Shown here one piece after another: positions 1-64,000 of a stretch of DNA of 64,000 nt. A model generated the notes under the pieces. That model was not told the DNA's origin. It saw only the letters and a program-made list of their open reading frames with translations, and did no database searches. The position numbers were made by a program, and so were the translations under genes. Numbering within the stretch: position 1 is the stretch's first letter; each line of letters opens with the position of its first letter. This DNA is from Desulfobacula toluolica Tol2 (GTDB taxonomy: Bacteria > Desulfobacterota > Desulfobacteria > Desulfobacterales > Desulfobacteraceae), in NCBI RefSeq assembly GCF_000307105.1, contig NC_018645.1, forward strand, positions 4,226,001 through 4,290,000, given 5' to 3'.

Positions 1-1950
1 GAACTCATGACCATGCTCAACCGGCCCAGCAGTGAACGCCAGTTTATCATGTACGAAGCTCTTCGCAAAGGTGCCGACATCCAGGCTCTCACAGACAAAA
101 CCCATATCAAGGCATGGTGGATTGAGCAGATGAAAGAGTTGGTTGACCTGGAAGAAAAAATCATTTCATACAAAGGTAAACTCCTTCCTGACGACCTGTT
201 GATTCAAGCCAAAAAAGACGGTTTTGCCGACAAATACCTGGCTCAGCTGCTGAACGTACCGGAAGAGCAAATCCGGGAAAAACGTCTGTCACTTGGCCTT
301 GCAGAATCATGGGAACCTGTTCCGGTAAGCGGTGTTGAAAACGCGGCCTATTATTATTCCACCTATAACGCCCCGGACAGCGTACCTGTCAGCAGCCGGA
401 AAAAAATCATGGTGCTGGGCGGCGGACCCAACCGAATCGGCCAGGGAATTGAATTTGATTACTGCTGCGTTCATGCGGCTTTTGCCATCCGGGATGCCGG
501 ATATGAATCCATCATGGTCAACTGCAACCCGGAAACCGTTTCCACGGATTATGACACATCCGATAAATTATATTTTGAACCTCTGACCGTTGAAGATGTC
601 TTAAGTATTTATGAAAAAGAAAAACCAGAAGGAGTTATTGTCCAGTTCGGAGGCCAGACACCTCTAAACATTGCCAATGAACTGGCCCAGGCCGGGGTGA
701 AGATTCTGGGCACCACACCTGAAACCATTGACCTTGCCGAAGACCGTGACAGATTCCGCAAAATTATGCGCAAGCTGGGCATCCCTCAGCCCAAAGCAGG
801 CATGGCCATTGATATTGATGAGGCACTGAAAATTGCCGATACAATCGGTTATCCCCTTATGGTCAGGCCGTCCTATGTTCTTGGAGGACGGGCCATGGAG
901 ATTATCCATGATGATGACATGCTCAGGCATTACATGGCGGCAGCCGTGGATGTTTCACCTGAACGTCCGATTCTCATTGATAAATTTCTGGACAATGCAA
1001 TTGAAGCCGAAGCCGATGCCATATCGGACGGTACGGAAGTGTTTGTACCCAGCGTGATGGAGCATATTGAACTTGCCGGGATTCATTCAGGTGATTCAGC
1101 CTGTGTCATACCGCCGGTGAGCATCCCCCCCAAACACATTGACACCATAACAGAATACACCAAAGCCATTGCCACAGAACTTAATGTGGTCGGGCTGATG
1201 AATATTCAGTATGCCATACACGACAACACCGTTTATATTATCGAAGCCAATCCCAGGGCATCGCGGACCGTGCCGCTGGTTTCCAAGGTATGTAATATCT
1301 CCATGGCCCGTATCGCAACCCAGCTGATGCTCGGAGAAAAAATAGAGGACATGAATATTAAACATCGGGAGATCCCTCACTTTGGCGTCAAAGAGGCGGT
1401 TTTCCCGTTCAACATGTTTCCCGAAGTGGACCCCCTGCTCGGACCTGAGATGAGATCAACCGGTGAAGTTCTCGGTATGGCCGACAGCTTCGGACTTGCA
1501 TTTTTCAAATCCCAGCAGGCTGTCCAGCTTCCATTGCCCCTTGAAGGCAGCGTGTTGTTTACCATTGCAGACCGTGATAAATACCCGGCTCTTGAGTCTG
1601 TCAGGCTTTTCAGGGACATGGGATTTAACATCATTGCCACCAAAGGAACCTATGATTTTCTGGTTGAACAGGGAGTCGAGTGTGAACTGGTGAATAAACT
1701 TGGCTATGGCCGTCCCAACCTGATTGATGCCATCAAAAACGGAAACATCCAACTTGTCATCAACACCCCCAGCGGCCGACAAAGCCAGCATGACAGCTCC
1801 TATATCCGTAAATCCGCCATCAAATACAATATCTTGAATATTACCACCACTGCAGCAGCGGTCGCGGCTGCCAAAGGGATTGCAGCACGAAAGAATGGAA
1901 CCGGCAAGGTAAAATCCCTACAGGAATACCATGCTGACATAAAAGACTGA
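1..1950 (+). CDS. carB: Carbamoyl-phosphate synthase large subunit, 3' part
   Basis: CarB makes carbamoyl phosphate from bicarbonate, ammonia (from CarA glutaminase) and two ATP, feeding arginine and pyrimidine synthesis in the cytoplasm. The reading frame is open from base 1, so the 5' end lies outside the window. About 649 residues are present of the usual roughly 1070. Visible parts are the end of the oligomerisation region, the second ATP-grasp half (GGGPNRIGQGIEFDYCC near residue 140, VRPSYVLGGRAMEI near residue 288, EANPRASRTVP near residue 416) and the C-terminal MGS-like allosteric domain (from about residue 510). The assignment is certain from these motifs. A stem-loop follows 41 bases after the stop. 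Confidence 0.97.
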   Translation, partial: ELMTMLNRPSSERQFIMYEALRKGADIQALTDKTHIKAWWIEQMKELVDLEEKIISYKGKLLPDDLLIQAKKDGFADKYLAQLLNVPEEQIREKRLSLGLAESWEPVPVSGVENAAYYYSTYNAPDSVPVSSRKKIMVLGGGPNRIGQGIEFDYCCVHAAFAIRDAGYESIMVNCNPETVSTDYDTSDKLYFEPLTVEDVLSIYEKEKPEGVIVQFGGQTPLNIANELAQAGVKILGTTPETIDLAEDRDRFRKIMRKLGIPQPKAGMAIDIDEALKIADTIGYPLMVRPSYVLGGRAMEIIHDDDMLRHYMAAAVDVSPERPILIDKFLDNAIEAEADAISDGTEVFVPSVMEHIELAGIHSGDSACVIPPVSIPPKHIDTITEYTKAIATELNVVGLMNIQYAIHDNTVYIIEANPRASRTVPLVSKVCNISMARIATQLMLGEKIEDMNIKHREIPHFGVKEAVFPFNMFPEVDPLLGPEMRSTGEVLGMADSFGLAFFKSQQAVQLPLPLEGSVLFTIADRDKYPALESVRLFRDMGFNIIATKGTYDFLVEQGVECELVNKLGYGRPNLIDAIKNGNIQLVINTPSGRQSQHDSSYIRKSAIKYNILNITTTAAAVAAAKGIAARKNGTGKVKSLQEYHADIKD

Positions 1951-1990
1951 TATAAAAACTGATTCGATTAAAGCTAAAAGCGTAAAAATT

Positions 1991-2029
1991 AAGTTGAAGG
2001 CCATCAGAGGGACAGATGGCCTTCAACTT
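1991..2029 (+). terminator. Stem-loop after carB
   Basis: Perfect 15-bp inverted repeat, AAGTTGAAGGCCATC and its complement, around a 9-base loop. It lies 41 bases after the carB stop. The following bases (TACAGG) are not a U-tract, so it may be a terminator of weak type or an mRNA 3'-end stabiliser. Confidence 0.6.
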
Positions 2030-2090
2030 TACAGGCATACAATCCACGATCATCTCTACCTCATCCTCCCCCTTTTTTTACCTGAAATTT

Positions 2091-2160
2091 TTCATAAAAA
2101 CCTTAAAAAATTCACACAAAGACACTCAATCTTTATTGACGACAAACCTGAATAAAATAC
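2091..2160 (+). repeat. Degenerate copy of the dispersed ~90-bp repeat
   Basis: Weakly conserved copy that sits just upstream of, and in tandem with, the better copy at 2183-2275. It retains the layout CTTAAAAAATTCA, then CTCAATCTTT, then ACAAACCTG. The arms of the first hairpin are lost. The rest of the 1951-2395 gap holds only the carB stem-loop, this pair of repeats and the ribosome binding site of the next gene. Confidence 0.5.
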
Positions 2161-2182
2161 AAGGGTTGCCTATATAAGTTTT

Positions 2183-2275
2183 ATATGAAAGTCTTAAAAA
2201 ATCCAAACAGTGACTTTCAATCTTTGTTGTGGGCAAACCAAGCTGAAATACCAGTTCTGCCCGTGGCAGTTATAG
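2183..2275 (+). repeat. Dispersed ~90-bp structured repeat, copy B
   Basis: Begins with ATATGAAAGTCTTAAAAAAT and ends with CTGCCCGTGGCAGTTATA. It contains two potential hairpins: GAAAGTC / GACTTTC about 17 bases apart, and CTGCC-CGT-GGCAG near the 3' end. Clear relatives lie on the minus strand at 27541-27630 and 48845-48938. An open frame of 33 codons (2185-2286) runs through it, but that frame is broken in the 48.9-kb copy, so a non-coding mobile or regulatory repeat is more likely than a peptide gene. Confidence 0.75.
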
Positions 2276-2395
2276 AAAACTTATAACTTGCTGGAATCAA
2301 ATATGTTTCAAGAATAATCCGCAAAGCTCTCATTGATCAGGCTAAGTTTCTGTGCTAATAATTAAAACCATTCATAAGGAGGTTGTATAAAAGAG

Positions 2396-2800
2396 ATGAG
2401 CAATGGAAGTGATACAAAAGAAATTGTAAAAGTCAAAATGGGCCGCATAGGTGATCGACCCTATTGGGTTTTAATCTTTTCGATATTTGTCAGGGCGCTC
2501 CATCAAGTAGGGGCGGGTGTCTTCCTGGCCTCATTTCTCCTGAAGGACATGATTACCCTGCCGCCTTTATATCTTATTCTTGTTGCCGTAAGCGGTGTCA
2601 TACTGATGGTCACAGAAGGCCTGAGACACAGGCAGTTATTCAGAGAAGTATCCGGATTCAGCACTATCCTCAAATTGGTTATTCTGGGACTGGCATACCA
2701 CAAAATGGTGTCGGCCACACTTGTCGTATTATTTGTCTTCATACTGGCCTCAATTTGTTCCCATGCACCCAAATTTATCCGGCATCGGCTGCTTTTTTAA
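2396..2800 (+). CDS. Small integral membrane protein, unknown function
   Basis: This 134-residue protein is not recognised. It has a short hydrophilic N-terminus and then three hydrophobic segments (roughly residues 22-45, 55-72 and 90-122), so it is probably a three- or four-helix inner-membrane protein. The C-terminus is basic. A strong AAGGAGG (2376-2382) lies 13 bases before the ATG, which is long spacing but supports translation. It stands between carB and a helicase gene with only 28 bases before the latter, so the two may share a transcript. Confidence 0.7.
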   Translation: MSNGSDTKEIVKVKMGRIGDRPYWVLIFSIFVRALHQVGAGVFLASFLLKDMITLPPLYLILVAVSGVILMVTEGLRHRQLFREVSGFSTILKLVILGLAYHKMVSATLVVLFVFILASICSHAPKFIRHRLLF

Positions 2801-2828
2801 AATTAATCGCACATGATTGGAAAACCAT

Positions 2829-5327
2829 ATGGCATCCACACCATCAATAAACCATGAACTTCAGCTGGCCCGGGAATTTGTTCAATACACGGACAGCCAT
2901 ATTTTTTTAACGGGAAAAGCCGGCACCGGCAAAACCACATTTTTGCATGACCTGAAAAAAGATACTGCAAAACGAATGATCATAACCGCCCCTACCGGGG
3001 TTGCAGCCATTAATGCCGGCGGTGTCACCTTGCATTCTTTTTTTCAGCTGGCCTTTGGACCTTTCATTCCGGGCAGTGATGCCTATGAAAACAACCGGCA
3101 GCGCATGTTCAGATTCAGCAAAGAAAAAAAACGGATTATCAAGAGTCTTGATTTGCTGGTGATTGACGAAATCAGCATGGTACGGGCTGATTTGCTGGAT
3201 TCAGTGGATTCGGTACTTCGGCAGCACCGCCGAAATGATCAGCCGTTTGGCGGTGTTCAGCTGCTCATGATCGGGGATCTGCACCAGCTCTCGCCTGTGG
3301 CAAAACAAGATGAATGGAAGCTTTTACAGCAATATTATGACTCGGTTTATTTTTTCAGCAGCCATGCCCTTGCCCGGACAAAATTGCTGACCATTGAATT
3401 AAAGCATATTTACCGGCAATCCGACGTCAGGTTTATCGAACTGCTTAACCGGGTCCGCAACAACCGGCTTGATGCCGACTCAATCAAAAAATTAAACCAG
3501 AGGTATATTGAAAACCATACCCCTGAAAAAGACCAGGGCTATATCACACTGACCACCCATAACAGCAGTGCCGACACCATCAATAGAACCCGGCTTGCAG
3601 AATTGGCAGGAAAAGAATATCGTTTTAACGCCAAAATTTCCGGGGATTTTCCCGAACATACCTACCCTACCCCGGGTTCCCTGGTACTCAAAGAGGAAGC
3701 ACAAGTCATGTTTCTTCGCAATGACAACTCTGCTGAAAAGCGATATTACAACGGTAAAATCGGAAAAATAACAGATATTTCCATGGAACGGATCAGCATT
3801 GCCTGCCCTGACGAAGCAGAAGAGATTGAGGTTGAACCCGTTGAATGGGAAAACATCAAATATACGGTAAATGAGGAAAACAAGGAGATCCAGGAGGAGA
3901 TTATCGGCAAATTCAAACAATTTCCCCTGAAACCGGCCTGGGCCATAACTGTCCACAAAAGCCAGGGATTGACCTTTGACAAGGCAGTCATTGATGTCAA
4001 CTCAGCTTTTGCCCATGGCCAGGTTTATGTGGCTTTAAGCAGGTGTAAAACTTTTGAGGGCATGGTTTTGAGTTCTCCGATCCCCTCCCAGGGCATTGAA
4101 ACAGATGATGCTGTCCTGGACTTTGTTGAAACGGCCAGGCAGGCCCCGCCCTCTGATGACCTGCTCCGGACTGCAAAAATATCCTTTCAGCAAAAACTGA
4201 TCATGGAATGCTTTGATTTTCAATTGCTGCACAACCGTCTCAACTATCTTGTCCGGCTTTTGCTGGGCAATGCCAACCTGGTTCAGTTGTCCGGCATAAC
4301 CGATATGGGCCGTTTGCAGGAAATGGCCTGGAAAAATATTTTTACGGTCAGTGAAAAATTCAAACAGCAATTGCGTACCATTTTTGAAGATAACAGCCTG
4401 CCGGAAACAACTGATTATCTTCAAGAACGGACCCGCAAAGCATCCGCATGGTTCCAGGAACAGTTCTCATTGATTTTTGATGATCTTGTTCAAAAATTCC
4501 AGGTAGAGACAGACAACAAAGAACTTGCCAAAAAAATTGCCAATGCTTTAAACAATCTAAAGCAAGACATTATTATCAAACGCGCCGGCATCCAATCTTG
4601 TGAAAACACATTTTCGCCGTCCCATTATTTACGATCCATATCCAAGGCCGAGCTTGACTTTACCCCTGAAAAAATAAAAAAAGCCCAGGCCCCTGCCTAC
4701 AGTGCTTCAGACATTGAGCATCCGGAACTATTCCAGCAGCTTAAAGACTGGCGGACAAGAACAGCCAGGGCTCACGGCATTGCCCATTTCCAGGTTCTCC
4801 ACCAAAGAATATTGATCCAGATAGCAGTCAGCTTACCAGACACAGAAGCAGAACTGAAAAAAATAAGCGGTGTTGGCAAAAAAACCCTGGAAAAATACGG
4901 CAAAGAAATCTTGGCACAGGTTGTGGAATATCGTAAAAATCATGGGATAGAAAAGGTTATACTGCCGGAACCAAAAAACATACCAGAAAAAAAAAACTCC
5001 CCAGGAAAACCCACAGGCGCATCAAACACAATGCAGACAAGCTTTGACATGTTCAATAAGGGAATGGCCATTGCCGACATTGCCGAAGAAAGGGGTCTTG
5101 TGGAAAGCACCATCCAGGGTCACCTGTGTTTTTTTATAGAAAACAGCCAATTGGATATCAACAAAGTACTCTCGCCTGACAAACAAAACGCCATCGAAGC
5201 TGCACTGGCAAAAGGCCCGGCAGATTCCTTCAAAGCCGTCAAACAAAATCTGGGAGACGGTTTTTCATATGGTGATATCAAACTTATGCTGGCACACCAG
5301 AAGCACCTGGAATCAAAAAAAAATTAA
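2829..5327 (+). CDS. Pif1/RecD-like DNA helicase with HRDC and HTH domains
   Basis: A superfamily 1B DNA helicase. Residues about 15-200 hold the ATPase core with Walker A GKAGTGKTTF, the PTGVAA motif and Walker B DEISMV. Residues near 370-420 hold the C-terminal core (WAITVHKSQGLTFDKA, YVALSRC). An HRDC domain follows near 640-710 (ISGVGKKTLEKYG), and the C-terminus carries a helix-turn-helix (GMAIADIAEERGLVESTIQG) like that of some RecQ proteins. It probably unwinds DNA in repair or restart. The frame extends to a TTG at 2817. The ATG at 2829 with GGA seven bases upstream is preferred, giving 832 residues. The ATPase assignment is firm; the cellular role is inferred. Confidence 0.9.
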   Translation: MASTPSINHELQLAREFVQYTDSHIFLTGKAGTGKTTFLHDLKKDTAKRMIITAPTGVAAINAGGVTLHSFFQLAFGPFIPGSDAYENNRQRMFRFSKEKKRIIKSLDLLVIDEISMVRADLLDSVDSVLRQHRRNDQPFGGVQLLMIGDLHQLSPVAKQDEWKLLQQYYDSVYFFSSHALARTKLLTIELKHIYRQSDVRFIELLNRVRNNRLDADSIKKLNQRYIENHTPEKDQGYITLTTHNSSADTINRTRLAELAGKEYRFNAKISGDFPEHTYPTPGSLVLKEEAQVMFLRNDNSAEKRYYNGKIGKITDISMERISIACPDEAEEIEVEPVEWENIKYTVNEENKEIQEEIIGKFKQFPLKPAWAITVHKSQGLTFDKAVIDVNSAFAHGQVYVALSRCKTFEGMVLSSPIPSQGIETDDAVLDFVETARQAPPSDDLLRTAKISFQQKLIMECFDFQLLHNRLNYLVRLLLGNANLVQLSGITDMGRLQEMAWKNIFTVSEKFKQQLRTIFEDNSLPETTDYLQERTRKASAWFQEQFSLIFDDLVQKFQVETDNKELAKKIANALNNLKQDIIIKRAGIQSCENTFSPSHYLRSISKAELDFTPEKIKKAQAPAYSASDIEHPELFQQLKDWRTRTARAHGIAHFQVLHQRILIQIAVSLPDTEAELKKISGVGKKTLEKYGKEILAQVVEYRKNHGIEKVILPEPKNIPEKKNSPGKPTGASNTMQTSFDMFNKGMAIADIAEERGLVESTIQGHLCFFIENSQLDINKVLSPDKQNAIEAALAKGPADSFKAVKQNLGDGFSYGDIKLMLAHQKHLESKKN

Positions 5328-5441
5328 TCCCAAAGAAAATCAGCAACTTAAGTTTTTTGTTCCAGTGTACGATATATATGTCATAGAGTAAAAATATTTT
5401 TGCAACAGTCTTATCTTTGACACTTAAAGTTGGATGGGGCA

Positions 5442-5798
5442 ATGAAAGACATATCCAAAATAAATCAGAGCGAGTCCATTCACCCGGACAAGCCAAACAT
5501 CAATTCTTATGAGAAAAAAAAACATAAGAGAAAAAAGCACAGTCAGGAAGCTAAAAAACATTATGATGAATTAATCAAAATTGTGGATGAAACTCATAAG
5601 GATCTGGAAGAAAAAAATTCTCCGTTCCGTCTTTGCGTATACCATGAAGGTGATGATATTTTCATTGATGTTGTCGCCATTGACAACTTGGGCAAAATCA
5701 CCCAGGTGTTCAAGCACGACATCTCCCATGCTCAATTTGAACACCTTATCCATCAATTAAAAAGCGGCCGGGGTCTTATTCTTGACACTGACGCATAA
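5442..5798 (+). CDS. Hypothetical protein, FlaG-like C-terminal region
   Basis: About 118 residues. The N-terminal half is very basic and helical (many Lys and His). The C-terminal half (from LCVYHEGDDIFIDVVAIDNLGK) resembles the beta-rich region of FlaG-type proteins (F-x-V-Y-E-x-x-x-x-V-x-V-I-D), but similarity is weak and no other flagellar gene is in the window. The frame could start at a TTG (5430); the ATG at 5442 is preferred. It stands alone, with short AT-rich gaps on both sides. Confidence 0.65.
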   Translation: MKDISKINQSESIHPDKPNINSYEKKKHKRKKHSQEAKKHYDELIKIVDETHKDLEEKNSPFRLCVYHEGDDIFIDVVAIDNLGKITQVFKHDISHAQFEHLIHQLKSGRGLILDTDA

Positions 5799-5974
5799 TC
5801 TGTTTTTTTATAACCAAATCAAATTTTTGCTATCCTGTTTTCTTGCTGTCATACATATCTTATTACATCTAAAAACAAAAAGAATTGCAAAAATCAACAA
5901 ATCTAAAGATAATAAAAAAATTTGATTGTTTATCATAATCTAAAAACAACCTTTTTTCAAAGGAGTCATAAAAG

Positions 5975-6445
5975 ATGGAACAAAAAGCATTTCAAGATTA
6001 TTATTCAGATGATTTCAGCCAATGCTATGGCTGCGGCAAACTAAATGAACACGGATTACAGATCAAAAGCTATTGGGACGGAGACGAGACTGTTGCAAGA
6101 TTTTCTCCCAAAGAATACCACACAGCCACATCCAGATTCGTATATGGCGGATTGATCGCGTCCCTGGTTGATTGCCACGGAACAGGATCGGCATCAGCAG
6201 CAGTTTATCGACAAGAAGGCCGGGACATGGATACTCAACCCAGCATACGGTTTGTAACAGCTTCCATAAAAGTTGATTATCTTGCACCCACCCCTTTGGG
6301 AGTGGAACTTGAAGCACGAGGTAAAATAGCGCAAATTAAAGGAAAAAAAGTGGTGGTTGATATCAGGGTGCTTGCAAACGGTCAAACTTGTGCAACAGGA
6401 AGTGTGGTGGCAGTCAGAATGCCGGAAACCATGATGATAAAATAA
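5975..6445 (+). CDS. PaaI-type hotdog thioesterase
   Basis: Acyl-CoA thioesterase-like protein of the hotdog fold, 156 residues, expected to hydrolyse a small or aromatic acyl-CoA in the cytoplasm. The N-terminal CYGCGKLNEHGLQIK and the central VYGGLIASLVDCHGTGSA (helix and active-site loop) are typical of the PaaI/DUF4442 group. The late strand pair (VDYLAPTPLGVELEARG, KKVVVDIRVL) completes the fold. AAAGGAGT lies just before the ATG. The gene is followed after 38 bases by a DsrE-like gene with its own AGGAG, so they may be co-transcribed. The substrate cannot be read from the sequence. Confidence 0.85.
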   Translation: MEQKAFQDYYSDDFSQCYGCGKLNEHGLQIKSYWDGDETVARFSPKEYHTATSRFVYGGLIASLVDCHGTGSASAAVYRQEGRDMDTQPSIRFVTASIKVDYLAPTPLGVELEARGKIAQIKGKKVVVDIRVLANGQTCATGSVVAVRMPETMMIK

Positions 6446-6483
6446 ACAAATTTTAATCCCGACAAATACTTAAGGAGTATAAA

Positions 6484-6837
6484 ATGACAAATCAAAAATC
6501 AGTGATTTTTGCATTCCGGGGCGACCCACTGTGTTTTATTCATGTTCTTCTCAATGGCATTGATCTTCATGAACGCGGCCAGGAAGGCTTGATCATCATT
6601 GAAGGGGAAGCGGTTACACTAATTCCTCAAATGGCCAAACCAGAACATTTTCTTTCAACCCTTTATCAGAAAGCAAAAAAACTGGGCCTTTTGCACGGAG
6701 CCTGCAAGGCATGCTCAGCTAAACTTAAAGTTGAAAAAGAGATTGAAAAACAAGGCATTCCTTTTATAGGTGACATGTCAGGTCACCCTTCCATGGGAGA
6801 ATTTATTGAAAAGGGATACCAGATCATTACATTTTAA
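6484..6837 (+). CDS. DsrE-like small cytoplasmic protein
   Basis: This 117-residue protein resembles the DsrE/DsrF-like fold: a beta strand at the N-terminus (SVIFAFRGDPLCFIHVLLNG), a long helix (HFLSTLYQKAKKLG) and a cysteine-containing loop HGACKACSAKLK at about residues 77-88, followed by GIPFIGDMSGHPSM. DsrE-family proteins carry or transfer sulfur on a conserved Cys. Whether that holds here is unproven. AAGGAG precedes the ATG by six bases. It ends 16 bases before a bidirectional stem-loop. Confidence 0.7.
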   Translation: MTNQKSVIFAFRGDPLCFIHVLLNGIDLHERGQEGLIIIEGEAVTLIPQMAKPEHFLSTLYQKAKKLGLLHGACKACSAKLKVEKEIEKQGIPFIGDMSGHPSMGEFIEKGYQIITF

Positions 6838-6853
6838 GGATTTATACTTTATA

Positions 6854-6894
6854 CAACAGCAGGCATGGAATTTTATAATCCATACCTGCTGTTG
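6854..6894. terminator. Bidirectional stem-loop between convergent genes
   Basis: Inverted repeat CAACAGCAGG...CCTGCTGTTG with an extended inner stem (ATGGA / TCCAT) between the stop codons of the DsrE-like gene (+) and the adenosine-specific kinase gene (-). It probably terminates both. Confidence 0.7.
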
Positions 6895-6905
6895 CAGGGT
6901 TGAAT

Positions 6906-7388
6906 CTATAGTTTATACCCGATCATTTTCAAAAATCCTTTTCTTTTTTCAATATCCTCTTCAGTCTCGATACCTTTTGGTGAAAACCCGTCAATCACTC
7001 CAAGAATTCCCCGTCCCTGATCTGTCTGGGCCACGATAACCTGCACGGGATTTGCCGTTGCACAGTGAATCCTGGCAACCTCTGGTACATTTTTAATGGT
7101 ATTGAGAATATTGATGGGAAACATATCTTTCATAAAAATAATAAAAGAGTGACCTGCAGAAAGTTCAAAAGCATTCTTCTTTGCAAGTTCAATCAAATCT
7201 TCATCTGTTCCGCTATACCTTACCAGGCGCTCTATGGATGCCTCACAGAATGCCACACCAAACTTTGCATTGGGTACTGTACAAACAATAGCTTCATGAA
7301 TGTCTTCAACGGTTTTGATAAAATGAGAATGGCCCAGAATAAAATTTAATTCATCCGGATTTTCAATTGTTATGGTTTTCAGTTCCAT
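6906..7388 (-). CDS. Adenosine-specific kinase family protein (DUF355)
   Basis: A 160-residue protein of the DUF355 / adenosine-specific kinase family, known from archaea and anaerobic bacteria. Characteristic stretches are NAKFGVAFCEASIERLVRYSG, KNAFELSAGHSFIIFMKDMFPINILN, the glycine-rich loop QTDQGRGILGVIDGFSPKG and the C-terminal KGFLKMIGYKL. The biochemical activity of the family rests on few proteins. The frame begins at a TTG (7400), but that codon overlaps the ribosome binding site. GGAGG lies five bases before the ATG at 7388, which is chosen. Confidence 0.88.
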   Translation of the reverse strand: MELKTITIENPDELNFILGHSHFIKTVEDIHEAIVCTVPNAKFGVAFCEASIERLVRYSGTDEDLIELAKKNAFELSAGHSFIIFMKDMFPINILNTIKNVPEVARIHCATANPVQVIVAQTDQGRGILGVIDGFSPKGIETEEDIEKRKGFLKMIGYKL

Positions 7389-7541
7389 ACTAACCTCCAA
7401 AATTGACCTCCAAAAATTCTATTAAAACAGGTAGCCTAAAGAAGTGTTTACTATAGTCATAATTCAAATTGAAAAACAAGTTGCGTTCTTCTGAGAAATT
7501 GGTAAATTGCTCATAATTTAATGAATTTCAAGAGAGCCGAC

Positions 7542-8213
7542 ATGTTTAAAAAATTAAAATTTCTTATTTATACCCGCCCCTTTATTGTTTTTGCCTATTA
7601 CCTTATCCGGGTTTACAGTCTGACCTTCCGCCTTAAGGTCATCAATGAAGAAAAATGGCAACATCTGTTGAAACAGGGAAAACCAATCCTGCTTTGCGCC
7701 TGGCACCAGCAGTTTTTTTCCGCCATCCGGCATTTTAAGACCTATTCAAAATTCAATCCAGGCCTCATGATCAGTCAAAGCCGGGATGGAGAGCTTATTG
7801 CCGGGGTAGCCAATAGAACCGGGTGGCATACCCCCAGAGGTTCCTCCTCAAGGGGAGGTAAAAAAGCCATGGATGCCATGATCAATCACCTGACAACATA
7901 CAAGCTTGGTGCCCATATACTTGACGGTCCCACAGGACCCATAGGAAAAGTCAAGGCCGGTGTTATTAAAATAGCTCTGGAAACAAACGCTTTAGTGGTG
8001 CCTTTTTATACCCATGCGGAACATGCCTGGTTTTTTAATTCCTGGGACAGGTTCATGCTTCCCAAGCCTTTTTCAAAGGTTGTTTTGACCTTTGGAAATG
8101 AACTGCAATTTTCCAAAGCCGACACTCCTGAAGAATTTGAAGCCCAGCGGCAGCTTGTGGAAACGACCATGCTGCCCGGACTTATGCTTAAACCCAAAAA
8201 AAATGGTTCTTGA
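7542..8213 (+). CDS. Lysophospholipid acyltransferase family protein (DUF374)
   Basis: About 223 residues, with a hydrophobic N-terminal helix (FIVFAYYLIRVYSLTFRLKV) and the LPLAT/DUF374 core: CAWHQQFFSAI (catalytic-site region), ISQSRDGELIAGVANRTGW and HILDGPTGPIGKVKAG. DUF374 members are membrane-associated acyltransferases related to LpxL-like lipid A acyltransferases. The acceptor here is unknown. The frame starts at 7521; the second ATG at 7542, preceded by AAGAGA, is preferred. It stands alone, 80 bases before a DEAD-box helicase gene. Confidence 0.85.
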   Translation: MFKKLKFLIYTRPFIVFAYYLIRVYSLTFRLKVINEEKWQHLLKQGKPILLCAWHQQFFSAIRHFKTYSKFNPGLMISQSRDGELIAGVANRTGWHTPRGSSSRGGKKAMDAMINHLTTYKLGAHILDGPTGPIGKVKAGVIKIALETNALVVPFYTHAEHAWFFNSWDRFMLPKPFSKVVLTFGNELQFSKADTPEEFEAQRQLVETTMLPGLMLKPKKNGS

Positions 8214-8292
8214 TTAATATAACGAACTCATGTATAATTTCAATTTTTGATTTCTTTAGTCGGTGATCCCGGCCTTTTATGTAAGGAACCTT

Positions 8293-10089
8293 ATGCCCCA
8301 GAACAACTTGCCCTTGACCGGGTTTGACGAAATGAACTTGAGCCCCCCTGTGTTTTCTGCATTGCAGGATGTGGGCTATGAAACTCCAACCCCGATCCAG
8401 GCAATGACCATCCCCCATCTGATCCGGAACAAAGATGTGCTGGGCCAGGCCCGGACCGGCACCGGCAAAACAGCCGCCTTTGCCCTGCCACTGCTATCCC
8501 GGATTGACCTTGACAACAAACGGCCCCAGGTATTGGTATTGACCCCCACCCGGGAACTGGCCATCCAGGTGGCAGAATCCTTTAAGACCTATGGTGCAAG
8601 AATGAAAGGGCTGAACGTATTGTCCGTTTACGGAGGACAAAGTTACGGAATTCAGCTGAACCAGCTCAAAAAAGGCGTCCATGTGGTCGTGGGAACACCC
8701 GGCCGGCTCATGGATCATATGCGAAAAAAAACCGTGTCATTTGCAGACCTTTTTTGTGTAATCCTGGATGAGGCAGATGAAATGCTTCACATGGGCTTTA
8801 TTGATGATGTGGAATGGATACTGGACAGAACGCCACCCGATTCACAAACCGCTCTTTTCTCAGCCACCATGCCCAGGCCAATCCAAAAGATTGCCCAAAA
8901 ATATCTTACATCACCGGAAGAATTTTTTATCAAACCGGACAACACGGAACTTAATACCATCAAACAGCAATACTGGATGGTCAATGGAGCTAAAAAAGCG
9001 CACGCCCTGACCCGTATACTGGAGGCTGTCTCCTTTGACGGGGTGATTGTGTTTGTTAAAACCAAAACCGCAACACTTGAGCTGGCAAAAATTCTTGAAG
9101 ACAAAGGATTCAAAGCCGAGGCCCTGAACGGGGATCTTGCCCAGAATGCAAGAGAACGAACCGTTAACCGGCTTAAAAACAGCCATATCGACATTCTGGT
9201 GGCAACTGATGTTGCGGCCAGGGGTCTTGATGTGGACCGAATCTCCCATGTAATTAATTATGATATGCCTTCCAAGGTTGACCCCTATGTCCACAGGATC
9301 GGCAGAACCGGCAGAGCCGGCCGGACAGGAGAAGCCATCCTGTTTGTTTCCCGAAATGAACGCTGGATGCTGAAAGTTATTGAAAAAGCCACAAAACAAA
9401 AAATTCAGGAAATCAGCCTGCCCTCCAACAAAACCATTAATAAGAAGAGAATAGCCGACTTTAAGCAGGCCATTACTCAAACCCTGGAATCAAAAGACCT
9501 GAATGTTTTTCAAGAACTGCTTGAAGGATATGCCCAGGAACAGGACATCCCTGTTGTACAGGTTGCAGCTGCCCTTGCGAAATTAGCCCATGGAGACAGC
9601 CCTTTCCTGTTGCCTGCGGATAAAGACAAAAAAACCGCAACAGCTAAGCCAGCCCGAAAAAAACAGGCTGCCCCGAAAAACATTTCAAATAACAGGAACA
9701 CGACAGAAAGAACAAACAAGCCGGGTAATACAGCAAGAAAACAAACACCCAAACCAATGAAAAAACAAACCTCCTCCCAAAAAGCAAATATTACTCCCAC
9801 AAAAGAAACAAACATTGCTCCCCAGGAACAAGCAAGTGTGCCACCCCTGGAAAAAGGCATGGAAAGATACCGAATTGAAGTGGGACGTCTCCACGGGGTC
9901 CAGGCTGGAAATATTGTCGGAGCCATTGCAAATGAAGCCGGTCTTGACAGCAAACACATCGGCCATATAAATATCAACCAGGATTTTTCCTTTGTGGATC
10001 TTCCATACGGTATGCCAAAAGAAATTTTCAGGCTCCTGAAAAGAACCTGGGTAAAATCCCAGCAAATGTCAATCTCAAAATGTGCCTGA
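8293..10089 (+). CDS. deaD: DEAD-box RNA helicase with DbpA-type C-terminal domain
   Basis: ATP-dependent RNA helicase of about 598 residues, acting on ribosome assembly or RNA decay in the cytoplasm. Motifs in order: Q motif (YETPTPIQ), Walker A ARTGTGKTAAF, PTRELAIQ, GTPGR, DEADEMLHMGF, SATMP, ATDVAARGLDVD and HRIGRTGRAG. A lysine-rich linker (about residues 445-530) is followed by a DbpA-like RNA-binding domain (MERYRIEVGRLHGVQAGNIVG). AAGGA is placed for the ATG at 8293; the frame extends upstream to a GTG at 8263 with no good site. A stem-loop terminator lies 40 bases after the stop. Confidence 0.94.
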   Translation: MPQNNLPLTGFDEMNLSPPVFSALQDVGYETPTPIQAMTIPHLIRNKDVLGQARTGTGKTAAFALPLLSRIDLDNKRPQVLVLTPTRELAIQVAESFKTYGARMKGLNVLSVYGGQSYGIQLNQLKKGVHVVVGTPGRLMDHMRKKTVSFADLFCVILDEADEMLHMGFIDDVEWILDRTPPDSQTALFSATMPRPIQKIAQKYLTSPEEFFIKPDNTELNTIKQQYWMVNGAKKAHALTRILEAVSFDGVIVFVKTKTATLELAKILEDKGFKAEALNGDLAQNARERTVNRLKNSHIDILVATDVAARGLDVDRISHVINYDMPSKVDPYVHRIGRTGRAGRTGEAILFVSRNERWMLKVIEKATKQKIQEISLPSNKTINKKRIADFKQAITQTLESKDLNVFQELLEGYAQEQDIPVVQVAAALAKLAHGDSPFLLPADKDKKTATAKPARKKQAAPKNISNNRNTTERTNKPGNTARKQTPKPMKKQTSSQKANITPTKETNIAPQEQASVPPLEKGMERYRIEVGRLHGVQAGNIVGAIANEAGLDSKHIGHININQDFSFVDLPYGMPKEIFRLLKRTWVKSQQMSISKCA

Positions 10090-10128
10090 AGAACCCTATC
10101 CGCATTATTGCACCCCTAAAAAAAACAG

Positions 10129-10165
10129 GAACAAGGACAATCCATTAAGGAATCTGTCCTTGTTC
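10129..10165 (+). terminator. Terminator-like stem-loop after deaD
   Basis: Inverted repeat GAACAAGGACA...TGTCCTTGTTC with a 15-base loop, 40 bases after the deaD stop. No long U-tract follows. The rest of the gap to 10364 is AT-rich, with nothing else recognised. Confidence 0.6.
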
Positions 10166-10364
10166 TACAGTCTGTTGACTTGGTTTTGTTATCAACTTTT
10201 CCCATAAGCAGGCCCCCTGCCCGTTTTTTTGCCGTCTTATAAAATAAAAAATTTAATTCATTATTGAAGCGTATACGAGATTTATGGTATCTAATAATTT
10301 ATAACTCTATCTTGTTTGTTCAGCAAAAAAAAAACAATCCCATAAACAATAAGGACGGTATGCC

Positions 10365-10763
10365 ATGGATGAAGCAATCAAATTGTTAAGTATCAGCAGA
10401 GTGTTGGAAAAAATGATAAATCATACGGCAAATGACATTTTTTATACATACAGAGATATGTTTTTGATGATGGAAAACACCTACATTGTTCCAGCTGTCT
10501 GGGGTGCCATGGAAAACGGGGAACTGGACGAGACACAAAAGGAAATACACAAAAAAATAAAAAAACTGGTGAACGATTCAATATCAGCTCTTTTCATAAA
10601 AAATATGACTGACCCGCAGGCCTTTGCCATCAAGTATCTTGTAAACAGAACCATGATTTACACCATATCATACATGATTGAAACGACTAGAAATCAAGTA
10701 TCCCAAGGGGCCATCACAGCCAATGACATGTTGACCAACCTGAAACCCATGGGAAATGCCTGA
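10365..10763 (+). CDS. Hypothetical protein, helical
   Basis: A 132-residue protein that is not recognised. It is predicted to be almost all helix, without a signal peptide or membrane segment. It contains Met- and Asn-rich patches and a basic central stretch (KEIHKKIKKLVND). The start is supported by AAGGA eleven bases before the ATG. It stands alone, converging on the megasynthase gene, with a stem-loop between them. Confidence 0.6.
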   Translation: MDEAIKLLSISRVLEKMINHTANDIFYTYRDMFLMMENTYIVPAVWGAMENGELDETQKEIHKKIKKLVNDSISALFIKNMTDPQAFAIKYLVNRTMIYTISYMIETTRNQVSQGAITANDMLTNLKPMGNA

Positions 10764-10884
10764 ATCAAAACATGTGTTATCAACGCTTTTATAAGCGAAC
10801 CTGAAAATAAAAAAAAAGAAATCAAATCGTAGGGTGAGATCGCCCGTTATGGAAAGGCGGCAATAAAAAGATGGCGACAAGTTA

Positions 10885-10924
10885 ACATACGCCTCTGCCC
10901 GGTATTCCAGCCAGAGGCGTATGT
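10885..10924. terminator. Stem-loop between convergent genes
   Basis: Inverted repeat ACATACGCCTCTG...CAGAGGCGTATGT followed on the plus strand by a T-rich stretch. It lies 24 bases beyond the 3' end of the megasynthase gene and 122 bases beyond the 10365-10763 gene. It probably ends both transcripts. Confidence 0.65.
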
Positions 10925-10948
10925 ATTTATGTATTCAGGAAAATATAT

Positions 10949-13900
10949 TTACCTGACCGTTGAATCCACCTTTTCTTCTGAAAAAGAAAACTCAACCTGA
11001 TCAGCGATCTGATCCTCGGAATCAAGCCGGTTGAGCTTCACCATTTCAAAGCTGTCCACCTCAATAAACACAACCCCTTTTTCATCCACCAGTGTCAGGT
11101 CATAGGTATTTGTCTCTTCACCTGAGTCTGTCTTTTGGGTGATGCAAAAATATTTCGTATGTTTTTCAACATCTTTATAAAATTTAAAGGATTTTATTTT
11201 ATAAGGCAAAACAGTTCTTGAGGAGGTAAAAAACTCAAGAAGGCCGCCTGTCTGGAACATGGCATCCACAAGTATGGGGGCTGCCACAAAATTGGGATTT
11301 TTCACCCCTTTGAAAAACTCTTTGTTGCTGTTGTCTTGCACTGTTGTGACCAATGTCGTGCCGTCAAAGGAATTAATATCCGTGATGGTGTTGAAAAGCC
11401 CGAACATGAACAAGCGTTTGGGGTTATATACCAAAGTTTCCAGATCGCCTTTCCAGGAAACCGGTTTAAATTCCGGCAATTTGATCTTTTTTGTTTTTAA
11501 CGGCTTTTGTGCAAACCTGTACTTGCCTTCATAATGAAGCTTTGGATCACCCATAACAACTCCGTTGGGATTTTTAAATACAGAAGTGATCCGGCAGTCA
11601 AACAGGCCGTCTTGCTCACGTTTTCCTGAAATCAGCAATTCTTTGGGACGTTGCTTTAACAATTTGATACCGTAAGGAATCTGAAAATCGGACAATTCCA
11701 CAAAAAGGGCCTTGTCTTCGGACAGGGAACCTGCCACTTCAGCCATGGTTTCAATGCCTGTGGCACCAAGGAAAAGCGGCACACCGTCCATGGTATGATC
11801 GTGGAGGAAAAGATCCCTTTCAATATCCAGCACCCTTGAATAGGTCATGCCTGTATCGGTCTTTTCAACCGGGGTGTCCAGAAAAGGAAAAGCAATATCT
11901 GCAGGGTCACCCAAAATACCATCCTTGTCAAAAGAATAATCAAGGCCTGAAAAAACCATTTCAGACTCTGTTTTATCCAAAAGATCAGCCATGAAAAACT
12001 TGACTCCCTGATCCATGGGCAGAAACTGGATGCCTCTTTCCTCCAGAACCATTTTCACAGTTGGATTGGTTGCCATTCCCACCCCGCCCCAGGCAGTCCA
12101 GGCATATACTTTGTAGGTTCTTTCAGGATGAAGCTGTTTTTGCCTGAAAAGTGTTTTTCCAAGGAAATCATTGGCTGCTGTATAATCTGCCTGGCCTTCG
12201 TTTCCAAAACGGGCAGTGACCGACGAGAAGGTAAAGAAATATTTATAATCCCTGTCCTGAAAGGCTGCCAGAAGGTTTCTCATGCCCTTTACCTTGACAT
12301 CCACCACCAGCTCAAAAGACCAGAGTTCCTTTTTGGGGATAAACTGACTCATCTCCATGCCGGCGGCATGAAAAACGCCGTCAATCCTTTCATATTTGTC
12401 CACCGTAGCTTTTACAGCATCGGCATCTGTTACATCAACACAATTGTATTCAACACTGACCCCCATGGACTGAAGGGTTTCAATATTGTCAATGGATTGT
12501 CGCACCCTCATCAGGCGATCCAAAGCCCGCTTGATTTCAACGGGTTTCACTCCCGGCATATCGGCTTTCAGCAGGGCCATAAGATCCGGCTGGGTGGATG
12601 CTTTATCCAGGTACTTTTGATCTGTGCTGTAAATATCATTGATATCCAGGATAATCAGGTTTGTTTTGTACTTTGTCACCACCTTTTTTATGATTTCATA
12701 AGTAATGCCGCCTGCTCCGCCCGTAACAAGCATCGTATCGTTATCGGATATGATTTGCTGCGTTTTATCTGCAATGGACGGTTTCATGGAGATGACATAC
12801 CGTTTTTTATTCTTGTATCCCACCTCTACTTGTGTGTCATCAGATAAAAGCTCATTCAAGAACAGATCCGTAATCTTATCAACACTCTTTTTCGGATTTT
12901 TGTAGGAAAAATCCACCACCTTGACCATGGTGTCGGACAACTCCTTGTTTACCGTCTTCATAAGCCCAGAAAGCCCTGCAAACAGAGGATGAATATCACC
13001 GCACTCTTCCATATAAGGAAAAACAACCGAATCAAAGGATATGGTTCCAATTAGGGTCTCTTTTTGATCAAGGTTTTCAAACAAGCTTTTGATCATCACG
13101 AAAAAAGATTTAATGGTTGTGTTAAGGGCCTCATCCAAATCCCCTTTGGCATCAAAATAGCTGTCAAGTGGGGCCAAATGGATAAAACCGTTGATTTGCG
13201 GGTAGGCTTTTTTAAATTCTTCCACCCTTTTTTCCGTGGCCTTCACATCTGTCAGGTCAAAGGCGAAATCAGCGTCTTTGGCACCAATGGTAATAACCTC
13301 GCCCTGTTTTTGTTGTATTTTTTTGATAATCTCTTTGGCAAATCCGTGACTGTCAAGGGAGACAATGATCTTTTTGTCTTTAAAATCCTTGTCAGCCAGT
13401 TGCGGGACATCTGATTCACAGGCCCGGACAATCAAGCGCTTAATGGGGGATGCCGGATCAGGAAACTCATCGTCCGCCTTTGAAGGCGTAAGAATTTGCT
13501 TTGCCTGTGAGGCATCATCGCCTGCCGAAAGAACTGCTGGTTCCGCCTGGGGTGCTTGTGCCTTGCCTGACCTGTCCTTAATATAGTCGGCCAGCTTGGC
13601 AATGGTGTTCAAATCCCGGAGCTTTAAATCATCCGGTACTGAAAAACCAAAATGAGAAGCAACCTTGGCAAAAATTTCAACCTGTTTCACCGTATCTATC
13701 CCAAGATCAGCTTCAAGATCCAGATCATCTTCCAGCATGTCTTGTGTATACCCGGTCTGGGCTGAAATCACCTGTTTAACTATGAAAATCGCATCCTCTT
13801 CTTTTGCCGGTGCATCGTCAGCCACATGGATCGCTTCTGATGATTTTTCCTGTGTTTGCACTTCACCGGATATGTTTTCACCTGATGCACTCTCAGTTGC

Positions 13901-16900
13901 ACCGCTGGTTCTGGATTGAACATACTCAGCCAGTTTGGCAATGGTGTTCAAATCCCGGAGCTTTAAATCATCCGGCACTGAAAAGCCAAAATGAGAAGAA
14001 ACCTTGGCAAAAATTTCAACCTGTTTCACCGTATCTATCCCAAGATCAGCTTCAAGATCCAGATCATCTTCCAGCATGTCCGTTGTATAGCCGGTCTGTT
14101 CGGCAATCACTTCCCTGACCGTATCAACGACATTGGAAAAACTTTGAGCGGCAGCTGCTTTGACTTTTGCGGCCCCCTTTTCGGGCTGTGATTGACCGGG
14201 CTGTGTTTGACCGGACGGGTCGGGCTCAGTCTCGTTTTGTCCGGTCACATCCGTTCCAATCCTTATATGAACATAATCTGCAAGCTTTGCAATGGTGTTC
14301 AGATCCCGAAGCTTTAAATCATCCGGCACTGAAAATCCAAACGTGGATGAAATCTTTGCAAAAATTTCAACCTGCTTTACCGTATCAATGCCGAGGTCTG
14401 CCTCCAGATCCAGATCATCTTCCAGCATGTCAACCGTATACCCGGTCTGTTCGGCAATCACGTCTCTGATCATGGCAACCGCATTGGAGGGAACTTTTGC
14501 GTTTTGTAACGGTCTGGATTCTGATTTGACCGTATCCGATTTAACAAGATCAGACTGAATCACATCCGGTGTCACCGCAGCCGAATTTGCCGCAGACATA
14601 CCAGCTCTTGTCTCAACATACTCTCCCAGCTTGTCGATAGTGTTCAGATCCCGAAGCTTTAAATCATCAGGTACTGAAAATCCAAAACGCGAAGCAATAT
14701 TTCCAAAGATCTCAACTTGTTTTACAGTATCAATTCCAAGGTCTGCTTCAAGGTCCAGATCCTTTTCCAGCATATCTACCGTGTATCCGGTCTGCTCGGC
14801 AATAATTGTTTTAATTGCTGTAAAAATGGCAGCCTGGCCTGGTACGGCAACAGGATTTGCATCAATCTGTGCTGCTGTCTGTGCCACAACCGCAGCCGGG
14901 ACAGCTATGGTCGGCTTGGCAGGAACAGCCTGGATTCCTGGGCTTTCAACTTTTCTTGTTTTCTTGGTTAACGAAGGCAAAGCTTCTCCTCCTGCCACGG
15001 CACACAAGGTATTGTCAATAATCTTCAGCTCGGGATTTTCCGATCCGGTGATCTTTTGTAACCAGGCCTGGTATCGGTCATTGCCTTTAACAGCATTTTC
15101 CTCCACCCGTTTGACAAACATAAAAGCAAAATGGGAACCAAACCCTGCAGCCAGGTGCAGGCCATATTCAGAATCAATCTTGTCCTGGCCTGAAAAACTG
15201 AGTTTCTTAAAATGCTCGGGAATTTTTTTCAGGTTGGCAATGGGAGGAGCTTTTCTTTTTTGCAGAGCTTTAACCAGGACAACGTCTTCCACGGCAGCAC
15301 CCAGAGTATGGCCGGTAAACCCCTTTGTGTTGGATATGCAGATACTGTTCAGGTGTTCGGCAAATGTTGTCTCAAGGGCAGTGACTTCTGCATCAGCACT
15401 TCCTCCCCTTGCAGGCGTATATGTTTCATGAGACATAAACAATAATTTGTCGGCATAATCTTTTTTGCGCATGCCGTTTTGCTGTTCCACTTTTGTGATG
15501 AATTTATCCATCTCGTGGGACATATGGGGAACATCAATATTATAGGTGTGATAAGCGGAATTGGCAATATGAGTGCCCAGGATCTCGCACTGGCCGTTCA
15601 TACCTCTTTTTTTTGCACAGGTTTCACTTTCAATTACCAGGCCAACTGCGCCCGAACCCAGAATGGTTCCGTTCCGGTCTTCATCAAAGGGTTTGGCAGC
15701 TTCGGACACACGTTTTTTAATGGTGGCTGCTCCAAGAGCCAGAAAGCCTGATCCCACCCACTGGTTCTGATTGGTGGAAGTTGCGTTTTCACCGCCCACC
15801 ACAAGCACACGCTTGCATCGACCGACCCTGATCCAGTCTTCGGCTATGCCGATGGCAAGTGTGGTGGAAGCACAGGCGGAACTGACCAGCGTATTAGGTC
15901 CCTTGGCCTTGATGATCTGGGCCAGATGAGCTGATCCTAATGGACAGGCATTGGCAAGAAAATTACGGTCAAACTTGTAGGTGTCAAAATCCGAACGTTT
16001 TCTTGCTTTTGCCTTGAAAAACCAGTCTGTAAGGCGTTCTTTAATCTCCAGATCCTTGATTTTCTCCATGAGAAAATAATAGATATTTTCAAACTCTTCA
16101 TAGGGTTTGAGAAATAATTTTTCATAAAAATATTTCTCCATCTCCGACATCAGGGTTTCCCCATTGGGCCATAAAGAGGTAATGATCACACCGGTTTCTT
16201 CCTGCATATCTTCAGGCAAAGCAAAGCCGTTGGGAATCATTGTCTTGCCGTCTTTCACCTTTTTATACTGCATCACCAAAGGTATGTTTGCATCTTTTAA
16301 CGCCTCGATTCCGGCGGCAATACCCATACCCATGGTGATATCGTATTGTTCTTTAATACCGTATTCATCAGTCAGATCAAAATAGCCCAATTGTCCGGCC
16401 AGATGAATAACATCTTCGGTTTTGGTGATCTGGACAAACCTGGCATTACCATCAGGCTGTTTGTAGAGCTTGATGATATTCTTGTCTGTTATTTTTTCCT
16501 GTTCTTCAATTGTAAGAGAATCAATAAAATTTTCACCGTTTAAAATGGCATCAAAATTATCACTTGCAAAAACCCGTCTTGTTTTGCCTGGAAGGCCCAC
16601 TGAAACCCCTGAAATCACAATTCTGTTGGTATTAAAATTATATCTTTCAATGGCCTCAATGGCGTTTTCACGCTGCTGGCGCTGATATTCCTTGAAAAGG
16701 ATCTGATCAACCAATTTGCTGTTATTCAGCTTAAAGGATTCAAAATCTTCAGACATCTCTATTTGAGGCAGCTCCTCTTTGGGTTTTCCGGTAAATTTTG
16801 GTTCAACTGCCTGCACAGATTTTACCTCAAAAATGCTGTTGCAGTCTGCCAGGTATTTTCTACAGGCATCAAATGATTTCACCTCGCCTACTTTGGCATC

Positions 16901-19900
16901 CACGGATACGGCAGTATCATATTCCCCGATATTGATGTTTTTCAAGAGATTCACCAGCAGCCGTGAAGGCCCGATCTCTATAAAATGGGTTCTGCCGGAT
17001 GCATACACATGTTCAATGGATTTGATAAATTCAACTGGCGAAATAATCTGTCTGGCTAAAAGGTCTTTGACCTCGGCCCGTCTTTCCGGATATGGTCCGG
17101 CAATGGTGTTGGAGATAATTCTTCCAAATCTTGTCTCATTAAAGGTAATGGTGTCCAGATAGGCTCTTAACTTATCCGAAGCATCTTTCAGCAACGGGGT
17201 ATGGAAAGCACCGGTCAAATTCAGTTTTTTGTAAAAAACCTCCTGCTGTGTCAAAAAAGCACAGAATTTTTCAATCTCTTCGGCCTTGCCCGAGACAGCC
17301 GTCTGTTTTTCACTGTTTTTATTGGTGATATAAATATTGGAAACAAAAGATTTTCTGATCAAATGCTCTGTCTCTTTTTCATTTTTAAACACCACCATAA
17401 TTTTTCCAGGAACCTTGAGAGTGGAATCATACATGAGATCCGAGCGTTTGATGATCAGGCGCATGGCATCTTCAAACCCGAGCATGCCGCTGCAGAACAG
17501 TGCTGTGTATTCTCCCACACTGTGACCGATAAAGTAATCCGGAGAAAACCCCTCCTGGGACAAACGGCTGTAAACAGCAGCAGACGACAGGAACACAGCA
17601 GGCTGGGTATTCTGTGTTGAATTAATGGCATCATCCGTGCCAAACATCATGTCCAGCAGGGAATATCCCCGTTGTTCAACAAAAATTCTTTCGCCTTTTT
17701 CCATCACCATTCTGATGTGGGCATCTTTTTCAAAAAGCTCTTTCATCATACGGCTTCTCTGTGCGCCCTGACCTGAAAGAAGAGCCACCATTCTCAATTT
17801 TTGACCCCTGTTGTCCGCTGAATAGGCATGATCAATTAATACGATATCATCCCCGGATGCTGCCTTGAATTGGGCTTCAATTACCGGCTGTTCTTTTTCA
17901 AGCACAGCAGGCAGAGTACTCATGATCATATGGCAGTGGTTGCCGCCAATGCCGTTGACATTGGACGCAAACCTGAAGGGCTGTCCCTTTGGCCTGACCT
18001 TTATCCGGTCCGCAGGTTTTAAAATTTTACTGTCATTTAAAATGGAATGTTCAGACTCATAATTAAAGTCAGGCAAAATTTTTCCCTTATGGTTCATAAG
18101 CATCAATTTTGCCATGGCAACTGCTGGATTGGCAGCCTTGAAATACCCGAACTGAGGCTTGACATTTCCACAATGCATTTCATGATCAAAACAATTTTCA
18201 ACCACCTGTTTTTCAACGATATCCCCAAAAATATTGGAAAATGCAAACAGATCCAGATGCTGGATATCCTGCTTTCTGATGCCGCTTTTATGATAGGTTT
18301 CATTGATAGTGGAGACAAATGTTTTTTCCGAAGGCGAAAGCAGGTGATCCGGCACGCTTGAGCGCACTGCACAATCATTGATCTCACCCAGGATCTGCAT
18401 ATCATATTCCCGTGCTTTCTTATAAGTGGTCATCAAATGAATGGCTGCACCCTCACCCATCACATAACCGTCAGCCCTTGAATCAAAAAAGTTGCAGTCC
18501 CCTTCCGACAACAGTCCAAGACGCTTGAACGCCATGAGGACAGCCGGGTACAGGTTGCAGTCGACTCCGCCTGCAAGAACAAAATCAAGATCTTTGTGTT
18601 TCAGGTTCCGGGCGGCATTTCTCATGGCAATAAAGGACGAGGCACAGGATGCGTCAATCACATAATTGGCACCGTTTAAACCGAAATAATTGGCAATCCT
18701 GCCGGAAATGATGTTGGACAACAAACCCGGAGTGGTATCCTCGTTGTTCTCGGGAAAGGCGTTGCGGATAGATTCCACAAGTTGTTCGGAAAGACGTGTG
18801 CAGGAATCAGAGTCAATCTTGGAACAATTTTTAAGCAGATTGCCGACAAAGTGTTTTCGAACCCGGATAATATTTTTGCTCTGCCGCTCTCCTGCAATGG
18901 TGCCCAGGATGGTACCAACCTTGTTGGCAGCGCTTAACTGACCCAGAAGGCCTGAACTTTCAAGTGCTTCGTTGGCTGCCTCAAGTCCGAAAATCTGACC
19001 CCTTTCAATGGATTTGACCATCATGGGCGGCATCCGGTATTTCAGGTTGTTGAATTTATAATCTTTGACCACACCTGCATTGACTTTGGGAAGCCAAAAG
19101 GGAGATTTTTTATCAAGGCTTGAATACGCATCATTATCAAAATGAGAAGCCGGGATATCGGACAATTGTTTTTTTCCTGATTCAAGCTTTTCCCAGAACT
19201 CTTCGGTGTTTTTTGCACCCGGAAGAAACACTCCAAGGCCTGCAACCACAATGCGGTCATCATTAAAATCATAGGCTGTATCCGTAAAAATATCCCGGGG
19301 AACCGACTTGTAATTCTGTGTCATCTGCTCAACCACAATGTGGTAATTAATCCCCCCAAACCCATAAGACGAAACCGCAGCTTTCCTGGATGTTTTGCCG
19401 TCAGAAGACCATTCTTTGGCGTCTTTTACAATAAACAGGGAAGATTCTTCTAAATTATGATTTTTAGAAAGAGTTTCAAATTGCCCGTTGGGCGGCAGCA
19501 TACCTTTGTTGACCGTTAATAATGCCTTTAAAATACCTGCTGAACCGGCACACCCCAAAAGATGTCCGATCTGGGATTTAATGGAACTGATACCGGCACC
19601 TGCATTTTTATAGACTGAATTCAAAGTCTCAAGCTCTGCCTGGTCACCAATCGTCGTGGATGTTCCGTGTGCTTCAATAAATCCGATATCTTCAGGTTTA
19701 ATGCCGGGTCTTATATTTTCAAAACAGCGCTGTACACTCAATACCTGACCCGCCGGATTTGGTGCGGCAATGGCTTTTCCTTTGCCGTCGGAACTGGACC
19801 CAATGGAATTGATAACCCCGAAAATACGATTTTTGTCCCGGATGGCATCTTTCATTCTTTTTAAAACAAAAATAACCGAGCCCTCACCCAGGATAAACCC

Positions 19901-22783
19901 GCTTGCCCGCTCATCAAAAGGATATGACCCGACGCTGGACAAGGTTCCCATTTTTGCAAACCCGATAAAGGATTCCGGAGCCAGATGGGTATTGACCCCA
20001 CCCACAATGACCTGATCATGGTCACCGCATAACAATTCACCGATTCCGGCATCAAGGGCGGTCACAGAAGAGGCACAGGCTGCATCAACAATGTAGTTTA
20101 CACCCCTGATACCCAGGTGGCGGGCAATCCGTGAGGCTTCAATGTTTAAAAGCATGCCGTGAACCGGATCATATCCTGGATTTTCACCTTCCATACCTTC
20201 CAGCAGGGTCTGCTTTACGCTGAGTTTTTCTTCATCACTTAAGACCTGGTATTCATCTGTTTTTTCAATCATGGAAACCAGTTCCGGATACCAGTACTTG
20301 AGTTGAAGGTTGTTTCCCAGTTCATTGGAAAGGCAGGTGGCAACAATAACAGCAGTCCTTGAAGGGTCATCACATATAAGCTGGTTATTTTCGCCCAGGA
20401 GTCCGGCATTTTCAACTGCTTTGTATGCGGTCTGCAAAACCATTTGCTGGCTGCGGGACAATTTTTTTGCCTTTTCTTCGGCATACCCGAACCGTTCCAG
20501 GTCAAACTCAAAATCATCTATATGCCCGGCAAGGGTTGTGTATGTCTTGTCTTCAGCACTTCTGTCCGGGTCATAGTAAAGGTCATGGTCAAATCTTTCC
20601 TCGGGCATCCGGCTGATGGAATATTTTTTGCTCAGAATATTCTCCCACAGGCTTTCAGGGTCATGTGCATGCGGCAGTGTACACCCTATACCCACAACGG
20701 CGATCTCATCGTTGATTTTGTTTTTACGGCTTGAAAAAATTTCAAGAAAATTGACGTTTTGATAAAGGGTTGATTTGGCTTCAAAATATTTGTCATGGAT
20801 CTGTTTGATGGTAACGGGCCGGTCAAAAAAGGCCAGGCTGTCCCCCACAAGAAAATTGCCTTTTTCCTTGTGTTCATCATCCTCAAACCATGTGTAATGC
20901 TCGGGGCCTGGATTTTTAAAATCCGGGATAAATCCTTTGGCACCAATGAGCAATGAGCCGATGTTTCTTTTTTCAAAAGCTCTTTTTCTAATCTCAAGAC
21001 TCTCTTTGTCCTTGATCATCCGGGCTTCATTTTCCACCATCATCCTTGCAAATTCTGTTGGAGCGGTCCTGGAGGCCAATCCCAGGCTTTTGCCGATCAG
21101 CATGGTTTCGTTTTCTTTGAGAATAATATCCCTGTATTGCGGCTTAATGCATTTGGTTTCCACGATTTCATCGGCAAAAAGATAGGCGGTTCCCACCTGG
21201 ATACCGATTTTAGCCCCTTTGGCTGCAAGAAAAGAGGCAAACCCTGAAACAAAAAAAGAGGCAAAGCAGGTGGAAATACCACCGGCAAATACCAGGTACA
21301 GATCTGACAAATCATATTCTTTATTGATCAAAGCGGCAATGGCAGCTTCCCACAGCACCATGCTGGAAAGGGTTCCCACATGGCCACCGGCTTCCCCGCC
21401 TTCAAAGATAAACCGTTTGCACCCGCTTTTCAAAGCATTTTCCATCATGGAAATTGAAGGAGTGTGAAGATAAGTTTTGGTGCCTGCTTTTTCAAGTTCC
21501 GCCACTTGGGAGGGAATCCCGCCGGCAAACAATGCATAGGGAACCTTATACTTTTTCACCATATCCAAGTGCTGTTTTACAGAAGGATTAAAGGCTTCAA
21601 TACCCACAAGCCCTGCACCGAAATTATCCACTTTTCGGGCACCGTCTTTGAGCATATCATCTGCCAGCTGTTCAGGAAGACTTCCCACTGCAAAAAACGG
21701 CAAAGCCCCCTGTTCAAGAACCTTGTTTGCAAAATCAGAACTGTCGGAAATATTTGCCATGGGTCCCTGGATCAGCGGAAATTTCGTTCCTTGGGCTTCG
21801 GCAAATGCAGAGTCTGGTTTTACAGGGTCAAACTCATCAATAAAATTTAAATTTTCACCAATGGTTTTAAATAAGCTTGAAATAATATCACCCAGACAAC
21901 TTGACTCTTTTATAAAGTCTTTTGCAAATATACCGTCCTGGCCCAGATAAAAAAGAGACTGGATAAACTGGACATCTGTTTTGTCAAATGCAGTCATATT
22001 ATCTTCGATCAATTCATACAGTTTTTTTCTTCCCTGTGGATCATCAGCAAATTCAACTGCTTTGAGTTTCAGGTCTTTAACAATTTTAGTTCCCAGTTTT
22101 GCAAACACCCTGTAAATATCGCTGCCGTCAACCGTAATATCGGTGGAATCACTTTCATCCACCATTCCCAGAAGCTTTTTAAAATTATCCGATACCGGGG
22201 CTTCATCGGTCATGAGAAACTGGCTGTCCATGACAAGACCTGAGACACCGGCGGCAAACATGCCTGCTGCCGTATACTTTCCCACACCGCCATGAATGAA
22301 CAGGGGCAGTCCGCTGTTTTTCAAATACCACTGCATCAAGATAAAAGAAGAATATTTTGACACCATTCCACCGGCTTCATTTCCTTTCAGGACAAGGGCA
22401 TGGGGATCAACTGATTTAATCTTATCGTTGATATTAATATCTTTTATTTCAAGAACAATTTTAGTGTCTGCAAAATTGCTGAAATCCGCAGGTGTATCAT
22501 CTTTTGAAAGAGGACAAACTAATAGATCAAGATTCACCATCTGCAGATGTTTGATTTTTTCGATCAGGTCTGTGTCATGATTTGAAAGTCGAATACCAAA
22601 ACTTAATTTTTCTCTGGAAAGCAACCTGGCGTTTTGAAGGATCTCATCATGGGGTATAAATTCCGTATCAAATACCGGAAGAGCGCCAGCGTTGAAAATT
22701 TCTATAAAATACTTTATATCAAATACCTTTACCGGATTATAAACCATCAAAGGAAGTCTTGAATTCAGTATTCTTCTAATCAT
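10949..22783 (-). CDS. PUFA-synthase-like megasynthase (NPD2-KS-KS-AT-KS-ACP4-KR-DH)
   Basis: A single chain of 3944 residues that would build a fatty-acid or polyketide product. Domains in order: two NPD/PfaD-like flavin enoyl-reductase domains (about 1-215 and 330-560; the second keeps GGEAGGHVG, the first has GNEAGGM); KS1 (about 695-1125, Cys903 in DAACASS, His in EAHGTSTT and KSQIGH); KS2 (about 1173-1600, Cys1380 in DASCASS, both catalytic His missing); AT (about 1663-1965, Ser1755 in GHSVGEY, GAFHT); KS3 (about 2053-2540, Cys2304 in SSACAST); four ACP-like repeats; KR (TGGAGG near 3350, YTAAN near 3538); and hotdog DH (HTMDGVP near 3660, DAMFQ). The set resembles PfaA, C and D joined. 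No phosphopantetheinyl transferase gene is seen nearby. A sigma-54 promoter precedes it. Product unknown. Confidence 0.93.
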   Translation of the reverse strand: MIRRILNSRLPLMVYNPVKVFDIKYFIEIFNAGALPVFDTEFIPHDEILQNARLLSREKLSFGIRLSNHDTDLIEKIKHLQMVNLDLLVCPLSKDDTPADFSNFADTKIVLEIKDININDKIKSVDPHALVLKGNEAGGMVSKYSSFILMQWYLKNSGLPLFIHGGVGKYTAAGMFAAGVSGLVMDSQFLMTDEAPVSDNFKKLLGMVDESDSTDITVDGSDIYRVFAKLGTKIVKDLKLKAVEFADDPQGRKKLYELIEDNMTAFDKTDVQFIQSLFYLGQDGIFAKDFIKESSCLGDIISSLFKTIGENLNFIDEFDPVKPDSAFAEAQGTKFPLIQGPMANISDSSDFANKVLEQGALPFFAVGSLPEQLADDMLKDGARKVDNFGAGLVGIEAFNPSVKQHLDMVKKYKVPYALFAGGIPSQVAELEKAGTKTYLHTPSISMMENALKSGCKRFIFEGGEAGGHVGTLSSMVLWEAAIAALINKEYDLSDLYLVFAGGISTCFASFFVSGFASFLAAKGAKIGIQVGTAYLFADEIVETKCIKPQYRDIILKENETMLIGKSLGLASRTAPTEFARMMVENEARMIKDKESLEIRKRAFEKRNIGSLLIGAKGFIPDFKNPGPEHYTWFEDDEHKEKGNFLVGDSLAFFDRPVTIKQIHDKYFEAKSTLYQNVNFLEIFSSRKNKINDEIAVVGIGCTLPHAHDPESLWENILSKKYSISRMPEERFDHDLYYDPDRSAEDKTYTTLAGHIDDFEFDLERFGYAEEKAKKLSRSQQMVLQTAYKAVENAGLLGENNQLICDDPSRTAVIVATCLSNELGNNLQLKYWYPELVSMIEKTDEYQVLSDEEKLSVKQTLLEGMEGENPGYDPVHGMLLNIEASRIARHLGIRGVNYIVDAACASSVTALDAGIGELLCGDHDQVIVGGVNTHLAPESFIGFAKMGTLSSVGSYPFDERASGFILGEGSVIFVLKRMKDAIRDKNRIFGVINSIGSSSDGKGKAIAAPNPAGQVLSVQRCFENIRPGIKPEDIGFIEAHGTSTTIGDQAELETLNSVYKNAGAGISSIKSQIGHLLGCAGSAGILKALLTVNKGMLPPNGQFETLSKNHNLEESSLFIVKDAKEWSSDGKTSRKAAVSSYGFGGINYHIVVEQMTQNYKSVPRDIFTDTAYDFNDDRIVVAGLGVFLPGAKNTEEFWEKLESGKKQLSDIPASHFDNDAYSSLDKKSPFWLPKVNAGVVKDYKFNNLKYRMPPMMVKSIERGQIFGLEAANEALESSGLLGQLSAANKVGTILGTIAGERQSKNIIRVRKHFVGNLLKNCSKIDSDSCTRLSEQLVESIRNAFPENNEDTTPGLLSNIISGRIANYFGLNGANYVIDASCASSFIAMRNAARNLKHKDLDFVLAGGVDCNLYPAVLMAFKRLGLLSEGDCNFFDSRADGYVMGEGAAIHLMTTYKKAREYDMQILGEINDCAVRSSVPDHLLSPSEKTFVSTINETYHKSGIRKQDIQHLDLFAFSNIFGDIVEKQVVENCFDHEMHCGNVKPQFGYFKAANPAVAMAKLMLMNHKGKILPDFNYESEHSILNDSKILKPADRIKVRPKGQPFRFASNVNGIGGNHCHMIMSTLPAVLEKEQPVIEAQFKAASGDDIVLIDHAYSADNRGQKLRMVALLSGQGAQRSRMMKELFEKDAHIRMVMEKGERIFVEQRGYSLLDMMFGTDDAINSTQNTQPAVFLSSAAVYSRLSQEGFSPDYFIGHSVGEYTALFCSGMLGFEDAMRLIIKRSDLMYDSTLKVPGKIMVVFKNEKETEHLIRKSFVSNIYITNKNSEKQTAVSGKAEEIEKFCAFLTQQEVFYKKLNLTGAFHTPLLKDASDKLRAYLDTITFNETRFGRIISNTIAGPYPERRAEVKDLLARQIISPVEFIKSIEHVYASGRTHFIEIGPSRLLVNLLKNINIGEYDTAVSVDAKVGEVKSFDACRKYLADCNSIFEVKSVQAVEPKFTGKPKEELPQIEMSEDFESFKLNNSKLVDQILFKEYQRQQRENAIEAIERYNFNTNRIVISGVSVGLPGKTRRVFASDNFDAILNGENFIDSLTIEEQEKITDKNIIKLYKQPDGNARFVQITKTEDVIHLAGQLGYFDLTDEYGIKEQYDITMGMGIAAGIEALKDANIPLVMQYKKVKDGKTMIPNGFALPEDMQEETGVIITSLWPNGETLMSEMEKYFYEKLFLKPYEEFENIYYFLMEKIKDLEIKERLTDWFFKAKARKRSDFDTYKFDRNFLANACPLGSAHLAQIIKAKGPNTLVSSACASTTLAIGIAEDWIRVGRCKRVLVVGGENATSTNQNQWVGSGFLALGAATIKKRVSEAAKPFDEDRNGTILGSGAVGLVIESETCAKKRGMNGQCEILGTHIANSAYHTYNIDVPHMSHEMDKFITKVEQQNGMRKKDYADKLLFMSHETYTPARGGSADAEVTALETTFAEHLNSICISNTKGFTGHTLGAAVEDVVLVKALQKRKAPPIANLKKIPEHFKKLSFSGQDKIDSEYGLHLAAGFGSHFAFMFVKRVEENAVKGNDRYQAWLQKITGSENPELKIIDNTLCAVAGGEALPSLTKKTRKVESPGIQAVPAKPTIAVPAAVVAQTAAQIDANPVAVPGQAAIFTAIKTIIAEQTGYTVDMLEKDLDLEADLGIDTVKQVEIFGNIASRFGFSVPDDLKLRDLNTIDKLGEYVETRAGMSAANSAAVTPDVIQSDLVKSDTVKSESRPLQNAKVPSNAVAMIRDVIAEQTGYTVDMLEDDLDLEADLGIDTVKQVEIFAKISSTFGFSVPDDLKLRDLNTIAKLADYVHIRIGTDVTGQNETEPDPSGQTQPGQSQPEKGAAKVKAAAAQSFSNVVDTVREVIAEQTGYTTDMLEDDLDLEADLGIDTVKQVEIFAKVSSHFGFSVPDDLKLRDLNTIAKLAEYVQSRTSGATESASGENISGEVQTQEKSSEAIHVADDAPAKEEDAIFIVKQVISAQTGYTQDMLEDDLDLEADLGIDTVKQVEIFAKVASHFGFSVPDDLKLRDLNTIAKLADYIKDRSGKAQAPQAEPAVLSAGDDASQAKQILTPSKADDEFPDPASPIKRLIVRACESDVPQLADKDFKDKKIIVSLDSHGFAKEIIKKIQQKQGEVITIGAKDADFAFDLTDVKATEKRVEEFKKAYPQINGFIHLAPLDSYFDAKGDLDEALNTTIKSFFVMIKSLFENLDQKETLIGTISFDSVVFPYMEECGDIHPLFAGLSGLMKTVNKELSDTMVKVVDFSYKNPKKSVDKITDLFLNELLSDDTQVEVGYKNKKRYVISMKPSIADKTQQIISDNDTMLVTGGAGGITYEIIKKVVTKYKTNLIILDINDIYSTDQKYLDKASTQPDLMALLKADMPGVKPVEIKRALDRLMRVRQSIDNIETLQSMGVSVEYNCVDVTDADAVKATVDKYERIDGVFHAAGMEMSQFIPKKELWSFELVVDVKVKGMRNLLAAFQDRDYKYFFTFSSVTARFGNEGQADYTAANDFLGKTLFRQKQLHPERTYKVYAWTAWGGVGMATNPTVKMVLEERGIQFLPMDQGVKFFMADLLDKTESEMVFSGLDYSFDKDGILGDPADIAFPFLDTPVEKTDTGMTYSRVLDIERDLFLHDHTMDGVPLFLGATGIETMAEVAGSLSEDKALFVELSDFQIPYGIKLLKQRPKELLISGKREQDGLFDCRITSVFKNPNGVVMGDPKLHYEGKYRFAQKPLKTKKIKLPEFKPVSWKGDLETLVYNPKRLFMFGLFNTITDINSFDGTTLVTTVQDNSNKEFFKGVKNPNFVAAPILVDAMFQTGGLLEFFTSSRTVLPYKIKSFKFYKDVEKHTKYFCITQKTDSGEETNTYDLTLVDEKGVVFIEVDSFEMVKLNRLDSEDQIADQVEFSFSEEKVDSTVR
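13580..14830 (-). repeat. Four tandem ACP-coding repeats inside the megasynthase
   Basis: Four repeats of about 210 bases (roughly 14620-14830, 14265-14480, 13920-14130 and 13580-13790), spaced 340-360 bases apart and highly similar at DNA level. Each encodes DLEADLGIDTVKQVEIF followed by FGFSVPDDLKLRDLNTI. The position normally holding the phosphopantetheine-bearing Ser is Thr in all four (residues 2686, 2801, 2918 and 3031). Linkers are Ala/Pro/Gln/Glu-rich and differ. The high DNA identity suggests recent duplication or gene conversion. Confidence 0.9.
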
Positions 22784-22859
22784 AAGTGTTTCTCCATAAT
22801 TTTTTTGTTTTTTATTTCCACGGCACTACCATGGAAATCACATTGCGCCGCCTTATAAT

Positions 22860-22874
22860 ACAAATATTGTGCCA
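22860..22874 (-). promoter_or_regulatory. Sigma-54 (-24/-12) promoter for the megasynthase gene
   Basis: Reading leftward, TGGCAC (22874-22869), five bases, then TTGT (22863-22860) matches the sigma-54 consensus TGGCAC-N5-TTGC except for the last base. The GG and GT pairs have the required spacing. Transcription would start near 22848, giving a leader of about 65 bases. The divergent neighbour encodes a sigma-54 activator. Part of the -24 element lies in a small palindrome, TTGTG-CCAA-CACAA. Confidence 0.72.
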
Positions 22875-22960
22875 ACACAAATCAAACATACAACATATTG
22901 AAAATATACAGTTTTTTTTACTATATCTTTTTTACGGCTTTCACATGACGATTTTTAACT

Positions 22961-22996
22961 TGCATTCTATGCATATGACATGTACAAAATTGCACA
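22961..22996. promoter_or_regulatory. Candidate enhancer sites for the sigma-54 activator
   Basis: Two adjacent inverted repeats in the divergent promoter region: TGCAT-TCT-ATGCA (22961-22973) and TGTACAA-AA-TTGCACA (22981-22996). They lie about 90-120 bases upstream of the -24 element of the megasynthase promoter, the usual distance for enhancer-binding-protein sites. They also sit just before the regulator gene, so autoregulation is possible. Binding is inferred. Confidence 0.5.
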
Positions 22997-23028
22997 TTAT
23001 CAAAAAATACTCTTTTATGGAGAACCGA

Positions 23029-24513
23029 GTGAAAAAAGCAAAACTCAGTTCAGAAGAACACCATTTTTTCAGAACAGTCTATAATGCCGCTTTTGCAAAT
23101 CCTTTCAGCGATTTGAGAGAAAAGCTTGATATTAAAATTGCAGGCCATTTTCCTTCGGCCTCACGAAGAGAAAGCAAAGACCTGTGCATAAATGAAGTGG
23201 ACCACCGGATAAAAACTCTTGAAAGCCAGGGCCGTGCAGACATCAATGCGTTTCAAGGCCAGGACAAGGAGATCATTACAATTGTATTTTTGTTTGATAT
23301 CTTTCACAAATTCAGAGATGAGTTTGATCAGCTGATAAAGGATCAAATCAAAGCTCAGGACATCCCGGTCAAGGTTCCGTTTGCCCCAAAAGCCATGGAA
23401 ATGCTCCATAAAAAAGGATTTGACGACAAAAGCGTTTTCCATTATTTTGCCCTGTCCTACCAGCTCAGACGGGCTTTTTATTTTATTTCCAACTCCCTTG
23501 TGGGCAGCAGCCCGTGCATGAAAACACTGAAAAAACATTTATGGTACAATGTTTTCACTTATAATATAGATCTTTACAACAAATTCTTATGGAACAAAAT
23601 GGAGGATTTTTCCACCCTGCTTTTAGGGGAAACCGGCACGGGAAAGGGTACGGCTGCCAAGGCCATTGGAAGAAGCGGATATATCCCCTTTGATGAGAAA
23701 AAACAATGTTTTGCCCAGAGCTTTACCCGGGCTTTTTCTTCGCTTAACCTTTCCCAGTATCCTGAAACCCTGCTGGAGTCTGAATTATTCGGCCACACAA
23801 AAGGTGCCTTTACAGGTGCAATGGAGGATTACCAGGGCGTGTTTGACCGGTGCAGCCCCCATGGTTCCATTCTTCTGGATGAAATAGGTGAGATCCCCAA
23901 CCATGTTCAGATCAAATTATTACGGGTTCTCCAGGAAAGAACTTTTTCCCCTGTGGGAACCCATGAAACATCAAGATTCAACGGACGGGTCATTGCAGCG
24001 ACCAACAGGCCCAAAAAGGATATTCTTGACGGCAAGGTGTTCAGGGACGATTTTTATTACCGGCTGTGTTCTGATATCATTGAAGTCCCGCCTCTGAGTA
24101 TCAGGATCAGAGAAAAACCTTCCGAACTCGATGACCTGCTTGATTTCACAATACAAAAAATGACCGGCACCCGTTCTGAAAAATTAATTCTAAAAGTCAA
24201 AAGAATTATTGACCGACGGCTTGGAAAGAATTATCAATGGCCTGGAAATGTACGGGAACTTGAGCAATGCGTTAGAAGCGTTTTGTTGCGGCGGGACTAT
24301 CGAGGCAAACAAAAAGATGACAAAGAAGCCGGGTCACTTACCCAGGAACTGATACAGGGAATTTCAAACCTTAACATCTCTGTTCCGTTACTGGTATCAG
24401 GATATTGCAGGCTCTTGTATGAAAAATTCGGCACCTATGAAAAGGTGGCAAAGCTGACAGGACTGGACAGACGAACCATAAAAAAACATATTATAAATTT
24501 TAAAAGAGATTGA
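23029..24513 (+). CDS. Sigma-54-dependent transcriptional regulator
   Basis: Enhancer-binding protein of about 495 residues. The N-terminal 190 residues are not a recognised receiver, PAS or GAF domain. The AAA+ domain has Walker A GETGTGKGTAA, the sigma-54 contact loop GAFTGA, Walker B-like GSILLDEIGEIP, and an arginine-finger region FRDDFYYRL. The C-terminus ends in a helix-turn-helix (YEKVAKLTGLDRRTIKKHI). GTG at 23029 is chosen because GGAG lies six bases upstream; ATG at 23017 is also possible, and the longer frame to 22786 runs through the promoter region. It probably activates the divergent megasynthase gene. The acyltransferase gene follows without a gap. Confidence 0.88.
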   Translation: MKKAKLSSEEHHFFRTVYNAAFANPFSDLREKLDIKIAGHFPSASRRESKDLCINEVDHRIKTLESQGRADINAFQGQDKEIITIVFLFDIFHKFRDEFDQLIKDQIKAQDIPVKVPFAPKAMEMLHKKGFDDKSVFHYFALSYQLRRAFYFISNSLVGSSPCMKTLKKHLWYNVFTYNIDLYNKFLWNKMEDFSTLLLGETGTGKGTAAKAIGRSGYIPFDEKKQCFAQSFTRAFSSLNLSQYPETLLESELFGHTKGAFTGAMEDYQGVFDRCSPHGSILLDEIGEIPNHVQIKLLRVLQERTFSPVGTHETSRFNGRVIAATNRPKKDILDGKVFRDDFYYRLCSDIIEVPPLSIRIREKPSELDDLLDFTIQKMTGTRSEKLILKVKRIIDRRLGKNYQWPGNVRELEQCVRSVLLRRDYRGKQKDDKEAGSLTQELIQGISNLNISVPLLVSGYCRLLYEKFGTYEKVAKLTGLDRRTIKKHIINFKRD

Positions 24514-24521
24514 AAAAATTT

Positions 24522-25418
24522 ATGCTCTATTTTTTACCCCACTCACTCAAAGGCATTTTATCCCTGATACTGTATACATTAAACACCGTCTGCTTGACAC
24601 CTCCATTGATTTTGCTGGCGTTGTTTAAATTTTTTATCCCGGTTTATTGTGTTGTTGTTATTATTGACAACATACTGATATCCATTGCCAACCTCTGGAT
24701 AGATATTAATTCATTCAACTCAAAACTGTTTTGCAAAATAAACTGGGATATCAGGGGGCTTGGAAACCTGAAAAAAAAAGAATGGTATCTTGTTATTTCC
24801 AACCACCAGTCCTGGGTTGACATTTTAGCATTGCAGACCATTTTGAACAAAAAAATCCCCATGCTGAAATTTTTCTTAAAACAGGAACTGATCTGGGTCC
24901 CGTTTTTAGGGCTGGCCTGGTGGGCTTTGGATTTTCCATTCATGAAACGGTATTCAAAAAAACAATTAACAAAAAAACCCCACCTGAAAGGCAAAGATCT
25001 TGAAAGGACAAAAAAGGCCTGTGAAAAATTCAAACACACGCCAATCTCCATCATCAATTTTGTTGAAGGAACCCGACTCACTCCCCGGAAAAAAGGAGCC
25101 CCAGACAATCATTTTACGCATCTTTTAAATCCAAAAGCCGGTGGAATAGCCTTTGTTTTAGGCTCTATGGGAGACTATTTTCATAAAATCATTGATGTCA
25201 CAATTGTCTATCCGGATGAGATTCCAACATTCTGGGACTATATTTCAGGCAGGGTCAATAAAATAATTATTGATTTTGAAGTTATCCCCTTAACCGATTT
25301 TCCGACCGGGGATTATTTTAATGACACTAAGTATAAGGATCAGTTTTTCATGTGGTTGAATTCATTATGGCAAAAAAAAGACGATAAAATAAAACAATTA
25401 AAAGCAGATAAAATTTAA
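24522..25418 (+). CDS. PlsC-type acyltransferase
   Basis: About 298 residues of the glycerophosphate/1-acylglycerol-3-phosphate acyltransferase family. A hydrophobic N-terminal region (about residues 5-50) anchors it to the membrane. Catalytic NHQSWVD (HX4D) and FVEGTRLT motifs are present. It is closest in style to YihG/AGPAT4-like members. The frame could begin at a TTG overlapping the stop of the regulator gene (24510); ATG at 24522 is preferred. Its place beside the regulator and megasynthase suggests that it moves the megasynthase product onto a lipid, which is inference from position. Confidence 0.85.
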   Translation: MLYFLPHSLKGILSLILYTLNTVCLTPPLILLALFKFFIPVYCVVVIIDNILISIANLWIDINSFNSKLFCKINWDIRGLGNLKKKEWYLVISNHQSWVDILALQTILNKKIPMLKFFLKQELIWVPFLGLAWWALDFPFMKRYSKKQLTKKPHLKGKDLERTKKACEKFKHTPISIINFVEGTRLTPRKKGAPDNHFTHLLNPKAGGIAFVLGSMGDYFHKIIDVTIVYPDEIPTFWDYISGRVNKIIIDFEVIPLTDFPTGDYFNDTKYKDQFFMWLNSLWQKKDDKIKQLKADKI

Positions 25419-25423
25419 TTTGT

Positions 25424-27529
25424 TTAAATAGATACCACCTGCATTTCATAAATATTCTGGCCGTCATCAGTTTTGGATACAACTTCCATGATTTTTGCAT
25501 ACCTCATCAGATCCATCACCCGCTTTTCACTGTGATTGCCTATAATACGGGTTTCCGGCATGATCACCCCGTCAACAATCACGACCGGATTACCCGGCTT
25601 ATCCTTTGTCCACGCAATAAGATTGGTTCTCTCATCAATAAGTTTATCACGTCTTTTTTCTAAAATTTTGATTTCCCTGTTTTGTTTTTTCATTCTTTGT
25701 TCAAGCTTATCTGTTTTATCAAAACAAGCATTCAAAATTCCTTCAGCTTTTTGGGCATTTGCCCTTAACGTATCAATTCTCTTGCTTAATTCAGCAATGG
25801 CCTGGTAATCTTCCGTATTTTTTTCCATCAAAGAAATTTTTAAATTAAGTTCCTTTTCCTCTAATTGAGATCTATCCTGAATATGGGCAAAATCTACTAT
25901 TTTCTTTTGAACGGCCACATTTTTCTGCTTTAATTTTTCTTTGTCTTTCCGGTGTTGTTCTGCCTGCTTTTCCAGCTGTTCAACCTTTTTCCTATTTTTT
26001 TCCAGTTCCTTTTCACAAAACACGTCATTGCCGACTCTTATGACGCTGGAGCAGGCCATTTCAGTTCCGATATTCCTGGCTTTCACCCCCATTTTGGCTG
26101 AAATTATTGAAGACATGAGTTTTCCGTTTTCAATCACGCAGCTTCCAGAACAATCTATATTCGAGTCAACAATCTCTTTTTGAATCACAACACTGCCCAT
26201 GCACAAAATTTTTGAATTGTGGACAAACCTGGCATAAACATTTCCACGGGCATAAATATTGGCTTCATTGATACCGCCTGCAATTATTACATCGCCTTGA
26301 GCTGTTATAATGCCGCCATCCAGTTCAATAGCCTTAATATCATTGCCTTTTACTCTAAAGCCAGCTTTAATACGCCCTTTGACATTGATATTTCCGTCAT
26401 AATTAATATGGCCGGTTTCATAATCCACATCTCCTTCGGTAATATACTCGCCATAAACAAAAACATGACCGGACAGGCTGTATTTAGGATATCCAGTAAC
26501 TTCCGCAATAACCTTAAATCCATCCTCTGAAATCTTTGCGCCTTTTCCGAATTTCAAGGCAATGTCTTTTACGGGTATCATTTCAATTTGATCGCCAAAA
26601 ATAGTCTGACCGTGTCTTGATTCAAGCATGGGAATTTTTTCAGCAAGCACTGTACCTTCTTCAACATGCGGTGTTTCACCCCGATCTTTAAAATCAACAG
26701 TACCGTCTAATTTAAATCCACCTGATTTTAAATAATCCGTATTAAAAAAGAATTCAATACGGGCATCTTTGCCCTGGATAGGAGTAATACCCTGGGCAAC
26801 CCTGAAAGATTTCTTCTTAAACCCACTGGAATTAATAAATCCTAAAATCATTTTATCATCAACAATTCCCAGGACAATGCCTTTATCAAACAAGGCCTCA
26901 TGTATTTGTGCAAGAGTAATATTTTTATCAAAGGATTCTGTTTTTGTTAAAAATGCCGACATAAAATCTTTGGAAATTTCAAGCTTGATTCCACCGTCAA
27001 TAATTTCAGGTATCAGCAAAATACCTTCATCTTCTTCAAGCCTGGATGAATTTTCATCAGGGATATTTTTATTCTCTTCTTGGTCGAATGTGCTTTTGGT
27101 TTTCTTTTTGAGTCTTTTTTGCAGTTTTAAGATATCGTCACGCTGTTTTGGAGTTAACATACCCGCTTCCACAAGCAGGTCGCCAATAAGGCGAGGAGAT
27201 TTTCTGCTCTTTATATCATTTTCCTGTTCTTCCAGAGCCAATTTTAAAACACTTTTATTAATAAATCCTTTCCGTATGGCAACAGCACCGAACTTGAATT
27301 CTTTTTGCCGCATTTCAAAAGCTTTTGCCACCTGTAAAAGCCTTTCCATATTTTGTGAAGAGATAAGCTTATTGAATAAAAAATACTTTTTCAACGCTGC
27401 CTGGTGATCCTTTGCACCAGAACACTGAGACATCCCCTTTTGAAGATCTTCCTTGTTGATCATAAAATTCTTAACCGCCAAAAGACCTATTAATGGAATT
27501 TTCAATTTATCATGACTGTCTTTGGTCAT
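25424..27529 (-). CDS. FapA (DUF342) family protein
   Basis: About 701 residues. Residues 30-140 are helical and include a FGAVAIRKGFINKSVLKLAL / IGDLLVEAGML pair resembling the N-domain of type II secretion ATPases. The centre is a DUF342/FapA right-handed beta-helix (GDVDYETGHINYDGNINVKG, then a series of short Gly/Val/Ile strands). A long coiled coil follows (about residues 540-650) and then a small C-terminal domain. FapA-like proteins are cytoplasmic and linked to envelope or chemotaxis functions; the role here is unknown. The frame runs upstream to 27628 through a copy of the dispersed repeat. CGGAGAGAG directly before the ATG at 27529 fixes the start there. Confidence 0.85.
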   Translation of the reverse strand: MTKDSHDKLKIPLIGLLAVKNFMINKEDLQKGMSQCSGAKDHQAALKKYFLFNKLISSQNMERLLQVAKAFEMRQKEFKFGAVAIRKGFINKSVLKLALEEQENDIKSRKSPRLIGDLLVEAGMLTPKQRDDILKLQKRLKKKTKSTFDQEENKNIPDENSSRLEEDEGILLIPEIIDGGIKLEISKDFMSAFLTKTESFDKNITLAQIHEALFDKGIVLGIVDDKMILGFINSSGFKKKSFRVAQGITPIQGKDARIEFFFNTDYLKSGGFKLDGTVDFKDRGETPHVEEGTVLAEKIPMLESRHGQTIFGDQIEMIPVKDIALKFGKGAKISEDGFKVIAEVTGYPKYSLSGHVFVYGEYITEGDVDYETGHINYDGNINVKGRIKAGFRVKGNDIKAIELDGGIITAQGDVIIAGGINEANIYARGNVYARFVHNSKILCMGSVVIQKEIVDSNIDCSGSCVIENGKLMSSIISAKMGVKARNIGTEMACSSVIRVGNDVFCEKELEKNRKKVEQLEKQAEQHRKDKEKLKQKNVAVQKKIVDFAHIQDRSQLEEKELNLKISLMEKNTEDYQAIAELSKRIDTLRANAQKAEGILNACFDKTDKLEQRMKKQNREIKILEKRRDKLIDERTNLIAWTKDKPGNPVVIVDGVIMPETRIIGNHSEKRVMDLMRYAKIMEVVSKTDDGQNIYEMQVVSI

Positions 27530-27540
27530 ACTCTCTCCGT

Positions 27541-27630
27541 ATAACTGCCAAGGCAGACCTTGTCTTTCGTTCAGATTTGCCCACAACAAAACATGAAAGT
27601 CACTATTTGGATTTTTGAAGACTTTCACAT
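27541..27630 (-). repeat. Dispersed ~90-bp structured repeat, copy C
   Basis: Minus-strand copy between the ispH-ubiA stop (27636) and the FapA start (27529). It begins TATGAAAGTCTTCAAAAATC and ends CTGCC-TT-GGCAGTTAT. The second hairpin keeps its arms while the loop changes from CGT to TT compared with copy B, which suggests that structure is conserved. It forms the 5' leader of the FapA gene and creates a false 33-codon N-terminal extension. Confidence 0.75.
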
Positions 27631-27635
27631 AAAAA

Positions 27636-29348
27636 TTAAATTACAGCGGCCAGTAATCCCGTGGTAAGTAATGAAACTTCAATAACAAATTCTCGATGTG
27701 CCCCGGATATAATGCTATTGTTTTTAAAAAACTGTATCAATAAAAGCATGGCAAGGGGTATGAAAGCAAACCAGAACGCTCCACTTACCAATAAATCAGC
27801 AAAACATGCCGACACAATAAGAACTGTTTCAAAAATCAAAACATATTTTATAATAGCAAAACTTTTTTTTTCCCCTAAAAGAATGGGAAGCGTTTCTTTT
27901 CCGGTAATCCTGTCACCCTGAACAGCAAGAATATCAAAGAATGCCGTTCTTCCAAACACAAGACCTGCAGCGAACAAAAAAACCACTGCAACCGACCGCC
28001 AATCACTTTGATTTGCAAAAGCCGGCAAAAGACAGGTAACCATGCCCCATGCCATAACAATAAGAACTGTTTTTGAACCGGGAATATCTTTTATCCGGGC
28101 AAATTGCCTTTTTTTTGACACAAAAGGGATGATTTTCAAATTATAAGATAATCCCAAAAGACTCATAAACAGTAAAATAACAAAAGAAAACATACCGCTG
28201 ATAAAACTCAAATAAAGGCCGGTCGAACCTGATAAAATCGCAAAAGCACACAGAAACCACTGGTTTTTTTCATAAAAAACCGCCCGTTGGGGATGATTAT
28301 ATTTATCAGACTTAATAGTGAATAAATTGTTCAGGATCTGCATTGAAAGAACATACAGCATGGCTATCAAAGCGTGATCTAAATCTTGAGCAACCCCCTG
28401 GATCTTGGAACATGCGTAGGTCAGAAAACCGGCACCTGTTGCAGCCATTATATTGGTCTTCAGCAAAAAATCACGAATTAAGCATAAAAACGCTTTCAAG
28501 GGATGTTGTTGTTGAAAATGACTTTCTATTTCTCTGTATGTTTCATTAATAATCCAGTTGGGAGTCGATGCCCCGGCGGTAATAGCGATAGACCCAGCTG
28601 ATGACAATTCTCCATAATCAATCTGGGAAATATTTTCAATGCAGCTTACGGGCTTGCCTGTCAAAGATGCGATCTGTGCCAGCCTTTTTGTATTTCCGCT
28701 CTGTTTTCCGCCGACAACAACAATTGCATCATTTTTCTCGGCAAGGTTACGGATTTCAGCCTGACGTTTTTCAGTGGAGCCGCAAATGGTATCAAATATT
28801 TTATAATGGGGCAAATGGGTTTTACACCAGACTTTTATTTGATCAAAAAAAGCTGTATTTTGAGTGGTTTGAGCGACAACAACGGCAGATTCAAACCTGG
28901 GCAGTGCCAACAGCTGATCCATGGATGTGATTGTATGACCTTTTGCCTTTGCATATCCCAAAAGACCCACAACTTCAGGGTGTTTCTCATCTCCTATAAT
29001 GATTGTGGAATAACCTTTTTGAGCATATTTGCTAATAATCATCTGAACCTTCACCACCCTGGGACAGGTTGCATTAATAACAGTAAAACCCGCATCCCTA
29101 AGGGCTTTTTCATCCTCCGGCGGTACTCCGTGAGCCCGGATTAAAACAATACCGCTGCCTTTTTCCGGAATTTCATCAATCCTGAAAATCCGCTTTTCTT
29201 CAAGCATCTGCAACACCTGGGGATTATGAATCAAAGGGCCATAGGTATAAATCGGCTCCTTTGACATATTGGAAGCATCCAGCACCATATCCACAGCACG
29301 CCTGACCCCCATACAGAACCCGGCTGTTTTAGCCACACATATCTTCAT
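27636..29348 (-). CDS. ispH: IspH (HMB-PP reductase) fused to a UbiA-type prenyltransferase domain
   Basis: Residues 1 to about 285 are IspH, the 4Fe-4S enzyme that makes IPP and DMAPP in the last step of the MEP pathway. Its three cluster Cys lie in AGFCMGVRRAV, NATCPRV and ICGSTEKRQ. Residues about 295-570 form a multi-helix membrane domain of the UbiA family, with a clear second Asp motif (DILAVQGDRITGKETLP) and a divergent first motif (NNLFTIKSDKYNHP). IspH is normally about 280-320 residues and free-standing, so the fusion is unusual. The ATG overlaps the parB stop (ATGA), placing it third in a parA-parB operon. Confidence 0.9.
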   Translation of the reverse strand: MKICVAKTAGFCMGVRRAVDMVLDASNMSKEPIYTYGPLIHNPQVLQMLEEKRIFRIDEIPEKGSGIVLIRAHGVPPEDEKALRDAGFTVINATCPRVVKVQMIISKYAQKGYSTIIIGDEKHPEVVGLLGYAKAKGHTITSMDQLLALPRFESAVVVAQTTQNTAFFDQIKVWCKTHLPHYKIFDTICGSTEKRQAEIRNLAEKNDAIVVVGGKQSGNTKRLAQIASLTGKPVSCIENISQIDYGELSSAGSIAITAGASTPNWIINETYREIESHFQQQHPLKAFLCLIRDFLLKTNIMAATGAGFLTYACSKIQGVAQDLDHALIAMLYVLSMQILNNLFTIKSDKYNHPQRAVFYEKNQWFLCAFAILSGSTGLYLSFISGMFSFVILLFMSLLGLSYNLKIIPFVSKKRQFARIKDIPGSKTVLIVMAWGMVTCLLPAFANQSDWRSVAVVFLFAAGLVFGRTAFFDILAVQGDRITGKETLPILLGEKKSFAIIKYVLIFETVLIVSACFADLLVSGAFWFAFIPLAMLLLIQFFKNNSIISGAHREFVIEVSLLTTGLLAAVI

Positions 29349-30223
29349 GAAACCCCGCTCAAAAAATCCACCAGGCGCTGAAACTCTGTTTTGGATTTAA
29401 AATTGATTTCTATCTTGCCTTTATCTCCTTTTTTTTGAATCCTGACGCTGGATTGAATCCGGCTGGAAAGCAGGGAACAGGTGTCATCAAGAAATTGTTT
29501 TTCTTCGGCAGATATTGTTTTGTTCAATTTGGGAGAAACTTTTTTGGCATTGTTTACCAATTGTTCGGTTTCTCTTACAGACAATGCTTTTTTAATGACG
29601 ATTTCAAAAAGATGAATCCGGCTTTCTTCTGAATCAGCACCTAAAAGAGCCCTTGCATGTCCCATGGATATTTGTTCTGCAACAAGGCTGTCTTTAATCA
29701 CCTGGGGAAGACTTCTGAGGCGCAGCAGGTTGGCAATTGTGGAACGATTCTTTCCTATCTTTTTTGCAACCTTTTCCTGGGTATAATCAAATTCCTTGAT
29801 CAACCGGTGATAGGCTTGAGCCTCTTCAAGAACATTTAAATTCTGCCTTTGGATATTCTCAATAATGGAAACCTCCAATACCTGTTCATCTGTAAGATTT
29901 TTTACAAACACGGGCACATGAGTCAAATCAGCTTCCCTGGCGGCACGAAGCCTTCTCTCTCCTGCGATCAACTCATAAGAATCATCAAGTTTTCTTACCA
30001 GCAAGGGTTGCAAAACCCCCTGCTGTGCTATGGAATCCTTTAATTTGTCCAGTTCTTCCCGATCAAATACGGTTCTGGGCTGATACCTGTTAGGTGCTAT
30101 TTCATCAACAGAACACATCAAAAAATCAGGGCTGCTCTCAGGCGTATCAAACGAATCAAAATCAGGAATCAGGGCTGAAATACCTCTACCAAGACCGGTT
30201 TTTTTTTTTTTTTTGTTTATCAT
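29345..30223 (-). CDS. parB: Chromosome partitioning protein ParB/Spo0J
   Basis: A 292-residue centromere-binding protein. The N-terminus is GLGRGISALIP, then the CTPase/ParB nuclease-like domain (APNRYQPRTVFD, LIAGERRLRAAREA, SIIENIQRQNLN), the helix-turn-helix (YTQEKVAKKIGKNRSTIANLLRLR, SMGHARALL) and a C-terminal dimer domain. The gene overlaps parA upstream and ispH downstream by ATGA, suggesting translational coupling. Codons 3-9 contain a run of 16 A, a likely slippage site. No parS-like palindrome was seen in the window. Confidence 0.96.
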   Translation of the reverse strand: MINKKKKKTGLGRGISALIPDFDSFDTPESSPDFLMCSVDEIAPNRYQPRTVFDREELDKLKDSIAQQGVLQPLLVRKLDDSYELIAGERRLRAAREADLTHVPVFVKNLTDEQVLEVSIIENIQRQNLNVLEEAQAYHRLIKEFDYTQEKVAKKIGKNRSTIANLLRLRSLPQVIKDSLVAEQISMGHARALLGADSEESRIHLFEIVIKKALSVRETEQLVNNAKKVSPKLNKTISAEEKQFLDDTCSLLSSRIQSSVRIQKKGDKGKIEINFKSKTEFQRLVDFLSGVS

Positions 30224-30978
30224 CTTTTCAAAAATTCCCTTGCAAATGCAACATAGCTCTTTGATCCTTGTGACTGTTTGTCATATATAATAGCAGGCAA
30301 TCCATAACTGGGTGCCTCTCCAAGCTTTACATTACGCGGTATTTTTGTTTTGAAAACCATATCTTTAAAATATTTTTTTGCATCTTCAACCACCTGTTGA
30401 GCAAGATTGGTTCGTTTATCATACATGGTCAAAAGAATTCCCTTGATTTTCAATCCCGGATTAAAAGAAGATTTGACCCGCTTTATGGTGTCCAGCAACT
30501 GCCCAAGGCCTTCAAGCGCATAAAATTCACTTTGAAGGGGTATCAAGACTGCATCTGAAGCCGTAAATGCATTTAATGTCAACAAACTTAAGGCTGGCGG
30601 ACAATCAATAATAATATAATCAAATTTTTCCTTTACCTGTTCCAGAAGCATTTTCAATTTTTTTACCCTGTCGTCGGCAGACACCATTTCAATTTCAAAC
30701 CCGATAAGATCAATATCGGACGGAATCATCATTAGTTTAGGCATCATTGTAGGACAGATAATATCATTAATATCAGCCTCACCAATGAGACCTTGATACA
30801 ACGAATGTTCCAGGGATAGTTTGTCAATTCCCATTCCGGTTGTTGCATTGGCCTGGGAATCACAATCTACAAGCAAAGTTTTTTTCCCGATTTTGGCAAG
30901 TGCGGCTGAAAGGTTAACAGAGGTAGTTGTCTTGCCAACGCCCCCCTTCTGGTTCGCTATACTGATAATCTGGGTCAT
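30220..30978 (-). CDS. parA: Chromosome partitioning ATPase ParA/Soj
   Basis: A 252-residue Walker-type ATPase acting with ParB in origin segregation. It has the deviant Walker A KGGVGKTTT at residues 9-17, the switch DCDSQANATTG and the Walker B region YIIIDCPPALSLLTLNA. AAGGA lies nine bases before the ATG at 30978; the frame starts two codons earlier at a TTG. It is the first gene of the parA-parB-ispH operon. The gap to 31069 holds only the operon promoter region, in which no clear -35/-10 pair was called. Confidence 0.96.
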   Translation of the reverse strand: MTQIISIANQKGGVGKTTTSVNLSAALAKIGKKTLLVDCDSQANATTGMGIDKLSLEHSLYQGLIGEADINDIICPTMMPKLMMIPSDIDLIGFEIEMVSADDRVKKLKMLLEQVKEKFDYIIIDCPPALSLLTLNAFTASDAVLIPLQSEFYALEGLGQLLDTIKRVKSSFNPGLKIKGILLTMYDKRTNLAQQVVEDAKKYFKDMVFKTKIPRNVKLGEAPSYGLPAIIYDKQSQGSKSYVAFAREFLKR

Positions 30979-31069
30979 AATCAAAATTCCTTATCATAAT
31001 TGCCATCCTTAGGCAATCAGTTAAAAACATCAAATCCCCTTTTCCATCGTACAGAGCAGACACATAAAA

Positions 31070-31107
31070 AAAGCCTTGTACGGCAATTAAATTGCCGCAC
31101 AAGACTC
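31070..31107 (-). terminator. Rho-independent terminator of the HdrD-like gene
   Basis: On the minus strand, AGTCTTGTGCGGCAATT pairs with AATTGCCGTACAAGGCT (one mismatch), followed directly by seven T. It begins 30 bases after the stop of the selenoprotein gene. Confidence 0.85.
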
Positions 31108-31136
31108 AAGTTTGATCTTAAATTCAAGAATGCCTA

Positions 31137-32456
31137 TTACATGGCCGATTCCGGGTGAAATACATCCACATCTTTCAAATCATCACCAAGATACTCTCTT
31201 TCATTGGGACCCAGTATTCCCAGGGAAAGGTTTAAGAGTGTCCACAGATGTGTGGTTTGCCATGCATGATCATTGACTTCAGCCATATCATGCACCTGGG
31301 CATGACAATTATGGCAGGGCGTAATGCAGTACGAAGCTTTGGTTGCAAGGATCTGGTTGGCTTTGGTCTGCCCGTAAGCCCGCCGCTGCTCCTGGAAACC
31401 TGACTGGAGATACCCGCCCCCCCCGCCGCAGCAGAAATTATTGGAGCGGTTGGGTGTCATGTCAACAAAATTTTCCTCTCCCACAACCGCCTTGACAACA
31501 TATCTCAAATCTTCGGCAACCGGGTCGCCAAACGATTTTCTGACCAGCTGACAGGGATCTTGAACCGTGAACTTGATTTGTCTTTCCTTGTTCCAGTCCG
31601 AAGATGGCTTGAGTTTTCCATCCCTGATCCATTCGGCATAAAGTTGAATGATACTTTTGATTTCAAAATTGTAAGGTATATTGAATTTTTGCAATCCAGC
31701 CCGGACTGCGAAAAGTTCGTGACCTCACTCGGTGTTTAGCCAGACTTTGCAGCCCAGATCCTCCACTGCCTTTACCTTTGTCCGAACAATCTTTTCCCAG
31801 GATTCATCGTCTGCGGAAAACAGGCAATAATTTTCTGCTGCCCAGCCTTTAGTCCCATAGGTCCAGTCTGCACCTGCCAGGTGCATAATTTTCCACAGCG
31901 GAACCATTTCATCCGGTTCAGTCACAGGCTCTCTTGAGTTCTGGTTTAAAAAGTAATAGGCACCTTCCCTGTTTATGTCCGCCTTCATTTCAGCAAACTC
32001 AGGCTGTGATTCCTGGTACTCTTCAAGAACGTCTTCCACCACAAACTGGAAATCTTCTTCATTGGCACCCATTGCTGAACAAGTATCGTGTTTCAATGCC
32101 ATGTCACAAGAGCTTGTAATTCCTTTTGGCTTTTTATCTTTTGGCCATTGTGCCCTTGCATTGAAAACAAGCTGCGGAATATTAATCTGCATCGGACACA
32201 CATACATGCACCGTGTACACATGGAACACATCCACACCCAGTTCGTACTCAAGATTTCTTCATCCATTCCAAGCGCCGCCATTCTCAGGAACTTTCTTGG
32301 ATCCATACCGTCAAGGCCCGTTGCAGGACAACCAGATGCGCATGCACCGCATGTCAGGCATGCGTTCAGGTTTCCGCCATCCGGCAGAAGTTTCATTACC
32401 TTGTCTTTAAAGGCGCTCTTTCTTGCGCCTCCAATTTTAATAGCTGTATCTCCCAT
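31137..32456 (-). CDS. HdrD/TmcB-like iron-sulfur protein, probable selenoprotein (TGA recoded)
   Basis: Read through one in-frame TGA (31725-31727), the gene encodes 439 residues. N-terminus: two 4Fe-4S motifs (CLTCGACASGCP and CSMCTRCMYVCP). C-terminus: a CCG domain for a non-cubane cluster (DPC...FCCGGGGGYL...CITPCHNCH). The TGA stands in LNTE-TGA-GHELFAV, where relatives have Cys (ECGHE), and a SECIS-like hairpin follows. Frame and family motifs continue on both sides, so this is one gene and not two fragments. Such proteins pass electrons between thiol/disulfide or cofactor partners in anaerobic metabolism. It stands alone, with no Tmc, Dsr or Qmo partners beside it. AGGGGGA precedes the ATG. 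Confidence 0.85.
31686..31714 (-). promoter_or_regulatory. Bacterial SECIS-like hairpin after the in-frame TGA
   Basis: On the mRNA, UUUU starts 11 bases after the UGA, then a C·A mismatch and GCAGUCC pairing fully with GGAUUGC (one G·U) around the loop GGGCU. The loop lies 23-27 bases after UGA, and the lower stem is UUUU/AAAA. Position and a short G-containing apical loop fit what SelB recognises in bacteria. It lies entirely inside the coding sequence, as expected. Confidence 0.7.
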
Positions 32457-32469
32457 GCTATTGTTCCCC

Positions 32470-32525
32470 CTATTGATTCAGATCTGTTGATTTAAATCTA
32501 TTGATTCAAACCTGTTGATTCAATT
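32470..32525. repeat. Four tandem 14-bp repeats upstream of the selenoprotein gene
   Basis: Four consecutive units: CTATTGATTCAGAT, CTGTTGATTTAAAT, CTATTGATTCAAAC and CTGTTGATTCAATT. They start 14 bases upstream of the selenoprotein ATG and share TTGATTYA. They may be binding sites for a regulator or leader elements. They could also be simple slippage repeats. Confidence 0.7.
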
Positions 32526-32700
32526 TTAAAGCCTTATTGTTTATGATATAATTCAAGGCTTTGACTTATGGTACTGTACGTTCCCCCAATTTTTGGAACA
32601 GTTTTTATTGTGTTTTATTCCATAATTTATGTCAACCTTAATTTTATATGCCAAGTTCAAAAGTTGACTTTTTTAAACTTTACATTACTATTCAAAGGCC

Positions 32701-35700
32701 ATGAAAAAACTAAAAAAAATAGAATCACTTTGTTCCAATGTTATGTTAAAAGATAAACATGCTGTTTTAAAGGAACTCAGAGCCATAAAAAAATTAAAGC
32801 CCAATAGCCCTTGCAGCCTTGAAATCCATGCAAAAAAAACAAAACTTCTTTTTGAGAAAACACAGCGTTCAGCTCAACAAACACGCTCAAGGCTTTCAAA
32901 CAAGCCGTCCCATATCGTGTTCAACCCTGATCTGCCAATCACCCATAAAAAAGATGACATCATTTGTGCCATAAAAAACAACTCAGTGGTGATTATATCT
33001 GGAGAAACCGGGTCCGGAAAAACCACCCAGATACCAAAATTCTGTCTTGAGGCAGGACGAGGAATTAAAGGACTGATCGGCTGTACTCAACCCAGACGAA
33101 TCGCGGCTGTCAATGTGGCCCGAAGAATCGCCGAAGAACTCAATGAAAACATTGGCAAATCAGTGGGTTATAAAATCAGATTTGACGATAAAACAAATGC
33201 TAATGCTTATATAAAAATGATGACCGATGGAATCCTGCTGGCTGAAACCCAGGCAGACCGTTTTCTAAGTGCATATGACACCATTATTGTGGATGAGGCC
33301 CATGAAAGAAGCTTGAATATTGATTTTACTCTGGGAATTTTAAGGCGTCTTGTCCGGCAGAGAAAAGACCTTAAGCTGATTATCACATCCGCTACCATTG
33401 ATACTCAAAAATTCTCCAAAGCCTTTGACAATGCCCCGATCATTGAAGTATCAGGACGGATGTACCCGGTGGAAACCCTTTACAGGCCTTTTTTAGACGA
33501 AGACAGCGAAAAACACAGTTTTGAAGACCAGGGATATGTTGAGGCGGCGGCAGATGCGGTACATCTTCTTTTGTCCCAATCAAGATCCGGTGATATCCTG
33601 GTGTTTATGCCCACAGAGCAGGATATCGGGGAAACCATGGAACTGATCAGGGGCAAACAGCATCCGGGAGTAACTGTGCTGCCGCTTTTTGCAAGACTTT
33701 CAGCCCAAGAGCAGTCCAAGATTTTTTCACGCCAGGTGGGAAGAAAAGTCATTGTCTCCACCAATGTGGCCGAGACCTCCTTAACCATACCCGGAATTAA
33801 ATATGTTGTGGATACAGGACTTGCCAGAATTCCCAGCTATTCTCCCCGGACAAGAACTACATCCCTTCCTGTCAGCCCCATTTCCCAGTCATCGGCCAAC
33901 CAGCGGCTGGGGAGGTGCGGTCGGGTTGAAAACGGGATCTGTATCAGGCTGTTTGACGAGGATGATTTCGGGGCCAGGCCATTTTTCACATCCCCTGAAA
34001 TCCTGAGAAGCAATCTTGCCGAAGTCATATTACGAATGATCGCCCTTAACTTAGGGGATGTTTCAACCTTTCCGTTCATTGATGCACCTGCTCCCAAAAG
34101 TGTTAAGGACGGGTTTGACACACTGATTGAACTTGGGGCCATCAAAGAAAAGACAACAAAACATAAAACGGCAAAAAAAAAGGAATACACTCTCACAAAA
34201 ATCGGCCTGATCATGGCAAAGCTGCCCATAGACCCCAAATTATCCAGGATTCTGATAGAAGCGGACACAAAAGGCTGCCTGGCCGAAGCAGTCATCATTA
34301 CCACGGCCCTGGCCATTTCAGATCCAAGACAAAGACCTGCGGAAAAAACTCAGGCAGCAGATCAACAGCATGCGATGTTCAAGGATCCAGGATCTGATTT
34401 TATCACGATTCTAAATATCTGGAATGCAGTTAAAGCAGCGGAAAAAAAATTAAACTCCCGTTCAAAGCTCAAAAAATTCTGCCAGGACCATTTCCTGTCC
34501 TTCAAGCGACTGAGGGAATGGACTGACATCCATGGACAAATTGTCAGGATACTCAAAGAACATGGGATAAGAGGGGAAAAAAAAATTGATTTTCAAACAG
34601 GAACTCAGGGCATGAAGTCCAAAGAGTTCAACCTGGGCGGACCATTGTACATCGCACTGCATCAATCTCTTTTATCCGGATATCTTGCCAATATTGCCCA
34701 TAAAAAAGAAAAAAACATATTCAGTGCTGCAAAAGGACAGCAGGCCATGATATTTCCAGGGTCCGGCCTGTTCAACACTGCCGGAAACTGGATTGTTGCG
34801 GCGGAATTTGTCAAAACCAGCCAGTTGTTTGCAAGGTCGGTTGCCACAATTGACCCTGAATGGCTTGAACCCATTGCAAAAGATCTGTGTGCCCATACCT
34901 ATTGTGACCCCCACTGGGAAAAAAAACGCGGACAAGTCATTGCAAAAGAACAGGTGTCATTGTTCGGACTGATTATTGTAGATGGCAGAAATATTGCCTA
35001 TGGCAAGATAAATCCCGAAGAATCCGGAGAAATATTTATCCGACATGCCCTGGTCCAGGGAGAAATCCATCAGCAGTTTGAATTCATGACTCATAACCGG
35101 CAATTGATTGATCAGCTTGAAACACTTGAACATAAAACCAGAAGAAAGGATATCCTGGCATCTGAAGATGATATGTATCTTTTTTACCAGTCACGGCTTC
35201 CCAAACATTTTTATAATATCAGAACCTTTTCCAAATTTATCAAGGACCAAAAAAATCAGGATTTTTTAAAAATGACCCTGGAAGATCTTCAGCAATCTTT
35301 TGTTGATGAAACTGAACTCTGCTTGTTTCCCGATGCTCTTACCATGGAGCAGGGCAAATTCAAGCTTGAATATGAATTCAATCCGGGATCTCAAAAAGAT
35401 GGTGTAACCCTTAAAGTTCCTGCCGCATCTGCTGCAATGGTATCAAAAAACAGTGTGGACAGACTGATCCCAGGGCTTTTTGAAAACAAGATAGCCGCTT
35501 TAATCAAAGCGCTTCCCAAAAAATACCGGGTAAAACTGGTTCCTGTGTCTGAAAAAGCCGCTATCATTGCCAAAGAAATGCCCGAACAAGACAAGCCCTT
35601 GTATTCACAGCTCTCTTCTTTTATCCAAAAACGATTTGACCTTGTGATCCCCGCAACCCTATGGTCAGACAAGGAACTGCCGGACCATTTAAAAATGAGA

Positions 35701-36738
35701 ATCTCCATCAGGGACAAAAAAGGAAAAGAGATCAAAGCCATACGGGATAAATCCGTTTTAAACGAATTTTATTCCAACCTGGCACCTCAAAAAGGCAATT
35801 CTTTTCATGCCGCCCAAAAAAAATATGAACTGTCCCCTGTTAAAGAGTGGAATTTCAAGGATCTTGAAGATGTTATCATAATTGATCAAAATCCGGATTT
35901 TATGCAAAAAGCCTATCCTGGTTTGCAAATTGAAACCAAAACCGGTACAAAAAACGACACCATAGTTTTATCCTTGAGGCTGTTCAAATCGGAACAGGCG
36001 GCACAAACCGCCCATTGTAAAGGGATAAACGCATTGTTCCAGCTCTGTTTTCCCGATGATTTCAAAGCCTTGAAAAAAGATATCAACATCTCTTCGCAAA
36101 TAAAGCAGATGGCCCCGTTTTTTAATGGGCAGACAAAATTTCAGCAATCCTTGTTCAACCTTATCACCACGACCGTGTTTGCAAAAAATATCCGGACAAA
36201 AAAAGAATTTGAAACCCATGCGCAAAAGCAATTAAAATTGCTTTACCATACCGGTCGGCAATTTATAAAAATTATCTCAACCCTTGGCAAAGAATATCAA
36301 GCCTGTTTTGAACTCATTCAAAAACTGTCCTTTCAGCACCAGAAAAAGAAAAAAACCTTTGATATCTTAACAGCTCTTTTCAAAGACTTAAAAAATATTG
36401 TGCCTGAGAATTTCTTGGATCTGTATACGATGGAGAGAATCGAGGATCTTCACAGGTATGTCGCCTGTATAAGGATCAGGGCCCAGAAATCCGTTGACAA
36501 TCCGCTCAAAGAAGAAAAAAAAGCATTGCAGACCGCAGGCTACACTAAACATTTGAATCAGCTTTTATCCTCACTGTCACAAGACTCTTCTACTGAAAAA
36601 TCCCAACAGGTTGAAGACTTTTTCTGGCTCATAGAAGAGTACAAAATATCTTTGTTTGCCCAGGAATTAAAAACAAAGGTAAAAATTTCCGCAAAAAAGC
36701 TGGATCAATTTTTAATCCGCCTTTCTACAATGATCTGA
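32701..36738 (+). CDS. hrpA: ATP-dependent RNA helicase HrpA
   Basis: DEAH-box helicase of 1345 residues, close to the family length of about 1300. It has Walker A GETGSGKTTQIPKF near residue 100, DEAHERSLN near residue 200, SATI, and the motif VI region QRLGRCGRV. Winged-helix/ratchet and OB-fold regions follow, then the long C-terminal DUF3418 region typical of HrpA. HrpA acts on mRNA and on stalled ribosomes. A weak AAAGG precedes the ATG. It diverges from the selenoprotein gene; the 176 bases between the 14-bp repeats and the ATG show no clear promoter. Confidence 0.95.
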   Translation: MKKLKKIESLCSNVMLKDKHAVLKELRAIKKLKPNSPCSLEIHAKKTKLLFEKTQRSAQQTRSRLSNKPSHIVFNPDLPITHKKDDIICAIKNNSVVIISGETGSGKTTQIPKFCLEAGRGIKGLIGCTQPRRIAAVNVARRIAEELNENIGKSVGYKIRFDDKTNANAYIKMMTDGILLAETQADRFLSAYDTIIVDEAHERSLNIDFTLGILRRLVRQRKDLKLIITSATIDTQKFSKAFDNAPIIEVSGRMYPVETLYRPFLDEDSEKHSFEDQGYVEAAADAVHLLLSQSRSGDILVFMPTEQDIGETMELIRGKQHPGVTVLPLFARLSAQEQSKIFSRQVGRKVIVSTNVAETSLTIPGIKYVVDTGLARIPSYSPRTRTTSLPVSPISQSSANQRLGRCGRVENGICIRLFDEDDFGARPFFTSPEILRSNLAEVILRMIALNLGDVSTFPFIDAPAPKSVKDGFDTLIELGAIKEKTTKHKTAKKKEYTLTKIGLIMAKLPIDPKLSRILIEADTKGCLAEAVIITTALAISDPRQRPAEKTQAADQQHAMFKDPGSDFITILNIWNAVKAAEKKLNSRSKLKKFCQDHFLSFKRLREWTDIHGQIVRILKEHGIRGEKKIDFQTGTQGMKSKEFNLGGPLYIALHQSLLSGYLANIAHKKEKNIFSAAKGQQAMIFPGSGLFNTAGNWIVAAEFVKTSQLFARSVATIDPEWLEPIAKDLCAHTYCDPHWEKKRGQVIAKEQVSLFGLIIVDGRNIAYGKINPEESGEIFIRHALVQGEIHQQFEFMTHNRQLIDQLETLEHKTRRKDILASEDDMYLFYQSRLPKHFYNIRTFSKFIKDQKNQDFLKMTLEDLQQSFVDETELCLFPDALTMEQGKFKLEYEFNPGSQKDGVTLKVPAASAAMVSKNSVDRLIPGLFENKIAALIKALPKKYRVKLVPVSEKAAIIAKEMPEQDKPLYSQLSSFIQKRFDLVIPATLWSDKELPDHLKMRISIRDKKGKEIKAIRDKSVLNEFYSNLAPQKGNSFHAAQKKYELSPVKEWNFKDLEDVIIIDQNPDFMQKAYPGLQIETKTGTKNDTIVLSLRLFKSEQAAQTAHCKGINALFQLCFPDDFKALKKDINISSQIKQMAPFFNGQTKFQQSLFNLITTTVFAKNIRTKKEFETHAQKQLKLLYHTGRQFIKIISTLGKEYQACFELIQKLSFQHQKKKKTFDILTALFKDLKNIVPENFLDLYTMERIEDLHRYVACIRIRAQKSVDNPLKEEKKALQTAGYTKHLNQLLSSLSQDSSTEKSQQVEDFFWLIEEYKISLFAQELKTKVKISAKKLDQFLIRLSTMI

Positions 36739-36879
36739 CAGACCTTTCACTTTTTTTTGCCGGTTGAGTTTAGATCCATTCATCGGGCAATTGAAAAAAA
36801 AAGGTATGCAATCTTGATAGACAAAAAAAAACAAATAGGTTAAAAAAGCATTTAACAACATAAACATAAGGATGATATC

Positions 36880-37578
36880 GTGTTTGCCGAAAACATAACC
36901 TACCCTGCTGCTCTTCTTGCAGGGCTGCTTTCTTTTTTTTCTCCCTGTATCCTGCCGCTGATACCGGCATATTTTTCTTTTATCACCGGTTTATCTTTGG
37001 ATGAACTGAAGGAAAACAAAAGGCAAACCCGGCAGAAAGTGTTTTTGTCCACTGTTTTTTATGTGGCAGGCTTTTCCTTTATTTTCATTCTTTTCGGGGC
37101 GTCCGCATCTTTTCTGGGAGGGCTTGCCTCACAATACGCCTGGGTGGTCAGATATATTGGAGGCGGCATAATTCTTGTCTTCGGACTTCACCTTCTGGGA
37201 ATCATAAACATCAAGGGATTTAATTTTGAAAAAAAAATTCATGTCAAGGAAAAGCCTTTGCACCTGATGGGCACCTTTGTCATCGGCATGGCCTTTGGTG
37301 CAGGCTGGAGTCCCTGCATCGGCCCACTGCTGGGCTCAATTTTAATTGTTGCCGGAAACCAGGAGACGGTTCTTAAAGGAGTTTTTCTTTTAGCGGTTTA
37401 CTCTGCAGGCCTTGCTGTTCCCTTTCTTATCCTGTCCGTTTTCATCAATTCTATTCTTGAAATTATGAAACGGGCCACAAAATTTATCAGAGTACTCAAT
37501 AAAATTTCCGGAATTTTGCTGATTGCCATCGGTCTTTTGCTGGTATTTGACAAATTCAGACTTTTTGCAATCCTGTAA
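36880..37578 (+). CDS. ccdA: CcdA-type thiol-disulfide transporter (cytochrome c biogenesis)
   Basis: A 232-residue membrane protein with six predicted helices. It has FFSPCILPLIPAYFSF near the N-terminus and GWSPCIGPLLGSIL in the second half, the paired Cys that carry electrons across the membrane. CcdA passes reductant from cytoplasmic thioredoxin to periplasmic apocytochrome c or thioredoxin-like partners. The start is GTG with AAGGA seven bases upstream. No partner gene is adjacent; it converges with a hydrolase gene. Confidence 0.92.
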   Translation: MFAENITYPAALLAGLLSFFSPCILPLIPAYFSFITGLSLDELKENKRQTRQKVFLSTVFYVAGFSFIFILFGASASFLGGLASQYAWVVRYIGGGIILVFGLHLLGIINIKGFNFEKKIHVKEKPLHLMGTFVIGMAFGAGWSPCIGPLLGSILIVAGNQETVLKGVFLLAVYSAGLAVPFLILSVFINSILEIMKRATKFIRVLNKISGILLIAIGLLLVFDKFRLFAIL

Positions 37579-37596
37579 TAAAGCCGGTTTACAACC

Positions 37597-38364
37597 TTAC
37601 GCCCCATTCTCAAGCCACCTTAAAACACAGGCGGCAGCCGTTTCCCATTTGTCTTCACCAATCAGCCAGTGGGAATGGGACTCAAATTCTTTAAAAGTGG
37701 CAACATGTTGGTATTTTTCAGCTATTTTTCTGACAACCCAAGCCGGGACAATTCTGTCTTTTGAGCCTGCAACTATCAATGCCGGACAGGTTATTTTAGT
37801 CTCATCAACCCTGGATGCCCTGTTGTGATCCAGATACCAGAAACCAATTTCAAACGCAGCCCGGCCGGACTCATACACCATCTTTTGATATTCTTTTTTT
37901 TGCCGGGATTCAGGCAATTGATGCAAAATCGCATAAGAAGCTGCTTCAAAGGATATCCGATGCGGTTTTTTCCAGAATTCCCATTGGGAAAATATACTGA
38001 AAAAACTTTTCAGAACCGACCATGAAATGCAATGAATCCCCGCAGGGGGTGCCGGGGTAAGCAACACCAATGTCCGGGCAAGGCCTTTTGCCGCCAAAAT
38101 CTGGGCTAAAAGCCCCCCCATAGAGTGTCCCATAAGAATGGGTTTGTTATCAAATTTTTGAAGATATGCTTCAAGGTCATCCGCATAATCCAGAAGGCTT
38201 GCTGTTCCCAGCCCGTCAGGAGGAGTATCCTTCGGGTCACTATCATGGTGCCGTAACACCGGCACATGACAGTTATAACCACGAGCCTCAAAATACGATT
38301 TAAAAAAGGTCCAGCACCAGTCACTTCCCCACATACCATGAATCATTACAATATTATTTGTCAT
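37597..38364 (-). CDS. Alpha/beta-hydrolase
   Basis: A 255-residue alpha/beta-hydrolase with an oxyanion-hole segment VMIHGMWGSDWCW, nucleophile elbow GHSMGG near residue 95, a late Asp (AGSKDRIVP) and a final His (FESHSHW). It is probably an esterase or lipase-like enzyme of unknown substrate. AGGTGGAAG precedes the ATG. The PHP gene lies 33 bases upstream on the same strand, so the two may form an operon. Confidence 0.88.
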   Translation of the reverse strand: MTNNIVMIHGMWGSDWCWTFFKSYFEARGYNCHVPVLRHHDSDPKDTPPDGLGTASLLDYADDLEAYLQKFDNKPILMGHSMGGLLAQILAAKGLARTLVLLTPAPPAGIHCISWSVLKSFFSIFSQWEFWKKPHRISFEAASYAILHQLPESRQKKEYQKMVYESGRAAFEIGFWYLDHNRASRVDETKITCPALIVAGSKDRIVPAWVVRKIAEKYQHVATFKEFESHSHWLIGEDKWETAAACVLRWLENGA

Positions 38365-38397
38365 CTTCCACCTGATAGTTTAAAAATGTTTTCCAAC

Positions 38398-39306
38398 TTA
38401 TGCCAAAGCAGCCTTAAACACGACATATTCCTTTTCACATAGTCCTTGCACCCCTAAAGGACGCTCTATTCCATCATGACAATCCGATCCGCCGGTCACC
38501 AAAAGATGATATTTTTCTGCCCAGGATTTCATCAGGTCCTGATGGGCTTTAATATGGCCGGGATAATAAACTTCCAGCCCGCGAACCCCTGCTTCAATAA
38601 ACTCCGGCAGTATCTGCTGAACAATGTCCAGGGGCGGCAGCACTTCCTTATAATGCCCCTTGCCGGGAAAAGAACCTGCTGCCGGATGGGCCAAAACAGC
38701 AAGGATACCCTGTTCCCGGATGATGTCCACTGCCTGTTCCAGTTTTATTCCGGAAGGAAGGTATGCAGGACTGTCATTTCCAATGATGGCATTGATGGTA
38801 TCGGCATCAATAATGCCAAACCCGTCCTTTAACGCAAGGGAAAAATGGCGTCTTGTGGCATTATCACTTAATTCAGCGATATCTTCAAATTTCAGATCCC
38901 TGTTTAACAAAGGGGTGGTCCCGTTCGGTCCGAAAAATTTATTAATTTCGTCAACCCTTGCCCTTACCAGTTTATCTCCCCTTCCTTTGGCTAAAATTTT
39001 ATTAATTTTTGCCATGAAAGAATCTTCCATAAGCATGGCCGGTGAAAAATAACACAAAAGGTGCAATGTCCCGGTAAAATAAGAACGCTTAAACCGAATA
39101 GAAACTTCCACTCCCGGAATCACATCAATACCGTTCTTTTTTCCTGCAGCCGTTGCGGTTTTCAACCCCTTTAGCGTATCATGGTCAGTGATACCAATGA
39201 CCCTTATACCAAGACGTTTTGCCTGTTCAATAATCTGATCGGGTGTGAAATCTCCATCAGATGCCGTTGTGTGATTGTGCAAATCAGCAAATATTTTCTG
39301 ATCCAT
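38398..39306 (-). CDS. PHP-domain phosphoesterase (RnmA/YciV-like)
   Basis: A 302-residue metal-dependent phosphoesterase of the PHP family. Metal ligands are visible in DLHNHTTASDGD (residues 8-19), ITDHDTL (near 40) and GVEVS, with later His in VLAHPAAGSFPG and GGSDCHDG. Relatives hydrolyse 3',5'-nucleotide bisphosphate or the 5' ends of short RNA. AAGGAAACGCT precedes the ATG. Confidence 0.9.
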   Translation of the reverse strand: MDQKIFADLHNHTTASDGDFTPDQIIEQAKRLGIRVIGITDHDTLKGLKTATAAGKKNGIDVIPGVEVSIRFKRSYFTGTLHLLCYFSPAMLMEDSFMAKINKILAKGRGDKLVRARVDEINKFFGPNGTTPLLNRDLKFEDIAELSDNATRRHFSLALKDGFGIIDADTINAIIGNDSPAYLPSGIKLEQAVDIIREQGILAVLAHPAAGSFPGKGHYKEVLPPLDIVQQILPEFIEAGVRGLEVYYPGHIKAHQDLMKSWAEKYHLLVTGGSDCHDGIERPLGVQGLCEKEYVVFKAALA

Positions 39307-39374
39307 AGCGTTTCCTTAAAGTCAGCCTGTTTATCATTATTTTGCCATCTTCCTGTTTTTATAATGCTTATCAT

Positions 39375-39418
39375 AAAAATACAATTTGATTTTTTTAAAA
39401 ATACAATTTGATTTTTTT
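39375..39418. repeat. Two tandem 22-bp AT-rich repeats
   Basis: The unit AAAAATACAATTTGATTTTT is followed by two more T and is repeated twice without a gap, in the 187-base region between the PHP gene and pckG. It may affect DNA curvature or pckG transcription. No proper promoter was called. Confidence 0.55.
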
Positions 39419-39502
39419 TAAAAAGAATAAGATAATACTTGATTTTTAAAAATCAGATATTAGATAAAGAATAGTTCTTTTAATAAAATTATTTTGGAGA
39501 TA

Positions 39503-41470
39503 ATGATTAACATGTGTAAAACCGGTAGAGATATAGATATTATCAATGAATTAGGAAAAGTGGATTCCGAAAAAAGCGCTAAATCCATATTAAAAAAACA
39601 TATGGACGATGAACAATTAACCCGGATTTTAAAAATCAAACACCCTGAAGTCTTAAAAAGAATTGCCGATTCAATTGTTCTTTGCAACCCTTCTGCTGTC
39701 TTTGTCAACACAGGATCACCCGAGGACAGGGAATTTATTAAAAATCTTGCCCTTGAAAAAAAGGAAGAAAGCTCACTTGCAATGAAGGGGCATACCATTC
39801 ACTTTGACCTGGCCCAGGAACAGGGTAGAATCATTGACAGGACATATTATATCGCAAACCCGGAAGATCAAGTCAGTTCGCTTGCCAACCGTATGGACAG
39901 GCCCACGGCCCTTGAACAAGTCCGGTCAAACATGACGGATATCATGAAAGGCATGACCATGATCATTGGATTTTACATGCGGGGCCCTGTTGGCTCTCCC
40001 GTATCAAATCCTGCTTTGGAAATCACAAGCTCCACCTATGTCGCCCACAGTGCTGAACTGCTTTACAGAAACGCCTATGCCGCGTTTGATAAAGAAGTTG
40101 AAAATCTTGGCCATTTCTTTACCAATGTTCACAGCGAAGGGCTGAACAGGCCGGAAGATCTTCCCGATGCAAGGGTGTTCATGGATCGCAAATTCAAAAC
40201 CACCTACAGCTGGAAATGCACCTATGCCGGAAACACCCTGCTGCTTAAAAAAGGAAACCATAGGTTCGCAGTAGACAAGGCAGTGTATGAAAATCTTGGA
40301 CAGGAACTATCCGAGCATATGTTTATCACGGGAATCCATGGTCCCAATGACCGCGTAACATGGTTTGCAGGTGCCGCTCCCAGCGGATGCGGAAAAACCA
40401 CCACAGCCATGGCAGGAAATGTATTTATCGGCGATGATCTCGCCCAGATGTGGATTGCCGATGACGGCAGCATCCGGTCAGTCAACCCGGAAGCCGGTAT
40501 TTTCGGCATTGTGGAAGATGTTAATCTTGAAGGCGATCCACTGCTGATGAAAGTCTTACGACAGCCCGGACATGAAGTGATCTGGTCCAATGTGCTGATT
40601 GACGAAAACAAAGTTCCCCATTGGGTGGGAAACAATGAAAACCATCCTGACAAAGGATTCAATTTCCAGGGAGATTGGTATAAAGGCAAAACCGATGAAA
40701 ACGGCAAACCCGTTCCCATGTCCCATCCCAATTCCAGGTGTACCCTGCGCTCGACCAGCCTTGACAACTACTCCCCTGAAGCTGAAAACCCCAAAGGTGC
40801 CCTGACACGAGTGTTTACATACAGTGGCAGGGATGCAGACACAATGCCTCCGGTCTGGGTGGCTCAAAATTCAGATGCCGGAGTTGTCATCGGAGCCTGT
40901 ATCGTGTCGGCTGCCACAGCAACGGAAGTCGGAGCCACCGGTGTAAAAAGGTCGCCCTGGGCCAATGCCGCCTTTATTCCCGGCTCTCTGGGAGATTATA
41001 TGGATGCCCAGTTTAAATTTTTCGGCAGTGACAAAATAAAAAACGATTATAAACCCGTTATGGCAGGCCTCAATTATTTTCTGACTGACAAGGCCCGTGG
41101 TGGAGACTCCTCTATGCTTCTCGGAGAAAAAAGAGATGTAAAAGTATGGCTTTCCTGGCTTGAAAGATATGCCCACAATGAAATAGACCATATCACAACC
41201 CCAATTGGGAATATTCCCAGATATGATGATTTAAAATCATTGTTTAAGCAGATTATCGGCAAAGACTATACCAAGGAGTTGTATACAAAACAATTTTCTT
41301 TATATTTGGATCATATCATCAAACGCTTGGAGCTTCAGCAGGAAGCCTATTCCAAAGAAGAAAGAGTACCTCAAACCCTGTTTGACATTTTAGCTGAACA
41401 AAAACAAGCCCTTTCAGCATTAAGGGATACCCATGGCAGTATTGTATTGCCGGACATATTTGTTAATTAA
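39503..41470 (+). CDS. pckG: Phosphoenolpyruvate carboxykinase (GTP)
   Basis: GTP-type PEPCK of about 655 residues, converting oxaloacetate and GTP to PEP, CO2 and GDP in gluconeogenesis, or the reverse in anaplerosis. The kinase-1 loop FAGAAPSGCGKTTTAMA contains the reactive Cys typical of the GTP class; the metal site follows in GDDLAQMWIADDG. The R-[ST]-x-x-L-D-N-Y region (TLRSTSLDNYSPEAENPKG) is also present. It is slightly longer than usual because of an N-terminal extension of about 30 residues. GGAG lies three bases before ATG 39503; ATG 39512 and TTG 39494 are alternatives. Confidence 0.95.
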   Translation: MINMCKTGRDIDIINELGKVDSEKSAKSILKKHMDDEQLTRILKIKHPEVLKRIADSIVLCNPSAVFVNTGSPEDREFIKNLALEKKEESSLAMKGHTIHFDLAQEQGRIIDRTYYIANPEDQVSSLANRMDRPTALEQVRSNMTDIMKGMTMIIGFYMRGPVGSPVSNPALEITSSTYVAHSAELLYRNAYAAFDKEVENLGHFFTNVHSEGLNRPEDLPDARVFMDRKFKTTYSWKCTYAGNTLLLKKGNHRFAVDKAVYENLGQELSEHMFITGIHGPNDRVTWFAGAAPSGCGKTTTAMAGNVFIGDDLAQMWIADDGSIRSVNPEAGIFGIVEDVNLEGDPLLMKVLRQPGHEVIWSNVLIDENKVPHWVGNNENHPDKGFNFQGDWYKGKTDENGKPVPMSHPNSRCTLRSTSLDNYSPEAENPKGALTRVFTYSGRDADTMPPVWVAQNSDAGVVIGACIVSAATATEVGATGVKRSPWANAAFIPGSLGDYMDAQFKFFGSDKIKNDYKPVMAGLNYFLTDKARGGDSSMLLGEKRDVKVWLSWLERYAHNEIDHITTPIGNIPRYDDLKSLFKQIIGKDYTKELYTKQFSLYLDHIIKRLELQQEAYSKEERVPQTLFDILAEQKQALSALRDTHGSIVLPDIFVN

Positions 41471-41506
41471 AAATTCAAACAAAACAAGCCAAACCAGAAT
41501 AGCGTT

Positions 41507-41551
41507 GATACACGCAAGGGACAGATTTTAAATCTGTCCCTTGCGTGTATC
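41507..41551. repeat. Near-perfect 45-base palindrome after pckG
   Basis: 22-base arms around one T: GATACACGCAAGGGACAGAT... and its exact complement. The core GGGACAGATTT/AAATCTGTCCC is, to my memory, a common palindromic repeat in deltaproteobacteria, sometimes tied to REP-associated transposases. It can also act as the pckG terminator, 36 bases after the stop, although there is no U-tract. Confidence 0.75.
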
Positions 41552-41612
41552 TTGCAAATGTATAATCGGGTTTAAATAACTTAGTCTTGCCCTTGTTACC
41601 GGATTCCTTCTC

Positions 41613-42176
41613 TTACAACCCTGCAACCAGATTATTAATCTCTTCATTAACGGCAAGATGATTTTTTATCCCGCCTTTTTCATCAATTCCCCTGTAGCAA
41701 AGCGCTGTTTCATATTCAATATCTGCTGCATCAAAAAAATACCGGGCCGTCAATTTCAGCCCGTCAAACAAATCTTCTCCCCGGGTAGCACCGACTGCCA
41801 GAAGAAAGCCTTTTCTTTTACGGCCCTTGAATTCATCCTTCTTAAGCCTGTATTTTCGCGACCACAAAACCTGTATCCGGTCAATTAATGCTTTGATCGC
41901 TGCAGGAAACCCATAAAAATATACCGGTGAACTGATCACTATAATATCTGCCTTTATCACTTCCGGAAGAAAAATATGGGTAAAATCATCTTCAAAAATG
42001 CACACCCCTTTTTTTTCACAATGACCGCAACCAATGCAGGGATTGATCTTCATTTTGACGGCATTCAACACCTGGGTGTCATGCCCCTTGGATTCCATTT
42101 CTTTCATGAACCTATCCATAAGATAGTGGGAATTACCTTTATGACGCGGACTGCCGTTTATTCCAAGAACAAGCAT
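41613..42176 (-). CDS. Iron-sulfur flavoprotein / NADPH-dependent FMN reductase family
   Basis: A 187-residue flavodoxin-fold protein. The FMN phosphate loop is GSPRHKGNS near residue 9, the cysteine cluster INPCIGCGHCEKKGVC near residue 47 resembles the compact 4Fe-4S site of iron-sulfur flavoproteins, and SSPVYFYGFPAAIKALIDR is the second flavin-binding stretch. It is probably a soluble anaerobic electron carrier or reductase. It lies directly downstream of the FKBP remnant on the same strand. Confidence 0.88.
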   Translation of the reverse strand: MLVLGINGSPRHKGNSHYLMDRFMKEMESKGHDTQVLNAVKMKINPCIGCGHCEKKGVCIFEDDFTHIFLPEVIKADIIVISSPVYFYGFPAAIKALIDRIQVLWSRKYRLKKDEFKGRKRKGFLLAVGATRGEDLFDGLKLTARYFFDAADIEYETALCYRGIDEKGGIKNHLAVNEEINNLVAGL

Positions 42177-42182
42177 AATAAT

Positions 42183-42407
42183 TTACTCCACAATACCCAA
42201 TAATTCGACTTCAAAAATCAGGGTTGAGCCCGGCTGAATAACACGCCCTGCTCACCTGTCACCATAGGCCAGCTCAGGTGGAACAAACAACTGCCACTTT
42301 GAACCCACCTTCATCATCTGCAAAGCCTCAATCCATCCTTTGATCACTCATCCGTCCTGAAATATTGCAGAATCCCCCATTGATAAGAAGAATCAAAAGC
42401 CATACCC
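42183..42407 (-). pseudogene. Remnant of an FKBP-type peptidyl-prolyl isomerase
   Basis: The C-terminal part of an FKBP is readable: AFDSSYQ in one frame, then [40 protein letters not shown] and AGRVIQPGSTLIFEVELLGI in another. Two TGA stops interrupt it, both where Gly is conserved (NG-VI and GER-G-AG), each one base away from GGA. A frameshift separates the first block. No upstream FKBP half remains. It is a decayed gene, not a selenoprotein. Confidence 0.82.
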
Positions 42408-42559
42408 TATTGAAATGCTTTGTTTTATGAATAACAAAATGATTCATAGTTTGCAATGATTGTACAAACTTTTAAAAAAAAACTTGATTTATACAGTAAA
42501 ATTAGCAATAGTCCAAAAAATACTTCTTCTATATATTTATTTTATTAAAGGTCGCTTTG

Positions 42560-43828
42560 ATGTACAAAACATTTTACAAGATGGAAAAAGGGTATAAATC
42601 CTTTTATTTGATGGAGAAAGAACCGTTTGACTGTCATCCTTCACCAGAAATTTTTTACAAATCCAAAGCTCATCAAAATTGCTGGAACTATCTTCTTCAG
42701 GGAACAAAGACAAATGACCCCATTTTTCTTGTGTCAGGAAATTATGGGTCAGGCAAAACTCTTTTGTCACTTAAGCTCATTTCAGAATTAAAAAAAGACA
42801 ACCGGAATTCAGTGTACATCTCAACGCCAACCTATGATTTTTCCATGCTTCTTGAAAAAATTCTTGTGGAATTAGGTATTACCGTGGAGAAAACAGATGA
42901 ATTAAATGAATTAAAGCTTCGTAAGACAGTATACGACTATTTTGAAAAAGACAGTACTGATGAGAAGAAAAAATATATCTATCTGGTAATTGATGATGCT
43001 CAGGAATTCAGCGATTCATATCTTACCAAACTCAGGCTTTTTGCCAGTTACAATTATTTAGGATATTTCCCCATACGGATCTTTTTATTTGCCCATAAAA
43101 ATTTTTTAAAAACGCTGAATGATCAAAAAAACATCGCTTTGGGGCAACGCATCAAAAGAATTTATTCTTTAGAAGACTTTGATTTTGAAGATATAAAAGA
43201 ATATATCTACTTTCGTTTAATCCACTCAGGCGCAAGTGGTACACCTGTTTTTGAAGATGAAGCCATAAGCGCTATAGAAACGATCAGCAAGGGGAATCCC
43301 CGAATCATAAATAATATTTGTGATAATTGTCTTTTAGTGGCAGGCAACCAAAAACTCAATCAGATTGACAAATCCATAGTCAATCAAGCCGTGGACGCTG
43401 CAAATATGGTTGGAATTGAAAAGACACACCCTCCCGGAAATTCTCCCTCCACAGATGAAAAACCAAAACAGACCTTTGTCAAAAAAGCATTGCCTGCAAA
43501 TAAAGTATACCCGTACAAAGACGCAGACATTGAAGCTGCCCTGGCCAGGAAACCTGAAAAAGATCTATCTGAAAATGATCTCTATGAAAAAAAAACAAAA
43601 AAAAATAATCTTAAAGATTTTGGATCTCGTTATGGAAAAACAGGAATCCTTACCATTTTGATCTTAATCATTTTATTTTTATTGGGGTATATTTTCAACC
43701 AGAACAGATCTGATGAATTGAGCCGGTTGGAAAGTAATCGTGATCAAATAATCAGATCGGTACCCGCAGATAATTATATTGTTGACCATTCACTTTTATT
43801 TCAAAAGAATCCCATGCAAATAATATAG
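42560..43828 (+). CDS. ExeA/GspA-like AAA ATPase of the exopolysaccharide locus
   Basis: About 422 residues. The AAA domain (residues 30-270) begins with FDCHPSPEIFYKSKAH and has Walker A SGNYGSGKTLLS, Walker B YLVIDDAQEF and sensor region RIFLFAHKN. A transmembrane helix (TILILIILFLLGYIF) lies near residue 375, so the ATPase faces the cytoplasm with a short C-terminal tail outside. Proteins of this type occur in capsule/EPS and exosortase-linked clusters. It is the first gene of the rightward operon. ATG 42560 is preferred over the TTG before it, with AAAGG about ten bases upstream. Confidence 0.85.
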   Translation: MYKTFYKMEKGYKSFYLMEKEPFDCHPSPEIFYKSKAHQNCWNYLLQGTKTNDPIFLVSGNYGSGKTLLSLKLISELKKDNRNSVYISTPTYDFSMLLEKILVELGITVEKTDELNELKLRKTVYDYFEKDSTDEKKKYIYLVIDDAQEFSDSYLTKLRLFASYNYLGYFPIRIFLFAHKNFLKTLNDQKNIALGQRIKRIYSLEDFDFEDIKEYIYFRLIHSGASGTPVFEDEAISAIETISKGNPRIINNICDNCLLVAGNQKLNQIDKSIVNQAVDAANMVGIEKTHPPGNSPSTDEKPKQTFVKKALPANKVYPYKDADIEAALARKPEKDLSENDLYEKKTKKNNLKDFGSRYGKTGILTILILIILFLLGYIFNQNRSDELSRLESNRDQIIRSVPADNYIVDHSLLFQKNPMQII

Positions 43829-43915
43829 TTTTATATTATCAATAGCTAAATGCGGATTGTCCATATGAATTATTTGTTAAAATAAGATTTTTTTTGGGGA
43901 AAAAAGGAGAAAATA

Positions 43916-45271
43916 ATGCAAACCAGACTTATATCAACCATAAGAGTACTGCTTTGCTGTGTTCTTTTTTGGGGGTGTGCCGGCAATACCGCCCCGCCCG
44001 TGGTAGATGAGAGCATTATTCAAGAAGCTTCAAAGGGGTTTCACAGATTTGATTTTAAAAAAACTCAACCGGTTGATACCAAAGACTTTGTGAAAAAAGT
44101 GGATAACTTCACGATCATATTTGATCCTTCCGCCTCAATGACAGAGGCGTATACACCGTCCAATGACTGTACTGCCTGCCACATCAATTATCAGGACTCA
44201 GGATTTGCTGAAAACCACGCAATACAAAACGGTGGTATTGAATTTGCCGAACCGGACAAAAAACAATATGCCCTGGAATGCAATCGTTGTCATCACAATT
44301 ATCTGTACAGCAAATTTAAATTTGCCAAAGAACTGGCCAAAAATTTTAATCAATCCATTCCGGATCTGGATTTCACAGGTACCATCAGGACTTTTGGTTA
44401 TCCTGTCTATACCAATTTTGAATATGGAATAAAGGAAAACGACAATACAAAATTTTTGGATTACAAGAAAAATGATTATGCCAGGGCAATAGATAAAATA
44501 TTTGATGCAGACGGTGTCAGTCCCCTTGCCCCCACTTTAAAAGCAACAGAAAAAGACTGGTATAACCACAAGGGAAAAATTGCTGTCATCATCATCAGTG
44601 ACGGTGAGGAAATGGGTGAAAAAGAGTGGCTTGCTGCCCAGGATCTGAAAGCAAAATATGAGGAAGATATCTGTATCTATACCATTCTTATCGGAAAAGA
44701 TCCCACCGGCAAAAAAGTCATGGACAAGATTGCCATGAGTGGACAGTGCGGACTTTCAATCAATGGGGACGATCTGCTGGATAAAGATAAAATGGCACAA
44801 TTTGTTCATGAAATTTTTCTGACCAAGGCCCAGCCCGACAGTGACGGTGACGGGGTGATAGATGACAGGGATGATTGCCCGGGAACAAAGCCGGGTCTCA
44901 AGGTCGATAAAAACGGTTGCTGGGATTTGGTTCTTCAGGCTGAAGTTCTCTTTGACTTTGATCGGTACACCCTCAAACCGGAAGGCATCGCAGCCCTTGA
45001 TCAGGTTGTTGATTTATTAAAAAAGCATCCATTTCTGAACCTGCACATAAGCGGTCACACCGACAATTTCGGCACCATGAAATATAATATCAAACTTTCC
45101 AAACATCGGGCTATAACTGGTCTTGATTACCTGATGAAAAAGGGAATTGATCCCGGAAGACTATCCATTAGCTGGCATTCTTTTTCAATACCAGTGGCCA
45201 CTAATGATACCCCGGAGGGACGTGTACTGAATCGTCGGCTGGAGTTTAAATTCAAAAAACGGTCGGAATAG
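43916..45271 (+). CDS. Lipoprotein with VWA, two CxxCH motifs and OmpA domain
   Basis: A 451-residue envelope protein. A lipobox ends in Cys (LFWGC, residue 21). A von Willebrand A domain starts near residue 60 with the MIDAS-type DPSAS. Inserted directly after it are two heme-c-type motifs, CTACH and CNRCH (about residues 81 and 121). The VWA fold resumes (IAVIIISDGEEMGEKEW). A calcium-binding thrombospondin-3-like segment (DSDGDGVIDDRDDCPG) precedes an OmpA peptidoglycan-binding domain (HISGHTDNFG, NRRLEF). It is placed just before the polysaccharide exporter, so it may anchor or sense at the export site. Heme binding is not proven; AGGAG precedes the ATG. Confidence 0.85.
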   Translation: MQTRLISTIRVLLCCVLFWGCAGNTAPPVVDESIIQEASKGFHRFDFKKTQPVDTKDFVKKVDNFTIIFDPSASMTEAYTPSNDCTACHINYQDSGFAENHAIQNGGIEFAEPDKKQYALECNRCHHNYLYSKFKFAKELAKNFNQSIPDLDFTGTIRTFGYPVYTNFEYGIKENDNTKFLDYKKNDYARAIDKIFDADGVSPLAPTLKATEKDWYNHKGKIAVIIISDGEEMGEKEWLAAQDLKAKYEEDICIYTILIGKDPTGKKVMDKIAMSGQCGLSINGDDLLDKDKMAQFVHEIFLTKAQPDSDGDGVIDDRDDCPGTKPGLKVDKNGCWDLVLQAEVLFDFDRYTLKPEGIAALDQVVDLLKKHPFLNLHISGHTDNFGTMKYNIKLSKHRAITGLDYLMKKGIDPGRLSISWHSFSIPVATNDTPEGRVLNRRLEFKFKKRSE

Positions 45272-45339
45272 CGTAATAATGCTGAACAAAAAATTGAGAC
45301 ACACTTTGGAAACTTATTAAGCTCAATCAGGAGACCAAA

Positions 45340-46377
45340 ATGATCCGAAACTGTGGAACTATTACTACCATCCTATTAATGATTACCATTTGTACTTCCT
45401 GTGCGGGAAAGCCGGAGGTGGGCATTAACAAAGAAACTATTTATGACCGGCCCATGCCCAAGGTGGAGCATGAATATCTGCTTGGCCCAGGTGATGTTCT
45501 GGAAATCGTCTACCATTATACGCCCAGGCCTGACACCAAAACATATGTTTTGTCTGTTGCCGATGTTTTAAAAATTGAATTTGCCTATCACCCTGATATG
45601 AACAGAGAATTGGTTGTAAGACCGGATGGAAATATCACTATGCCTAAAATAGGCGCAGTATATGCATTGGGACTGACACCATTACAACTTCAAGAAAAAA
45701 TCAGGGATATATACGGAAAAGACTTCATTGACCCTATTGTGACAGTTACAATGATTCAATACAACCGGACAATTGATCGCTTGAAAAAAGCAATCACAAC
45801 CTCAGCCCGGGGGCAAAGTAAGCTTTCAGCCGTCAGGCCGGACGGGTATCTGTCCTTTCCCGTCATAAACGATGTCCTGGCTGGGGGAAAAACACTGCCT
45901 GAGGTAAAAGCAATACTTACAAAACAATATCAGGCCCAGGTAGACAATTTGACCATCACGTTAATTTTAAAAGTGATGAAAGCCAATCTGATATATATCC
46001 TGGGGGAGGTATCCAAACCTGATCAATATCTTGTGGATGGAAAGATTACAGTCAGCCAGTTGGTTGCCCGAGCCGGAGGTACCAAGGATACCGCAGAAAA
46101 AAGTACCATACTTGTAATCAGCAGGGATAAAAAAAGAAGGCCGTGGGGCAGATTGGTAAATCTTGAAAAAATTTTATATGATGCAGACCTGAGTCAGGAT
46201 TTAACATTACATCAATATGATATCGTATATGTTCCAAAATCAGCAATTGCACGCAGGAACCTGTTTGTTGATCAATATATAAACAAAATGATTCCCACAT
46301 CCTTGATTGGCCCATATGAGCTGGGAGGAACTGCTTTTGACGGGAGCTTGATTCAAACCAATCCCATTATAAAATAA
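45340..46377 (+). CDS. Wza-like polysaccharide export lipoprotein
   Basis: A 345-residue outer-membrane polysaccharide exporter. A lipoprotein signal (TSCAGKPE, Cys at about residue 22) is followed by two polysaccharide-export segments (YLLGPGDVLEIVYHY, then VADVLKIEFAYHPDMNRELVVRPDGNITMP) and SLBB-type domains (YILGEVSKPDQYLVDGKITVSQLVARAGG). The first export motif is partly duplicated. AGGAG precedes the ATG. The operon order exporter, chain-length protein, ATPase is the usual Wza-Wzc arrangement. Confidence 0.9.
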   Translation: MIRNCGTITTILLMITICTSCAGKPEVGINKETIYDRPMPKVEHEYLLGPGDVLEIVYHYTPRPDTKTYVLSVADVLKIEFAYHPDMNRELVVRPDGNITMPKIGAVYALGLTPLQLQEKIRDIYGKDFIDPIVTVTMIQYNRTIDRLKKAITTSARGQSKLSAVRPDGYLSFPVINDVLAGGKTLPEVKAILTKQYQAQVDNLTITLILKVMKANLIYILGEVSKPDQYLVDGKITVSQLVARAGGTKDTAEKSTILVISRDKKRRPWGRLVNLEKILYDADLSQDLTLHQYDIVYVPKSAIARRNLFVDQYINKMIPTSLIGPYELGGTAFDGSLIQTNPIIK

Positions 46378-46403
46378 AAACTATAGGAACTAAGGAATAC
46401 TAA

Positions 46404-47840
46404 ATGGCCATCAGAACATTAAAAACATCCCGAGATTTTGTACGAATATGGTTCTACTGGAAAAAACAAGCTATTTTCATATTCTGCCTTATTGTTATTT
46501 CAATATGTTTTTATTCGTTTACTCAAACCCCTCGGTATGAAGCTACCACAAAACTTATGGTTCTACCTAAATCCGCTGGTGAATTGGTTGTTTCGCCGGG
46601 AAACGACTCTCGACAATATCTTTCAAGCCCGGTCAGTAACCAAGATATAAACACTGAAATTGAATTAATCAGAAGCGATGTTGTCATAAACCTCACAGCG
46701 CAGTTTTACAGCCAAACTGATGTGAATACTGCAGAACTATTCTTAGATAAAAAAAAGGGTTGGCTTAACAGCCTGATTCCTTCTGAAAAGCCTTTAACAG
46801 ATGATGTAAAAAGAACAAAATCAATATTAAGCTCTTTGGATGTTGAATCTAGTATAAGTTCCAATATCCTATCGGTTTACCTGAAATCTCCTTTTCAAGA
46901 AAAAGTTGCCGACTTACTGAACAAACACATCGAATTCTATCTGATGCATCGAAAAAAAACACTTTCATTGGGAGATACAGAAGCTTTCTATGAAGAACAA
47001 AAAGAATATTATGCAATGCAACTGGAAGATGCCATCAAAAAAAAGAAAAAATTTAATAGCCAATGGAATATTGTTAATATGGAAACTCAGACTACCGCAA
47101 ATCTTCAGCTGATATCAACTTTTCAGACCGAGTTGAAAAACCTTGAGATAGCCTTGGGAGAGAATGAAGCCAAGATGAAAATGCTGGAAGATGGTCTTCA
47201 AATCCAAGGCGATAATTTCATTATTTCCAAAGAGATGCGGGGCATGCCTATCATCTCTGAACTGGCAAGGGGGCTGGTACCGCTTTTAATCAAACGAACT
47301 GAAATCAGTAAAACCTTTACCAAACAAAGCAGAGAATATCAGCAGATTGATGATCAGATCAAAATGCTTCGACAGGAAATCAAAAATGAAGGGCTTAACG
47401 CTGCAAAAACTGATAGAATAGAAATCAAGACACTTAAAGTACGTATTGAACTGCTTAAAAATAAAATTACTAATTTAAAAAAACAATCAAAAGAATTCCA
47501 ACTAAAAACCGAAGAACACAAAGCTCTTGAGTTGGATGTAGAACTTGCCAGAAATAATTTTTTATTGTATGGAGAAAAAAAGGAAAATTCAAGATTGTTT
47601 GCAAAGCGCAATGACAGCAACCTGTCAAATGTGGTAGTCCTTGAAGCGGCAAGTACTCCATTAAGGCAGAAATCACCTAACAAACTGCTTGCACTGGAGG
47701 TGTCTATATTTTTAGGTTTGTTTGCAGCCCTTATACTGCCATTCCTGCTGGAAACACTTGATCATAAATTAAAGACAACCGATGACATTGAAAATATTCT
47801 ATCCTTGCCTGTAGTTTGTTCATACAGTGAAGTAAAATAA
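46404..47840 (+). CDS. Wzz/Wzc-type polysaccharide co-polymerase (GNVR), no kinase
   Basis: A 478-residue inner-membrane chain-length regulator with transmembrane helices near residues 23-42 and 433-455. Between them lies a long periplasmic coiled coil (about 190-400). The N-terminal part has the Wzz-type YEATTKLMVLP. The protein stops shortly after the second helix, so the tyrosine-kinase domain is supplied by the next gene, as in CapA/CapB pairs. AAGGAAT precedes the ATG. Confidence 0.9.
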   Translation: MAIRTLKTSRDFVRIWFYWKKQAIFIFCLIVISICFYSFTQTPRYEATTKLMVLPKSAGELVVSPGNDSRQYLSSPVSNQDINTEIELIRSDVVINLTAQFYSQTDVNTAELFLDKKKGWLNSLIPSEKPLTDDVKRTKSILSSLDVESSISSNILSVYLKSPFQEKVADLLNKHIEFYLMHRKKTLSLGDTEAFYEEQKEYYAMQLEDAIKKKKKFNSQWNIVNMETQTTANLQLISTFQTELKNLEIALGENEAKMKMLEDGLQIQGDNFIISKEMRGMPIISELARGLVPLLIKRTEISKTFTKQSREYQQIDDQIKMLRQEIKNEGLNAAKTDRIEIKTLKVRIELLKNKITNLKKQSKEFQLKTEEHKALELDVELARNNFLLYGEKKENSRLFAKRNDSNLSNVVVLEAASTPLRQKSPNKLLALEVSIFLGLFAALILPFLLETLDHKLKTTDDIENILSLPVVCSYSEVK

Positions 47841-47918
47841 ACCATGATTTTTTGTTATCATGGTTATTAATATATTTAAATATAAATTACATTTGGATGC
47901 CTATAAACAGGGGATGTT

Positions 47919-48848
47919 ATGACAGATACAAATTCATTTGCTGAGCAATTCATGAAAAATAGCTCAAGTGGAAAAAAAGGCAGACAAAAATCAGAGAAGT
48001 ACAGCAAAGATTTTTCTCAAGCAGCTCCAGTGGAAAAAATAGCTCAAACTACCGATGTTCAGGATGTTCTGATAAATCAACTAAAGCCTAAAAAAGAGTT
48101 GCGGCAATCCGTTGTCTCAGAAACAAATGAAGAAGAACTAATTAATGAAGATCCCATATTTGAAAATAATGTTGTTAAGGATGCAAATAAAGATTTTTCT
48201 GCATGGCGTTTTCTTAATCTGAAAAATAAAAAACAAACTGGGGATCTGTACAAAAAAATTTTGTTTTTCAATAAAAAAAATACTTTTAAAGTATTTAACT
48301 TCGTCAGCAGCCGAAGCAAAGAAGGCGTTTCCACCATTCTTGCTAATCTGGCATATTATGCAAACTCTCAAACAGCAAAAAAAAATATTTTGATCATTGA
48401 TACCAATTTACAATCCCCGAAACTGCACAGTATTTTTAAAATCCCTGAAAATTCCCCTGGACTTATTAATATTTTTTACAATAAAACAAAAGTTCGTCAG
48501 GCCATTATTCAGGTAAGCCCGTGCATTTCCGTCCTTACCTGCGGTAACATTAAGAACACACCGTCCAATAATATAGATCAGGAAAGTTTTAGTAAATTAA
48601 TTGATTATTGCAAACACTTATATGATTATATCTTTATTGACTGTCCGCCTGTTCTTAGCTCCCCTGATTCCTTATCCATAGCTCCGGTGGCGGATATTAC
48701 ATTTTTAATAATACAGTCTGCACAAGTGCAAAAACCCGTTGTGGAAAAAACAAAATCTCTTTTACAAAACGATGAATGCAAAATTGGTGGTGTAGTACTC
48801 AATAGCGTCAAACAGGTTATTCCCGGCTGGGTATACAAATTTATATAA
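47919..48848 (+). CDS. CpsD/CapB-like BY-kinase ATPase with degenerate P-loop
   Basis: A 309-residue protein. The first 110 residues are charged and likely disordered. The rest resembles bacterial tyrosine kinases partnered with Wzz-like proteins: SSRSKEGVST in place of the Walker A S-x-x-x-x-E-G-K-[ST]-T, the Walker A' region ILIIDTNLQSPKLH (normally D-x-D-x-R-x-P), and Walker B YIFIDCPPVLSSPD. The Walker Lys is replaced by Val, and no C-terminal Tyr cluster is present, so phosphorylation activity is doubtful. The stop codon overlaps the edge of a copy of the dispersed repeat. Confidence 0.82.
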   Translation: MTDTNSFAEQFMKNSSSGKKGRQKSEKYSKDFSQAAPVEKIAQTTDVQDVLINQLKPKKELRQSVVSETNEEELINEDPIFENNVVKDANKDFSAWRFLNLKNKKQTGDLYKKILFFNKKNTFKVFNFVSSRSKEGVSTILANLAYYANSQTAKKNILIIDTNLQSPKLHSIFKIPENSPGLINIFYNKTKVRQAIIQVSPCISVLTCGNIKNTPSNNIDQESFSKLIDYCKHLYDYIFIDCPPVLSSPDSLSIAPVADITFLIIQSAQVQKPVVEKTKSLLQNDECKIGGVVLNSVKQVIPGWVYKFI

Positions 48849-48938
48849 CTGCCACGGGCAGACTTTGTCTTTCAGCCATGTTTGCCTACAAAAAAGATTG
48901 AAAGTCTCTGTATGAATTTTTTTAAGACTTTCATATAA
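48845..48938 (-). repeat. Dispersed ~90-bp structured repeat, copy D
   Basis: Minus-strand copy filling most of the gap between the BY-kinase-like gene and the polymerase-like gene. It reads ATATGAAAGTCTTAAAAAAA at one end and CTGCCCGTGGCAGTTATAT at the other, with GAAAGTCT / AGACTTTC arms (8 bp) and the CTGCC-CGT-GGCAG hairpin. One extra base breaks the frame that is open in copies B and C. Confidence 0.78.
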
Positions 48939-48958
48939 AATATATACTACATGATGAA

Positions 48959-50266
48959 ATGCTTAAACTATTAATTTATTTACTCATATTAAGTTTGTTT
49001 GTTTTGGATTGGCTCTATCTGGAACATGGTATTGGTATCAGACAGATGACATGGTTCCCAGAATTTATTTCCATAATCGTTGCCGTTTCAATCCCATTTA
49101 TGACTGCCATTAACAAGCAAACACATATACCCATTAAATATATTCTCTTGATCGGTATCTATCTGGCACATATAATTATCGGCTTTTTGTTAAATGATGT
49201 GAATGGTTGGGTCATCCTGTCAGGGATGAGAATTTATACGAAATTTATTCCAATTTTTTTAGTTATGTTAATCTTTACGTCTGTTGAAGAGGATGTCAAA
49301 AAAATAATCTGGCTTGTGTTTATTCTTTCAATGCTCCAATTCCCAATTGTCGTCTGGCAACGTTTTGTTCTTTTTGCAACATCAATTTCCGGAGATCCCA
49401 TGGGAGGGACTGTGGGCCACTCCGCATCAGGTGTATTGTCAATCTATTTACTGATTATTATTTCTTTTCTTGTCTCTTTTTATTTTAAAGGGATAATTTC
49501 ACTGCCTTTCTTTTTACTATCATTAGCAGCATCCTTTATTCCAACAACTTTGAATGAAACCAAAATAACCTTTATTTTATTACCGATTGCCTTTATTTTT
49601 CCTGCCATGTTTATTAAAGCTAAACGAAAAACCATATTGCAGGTCATACTGGTGTTATTCATTTTTGCCTCTTCATTTATTGTATTGCGAGGAATTTATA
49701 ATCATTTTCAGCAAAAAAGATGGGGGTATGGTATTGAAACTTTTGTGATGACACCCGGAAGATTAGAAGGTTATAGCAAAATGCGTATTGATCCTATCAA
49801 GCATTCTTTTAGCAACGCGGTTAAAGATATCAGATTTCTGTTTTTTGGACGTGGTGCGGGAAACGTATCAGAAGGGTTTACAAAAAAGCTGAGTGGGAAG
49901 TATATAAAAGAAGGCGAATTTTATATGGTAGGCCGTGTTTCATTCCCAAAAATGATTTGGGAAATTGGGATATTGGGTACATTTATATTTTTTATGTTTC
50001 CTTTCTTTATTTTTATAGACGCAGCCAGGTTATGCAGGAAAGAAGGATTGTCAAGTGCTTTTTCTTTGGGTATGCTCAGTTTTTCTGTTCTATTTTCACT
50101 ATCAATGTTCTATACATTCACAATGGACTCAAACCTGCTTATATATTTATTTTTTCTATCTGCCGGGTATATTGCCAAACAGCATGCATTTCAAGAAACG
50201 ACAGTAAAACATCACTCTAATGCCCTATACGATGAAAGCAAACTGGGAACTTCATGTTTCCATTGA
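48959..50266 (+). CDS. O-antigen ligase/polymerase-like membrane protein
   Basis: A 435-residue protein with about ten to twelve hydrophobic segments and a large loop (about residues 255-320) before the last helices. This layout fits Wzy-type polymerases and O-antigen ligases, which assemble or transfer polysaccharide repeat units at the periplasmic face. Sequence motifs are weak in this family, so the call rests on topology and place in the operon. Its 3' end overlaps by 55 bases the 3' end of the opposite-strand glycosyltransferase. Confidence 0.75.
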   Translation: MLKLLIYLLILSLFVLDWLYLEHGIGIRQMTWFPEFISIIVAVSIPFMTAINKQTHIPIKYILLIGIYLAHIIIGFLLNDVNGWVILSGMRIYTKFIPIFLVMLIFTSVEEDVKKIIWLVFILSMLQFPIVVWQRFVLFATSISGDPMGGTVGHSASGVLSIYLLIIISFLVSFYFKGIISLPFFLLSLAASFIPTTLNETKITFILLPIAFIFPAMFIKAKRKTILQVILVLFIFASSFIVLRGIYNHFQQKRWGYGIETFVMTPGRLEGYSKMRIDPIKHSFSNAVKDIRFLFFGRGAGNVSEGFTKKLSGKYIKEGEFYMVGRVSFPKMIWEIGILGTFIFFMFPFFIFIDAARLCRKEGLSSAFSLGMLSFSVLFSLSMFYTFTMDSNLLIYLFFLSAGYIAKQHAFQETTVKHHSNALYDESKLGTSCFH

Positions 50267-51386
50267 AGACTGGAAACAACTCTTGTTCGACCATAGTCCC
50301 CCATTTTTTTCCCCATTTCAGGATTATCTATAATTTCAACCAGCTTATCAATTAAGGATTTATGATTATTGGGCTCAGCATAAAGGGAGGCTTCCTGTGC
50401 TGAAAACCTGCCCTCAGTCATTTCAAACTGAACAATGGGCTTGCCAAGGGCCATATACTCCATAATTTTGTTCATGGTGGATTTATCGTTCATTTCATTT
50501 ACAATGTCGGGGTTGACACAGACATCAGCCGTACTTAAAATTTCCATCAAAACCGCATCCGATACCCGTCCTGTAAATGTCACATAAACCTCAATTTTGA
50601 GCTTGTGTGCAATGGATTTAAGCATACCAAGTTCTGTCCCCCCCCCACAAGGACAAAATGGATATCATCTCTCTTTAATTCATGCACCAGATAAAAAATA
50701 CCACTTAAAAGATAATCAAGCCCTTCCTGGGCTCCCATAACACCAACATACCCCACTAAAAATTTCCTGCCGCTTTTCCATTTATCGTTCACAGGCGTTT
50801 TTTTGGTCCTTTTTAAATCCGGCCCGCTTCTTACGATATAAACATTTTCAGGTTTCATGCCGCCCCTTTTTATGGCAATAGTCCTATAAGACTCATTAGT
50901 TGCAATAGAAATATCAGCTACTTGAAAAGTCAACTTTTCCCATAAAAGCATCAGCTTATAAAACAGATCTTTTTTCCCGAATTTCGCAAGATACAGCTCC
51001 GGGTTGATATCATGATGATCGAATAAAAATTTCTTTTTCAAAAAGAATTTAAAAAAAGCACCTATAAGAAAGATATTATCCGGAGGATTACATGCATGGA
51101 TGACATCGAAACCATGCTTTAAAAAAATTTTTAATGACAGCACAAACTGATAGCTCAATGCCGATGAATACTCAATCAGATATCCCAAAACCCCCTTACC
51201 CTCCATGGGAAGCGGATGGCGGTAGATATGAATTCCATCAATGATTTCATATTTTGTCATATAGCCTTTCATTGCAGGACATATAATGACAACTGAATGC
51301 CCATTACGTTTCAAAGTTGTTGCTTCCTGCCATACCCTTCTGTCAAAGGGAACGGGAAGATTTTCTACAATTATTAATATTTTCAT
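50212..51386 (-). CDS. GT4 glycosyltransferase, frameshifted at a G9 tract
   Basis: Two overlapping frames make one glycosyltransferase of about 390 residues. The first (51386-50580) has the N-terminal domain: VENLPVPFDRRVWQEATTL, DVIHACNPPDN, LFDHHDINPEL and, at the domain junction, VGYVGVMGAQEGLDYLL. The second (to 50212) has the acceptor end of the GT4 fold: VTFTGRVSD, ADVCVNPD, MEYMALGKPIVQF. The switch falls at nine consecutive G (50638-50646 on the complement); ten G would restore VGGGTELGML. It may be phase-variable, genuinely broken or a homopolymer error. It lies seven bases downstream of the algD-type gene. Confidence 0.85.
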
Positions 51387-51392
51387 ATACGT

Positions 51393-52706
51393 TTACCAGC
51401 AAAGTCCTTTATAAAGTCCGGTACTGTTTCTTCCTTTAACGGCGCGCACAAGATCTATAATTTTCTGATTCTCTTTTGCCCTTGCCATAACATCCTTGAA
51501 TTCAGACGAATCATTTCCGATTACAATAGTCTGAGCATGTTGGAGTACCTCATCCATTGTTTTCACCATCAATTTTGCAATATGTGGAATCCTGTTAAAT
51601 ATAAAATCCTTGTTCGCACCAACTAAAGCGGCAAGATTCACATTTTTATCATACACCTTTATGTCATAACCTTTTCCAAGAAGCCGTTCAATCATCTCCA
51701 CAACCGGACTTTCCCTTAAATCATCCGTACCCGCCTTGAAACTAAACCCCAGAAAACCGATCTGGCGATTATCTTCTTCCATGACCATGCGTAATCCATT
51801 TTCAATATGTAAATTATTGCTCGGTAAAATGGAATTTAATATGGGAAGATCAATATCCAAAGATTTCCCTTTATATGTCAGGGCTCGAACATCTTTTGGC
51901 AGACAGGAGCCGCCAAAGGCAAATCCGGGCTTTAGGTAATATGGAGATATATTGAGCTTTTCATCACTGCAAAAGATATCCATAACATCATGACTGTCCA
52001 CCCCAAGGGCTTTGCAGATATTACCCACTTCATTTCCAAATCCCACCTTGAGGGCATGCCAGACATTATCCACATATTTTACCATCTCAGCCACCTCAAT
52101 AACGGTTCTGATAACAGGGCAGCCCAGATTTTGATAAATAGATGCCAAAAGGTCTCCACTGATGCAATCCGTCTCACCGATAACGGTTTTGGGCGGATTA
52201 TAAAAATCATAAACTGCTGTTCCTTCCCTTAAAAATTCTGGATTATTGCATACGCCGAAATCCCGCCCGGCAAATTTACCGGAACTTTTCTCAAGGGTTG
52301 GAATAACAATATTCCTGATGGTACCGGGAAGTATAGTGCTTCTGATAACCACAACATGGCGTGACGATTTATGCTTTATCGACTCACCAATATGTTCACA
52401 AACTCTTTGCACATAGTGCGTATTCAGATCCCCGTTTGCGTGACTGGGAGTTCCAACACATACAAGGGACAGTTCGCTTTTTTCAATAGCATTGGATGCA
52501 GACGTTGTTGCAGTCAATCGACCATCGGAAACAACGGTTTTTATAATTGCCCCGATATCCTTTTCAATAATCGGTGTTTCTCCCCTATTTATCATGTTGA
52601 CTTTGGCATCAACCGGATCAACACCCACTACCTTATGACCATTTTTTGCAAGACACGCCGCAGTAACAGCACCAACATATCCAAGTCCAAAAATACTTAT
52701 CTTCAT
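51393..52706 (-). CDS. GDP-mannose/UDP-glucose 6-dehydrogenase family, AlgD-like
   Basis: About 437 residues. An NAD-dependent nucleotide-sugar dehydrogenase that oxidises the C6 hydroxyl to a uronic acid in two steps. It has the Rossmann motif IFGLGYVGAVTAACLA, NNPEFLREGTAVYDF, the Lys of EMVKYVDNVWHALKVGFGNE, catalytic Cys in GGSCLPKDVRAL and C-terminal FSFKAGTDDLRESPVVEM. Details fit GDP-mannose dehydrogenase (AlgD) better than UDP-glucose dehydrogenase, but the substrate is inferred. The frame starts at 52724; AGAGGGA precedes the paired ATGs at 52709/52706. Confidence 0.9.
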   Translation of the reverse strand: MKISIFGLGYVGAVTAACLAKNGHKVVGVDPVDAKVNMINRGETPIIEKDIGAIIKTVVSDGRLTATTSASNAIEKSELSLVCVGTPSHANGDLNTHYVQRVCEHIGESIKHKSSRHVVVIRSTILPGTIRNIVIPTLEKSSGKFAGRDFGVCNNPEFLREGTAVYDFYNPPKTVIGETDCISGDLLASIYQNLGCPVIRTVIEVAEMVKYVDNVWHALKVGFGNEVGNICKALGVDSHDVMDIFCSDEKLNISPYYLKPGFAFGGSCLPKDVRALTYKGKSLDIDLPILNSILPSNNLHIENGLRMVMEEDNRQIGFLGFSFKAGTDDLRESPVVEMIERLLGKGYDIKVYDKNVNLAALVGANKDFIFNRIPHIAKLMVKTMDEVLQHAQTIVIGNDSSEFKDVMARAKENQKIIDLVRAVKGRNSTGLYKGLCW

Positions 52707-52796
52707 CATTCCCTCTACTACCAATAATGTTAACGTAACAAGCTGCCGTGATCAGATACTTTTTTCCCTATGCGCTAAGTACCTATACAATAGTTT

Positions 52797-53048
52797 TTAC
52801 GCCCATGTAAAAACAGATATTACTGATGTCATTGCCATATTAAAATTAAGATAGGTAAAAATTTTAGTCCACCTACTTAGTATCTGCTGATTTTCTTTCA
52901 GGTAATCTTTGAAATACCCATGAAGACTCTGATACAACACCGTCGCTTTTTTCTTAAGACGCCCTTTGCTTAATTCTTTTACATTTTCTAAGGTCAGTTC
53001 ACCGTCGGTACATAATAGATTGATGAGGTTAGTGCCAGTCAAACCAAA
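52797..53048 (-). pseudogene. IS110-family transposase remnant, part downstream of IS66
   Basis: In the minus frame this encodes TGTNLINLLCTDGELTLENV and GRLKKKATVLYQSLHGYFKD, resembling the central region of IS110 transposases. The catalytic C-terminal part is missing. Its upstream part lies beyond the IS66 element, and removing IS66 together with one 8-bp target copy restores a continuous frame (SIASDLFGLTGTNLINL). Confidence 0.75.
53041..53048. repeat. Target-site duplication of IS66, left copy
   Basis: AAACCAAA directly abuts the left terminal repeat. The identical octamer lies at 55404-55411 after the right end. Eight bases is the usual duplication for IS66-family elements. Confidence 0.92.
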
Positions 53049-53124
53049 GTAAGCGGTAATTAAACCCCATCTACTAAGGCCTCCAGATTTCGCTTAATAT
53101 CTCTTCTCAAAAAGGAGGTGTGTA

Positions 53125-53445
53125 TTGAGCAAATCGTGGAAGAAAATAAACGAAGAAAAGGCAATATTCTGGAAAACACATATCGATCAATGGACTGAAT
53201 CCCGCCTGTCCCAAATAGAGTACTGCCGCCAGAATGGCCTGAGGCCGAACAGGTTCACCTATTGGAAGATTAAATTCGGTAAACCAAATCAGCCCACAGG
53301 ACTGGTTCAGGTTCCTGTGCCGACTCACTTTTGTCAAGCAGGGCTAAAACTGAATATAGGCCGGGAACTGCAAGTGGAAATCCCTGACGGTTTTAAGAAA
53401 GAAACCCTTGAGCAGGTGCTTTCTGTATTGAAGGCTGTCCAATGA
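53125..53445 (+). CDS. tnpA: IS66 accessory protein TnpA
   Basis: A 106-residue accessory protein of IS66 elements. The N-terminus carries a small helix-turn-helix-like region (ESRLSQIEYCRQNGLRPNRFTYWKIKF). It starts at TTG with a strong AAGGAGG nine bases before it. The stop overlaps the tnpB start (ATGA), so translation is coupled. Confidence 0.88.
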   Translation: MSKSWKKINEEKAIFWKTHIDQWTESRLSQIEYCRQNGLRPNRFTYWKIKFGKPNQPTGLVQVPVPTHFCQAGLKLNIGRELQVEIPDGFKKETLEQVLSVLKAVQ

Positions 53446-53789
53446 TGAATTTTCCGTCAGACACCAAGGTCTATCTATTCTTAGGCGCAACGGATATGCG
53501 CAAAGCTATTAACGGATTGTCCGTCATTGTCAGTGAACAGATGCAACTTGACATATTTTCCTCCAACTTGTTTGTATTCTGCAACCGGACGCAGACCATT
53601 TTAAAAATTTTATACTGGGATAAAAATGGCTTCTGTATGTGGCAGAAACGTCTTGAAAAAGACCGTTTCAAGTGGCCGAAAACATCTGACGATGTCATGA
53701 ATATTACCAGTCGAGAGTTGTCCTGGTTAGTTGACGGCCTGAATATAAATCAGGCACATAAACCCTTGAAATATTCCATGATTTATTGA
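53442..53789 (+). CDS. tnpB: IS66 Orf2-type protein TnpB
   Basis: A 115-residue IS66 Orf2 protein, recognised by VYLFLGATDMRKAINGLS at the N-terminus, LFVFCNRTQTILKILYWDKNGF in the middle and the WLVDGLN segment near the C-terminus. It is required for IS66 transposition, with unknown biochemistry. It lies between tnpA (overlap) and the transposase (44-base gap). Confidence 0.92.
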   Translation: MMNFPSDTKVYLFLGATDMRKAINGLSVIVSEQMQLDIFSSNLFVFCNRTQTILKILYWDKNGFCMWQKRLEKDRFKWPKTSDDVMNITSRELSWLVDGLNINQAHKPLKYSMIY

Positions 53790-53833
53790 TGTTAAAACTA
53801 TGAAAAAGCCCGTGGTTATGGTATATACAGTCC

Positions 53834-55366
53834 ATGACTAAAGGCAAGGTAAAAGGTAATCGGAATCTGGATGAAGTGAAGAAAATTGCTTGTGATTTGA
53901 TTGATGAGAATCAAATCCTTAAAGAGCAGGTTAAATCACTTCAGAATATGATCTTTGGTCGCAAATCAGAGAAAACGCCTAAAGATGACGGGCAAATGTC
54001 TCTGTTCGATATGCCTGAACCCGAACTTCCTATCCTGGAAAAAGAGGAGGAAGACGTAACGATTGGTGAACATACCCGTAAAAAACGTGGCCGCAAGCCT
54101 TTACCCGCCGATCTTCCCCGTATAGATGTTATACATGAACTCAGCGAGGATGAAAGACAGTGCAACTGCGGTTGCCTTAAGGAACGCATCGGCCAGGAAG
54201 AGTCAGAACAACTGGACTATATCCCTGCCAAAGTAAGGGTACTTCGAAACATCCGGTATAAATACGCCTGCAAAAATTGTGAAGGTGTGGAAGACGACGG
54301 CCCCACCGTGTCAATTGCCAGGATGCCTGAACAGATTATCCCCAAAAGCATTGCTACCCCGGGCCTTCTGGCACATATTCTGACCGCAAAATTTGCAGAT
54401 GCCCTGCCGTTTTACCGTCAGGAAAAGCAATTTACCAGGATCGGTATTGAACTTGGCCGGTCGACCATGTGTACATGGGCCATGAAAGTCGCTGACGCCT
54501 GTGATATTCTAATCGACATGATGCAAAAGGACATACTGGCAAGCCCGATGATTGGTGCTGATGAAACACCTCTTCTGGTCTTAAAGGGCCCCCGGAAATC
54601 AAAATCATATATGTGGATTTTTAGAGGTGGTCCGCCTGATATGCCAATTATTCAATTCCAATATCATCCGACACGATCCGGAGATGTTGCCGCATCATTT
54701 TTGAATGGATACAAAGGCATTGTTCAGACGGATGGCTATAAAGGATATGATTTTCTGGACAAAATAACAGATATCATTCATGTGGCATGCTGGACTCACG
54801 CCCGCAGGGGATTTAAAAATGTAACAAAAGCTGCAGGGAATAAAAAGAGTTCGTCGGGCAATGCCGGCACCGCTTTAAAGTATATCAGTCTGCTTTATAA
54901 AATTGAAAAAGAAGCCCGGGTGCAGGAATTAACGCCTGACCAATTATATGCTCGGAGGCAAAAAGAAGCGGTTCCAATTTTAGAAGAGTTCAAGAAATGG
55001 CTTGATGCAAGAGTGGAAAAAGTTCCTCCCAAAAGTCTGCTTGGCAAGGCGATCCATTATACTCTCAACCAATGGCACAGGCTCATCCAATACACGACCG
55101 ACGGAATCATCAGGCCTGATAACAATCTGGTTGAAAATGCCATCCGACCTTTTGTGGTCGGACGAAAGAATTGGCTTTTCTCGGACACCGTTAAGGGTGC
55201 CCGGGCCAGTGCACTGATTTACAGCTTGATTGAAACAGCCAAATCAAATGGGCTGGAGCCATATTGGTATCTCAAATATCTGTTTGAACACTTGCCTGAG
55301 GCTATGACGGAAGATGATTTTAAGGCGTTGCTTCCATACAATGTCGATAAAAAACAGTTGGCTTGA
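53834..55366 (+). CDS. tnpC: IS66 transposase TnpC
   Basis: A 510-residue DDE transposase. An N-terminal coiled coil (DENQILKEQVKSLQNMIFG) and RKSEK lead into a zinc-binding domain (CNCGCLKE, YACKNCEG). The catalytic region has Asp in MIGADETPLLVL, Asp in VQTDGYKGYDF and Glu in DNNLVENAIRPF, then the C-terminal RKNWLFSDT. All hallmark segments are intact, so it may be active. Confidence 0.95.
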   Translation: MTKGKVKGNRNLDEVKKIACDLIDENQILKEQVKSLQNMIFGRKSEKTPKDDGQMSLFDMPEPELPILEKEEEDVTIGEHTRKKRGRKPLPADLPRIDVIHELSEDERQCNCGCLKERIGQEESEQLDYIPAKVRVLRNIRYKYACKNCEGVEDDGPTVSIARMPEQIIPKSIATPGLLAHILTAKFADALPFYRQEKQFTRIGIELGRSTMCTWAMKVADACDILIDMMQKDILASPMIGADETPLLVLKGPRKSKSYMWIFRGGPPDMPIIQFQYHPTRSGDVAASFLNGYKGIVQTDGYKGYDFLDKITDIIHVACWTHARRGFKNVTKAAGNKKSSSGNAGTALKYISLLYKIEKEARVQELTPDQLYARRQKEAVPILEEFKKWLDARVEKVPPKSLLGKAIHYTLNQWHRLIQYTTDGIIRPDNNLVENAIRPFVVGRKNWLFSDTVKGARASALIYSLIETAKSNGLEPYWYLKYLFEHLPEAMTEDDFKALLPYNVDKKQLA

Positions 55367-55403
55367 CCTTCCGCCCCCTGAGTGGGGTTAAAACATCGCT
55401 TAC

Positions 55404-55579
55404 AAACCAAACAGATCTGAAGCTATGGAATCAATTTTAATATTTGCGGTAATAAATAATTTGTGGACACGCCTTTTATAATCTGAAAGTGACTCGGTAT
55501 ATGTTTTTCTCAACCGACTTAATTCACGCCATTCCCGAACATTTTCAGGGGGAATAAAACTACCTTTTACCAAAATGTG
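55404..55579 (-). pseudogene. IS110-family transposase remnant, part upstream of IS66
   Basis: The minus frame encodes HILVKGSFIPPENVREWREL and TANIKIDSIASDLFG, matching the IS110 region usually written as F-I-P-P-E-x-x-R-E-L and then A-N-I-K-L-x-S-V-x-S-D. An in-frame stop (55580-55582) marks decay of the N-terminal side. A further short similarity (TNIKIEDS) just beyond the stop may be a partial duplication. The first 8 bases are the right copy of the IS66 target duplication (55404-55411). The rest of the gap to 55780 is AT-rich with nothing else recognised. Confidence 0.72.
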
Positions 55580-55780
55580 CTATTTGAATACTTGGTCATG
55601 GCTATCCTCAATCTTTATATTTGTGGTAAATAAAAAAAATATGGTAGCTATGACCATTTCCTCAAATTTACAAGTGTTTCATGCTTTGTTGTGTCCGATA
55701 GGACATGTGGGTTATTGGGAATAATCAAAACGCTCCTATAAAAAAAACACCATACCCATAAATCTTTTTCTCTTTAATTT

Positions 55781-57796
55781 TTAAGAATTTAATATGATGC
55801 GGGTGATAATATCGCTATCATTGATAGCATCCCCATAAAATCGGATAGTGAATGTTTCCGTGATCTCGTTAAAATTTTGCGAATACCATCCTGAAACAGG
55901 CTCATGATCTCCGCATAATATCTGTGAATTCAGATGCTCAGAAAAAGCCAGTATGACCTCCTCATCCCGCCGTTTTATAATAAACCCTTTATCTAAAGCC
56001 TTAATTCGACATTCTGGATGACAATGAAAAAACTGCTCAATAAATATCTTCTTATTTTGCTTTATAGAATCCGTTATCATAAATTCTTTTATATCGGGAT
56101 TCCAAACCACTTCACGTGTGACCCCTGCAAATGTTTTTTTTTTCAGATAGGCATCATGCCCGGCTTTCCATATCACTTTATTCCCTTTTTTTATAAGACA
56201 GTTTTCTATGATACGGTACGGTTTACCAAACATAAAATCACCTTGCTGATCACTCATATCTGTTTTATTGATCCGCAATGTATTGTGAGCTGCCGTAGAC
56301 CTGAAATACGTTCTCCATTTTTCAGCATTATGATAGCGATAAGTACCGGGATCAATAAACATCTCCAGCCCGTTCACAGACAATGTAAAAGAAAGAGCGT
56401 CCAGATGTCCATGGGCATAAAGCGGCGCCATCCCAAGTGGCATGGCATTGCCTATAAACAGAACTTCCTTTTCTTCAATATAATCTTTAATAACGGCAAG
56501 CCCGCTGTGACTGTGCATCTGAAACGAACAATCGGTCGCATTTTTTATTTGTTTGCCTCCATTCAATTTATTTAAACATAAAGAGATGCTCTTTTTTGGT
56601 CCCATATAGTTTTGTTTTTTTGATAATTCACAGGGAAATCCAGTTAAAATCCAAGTCTTTAAATCAGGCTTAGCAGTTACAAAATCTTTTCTATCAAACA
56701 ATAAAGACGCTGTATTCAAAATTGAAGAAAAATTATCCAGGCTTGAAATGCCGAAATTGACCAAAACAGCACTATCCTGGTCCCCAATGTTCGGCATATT
56801 CCCATTTTTATCCATTATAGATTTTATAAATTCACAGGAAGTTTCAAGTCGTTTATCTATGTTTTTCGTATATTCAATCCCGTTGATATCGCATATGATT
56901 TTAAACAATAAAAAGAAATCGATAACAAAAGATAAATATGTTGTTGAATATTCAAAACTACCACCATCCGGTAAAATTTGACGTGAAATTTCTGTTTCAA
57001 GAATCTTTTTGCCTTGATTAAACCATGTTTCACTACCTTTCAAGTGAGGGAAATACAACCCGGCAACAAACAAGCCAAACCCTTCGGCAAGCAAATGGTT
57101 GTTTGACGATGAAAACTTTGACGGATATCTTTTAAGGTGATTGGCATGAAACCAGACAAATGTATTTATATTTTTAAGATCATCTGTTGCAAAATCATAA
57201 TTTTCCAGAAAGGAAAGTGCCCATACAAGATTTGCAAGCCGAATACCGACCTCAATACCGCTTGACCAGTTTACACCAACTGGATACGGATTCTCTTTTA
57301 TCCATGATTTTATCAAAAAAAGAATCTTATCTGCATATTTTTGATCATTTGTAATTCTATAAGAGATTGCCAGGGGAAATAAATAATAAAGCCTATTTAT
57401 CTCCCATACAAATTTTATCCCACCAAATCTTTTATCACGATAATCTATATCCCCCCAGAAGCTTTTGGGCCAGCTTCTTTCAGTTACAGGATCCCTATGC
57501 CAGTCAATATGAGAATTAAAAAAAACATTTATTCCAAAAGCTGAAAAATGGTTTTTGAGTGCTAAATTTGCTATTGATAAATGTTTTTGTAAGGTTTTTG
57601 GAAAAAAACCATTAATATTTTGCGGTTTGGAATCTCTATAAAGGGAAAAAATAGAGTACTCAGGCATCAAACAAATTTCAGGAGATTTAAAATTTCTGGT
57701 TTTATCGAAATTCTTTTTTGATTTTTCCCTGATCCGCCAAGGGATCTCAGGCAAAGTCATTCGCTGAAGACGTTTTATATACCAGGAGATCGACAT
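55781..57796 (-). CDS. Heparinase II/III family lyase-like protein
   Basis: About 671 residues. The N-terminal half is an alpha/alpha toroid domain (WHRDPVTERSWPKSFWGDIDYRD, then a helical region with SSNNHLLAEGFGLFVAGLYFP). The C-terminal half is the heparinase II/III beta-sandwich: HSHSGLAVIKDY, HGHLDALSFTLSVNGLEMFI, DPGTYRYHN and FRSTAAHNTLRI. Such enzymes cleave uronic-acid polysaccharides by elimination, and many EPS loci carry one. No signal peptide is visible, so the site of action is unclear. ATG at 57796 lies three bases after the stop of the upstream glycosyltransferase; a TTG at 57811 is the alternative. It is the last gene of the leftward operon. Confidence 0.88.
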   Translation of the reverse strand: MSISWYIKRLQRMTLPEIPWRIREKSKKNFDKTRNFKSPEICLMPEYSIFSLYRDSKPQNINGFFPKTLQKHLSIANLALKNHFSAFGINVFFNSHIDWHRDPVTERSWPKSFWGDIDYRDKRFGGIKFVWEINRLYYLFPLAISYRITNDQKYADKILFLIKSWIKENPYPVGVNWSSGIEVGIRLANLVWALSFLENYDFATDDLKNINTFVWFHANHLKRYPSKFSSSNNHLLAEGFGLFVAGLYFPHLKGSETWFNQGKKILETEISRQILPDGGSFEYSTTYLSFVIDFFLLFKIICDINGIEYTKNIDKRLETSCEFIKSIMDKNGNMPNIGDQDSAVLVNFGISSLDNFSSILNTASLLFDRKDFVTAKPDLKTWILTGFPCELSKKQNYMGPKKSISLCLNKLNGGKQIKNATDCSFQMHSHSGLAVIKDYIEEKEVLFIGNAMPLGMAPLYAHGHLDALSFTLSVNGLEMFIDPGTYRYHNAEKWRTYFRSTAAHNTLRINKTDMSDQQGDFMFGKPYRIIENCLIKKGNKVIWKAGHDAYLKKKTFAGVTREVVWNPDIKEFMITDSIKQNKKIFIEQFFHCHPECRIKALDKGFIIKRRDEEVILAFSEHLNSQILCGDHEPVSGWYSQNFNEITETFTIRFYGDAINDSDIITRIILNS

Positions 57797-57798
57797 GG

Positions 57799-58905
57799 TT
57801 ATAAATTGCAATTACCATAAATAGTTAAAAGTTTTTTTGCCACGACTGATGCAATAAAATGTTTTTTTGCGTAATTATAATTATATTCAGCCGTATTGAG
57901 CATACTTTTTTTATCACATATGATTTTTTCCATCATTTCAGCAATAATTTCCGGGCTTGTATTTTCACATAAATAGCCCATTTTTCCATTCTTAAAAAAA
58001 TCTTTAATACCACCAACGGGCCTTGTAACAACAGACATTCCAAAAGCCATTGCCTCGAGAACTGAAGTCGGCATTCCTTCTCCATAATAGGTTGGAAAAC
58101 AATAAATATCATGCTTTTCAAAAATATCAATTTTTTCCTCCCCTTTAACATAGCCCGGCATAAAAATGCTGTTATTTAAACCAAGGCGATCTATATATTC
58201 AACAATTTCTTTTGTTAAACTGCCATCTCCTGCTATGGAAAGAGTGATCGAATACTGTTTATTCAACAATAATTTAAAAGCATCTATGGTTTCAAAAACA
58301 CCTTTTTTTTTTTCAAGCCTTGAAAGAAAAAGAATATGAATTGTGCTATCGTCTTTCATCCTTTTTATCTTCTTTTCAATTGAAAACCGTTTAAGAAGAG
58401 ATTCATTCACAGCGGTTGTTAAAATATAAATTTTTTCTTTTATTTTTAATATGTTAAGTGCAGCCTTAAATTCAGAAGCAAGAACAATAAAAGAATCTGC
58501 TTTTTTATATGTCAAATTTAAAAATTTTAATAAGACACCATGAATTTTTTTTTCAAATTTTTGTTCCCATCCATGAAAAAAAACAACAACCTTAATTTTT
58601 TGTTTTTTTGCCCAGAAAACAAATAATCCATCCCTTATGAAACTTTTAAAATTTAAGGATGGATTAATATGAACAAGATCAGGTTTCATGGAAATTATTT
58701 GCTTTATAAATTTTATTTGATCTGTAATTTGATGAAAAAGTTTATTTTTTCCTTGGGTGCTGCCAATCTCAAATATTTTTATCCCGATATTATCCGACTC
58801 ATATAAGTAAGGCATGACCGATCTATAATAGTGGGCAACCCCGCCAGGATCATTCTTTAATGAAGGAAGTGTTATCAAAATCTTTTTTTTACTGATTGCT
58901 TCCAT
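57799..58905 (-). CDS. GT4 glycosyltransferase
   Basis: A 368-residue GT-B glycosyltransferase, family 4. The N-terminal domain has LPSLKNDPGGVAHYYRS and DLVHINPSLN; the C-terminal domain has ILFLSRLEKKKGVFETIDAF, LSIAGDGSL, MPGYVKGEEK and the nucleotide-sugar motif EGMPTSVLEAMAFGMSVV (EX7E). It would add a sugar to the lipid-linked EPS repeat at the inner membrane. The start at ATG is clear, 17 bases after the beta-helix gene. Confidence 0.92.
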   Translation of the reverse strand: MEAISKKKILITLPSLKNDPGGVAHYYRSVMPYLYESDNIGIKIFEIGSTQGKNKLFHQITDQIKFIKQIISMKPDLVHINPSLNFKSFIRDGLFVFWAKKQKIKVVVFFHGWEQKFEKKIHGVLLKFLNLTYKKADSFIVLASEFKAALNILKIKEKIYILTTAVNESLLKRFSIEKKIKRMKDDSTIHILFLSRLEKKKGVFETIDAFKLLLNKQYSITLSIAGDGSLTKEIVEYIDRLGLNNSIFMPGYVKGEEKIDIFEKHDIYCFPTYYGEGMPTSVLEAMAFGMSVVTRPVGGIKDFFKNGKMGYLCENTSPEIIAEMMEKIICDKKSMLNTAEYNYNYAKKHFIASVVAKKLLTIYGNCNL

Positions 58906-58922
58906 TTATATAAACATAACTC

Positions 58923-60770
58923 CTATAATTTTTTTGAGACGTCAAATTTTTTTTTTGAATCATTCATAAATTCATGTGCTCCGATATCCAAGCCGGACTG
59001 ATGATAACACCCCCCTATTCCATCCAGAAATTTGGGATCAACCGCTTCATTGAGCAAAATTATATTACTTTTATAATCAACATCAACAATATGAAAAAGC
59101 TTATTGAGACCTTTAAACATGATGCACTGAGTATGATCAGAATTAATATTTTTGTAGAAAAACAATGCATTGTTGACGACCAATTGATTTTTAATCTCTT
59201 GTGAAACAGGAGATGTATAAAAACATCCATGGTTGATTGCCGGAGAATTTTCTCTTAAATGATATTCATCTTGAAAAAAATCAGCAAATTCAGGATTAAT
59301 ATTCCGACTGTGCTGATCAACTTTAAATGCGTTTTGATATTGTTTAAAATCATAATTTCTTTTGTTATGATAAAAAACAACATGGTTGTCAGGGGTATAA
59401 TATAAATTATAGTCGAAATAAAAACTTGAATGATCCGGTGGTCTCAATGCCTCCAAAAATCTGATCCTGCTCATTTTATTTTGTTTAGACGCTATTATAT
59501 TGTTAATGAAATACACATTATCAATTTTTCCGGAGATATCAATCGGCGCACTCCCGCCATTCCAAATAAAATTATTATTAAAAACCGCTATATTGCTCGT
59601 TCTTATAAGTAATAGATGATAGCCGTCTCCTTTGATAATACTGTTCATGAGTCTTATAGTCCCGGAACCCCCTGCCAGATTTATTGCAGCTGATGTCATC
59701 TTTGTCGGTTCATTACTGCTGATATGCCCCCTGATGGTAACATTTTGTGCTGAATGACCGACAACAACCCCCCCATGCTGATTCTGATCCGATCGATTAT
59801 TTAATAAAAGGATATCCCTTCCGGTCGTGATATCGAACCCCTCTTCCGCACACATTTCAGCAAAGTTATTTTTCAATAAAAAATTAAACCCAGCCGTATG
59901 ACCGAATCCGTCTTCATGAATTGTAATTCCGTCATTTTTTAATACTGTTTTAATATGGCATTCACTAATGACAACATTGCTTAATTTATTTTCAGCAGAT
60001 CCTCCTAAATGGATTCCATTATTATCTGAATTCTCAATATAACATCCGCTTATATTTAACCCTGTCCCCCCTTTATGAACGCTAATGCCGTTATTTCCAG
60101 AATTCAGTATTTCTAAATTTTTTAATTGAATATTTTTAAAACCTTTTGCAGATACGGCTACGCACGTCTTTGCAGAATTTTGTATTCTTAAATCCTGTAT
60201 CGAAATATATGAATGATATATTCTAATACCGACGGAGTGGCTTTTTTGCATATCAATAACAGGCAAATCACCTTGACCATAAGAGCCTATAATAATCGCT
60301 GCTTTTTCATTACCGCCAGGAGGAGTAAACAAAGTATTATTCCACACTTCACCTCTTTTCAATAAAATCATGCTTCCGTGTGCAAATGAGACTTTCTTTA
60401 TGTTGGAAAAATCTTTCCACGGTTTATCTATACTGGTGCCGGAATTTCGATTATTACCCCTTGTGTTGTCAATATAATAAACTTTGTTTTCTTTGTATTC
60501 CGTATCCGCTGAATACCGGCTTGATGGATGCTTGCCGACAGTATTCGGCACCCCGCCCATTGCCGGCATTTTCATATGAGAATCGTGATCAATCACATCG
60601 GTAACCTTCATCTTTCCATGGGGATAAACACTGGACAAAGGCGCGTTTCTTTCACTGATATCATCCCAATTTGCTTTTTGAAAATAGATAATTGACAGTA
60701 AAAAACAAATGATAATTAATAAAAAAGCAATCAGTATATTTCCTTTGGTTTTAATGATATCGCCTCCCAA
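58923..60770 (-). CDS. Right-handed beta-helix protein with N-terminal membrane anchor
   Basis: A 615-residue protein with one hydrophobic segment (ILIAFLLIIICFLLSIIYF, about residues 12-30), thus anchored or exported. Repeated PbH1-type strands follow (ISIQDLRIQNSAKTCVAVSA, NGISVHKGG, NNGIHLGGSAENKLSNVVIS, QHGGVVVGHSAQN), forming a parallel beta-helix as in pectate lyases, alginate epimerases (AlgG) and polysaccharide-processing enzymes. The catalytic class is not clear. No ATG is suitably placed: the frame starts at TTG 60770, whose surroundings (TTGGGAGGC) themselves look like a ribosome binding site for a non-standard start just downstream. Confidence 0.82.
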   Translation of the reverse strand: MGGDIIKTKGNILIAFLLIIICFLLSIIYFQKANWDDISERNAPLSSVYPHGKMKVTDVIDHDSHMKMPAMGGVPNTVGKHPSSRYSADTEYKENKVYYIDNTRGNNRNSGTSIDKPWKDFSNIKKVSFAHGSMILLKRGEVWNNTLFTPPGGNEKAAIIIGSYGQGDLPVIDMQKSHSVGIRIYHSYISIQDLRIQNSAKTCVAVSAKGFKNIQLKNLEILNSGNNGISVHKGGTGLNISGCYIENSDNNGIHLGGSAENKLSNVVISECHIKTVLKNDGITIHEDGFGHTAGFNFLLKNNFAEMCAEEGFDITTGRDILLLNNRSDQNQHGGVVVGHSAQNVTIRGHISSNEPTKMTSAAINLAGGSGTIRLMNSIIKGDGYHLLLIRTSNIAVFNNNFIWNGGSAPIDISGKIDNVYFINNIIASKQNKMSRIRFLEALRPPDHSSFYFDYNLYYTPDNHVVFYHNKRNYDFKQYQNAFKVDQHSRNINPEFADFFQDEYHLRENSPAINHGCFYTSPVSQEIKNQLVVNNALFFYKNINSDHTQCIMFKGLNKLFHIVDVDYKSNIILLNEAVDPKFLDGIGGCYHQSGLDIGAHEFMNDSKKKFDVSKKL

Positions 60771-60790
60771 AAAACTTAAACCAGTTGACT

Positions 60791-61888
60791 TTATTTTGAA
60801 TTACAGACACTTAACAAATATTGTTCCAAATCATCGACAATGAATCGCCAATGATATCTTTGTGCTGCCGATCTGATCTCCTGATATTTAAACTGAGGAT
60901 GTCCTTTATATATAGATTCTATGCCGCTGGCAAATCCCTCGATGGTATCATCAATCAAAACGCCGTTACCCTTATTAATAACCAGTTTATTTTCAGATGT
61001 GGATGTCGCAATGACAGGCATACCGGACAAAAGATAGTCAAATGTTTTTGTAGGCGGCTGAACATCGAAACAGGGAATTATCGGAACAAAAGAAACGCCG
61101 ATATTATGTGTATCAAAATGAGGTTTTAATTGATCAAAGGGAATCCGTCCCAAAAGATGGACATGTTTTTCAAGGTTTAATTTTTGAACAAGACCTTTTA
61201 ATTGCTCAAGCTCATCATGGTCGCTGTCCCCGATAATAGTATATTGAATCACATTTTCGGCTGCAGCGTTTTTCTGAAGAAATGCATAAAGTCCACGGAT
61301 GGTTTTATCAATTCGGCGATTTAATAATGTGCCCACATAGAGCAATTTTACATCATTAAAGTCACCTTTCCGATCTGATATTGGGATAGACCCTAATGAT
61401 AATATCTTGCTTTTATTTTCCAGTTTTAATTTTTCTGCCAGCGATTTTGAAATAACCGTTATATGACGAAAAAAGATGGATTCCAATCTTAAAAAAAAAT
61501 TATATATCATGCCTGATAAAACATTTTGTTTTATGTATCCGGTCCTGATATCAAAAACAAAATTTTTCTTAGGAAGTAACAACTTCAACAGTGAACACCC
61601 TCTGAAATAAACAATAAAACAAACATCAACACTATTACGACGCAAATATGATATGACGGCACGAATATATCTTAAATTGCGGACCAGAAGGTTACCGGCC
61701 CTTGATATATAAATTACATTGATGCCTTCCATTGCATCCTTTGGCATCAAATAGTCCCAGCACAGATAGGTGATATTATGTCGGTCCCGTAAATATTTAC
61801 AATAAAAATAAGTGTCAATATGATGACCAAACTGCTTTTGGTAAAGAATAAGCAGATTGAGTACAGTTTTCGAGGCCTTATATGTCAT
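60791..61888 (-). CDS. GT4-like glycosyltransferase
   Basis: About 365 residues, GT-B fold. The C-terminal domain has KLLYVGTLLNRRIDKTIRGL, YTIIGDSDHDELEQL, HLLGRIPFDQLKPHF and a donor site PPTKTFDYLLSGMPVIAT, where the usual E-G-x-P is Q-P-P-T-K-T. It lies in the leftward EPS operon. The frame starts at TTG 61897; ATG 61888 with AAGG upstream is preferred. Confidence 0.87.
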   Translation of the reverse strand: MTYKASKTVLNLLILYQKQFGHHIDTYFYCKYLRDRHNITYLCWDYLMPKDAMEGINVIYISRAGNLLVRNLRYIRAVISYLRRNSVDVCFIVYFRGCSLLKLLLPKKNFVFDIRTGYIKQNVLSGMIYNFFLRLESIFFRHITVISKSLAEKLKLENKSKILSLGSIPISDRKGDFNDVKLLYVGTLLNRRIDKTIRGLYAFLQKNAAAENVIQYTIIGDSDHDELEQLKGLVQKLNLEKHVHLLGRIPFDQLKPHFDTHNIGVSFVPIIPCFDVQPPTKTFDYLLSGMPVIATSTSENKLVINKGNGVLIDDTIEGFASGIESIYKGHPQFKYQEIRSAAQRYHWRFIVDDLEQYLLSVCNSK

Positions 61889-61904
61889 AAAAGCCAACCT
61901 TGAT

Positions 61905-62993
61905 TCAACGATAATCCATTAATGTTAATATTTTTTTTATATTATCCAAAGAGTAATTTTCTACTGCATATTTTCTGGCATTTGCACCCATATTTTCCCG
62001 CATCCCATTATCTTCGATTAATTTCCCGGTATTCCGGACAAGTTTATTAAAACTGCCTGAACAATAACCCATTGCTTTTTTTTGCATAACCCCATCAGGA
62101 TCAACATTTAAACTCACCACTGGGACCCGCCGCATCCATGCCTGAATAAAAGTGTTACTGAACCCCTCATGTTTGCTGGTATTGATCAAAACATGAGCCT
62201 TTTCAAGATACTTATTGACCTCATCATTGGACACCTCACCTCTGACTTCAATATTATTCCTCCGGGCTTTAAGAACAAGTTTATAATATTGTTCCGTACG
62301 TCCCAGCATAATGAAATGAACATTTTTTATAGGTCTAAATTTTTCAGCCAGCTGAACAAAAATTTCCGGCTGTTTTACAGGTTTCCAGGTTCCTATCCAA
62401 AGAATTATAATTTTTGAATTTACCTTTTTACAATCGGCAGGAACAGGATGACCATTTGGAATCACCAAAGAGTTTCTTCTATAATTTTCAGCCAGTTTTT
62501 GTGCTTGGTAACAGGTCTGAGAGATTATAATATCGGCCTCTTTAATACCATACTGCACCAGTTTAAATTCAGGAATAAGATAAGGTTTTTGCCAGGGAAT
62601 AGGCCAGGGTTGCACGTCATTTTCCTGGGCGATATGGAAAATAAACTGACAATTATTTTTTTTTGCATAATAAGCAGCAATCCCGGTAAAAGCAATGCCG
62701 CTGCGCTGATAGATAACATCCGGCTTTAATTTGTTCAACTTTTTTAATAAATTCAGTGTATAGGGATATTTTATATTTCCAAATTTATTCCATAATTTTT
62801 TTTTGATAATGGGATGGAGTATAGTTCCATTTTGATTTTCATATTCATCTTTATTGGCTAAGAACAAATAATGTGTTTCCCATTTCTGCCGCATGGCTTC
62901 TTGTTCGATGAAGTGGGATTGCAGTTCCGCTCCCCCTTGACACTGCCCCCAATAACTTCCAAGGATTATCGATAGTTTTTTTTTTTGCTCCAT
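61905..62993 (-). CDS. GT4 glycosyltransferase
   Basis: A 362-residue GT-B glycosyltransferase. LGSYWGQCQGGAELQSHFIE is the N-terminal glycine-rich donor loop; KPDVIYQRSGIAFTGIAAYY and IIILWIGTWKPVKQPEIFVQL mark the two domains; HEGFSNTFIQAWMRRVPVV is the EX7-type motif, with Q where the second Glu is usual. Likely acceptor and donor sugars are unknown. The ATG is preceded by GGGAATAAAAG. It lies 22 bases from the sulfotransferase gene. Confidence 0.9.
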   Translation of the reverse strand: MEQKKKLSIILGSYWGQCQGGAELQSHFIEQEAMRQKWETHYLFLANKDEYENQNGTILHPIIKKKLWNKFGNIKYPYTLNLLKKLNKLKPDVIYQRSGIAFTGIAAYYAKKNNCQFIFHIAQENDVQPWPIPWQKPYLIPEFKLVQYGIKEADIIISQTCYQAQKLAENYRRNSLVIPNGHPVPADCKKVNSKIIILWIGTWKPVKQPEIFVQLAEKFRPIKNVHFIMLGRTEQYYKLVLKARRNNIEVRGEVSNDEVNKYLEKAHVLINTSKHEGFSNTFIQAWMRRVPVVSLNVDPDGVMQKKAMGYCSGSFNKLVRNTGKLIEDNGMRENMGANARKYAVENYSLDNIKKILTLMDYR

Positions 62994-63015
62994 CTTTTAT
63001 TCCCATTTATAAAGC

Positions 63016-63918
63016 TTAAAATAATTGCCAATAACGACCCAAGACCCTTCCTATCACAAGTTTAATTGCCCAGCTTATTTTGCGTAACTCAAGCTGAGAA
63101 GATGAAAAACAAATGTCCAAAGATGGAGAAGATTCATCTTTAAGAACAGATACAATCTTTTTTAAATCAGGATCATTTTTAATGTCGTGTTTTATTTCAT
63201 CAGGCAATAAATCCAAATAACCGGTGTTATGGTATATTGTTTGATGACTTTCCTGTCTCTCGAAATTATCCTGTTCAATACTTTCTTCATTTTTACCGTA
63301 AAGATGTATTTTAGCTGACTTGTTACCAAATAAGGTATGATGCTTTTTATTCCAATATTTTTCTTTTCCAGAATGAAAGACAAGGCCGGTTTTCCGGCAC
63401 AAATCAGACAAAAGGATTTCAGGGGACTTTACAAGGTCGCTATATGAAATAACGATATAATTTTTGATAAAAGAAAAATAGAGCCGATGATAATTTTTCC
63501 AAAATTTTTTCCAATGCTTTCGCACCCGTTTATGCATGGAATATGCAAAAGCAGCCGGTTCTTTCCAGATTAATATATGGAACACGTCAATACCTTGTGA
63601 TTTTAAATATTCTGATTGTTGTTTAATCCACCATGGTTCTTTACTGGAATCAACAATAAAAGAAACTTCAGGCATTTGTCTGAAAATGGCTTTGTAAAGA
63701 TGCTTTTCCCCTGCTTTACGTATTTTAAACCAAAAATCACAATCTGGATTTCCACAACCGCATTTAGGTTTTAATTCAAAATTGATGGGTCGGTAAGGAC
63801 GAAAAAGTGCATACACCTCACCTGCAGAAAATCCTTCAGGACTGTTGCTCAACATCATATCCAGCATTGTTGAGCCACTATAAGAACTGCCTCCGATAAA
63901 AAAAACTTTTTTATTCAT
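63016..63918 (-). CDS. Sulfotransferase family protein
   Basis: About 300 residues. The N-terminal P-loop-like PAPS site is FFIGGSSYSGSTMLDMML; the 3'-phosphate-binding strand and helix follow in FHILIWKEPAAFAYSMHKR. CGCGNPDCDFW is a small Cys cluster that may bind zinc. It would transfer sulfate from PAPS to a polysaccharide or glycolipid hydroxyl. First gene of the six-gene leftward EPS operon as far as the window shows. A GTG at 63933 is an alternative start. The 82 bases from there to the window end show no gene. Confidence 0.85.
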   Translation of the reverse strand: MNKKVFFIGGSSYSGSTMLDMMLSNSPEGFSAGEVYALFRPYRPINFELKPKCGCGNPDCDFWFKIRKAGEKHLYKAIFRQMPEVSFIVDSSKEPWWIKQQSEYLKSQGIDVFHILIWKEPAAFAYSMHKRVRKHWKKFWKNYHRLYFSFIKNYIVISYSDLVKSPEILLSDLCRKTGLVFHSGKEKYWNKKHHTLFGNKSAKIHLYGKNEESIEQDNFERQESHQTIYHNTGYLDLLPDEIKHDIKNDPDLKKIVSVLKDESSPSLDICFSSSQLELRKISWAIKLVIGRVLGRYWQLF

Positions 63919-64000
63919 ATGAAAACCAAGCACCCATCTTTAGAGTCATACAAGTTTATTAAAAAAAAATTCATACCACAGTTTTAAACGCATTTTATTT

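Follow-up and report, generated by a model that had tools for sequence, protein, structure and literature searches.

A probable selenocysteine codon in the gene of an HdrD-like Fe-S protein of Desulfobacula toluolica Tol2

Selenoproteins belonging to the Fe-S oxidoreductases (GlpC, COG0247; PTHR43551) were reported in 2006, with five members, three of which were found in Syntrophobacter fumaroxidans, a bacterium possessing three five-gene operons composed of glpC, hdrA, frhD, frhG, and frhA (PMC1794560). In the available text of the same survey, two changes from Cys to Sec and none in the opposite direction are given for these five members. GlpC selenoproteins were listed again in 2022 (PMC9312934), and a 2026 review assigns them the motif UGH and describes their function, in its accessible part, as largely uncharacterised (PMC13188914). 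Moreover, an hdrD4 gene with Sec was reported in Desulfobacterium autotrophicum HRM2 (PMC2702500), and an Fe-S oxidoreductase was named among the selenoproteins of marine Deltaproteobacteria metagenome-assembled genomes (MAGs) related to Desulfobacula (PMC8318568).

The gene described in this work is located in a 64-kb stretch of the D. toluolica Tol2 genome (one contig, 5,197,905 bases); the whole stretch is hereafter called the window. Judged by the published descriptions, its product resembles the GlpC selenoproteins in the U-G-H motif, in being an Fe-S oxidoreductase and in its occurrence in Deltaproteobacteria/Desulfobacterota, and relatives of the gene adjoin HdrA-like and MvhD (frhD) genes; unlike the GlpC operons, however, the window gene lies outside any hdrA-frhD-frhG-frhA operon. 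By description it is also similar to HdrD4, which combines HdrC- and HdrB-homologous domains with Sec (PMC2702500). As GlpC selenoproteins have already been published, the window gene is regarded here as a well-supported further member of a known family.

The original prediction of a single TGA splitting a longer frame, with 195 open codons behind it, was confirmed together with its coordinates. The frame runs from 32456 to 31137 on the minus strand and, when the TGA is read through, gives 439 residues; codon 244 stands in the context T-E-U-G-H-E and is followed by 195 sense codons and a TAA. The features of the gene are as follows:
31137..32456, minus strand: whole putative Sec-containing HdrD-like gene, 440 codons including the stop; homologues align over most of its length
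31725..31727, minus strand: in-frame TGA, codon 244, very probably read as Sec, based on TGA/Cys conservation in homologues
32464..32470, minus strand: likely ribosome-binding site GGGGGAA, 7 nt 5' of the ATG, recognised by eye
31071..31107, minus strand: terminator-like hairpin (consensus match only), 3' of the gene and 5' of a parA-like ORF

Within the window, 15 in-frame TGAs are bordered by 60 or more open codons in both directions. Among these, codon 244 alone has more than 160 before as well as after it, and it also has the most stable following hairpin among the 14 of these 15 TGAs that were listed. Under the standard bacterial code (Table 11) the gene breaks, just as anticipated for gene callers, into two fragments, 32456..31725 (243 aa) and 31694..31137 (185 aa), the second with a possible TTG start at 31694, and its correct annotation affects models of electron transfer in sulfate reducers.

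The contig search indicated 202 loci with a relative of the gene, of which the best 80 were kept. The fetched loci, the distant relatives from the source genome and the second hits within loci gave 149 rows, reduced to 142 distinct ones once identical rows and second copies had been removed. At codon 244, 125 of these rows have TGA and the remaining 17 Cys (TGC or TGT), no other codon being present, and the two residues that follow it are nearly as constant (G245 in 140 and H246 in all 142 rows). The original prediction had placed the TGA at the Cys of a conserved ECGHE motif and had named a stop or an unrelated residue in relatives as the outcome that would speak against Sec; the site is Sec or Cys throughout. 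We consider this conservation the decisive evidence for the reading of the TGA, and it makes very probable that UGA is decoded as Sec, giving an intact protein. The family is widespread: of the 297 genomes in the phylum sample, 41 contain close homologues (E at most 1e-90), with 59 matches, all of which were read at codon 244; at least one TGA copy occurs in 37 of these 41 genomes, and Cys copies only in four.

As TGA and TGC are one base apart, a Cys codon turned into TGA by a sequencing or assembly error would be the simplest objection. The same TGA was found, however, in all of the best 80 of the 202 loci (the closest named record being a Desulfobacula MAG with a 95% identical protein) and in two paralogues of the source genome; since independent assemblies share it, the error reading is refuted, and its probability is practically nil. 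Single rows show other stop codons. Homologue L125, with Cys at 244, has an extra TAG at residue 433, and L068 an extra TGA at 434, near the C-terminus; L121 is listed with a TAG, and its aligned residues 1-430 show TGA at 244 alone. Locus L052 contains, besides a close homologue, a second, distant relative (9162-10283, 35.6% identity) with TGA at the site and a shifted hairpin register.

Downstream of the TGA, a hairpin with a 5-base loop 23-27 bases past this codon was found exactly as predicted:
31691..31709, minus strand: putative SECIS hairpin, 7-bp stem (31709-31703 with 31697-31691) and 5-nt loop (31702-31698), based on pairing, folding and conservation

Counting the T of TGA as 1, its pairs extend from 19-37 to 25-31 around a loop at 26-30; the stem core common to the family comprises 20-36 to 25-31, and 19-37 is the seventh pair in the window copy. 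Bacterial SECIS elements have a G near the start of the loop, and here the second loop base (27) is G in all 100 distinct Sec sequences. All six inner pairs are formed by 90 of the 100 distinct Sec 42-mers versus none of the 17 Cys rows, and each of the ten Sec sequences that break at least one pair still folds a hairpin at this place. When the 3' partner was slid by 1 to 5 bases either way, no sequence was fully paired, except for 12 at -5. With bases 16-40 folded freely, all 100 Sec rows formed five or more pairs around base 27 (mean -11.1 kcal/mol), as against 8 of 17 Cys rows (mean -3.5 kcal/mol). The folding energy of the window 44-mer (-12.9 kcal/mol, z = -1.99) is, taken alone, only suggestive, because 8 of 200 shuffles were equally good.

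The stem is also visible in the choice of synonymous codons. When 332 columns were ranked by synonymous constraint over 103 Sec rows with 60% identity or more, the first four places went to codons 251, 254 and 255 (stem) and 256 (foot), with codon 250 at rank 11 and the loop codon 253 at rank 46. In most rows the 3' arm tracks changes of the 5' arm synonymously, i.e., by compensatory changes: Val GTC occurs with GGA CTG (97 rows), Thr ACC with GGG TTG (9), and Ile ATC with GGA TTG (5). When Gly-Leu is kept fixed, full pairing is seen in 114 of 119 rows, compared with a mean of 98.9 and a maximum of 103 in 2000 permutations that ignore relatedness.

These results bear on the reading of the TGA as a real stop, under which the gene would be a pseudogene, would encode a shortened but functional protein or would be translated as two separate halves; the two Table 11 ORFs, the second startable at TTG, could be cited for it. 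This reading is hard to reconcile with a TGA at the same codon in 125 rows, with the conserved hairpin and with the median pN/pS, which against 49 relatives with 75% identity or more is 0.09 upstream of the TGA and 0.11 downstream of it and indicates that both halves of the gene are under purifying selection. In addition, the TTG at 31694 is located within the 3' arm of the stem; a product begun at this codon would not include the coding stretch of stem and loop, which argues against separately translated halves. Altogether, we regard a genuine stop as very improbable, and Sec remains the preferred reading of codon 244.

The absence of selenocysteine machinery would have spoken against this reading, and in fact SelA, SelB, SelD and a canonical tRNA-Sec were all identified above cut-offs in the source genome, where the selD match has an in-frame TGA of its own. 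SelB occurs in 265 of the 297 genomes of the phylum sample, and its presence is thus necessary and, being so common, weakly informative. Taken together, the homologue codons, the conserved hairpin and the Sec machinery support the selenocysteine originally predicted for this gene. It should be added that 8 of 16 FlpD/MvhD matches in the source genome carry an in-frame TGA, one of them two, which makes this genome rich in selenoprotein candidates.

Insertion of cysteine at the UGA by a selC*-type tRNA-Cys carrying the anticodon UCA has also to be considered, as selC* tRNA-Cys (with GCA and sometimes UCA) is described for anaerobes including Desulfobacterales in the available part of the report (PMC7609411). 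Additional tRNA-Sec-like genes (L176, L177, L178, L179 and L180) were indeed noticed in other family-bearing genomes (G127, G097, G182, G180 and G015, respectively); ARAGORN, applied to ten regions, gave the anticodon GCA for four of them and UCA for the fifth, which fits the selC* tRNA-Cys of that report. In G127, G097 and G182, the additional gene directly adjoins a second SelB-like gene. In the source genome, however, only one RF01852 match exceeds the cut-off of 47 bits (76.5 bits, anticodon UCA, G73), the next reaching 38.4 bits, and SelA, SelB and SelD are present. Cysteine insertion at codon 244 is therefore a most unlikely reading, and Sec is retained in what follows.

The source genome encodes four close family members, i.e., the window gene, L082 (68% identity to it, TGA), L083 (62%, TGC) and L084 (55%, TGA), as well as three distant relatives, L085-L087 (27-31% identity), in which the motif reads E-C-x-H with Cys. 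The Cys copy L083 (locus L165, G000:C1:3379000-3390000) is followed by genes for a 1041-aa HdrA-like protein, so named from its Fer4 and Pyr_redox_2 domains, and for an FlpD (MvhD) protein. L084 (locus L166, G000:C1:1039500-1050500) lies between an MTHFR-domain gene and a gene for a 1477-aa protein with HdrA-like domains, and L082 has no HdrA-like, MvhD or MTHFR-type neighbour within about 5 kb. In a quick unrooted tree of 137 rows, built with residue 244 masked and with several Cys rows on long branches, at least six Sec/Cys changes are needed, five of which are forced by starred branches. The Cys branches L119 and L125 plus L127 fall within a starred clade whose 75 rows are otherwise all Sec, and they are best read as Sec to Cys reversions, a direction suggested by the nesting in this quick, unrooted tree. 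L119 keeps three of the six stem pairs, and this remnant may represent a decayed SECIS.

The original prediction called the protein HdrD/TmcB-like, and this holds for fold and similarity (NCBIfam E of 3e-42 for TmcB, 4e-44 for HmcF and 4e-29 for DsrK). Membership in these specific families was rejected, as none of the three scores comes near its curated cut-off: 144.6 of 735 bits for TmcB (NF045724), 151 of 750 for HmcF (NF045711) and 101.5 of 400 for DsrK (NF045796). Pfam revealed a 4Fe-4S dicluster and a CCG domain, as asked by the description of COG0247, whose architecture we take to be just this combination:
32184..32369, minus strand: N-terminal HdrC-like 4Fe-4S dicluster, Fer4_8, residues 30-91 (Pfam)
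31293..31568, minus strand: second, intact CCG domain, PF02754, residues 297-388, E 1.6e-11 (Pfam)

The eight Cys of the Fer4_8 region are invariant in an alignment of 47 rows (A1). Two intact CCG sites, as in the HdrB catalytic type, are not present, as Pfam finds one such domain and the five Cys are complete only in the second (302, 342, 343, 381 and 384), which forms the predicted noncubane [4Fe-4S] site.

Among known structures, the protein model, calculated without cofactors, is closest to mycobacterial EtfD (9ojn; 18% identity) and methanogen HdrB (5odc). In a profile alignment Sec244 corresponds to EtfD Cys581, the only ligand position of the first EtfD cluster that is kept; Cys503 is replaced by Ala166 (139 of 142 rows), Cys538 by Trp198 (142 of 142), and Cys584 by the variable residue 247. 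Compared with EtfD, the window protein also lacks the membrane region and has 439 rather than 1042 aa. By this alignment, Sec244 appears to be the remaining Cys position of a degenerate first CCG domain, two residues before the invariant His. The predicted placement at a CCG site is thereby modified: the residue does not replace a Cys of an intact CCG motif, and it does belong to what is left of the first CCG domain. By the profile alignment and the cofactor-free model, Sec244 would lie beside the single noncubane-cluster site. Cys211 (132 of 142 rows) and Cys236 (122 of 142) are common, not invariant, and could still matter.

Considering the conservation of the codon and the presence of the machinery genes, the following course of events may be proposed. 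The ribosome would meet UGA at codon 244, and the hairpin starting 15 bases after it would bind SelB carrying Sec-tRNA-Sec; insertion of Sec would give one 439-residue HdrD-like protein with an HdrC-type ferredoxin domain and an HdrB-type CCG pair. The second CCG domain would hold the single noncubane [4Fe-4S] cluster, of which the invariant His is a predicted ligand, and the lone Sec would act as a redox-active selenol/selenolate at this cluster. The N-terminal domain would conduct electrons via its two cubane clusters, and the protein would either reduce a disulfide- or polysulfide-like acceptor or serve in electron transfer. We put the chances of such a role of Sec at the noncubane cluster at about even.

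Its competitor, which concerns the mechanism alone, and to which we give slightly less than even weight, is a structural or cluster-ligating Sec, e.g., one completing a noncubane cluster, with no free selenol. According to the available text of the EtfD description (PMC13083937), the corresponding Cys581 is a ligand of a linear [3Fe-4S] cluster, and the restriction of residue 244 to Sec or Cys in all 142 rows is compatible with a ligand; on the other hand, the non-Cys residues at the other EtfD first-cluster ligand positions (Ala166, Trp198 and the variable 247) make a full first cluster unlikely. Returning to the selenol, it might be imagined, as a speculation that we ourselves find doubtful, that in this family Sec replaced the second noncubane cluster of heterodisulfide reductase, so that the one cluster binds one (di)sulfide half and the selenol the other, that this hybrid site serves HdrA/MvhD bifurcating modules, and that some lineages later reverted to Cys. 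In the available text of published accounts of the family, Sec beside a single noncubane cluster was not found; its suggested position there offers a testable hypothesis for the role of selenium in this largely uncharacterised family (PMC13188914).

With second copies included, the 130 TGA rows comprise 51 with an HdrA-like and 40 with an MvhD neighbour, and the 14 Cys rows 10 and 9, respectively; these counts are rough, as many loci are truncated where a contig ends and the identity of some HdrA matches is about 30%. As HdrA-like and MvhD genes adjoin many of the relatives, the protein probably has an HdrA/MvhD bifurcating module as its partner. The window gene has no adjacent hdrA-frhD, a published context that individual family members may lack, and stands alone beside parAB- and ispH-like genes, and such a partner would thus be encoded elsewhere. 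The gene has a divergent HrpA-like helicase ORF on one side and, beyond the terminator-like hairpin, which makes it probably monocistronic, parA-, parB- and ispH-like ORFs of the same strand on the other (all names by eye). Of the 27 best-ranked loci (L001-L027), 26 (all except L022) have a parA-like gene following on the same strand, so the solitary position is conserved in near relatives. The IspH-like ORF (27636-29348 of the window, minus strand) encodes 570 aa with a long C-terminal part that resembles, by eye, a polytopic membrane protein, and it is possibly a fusion.
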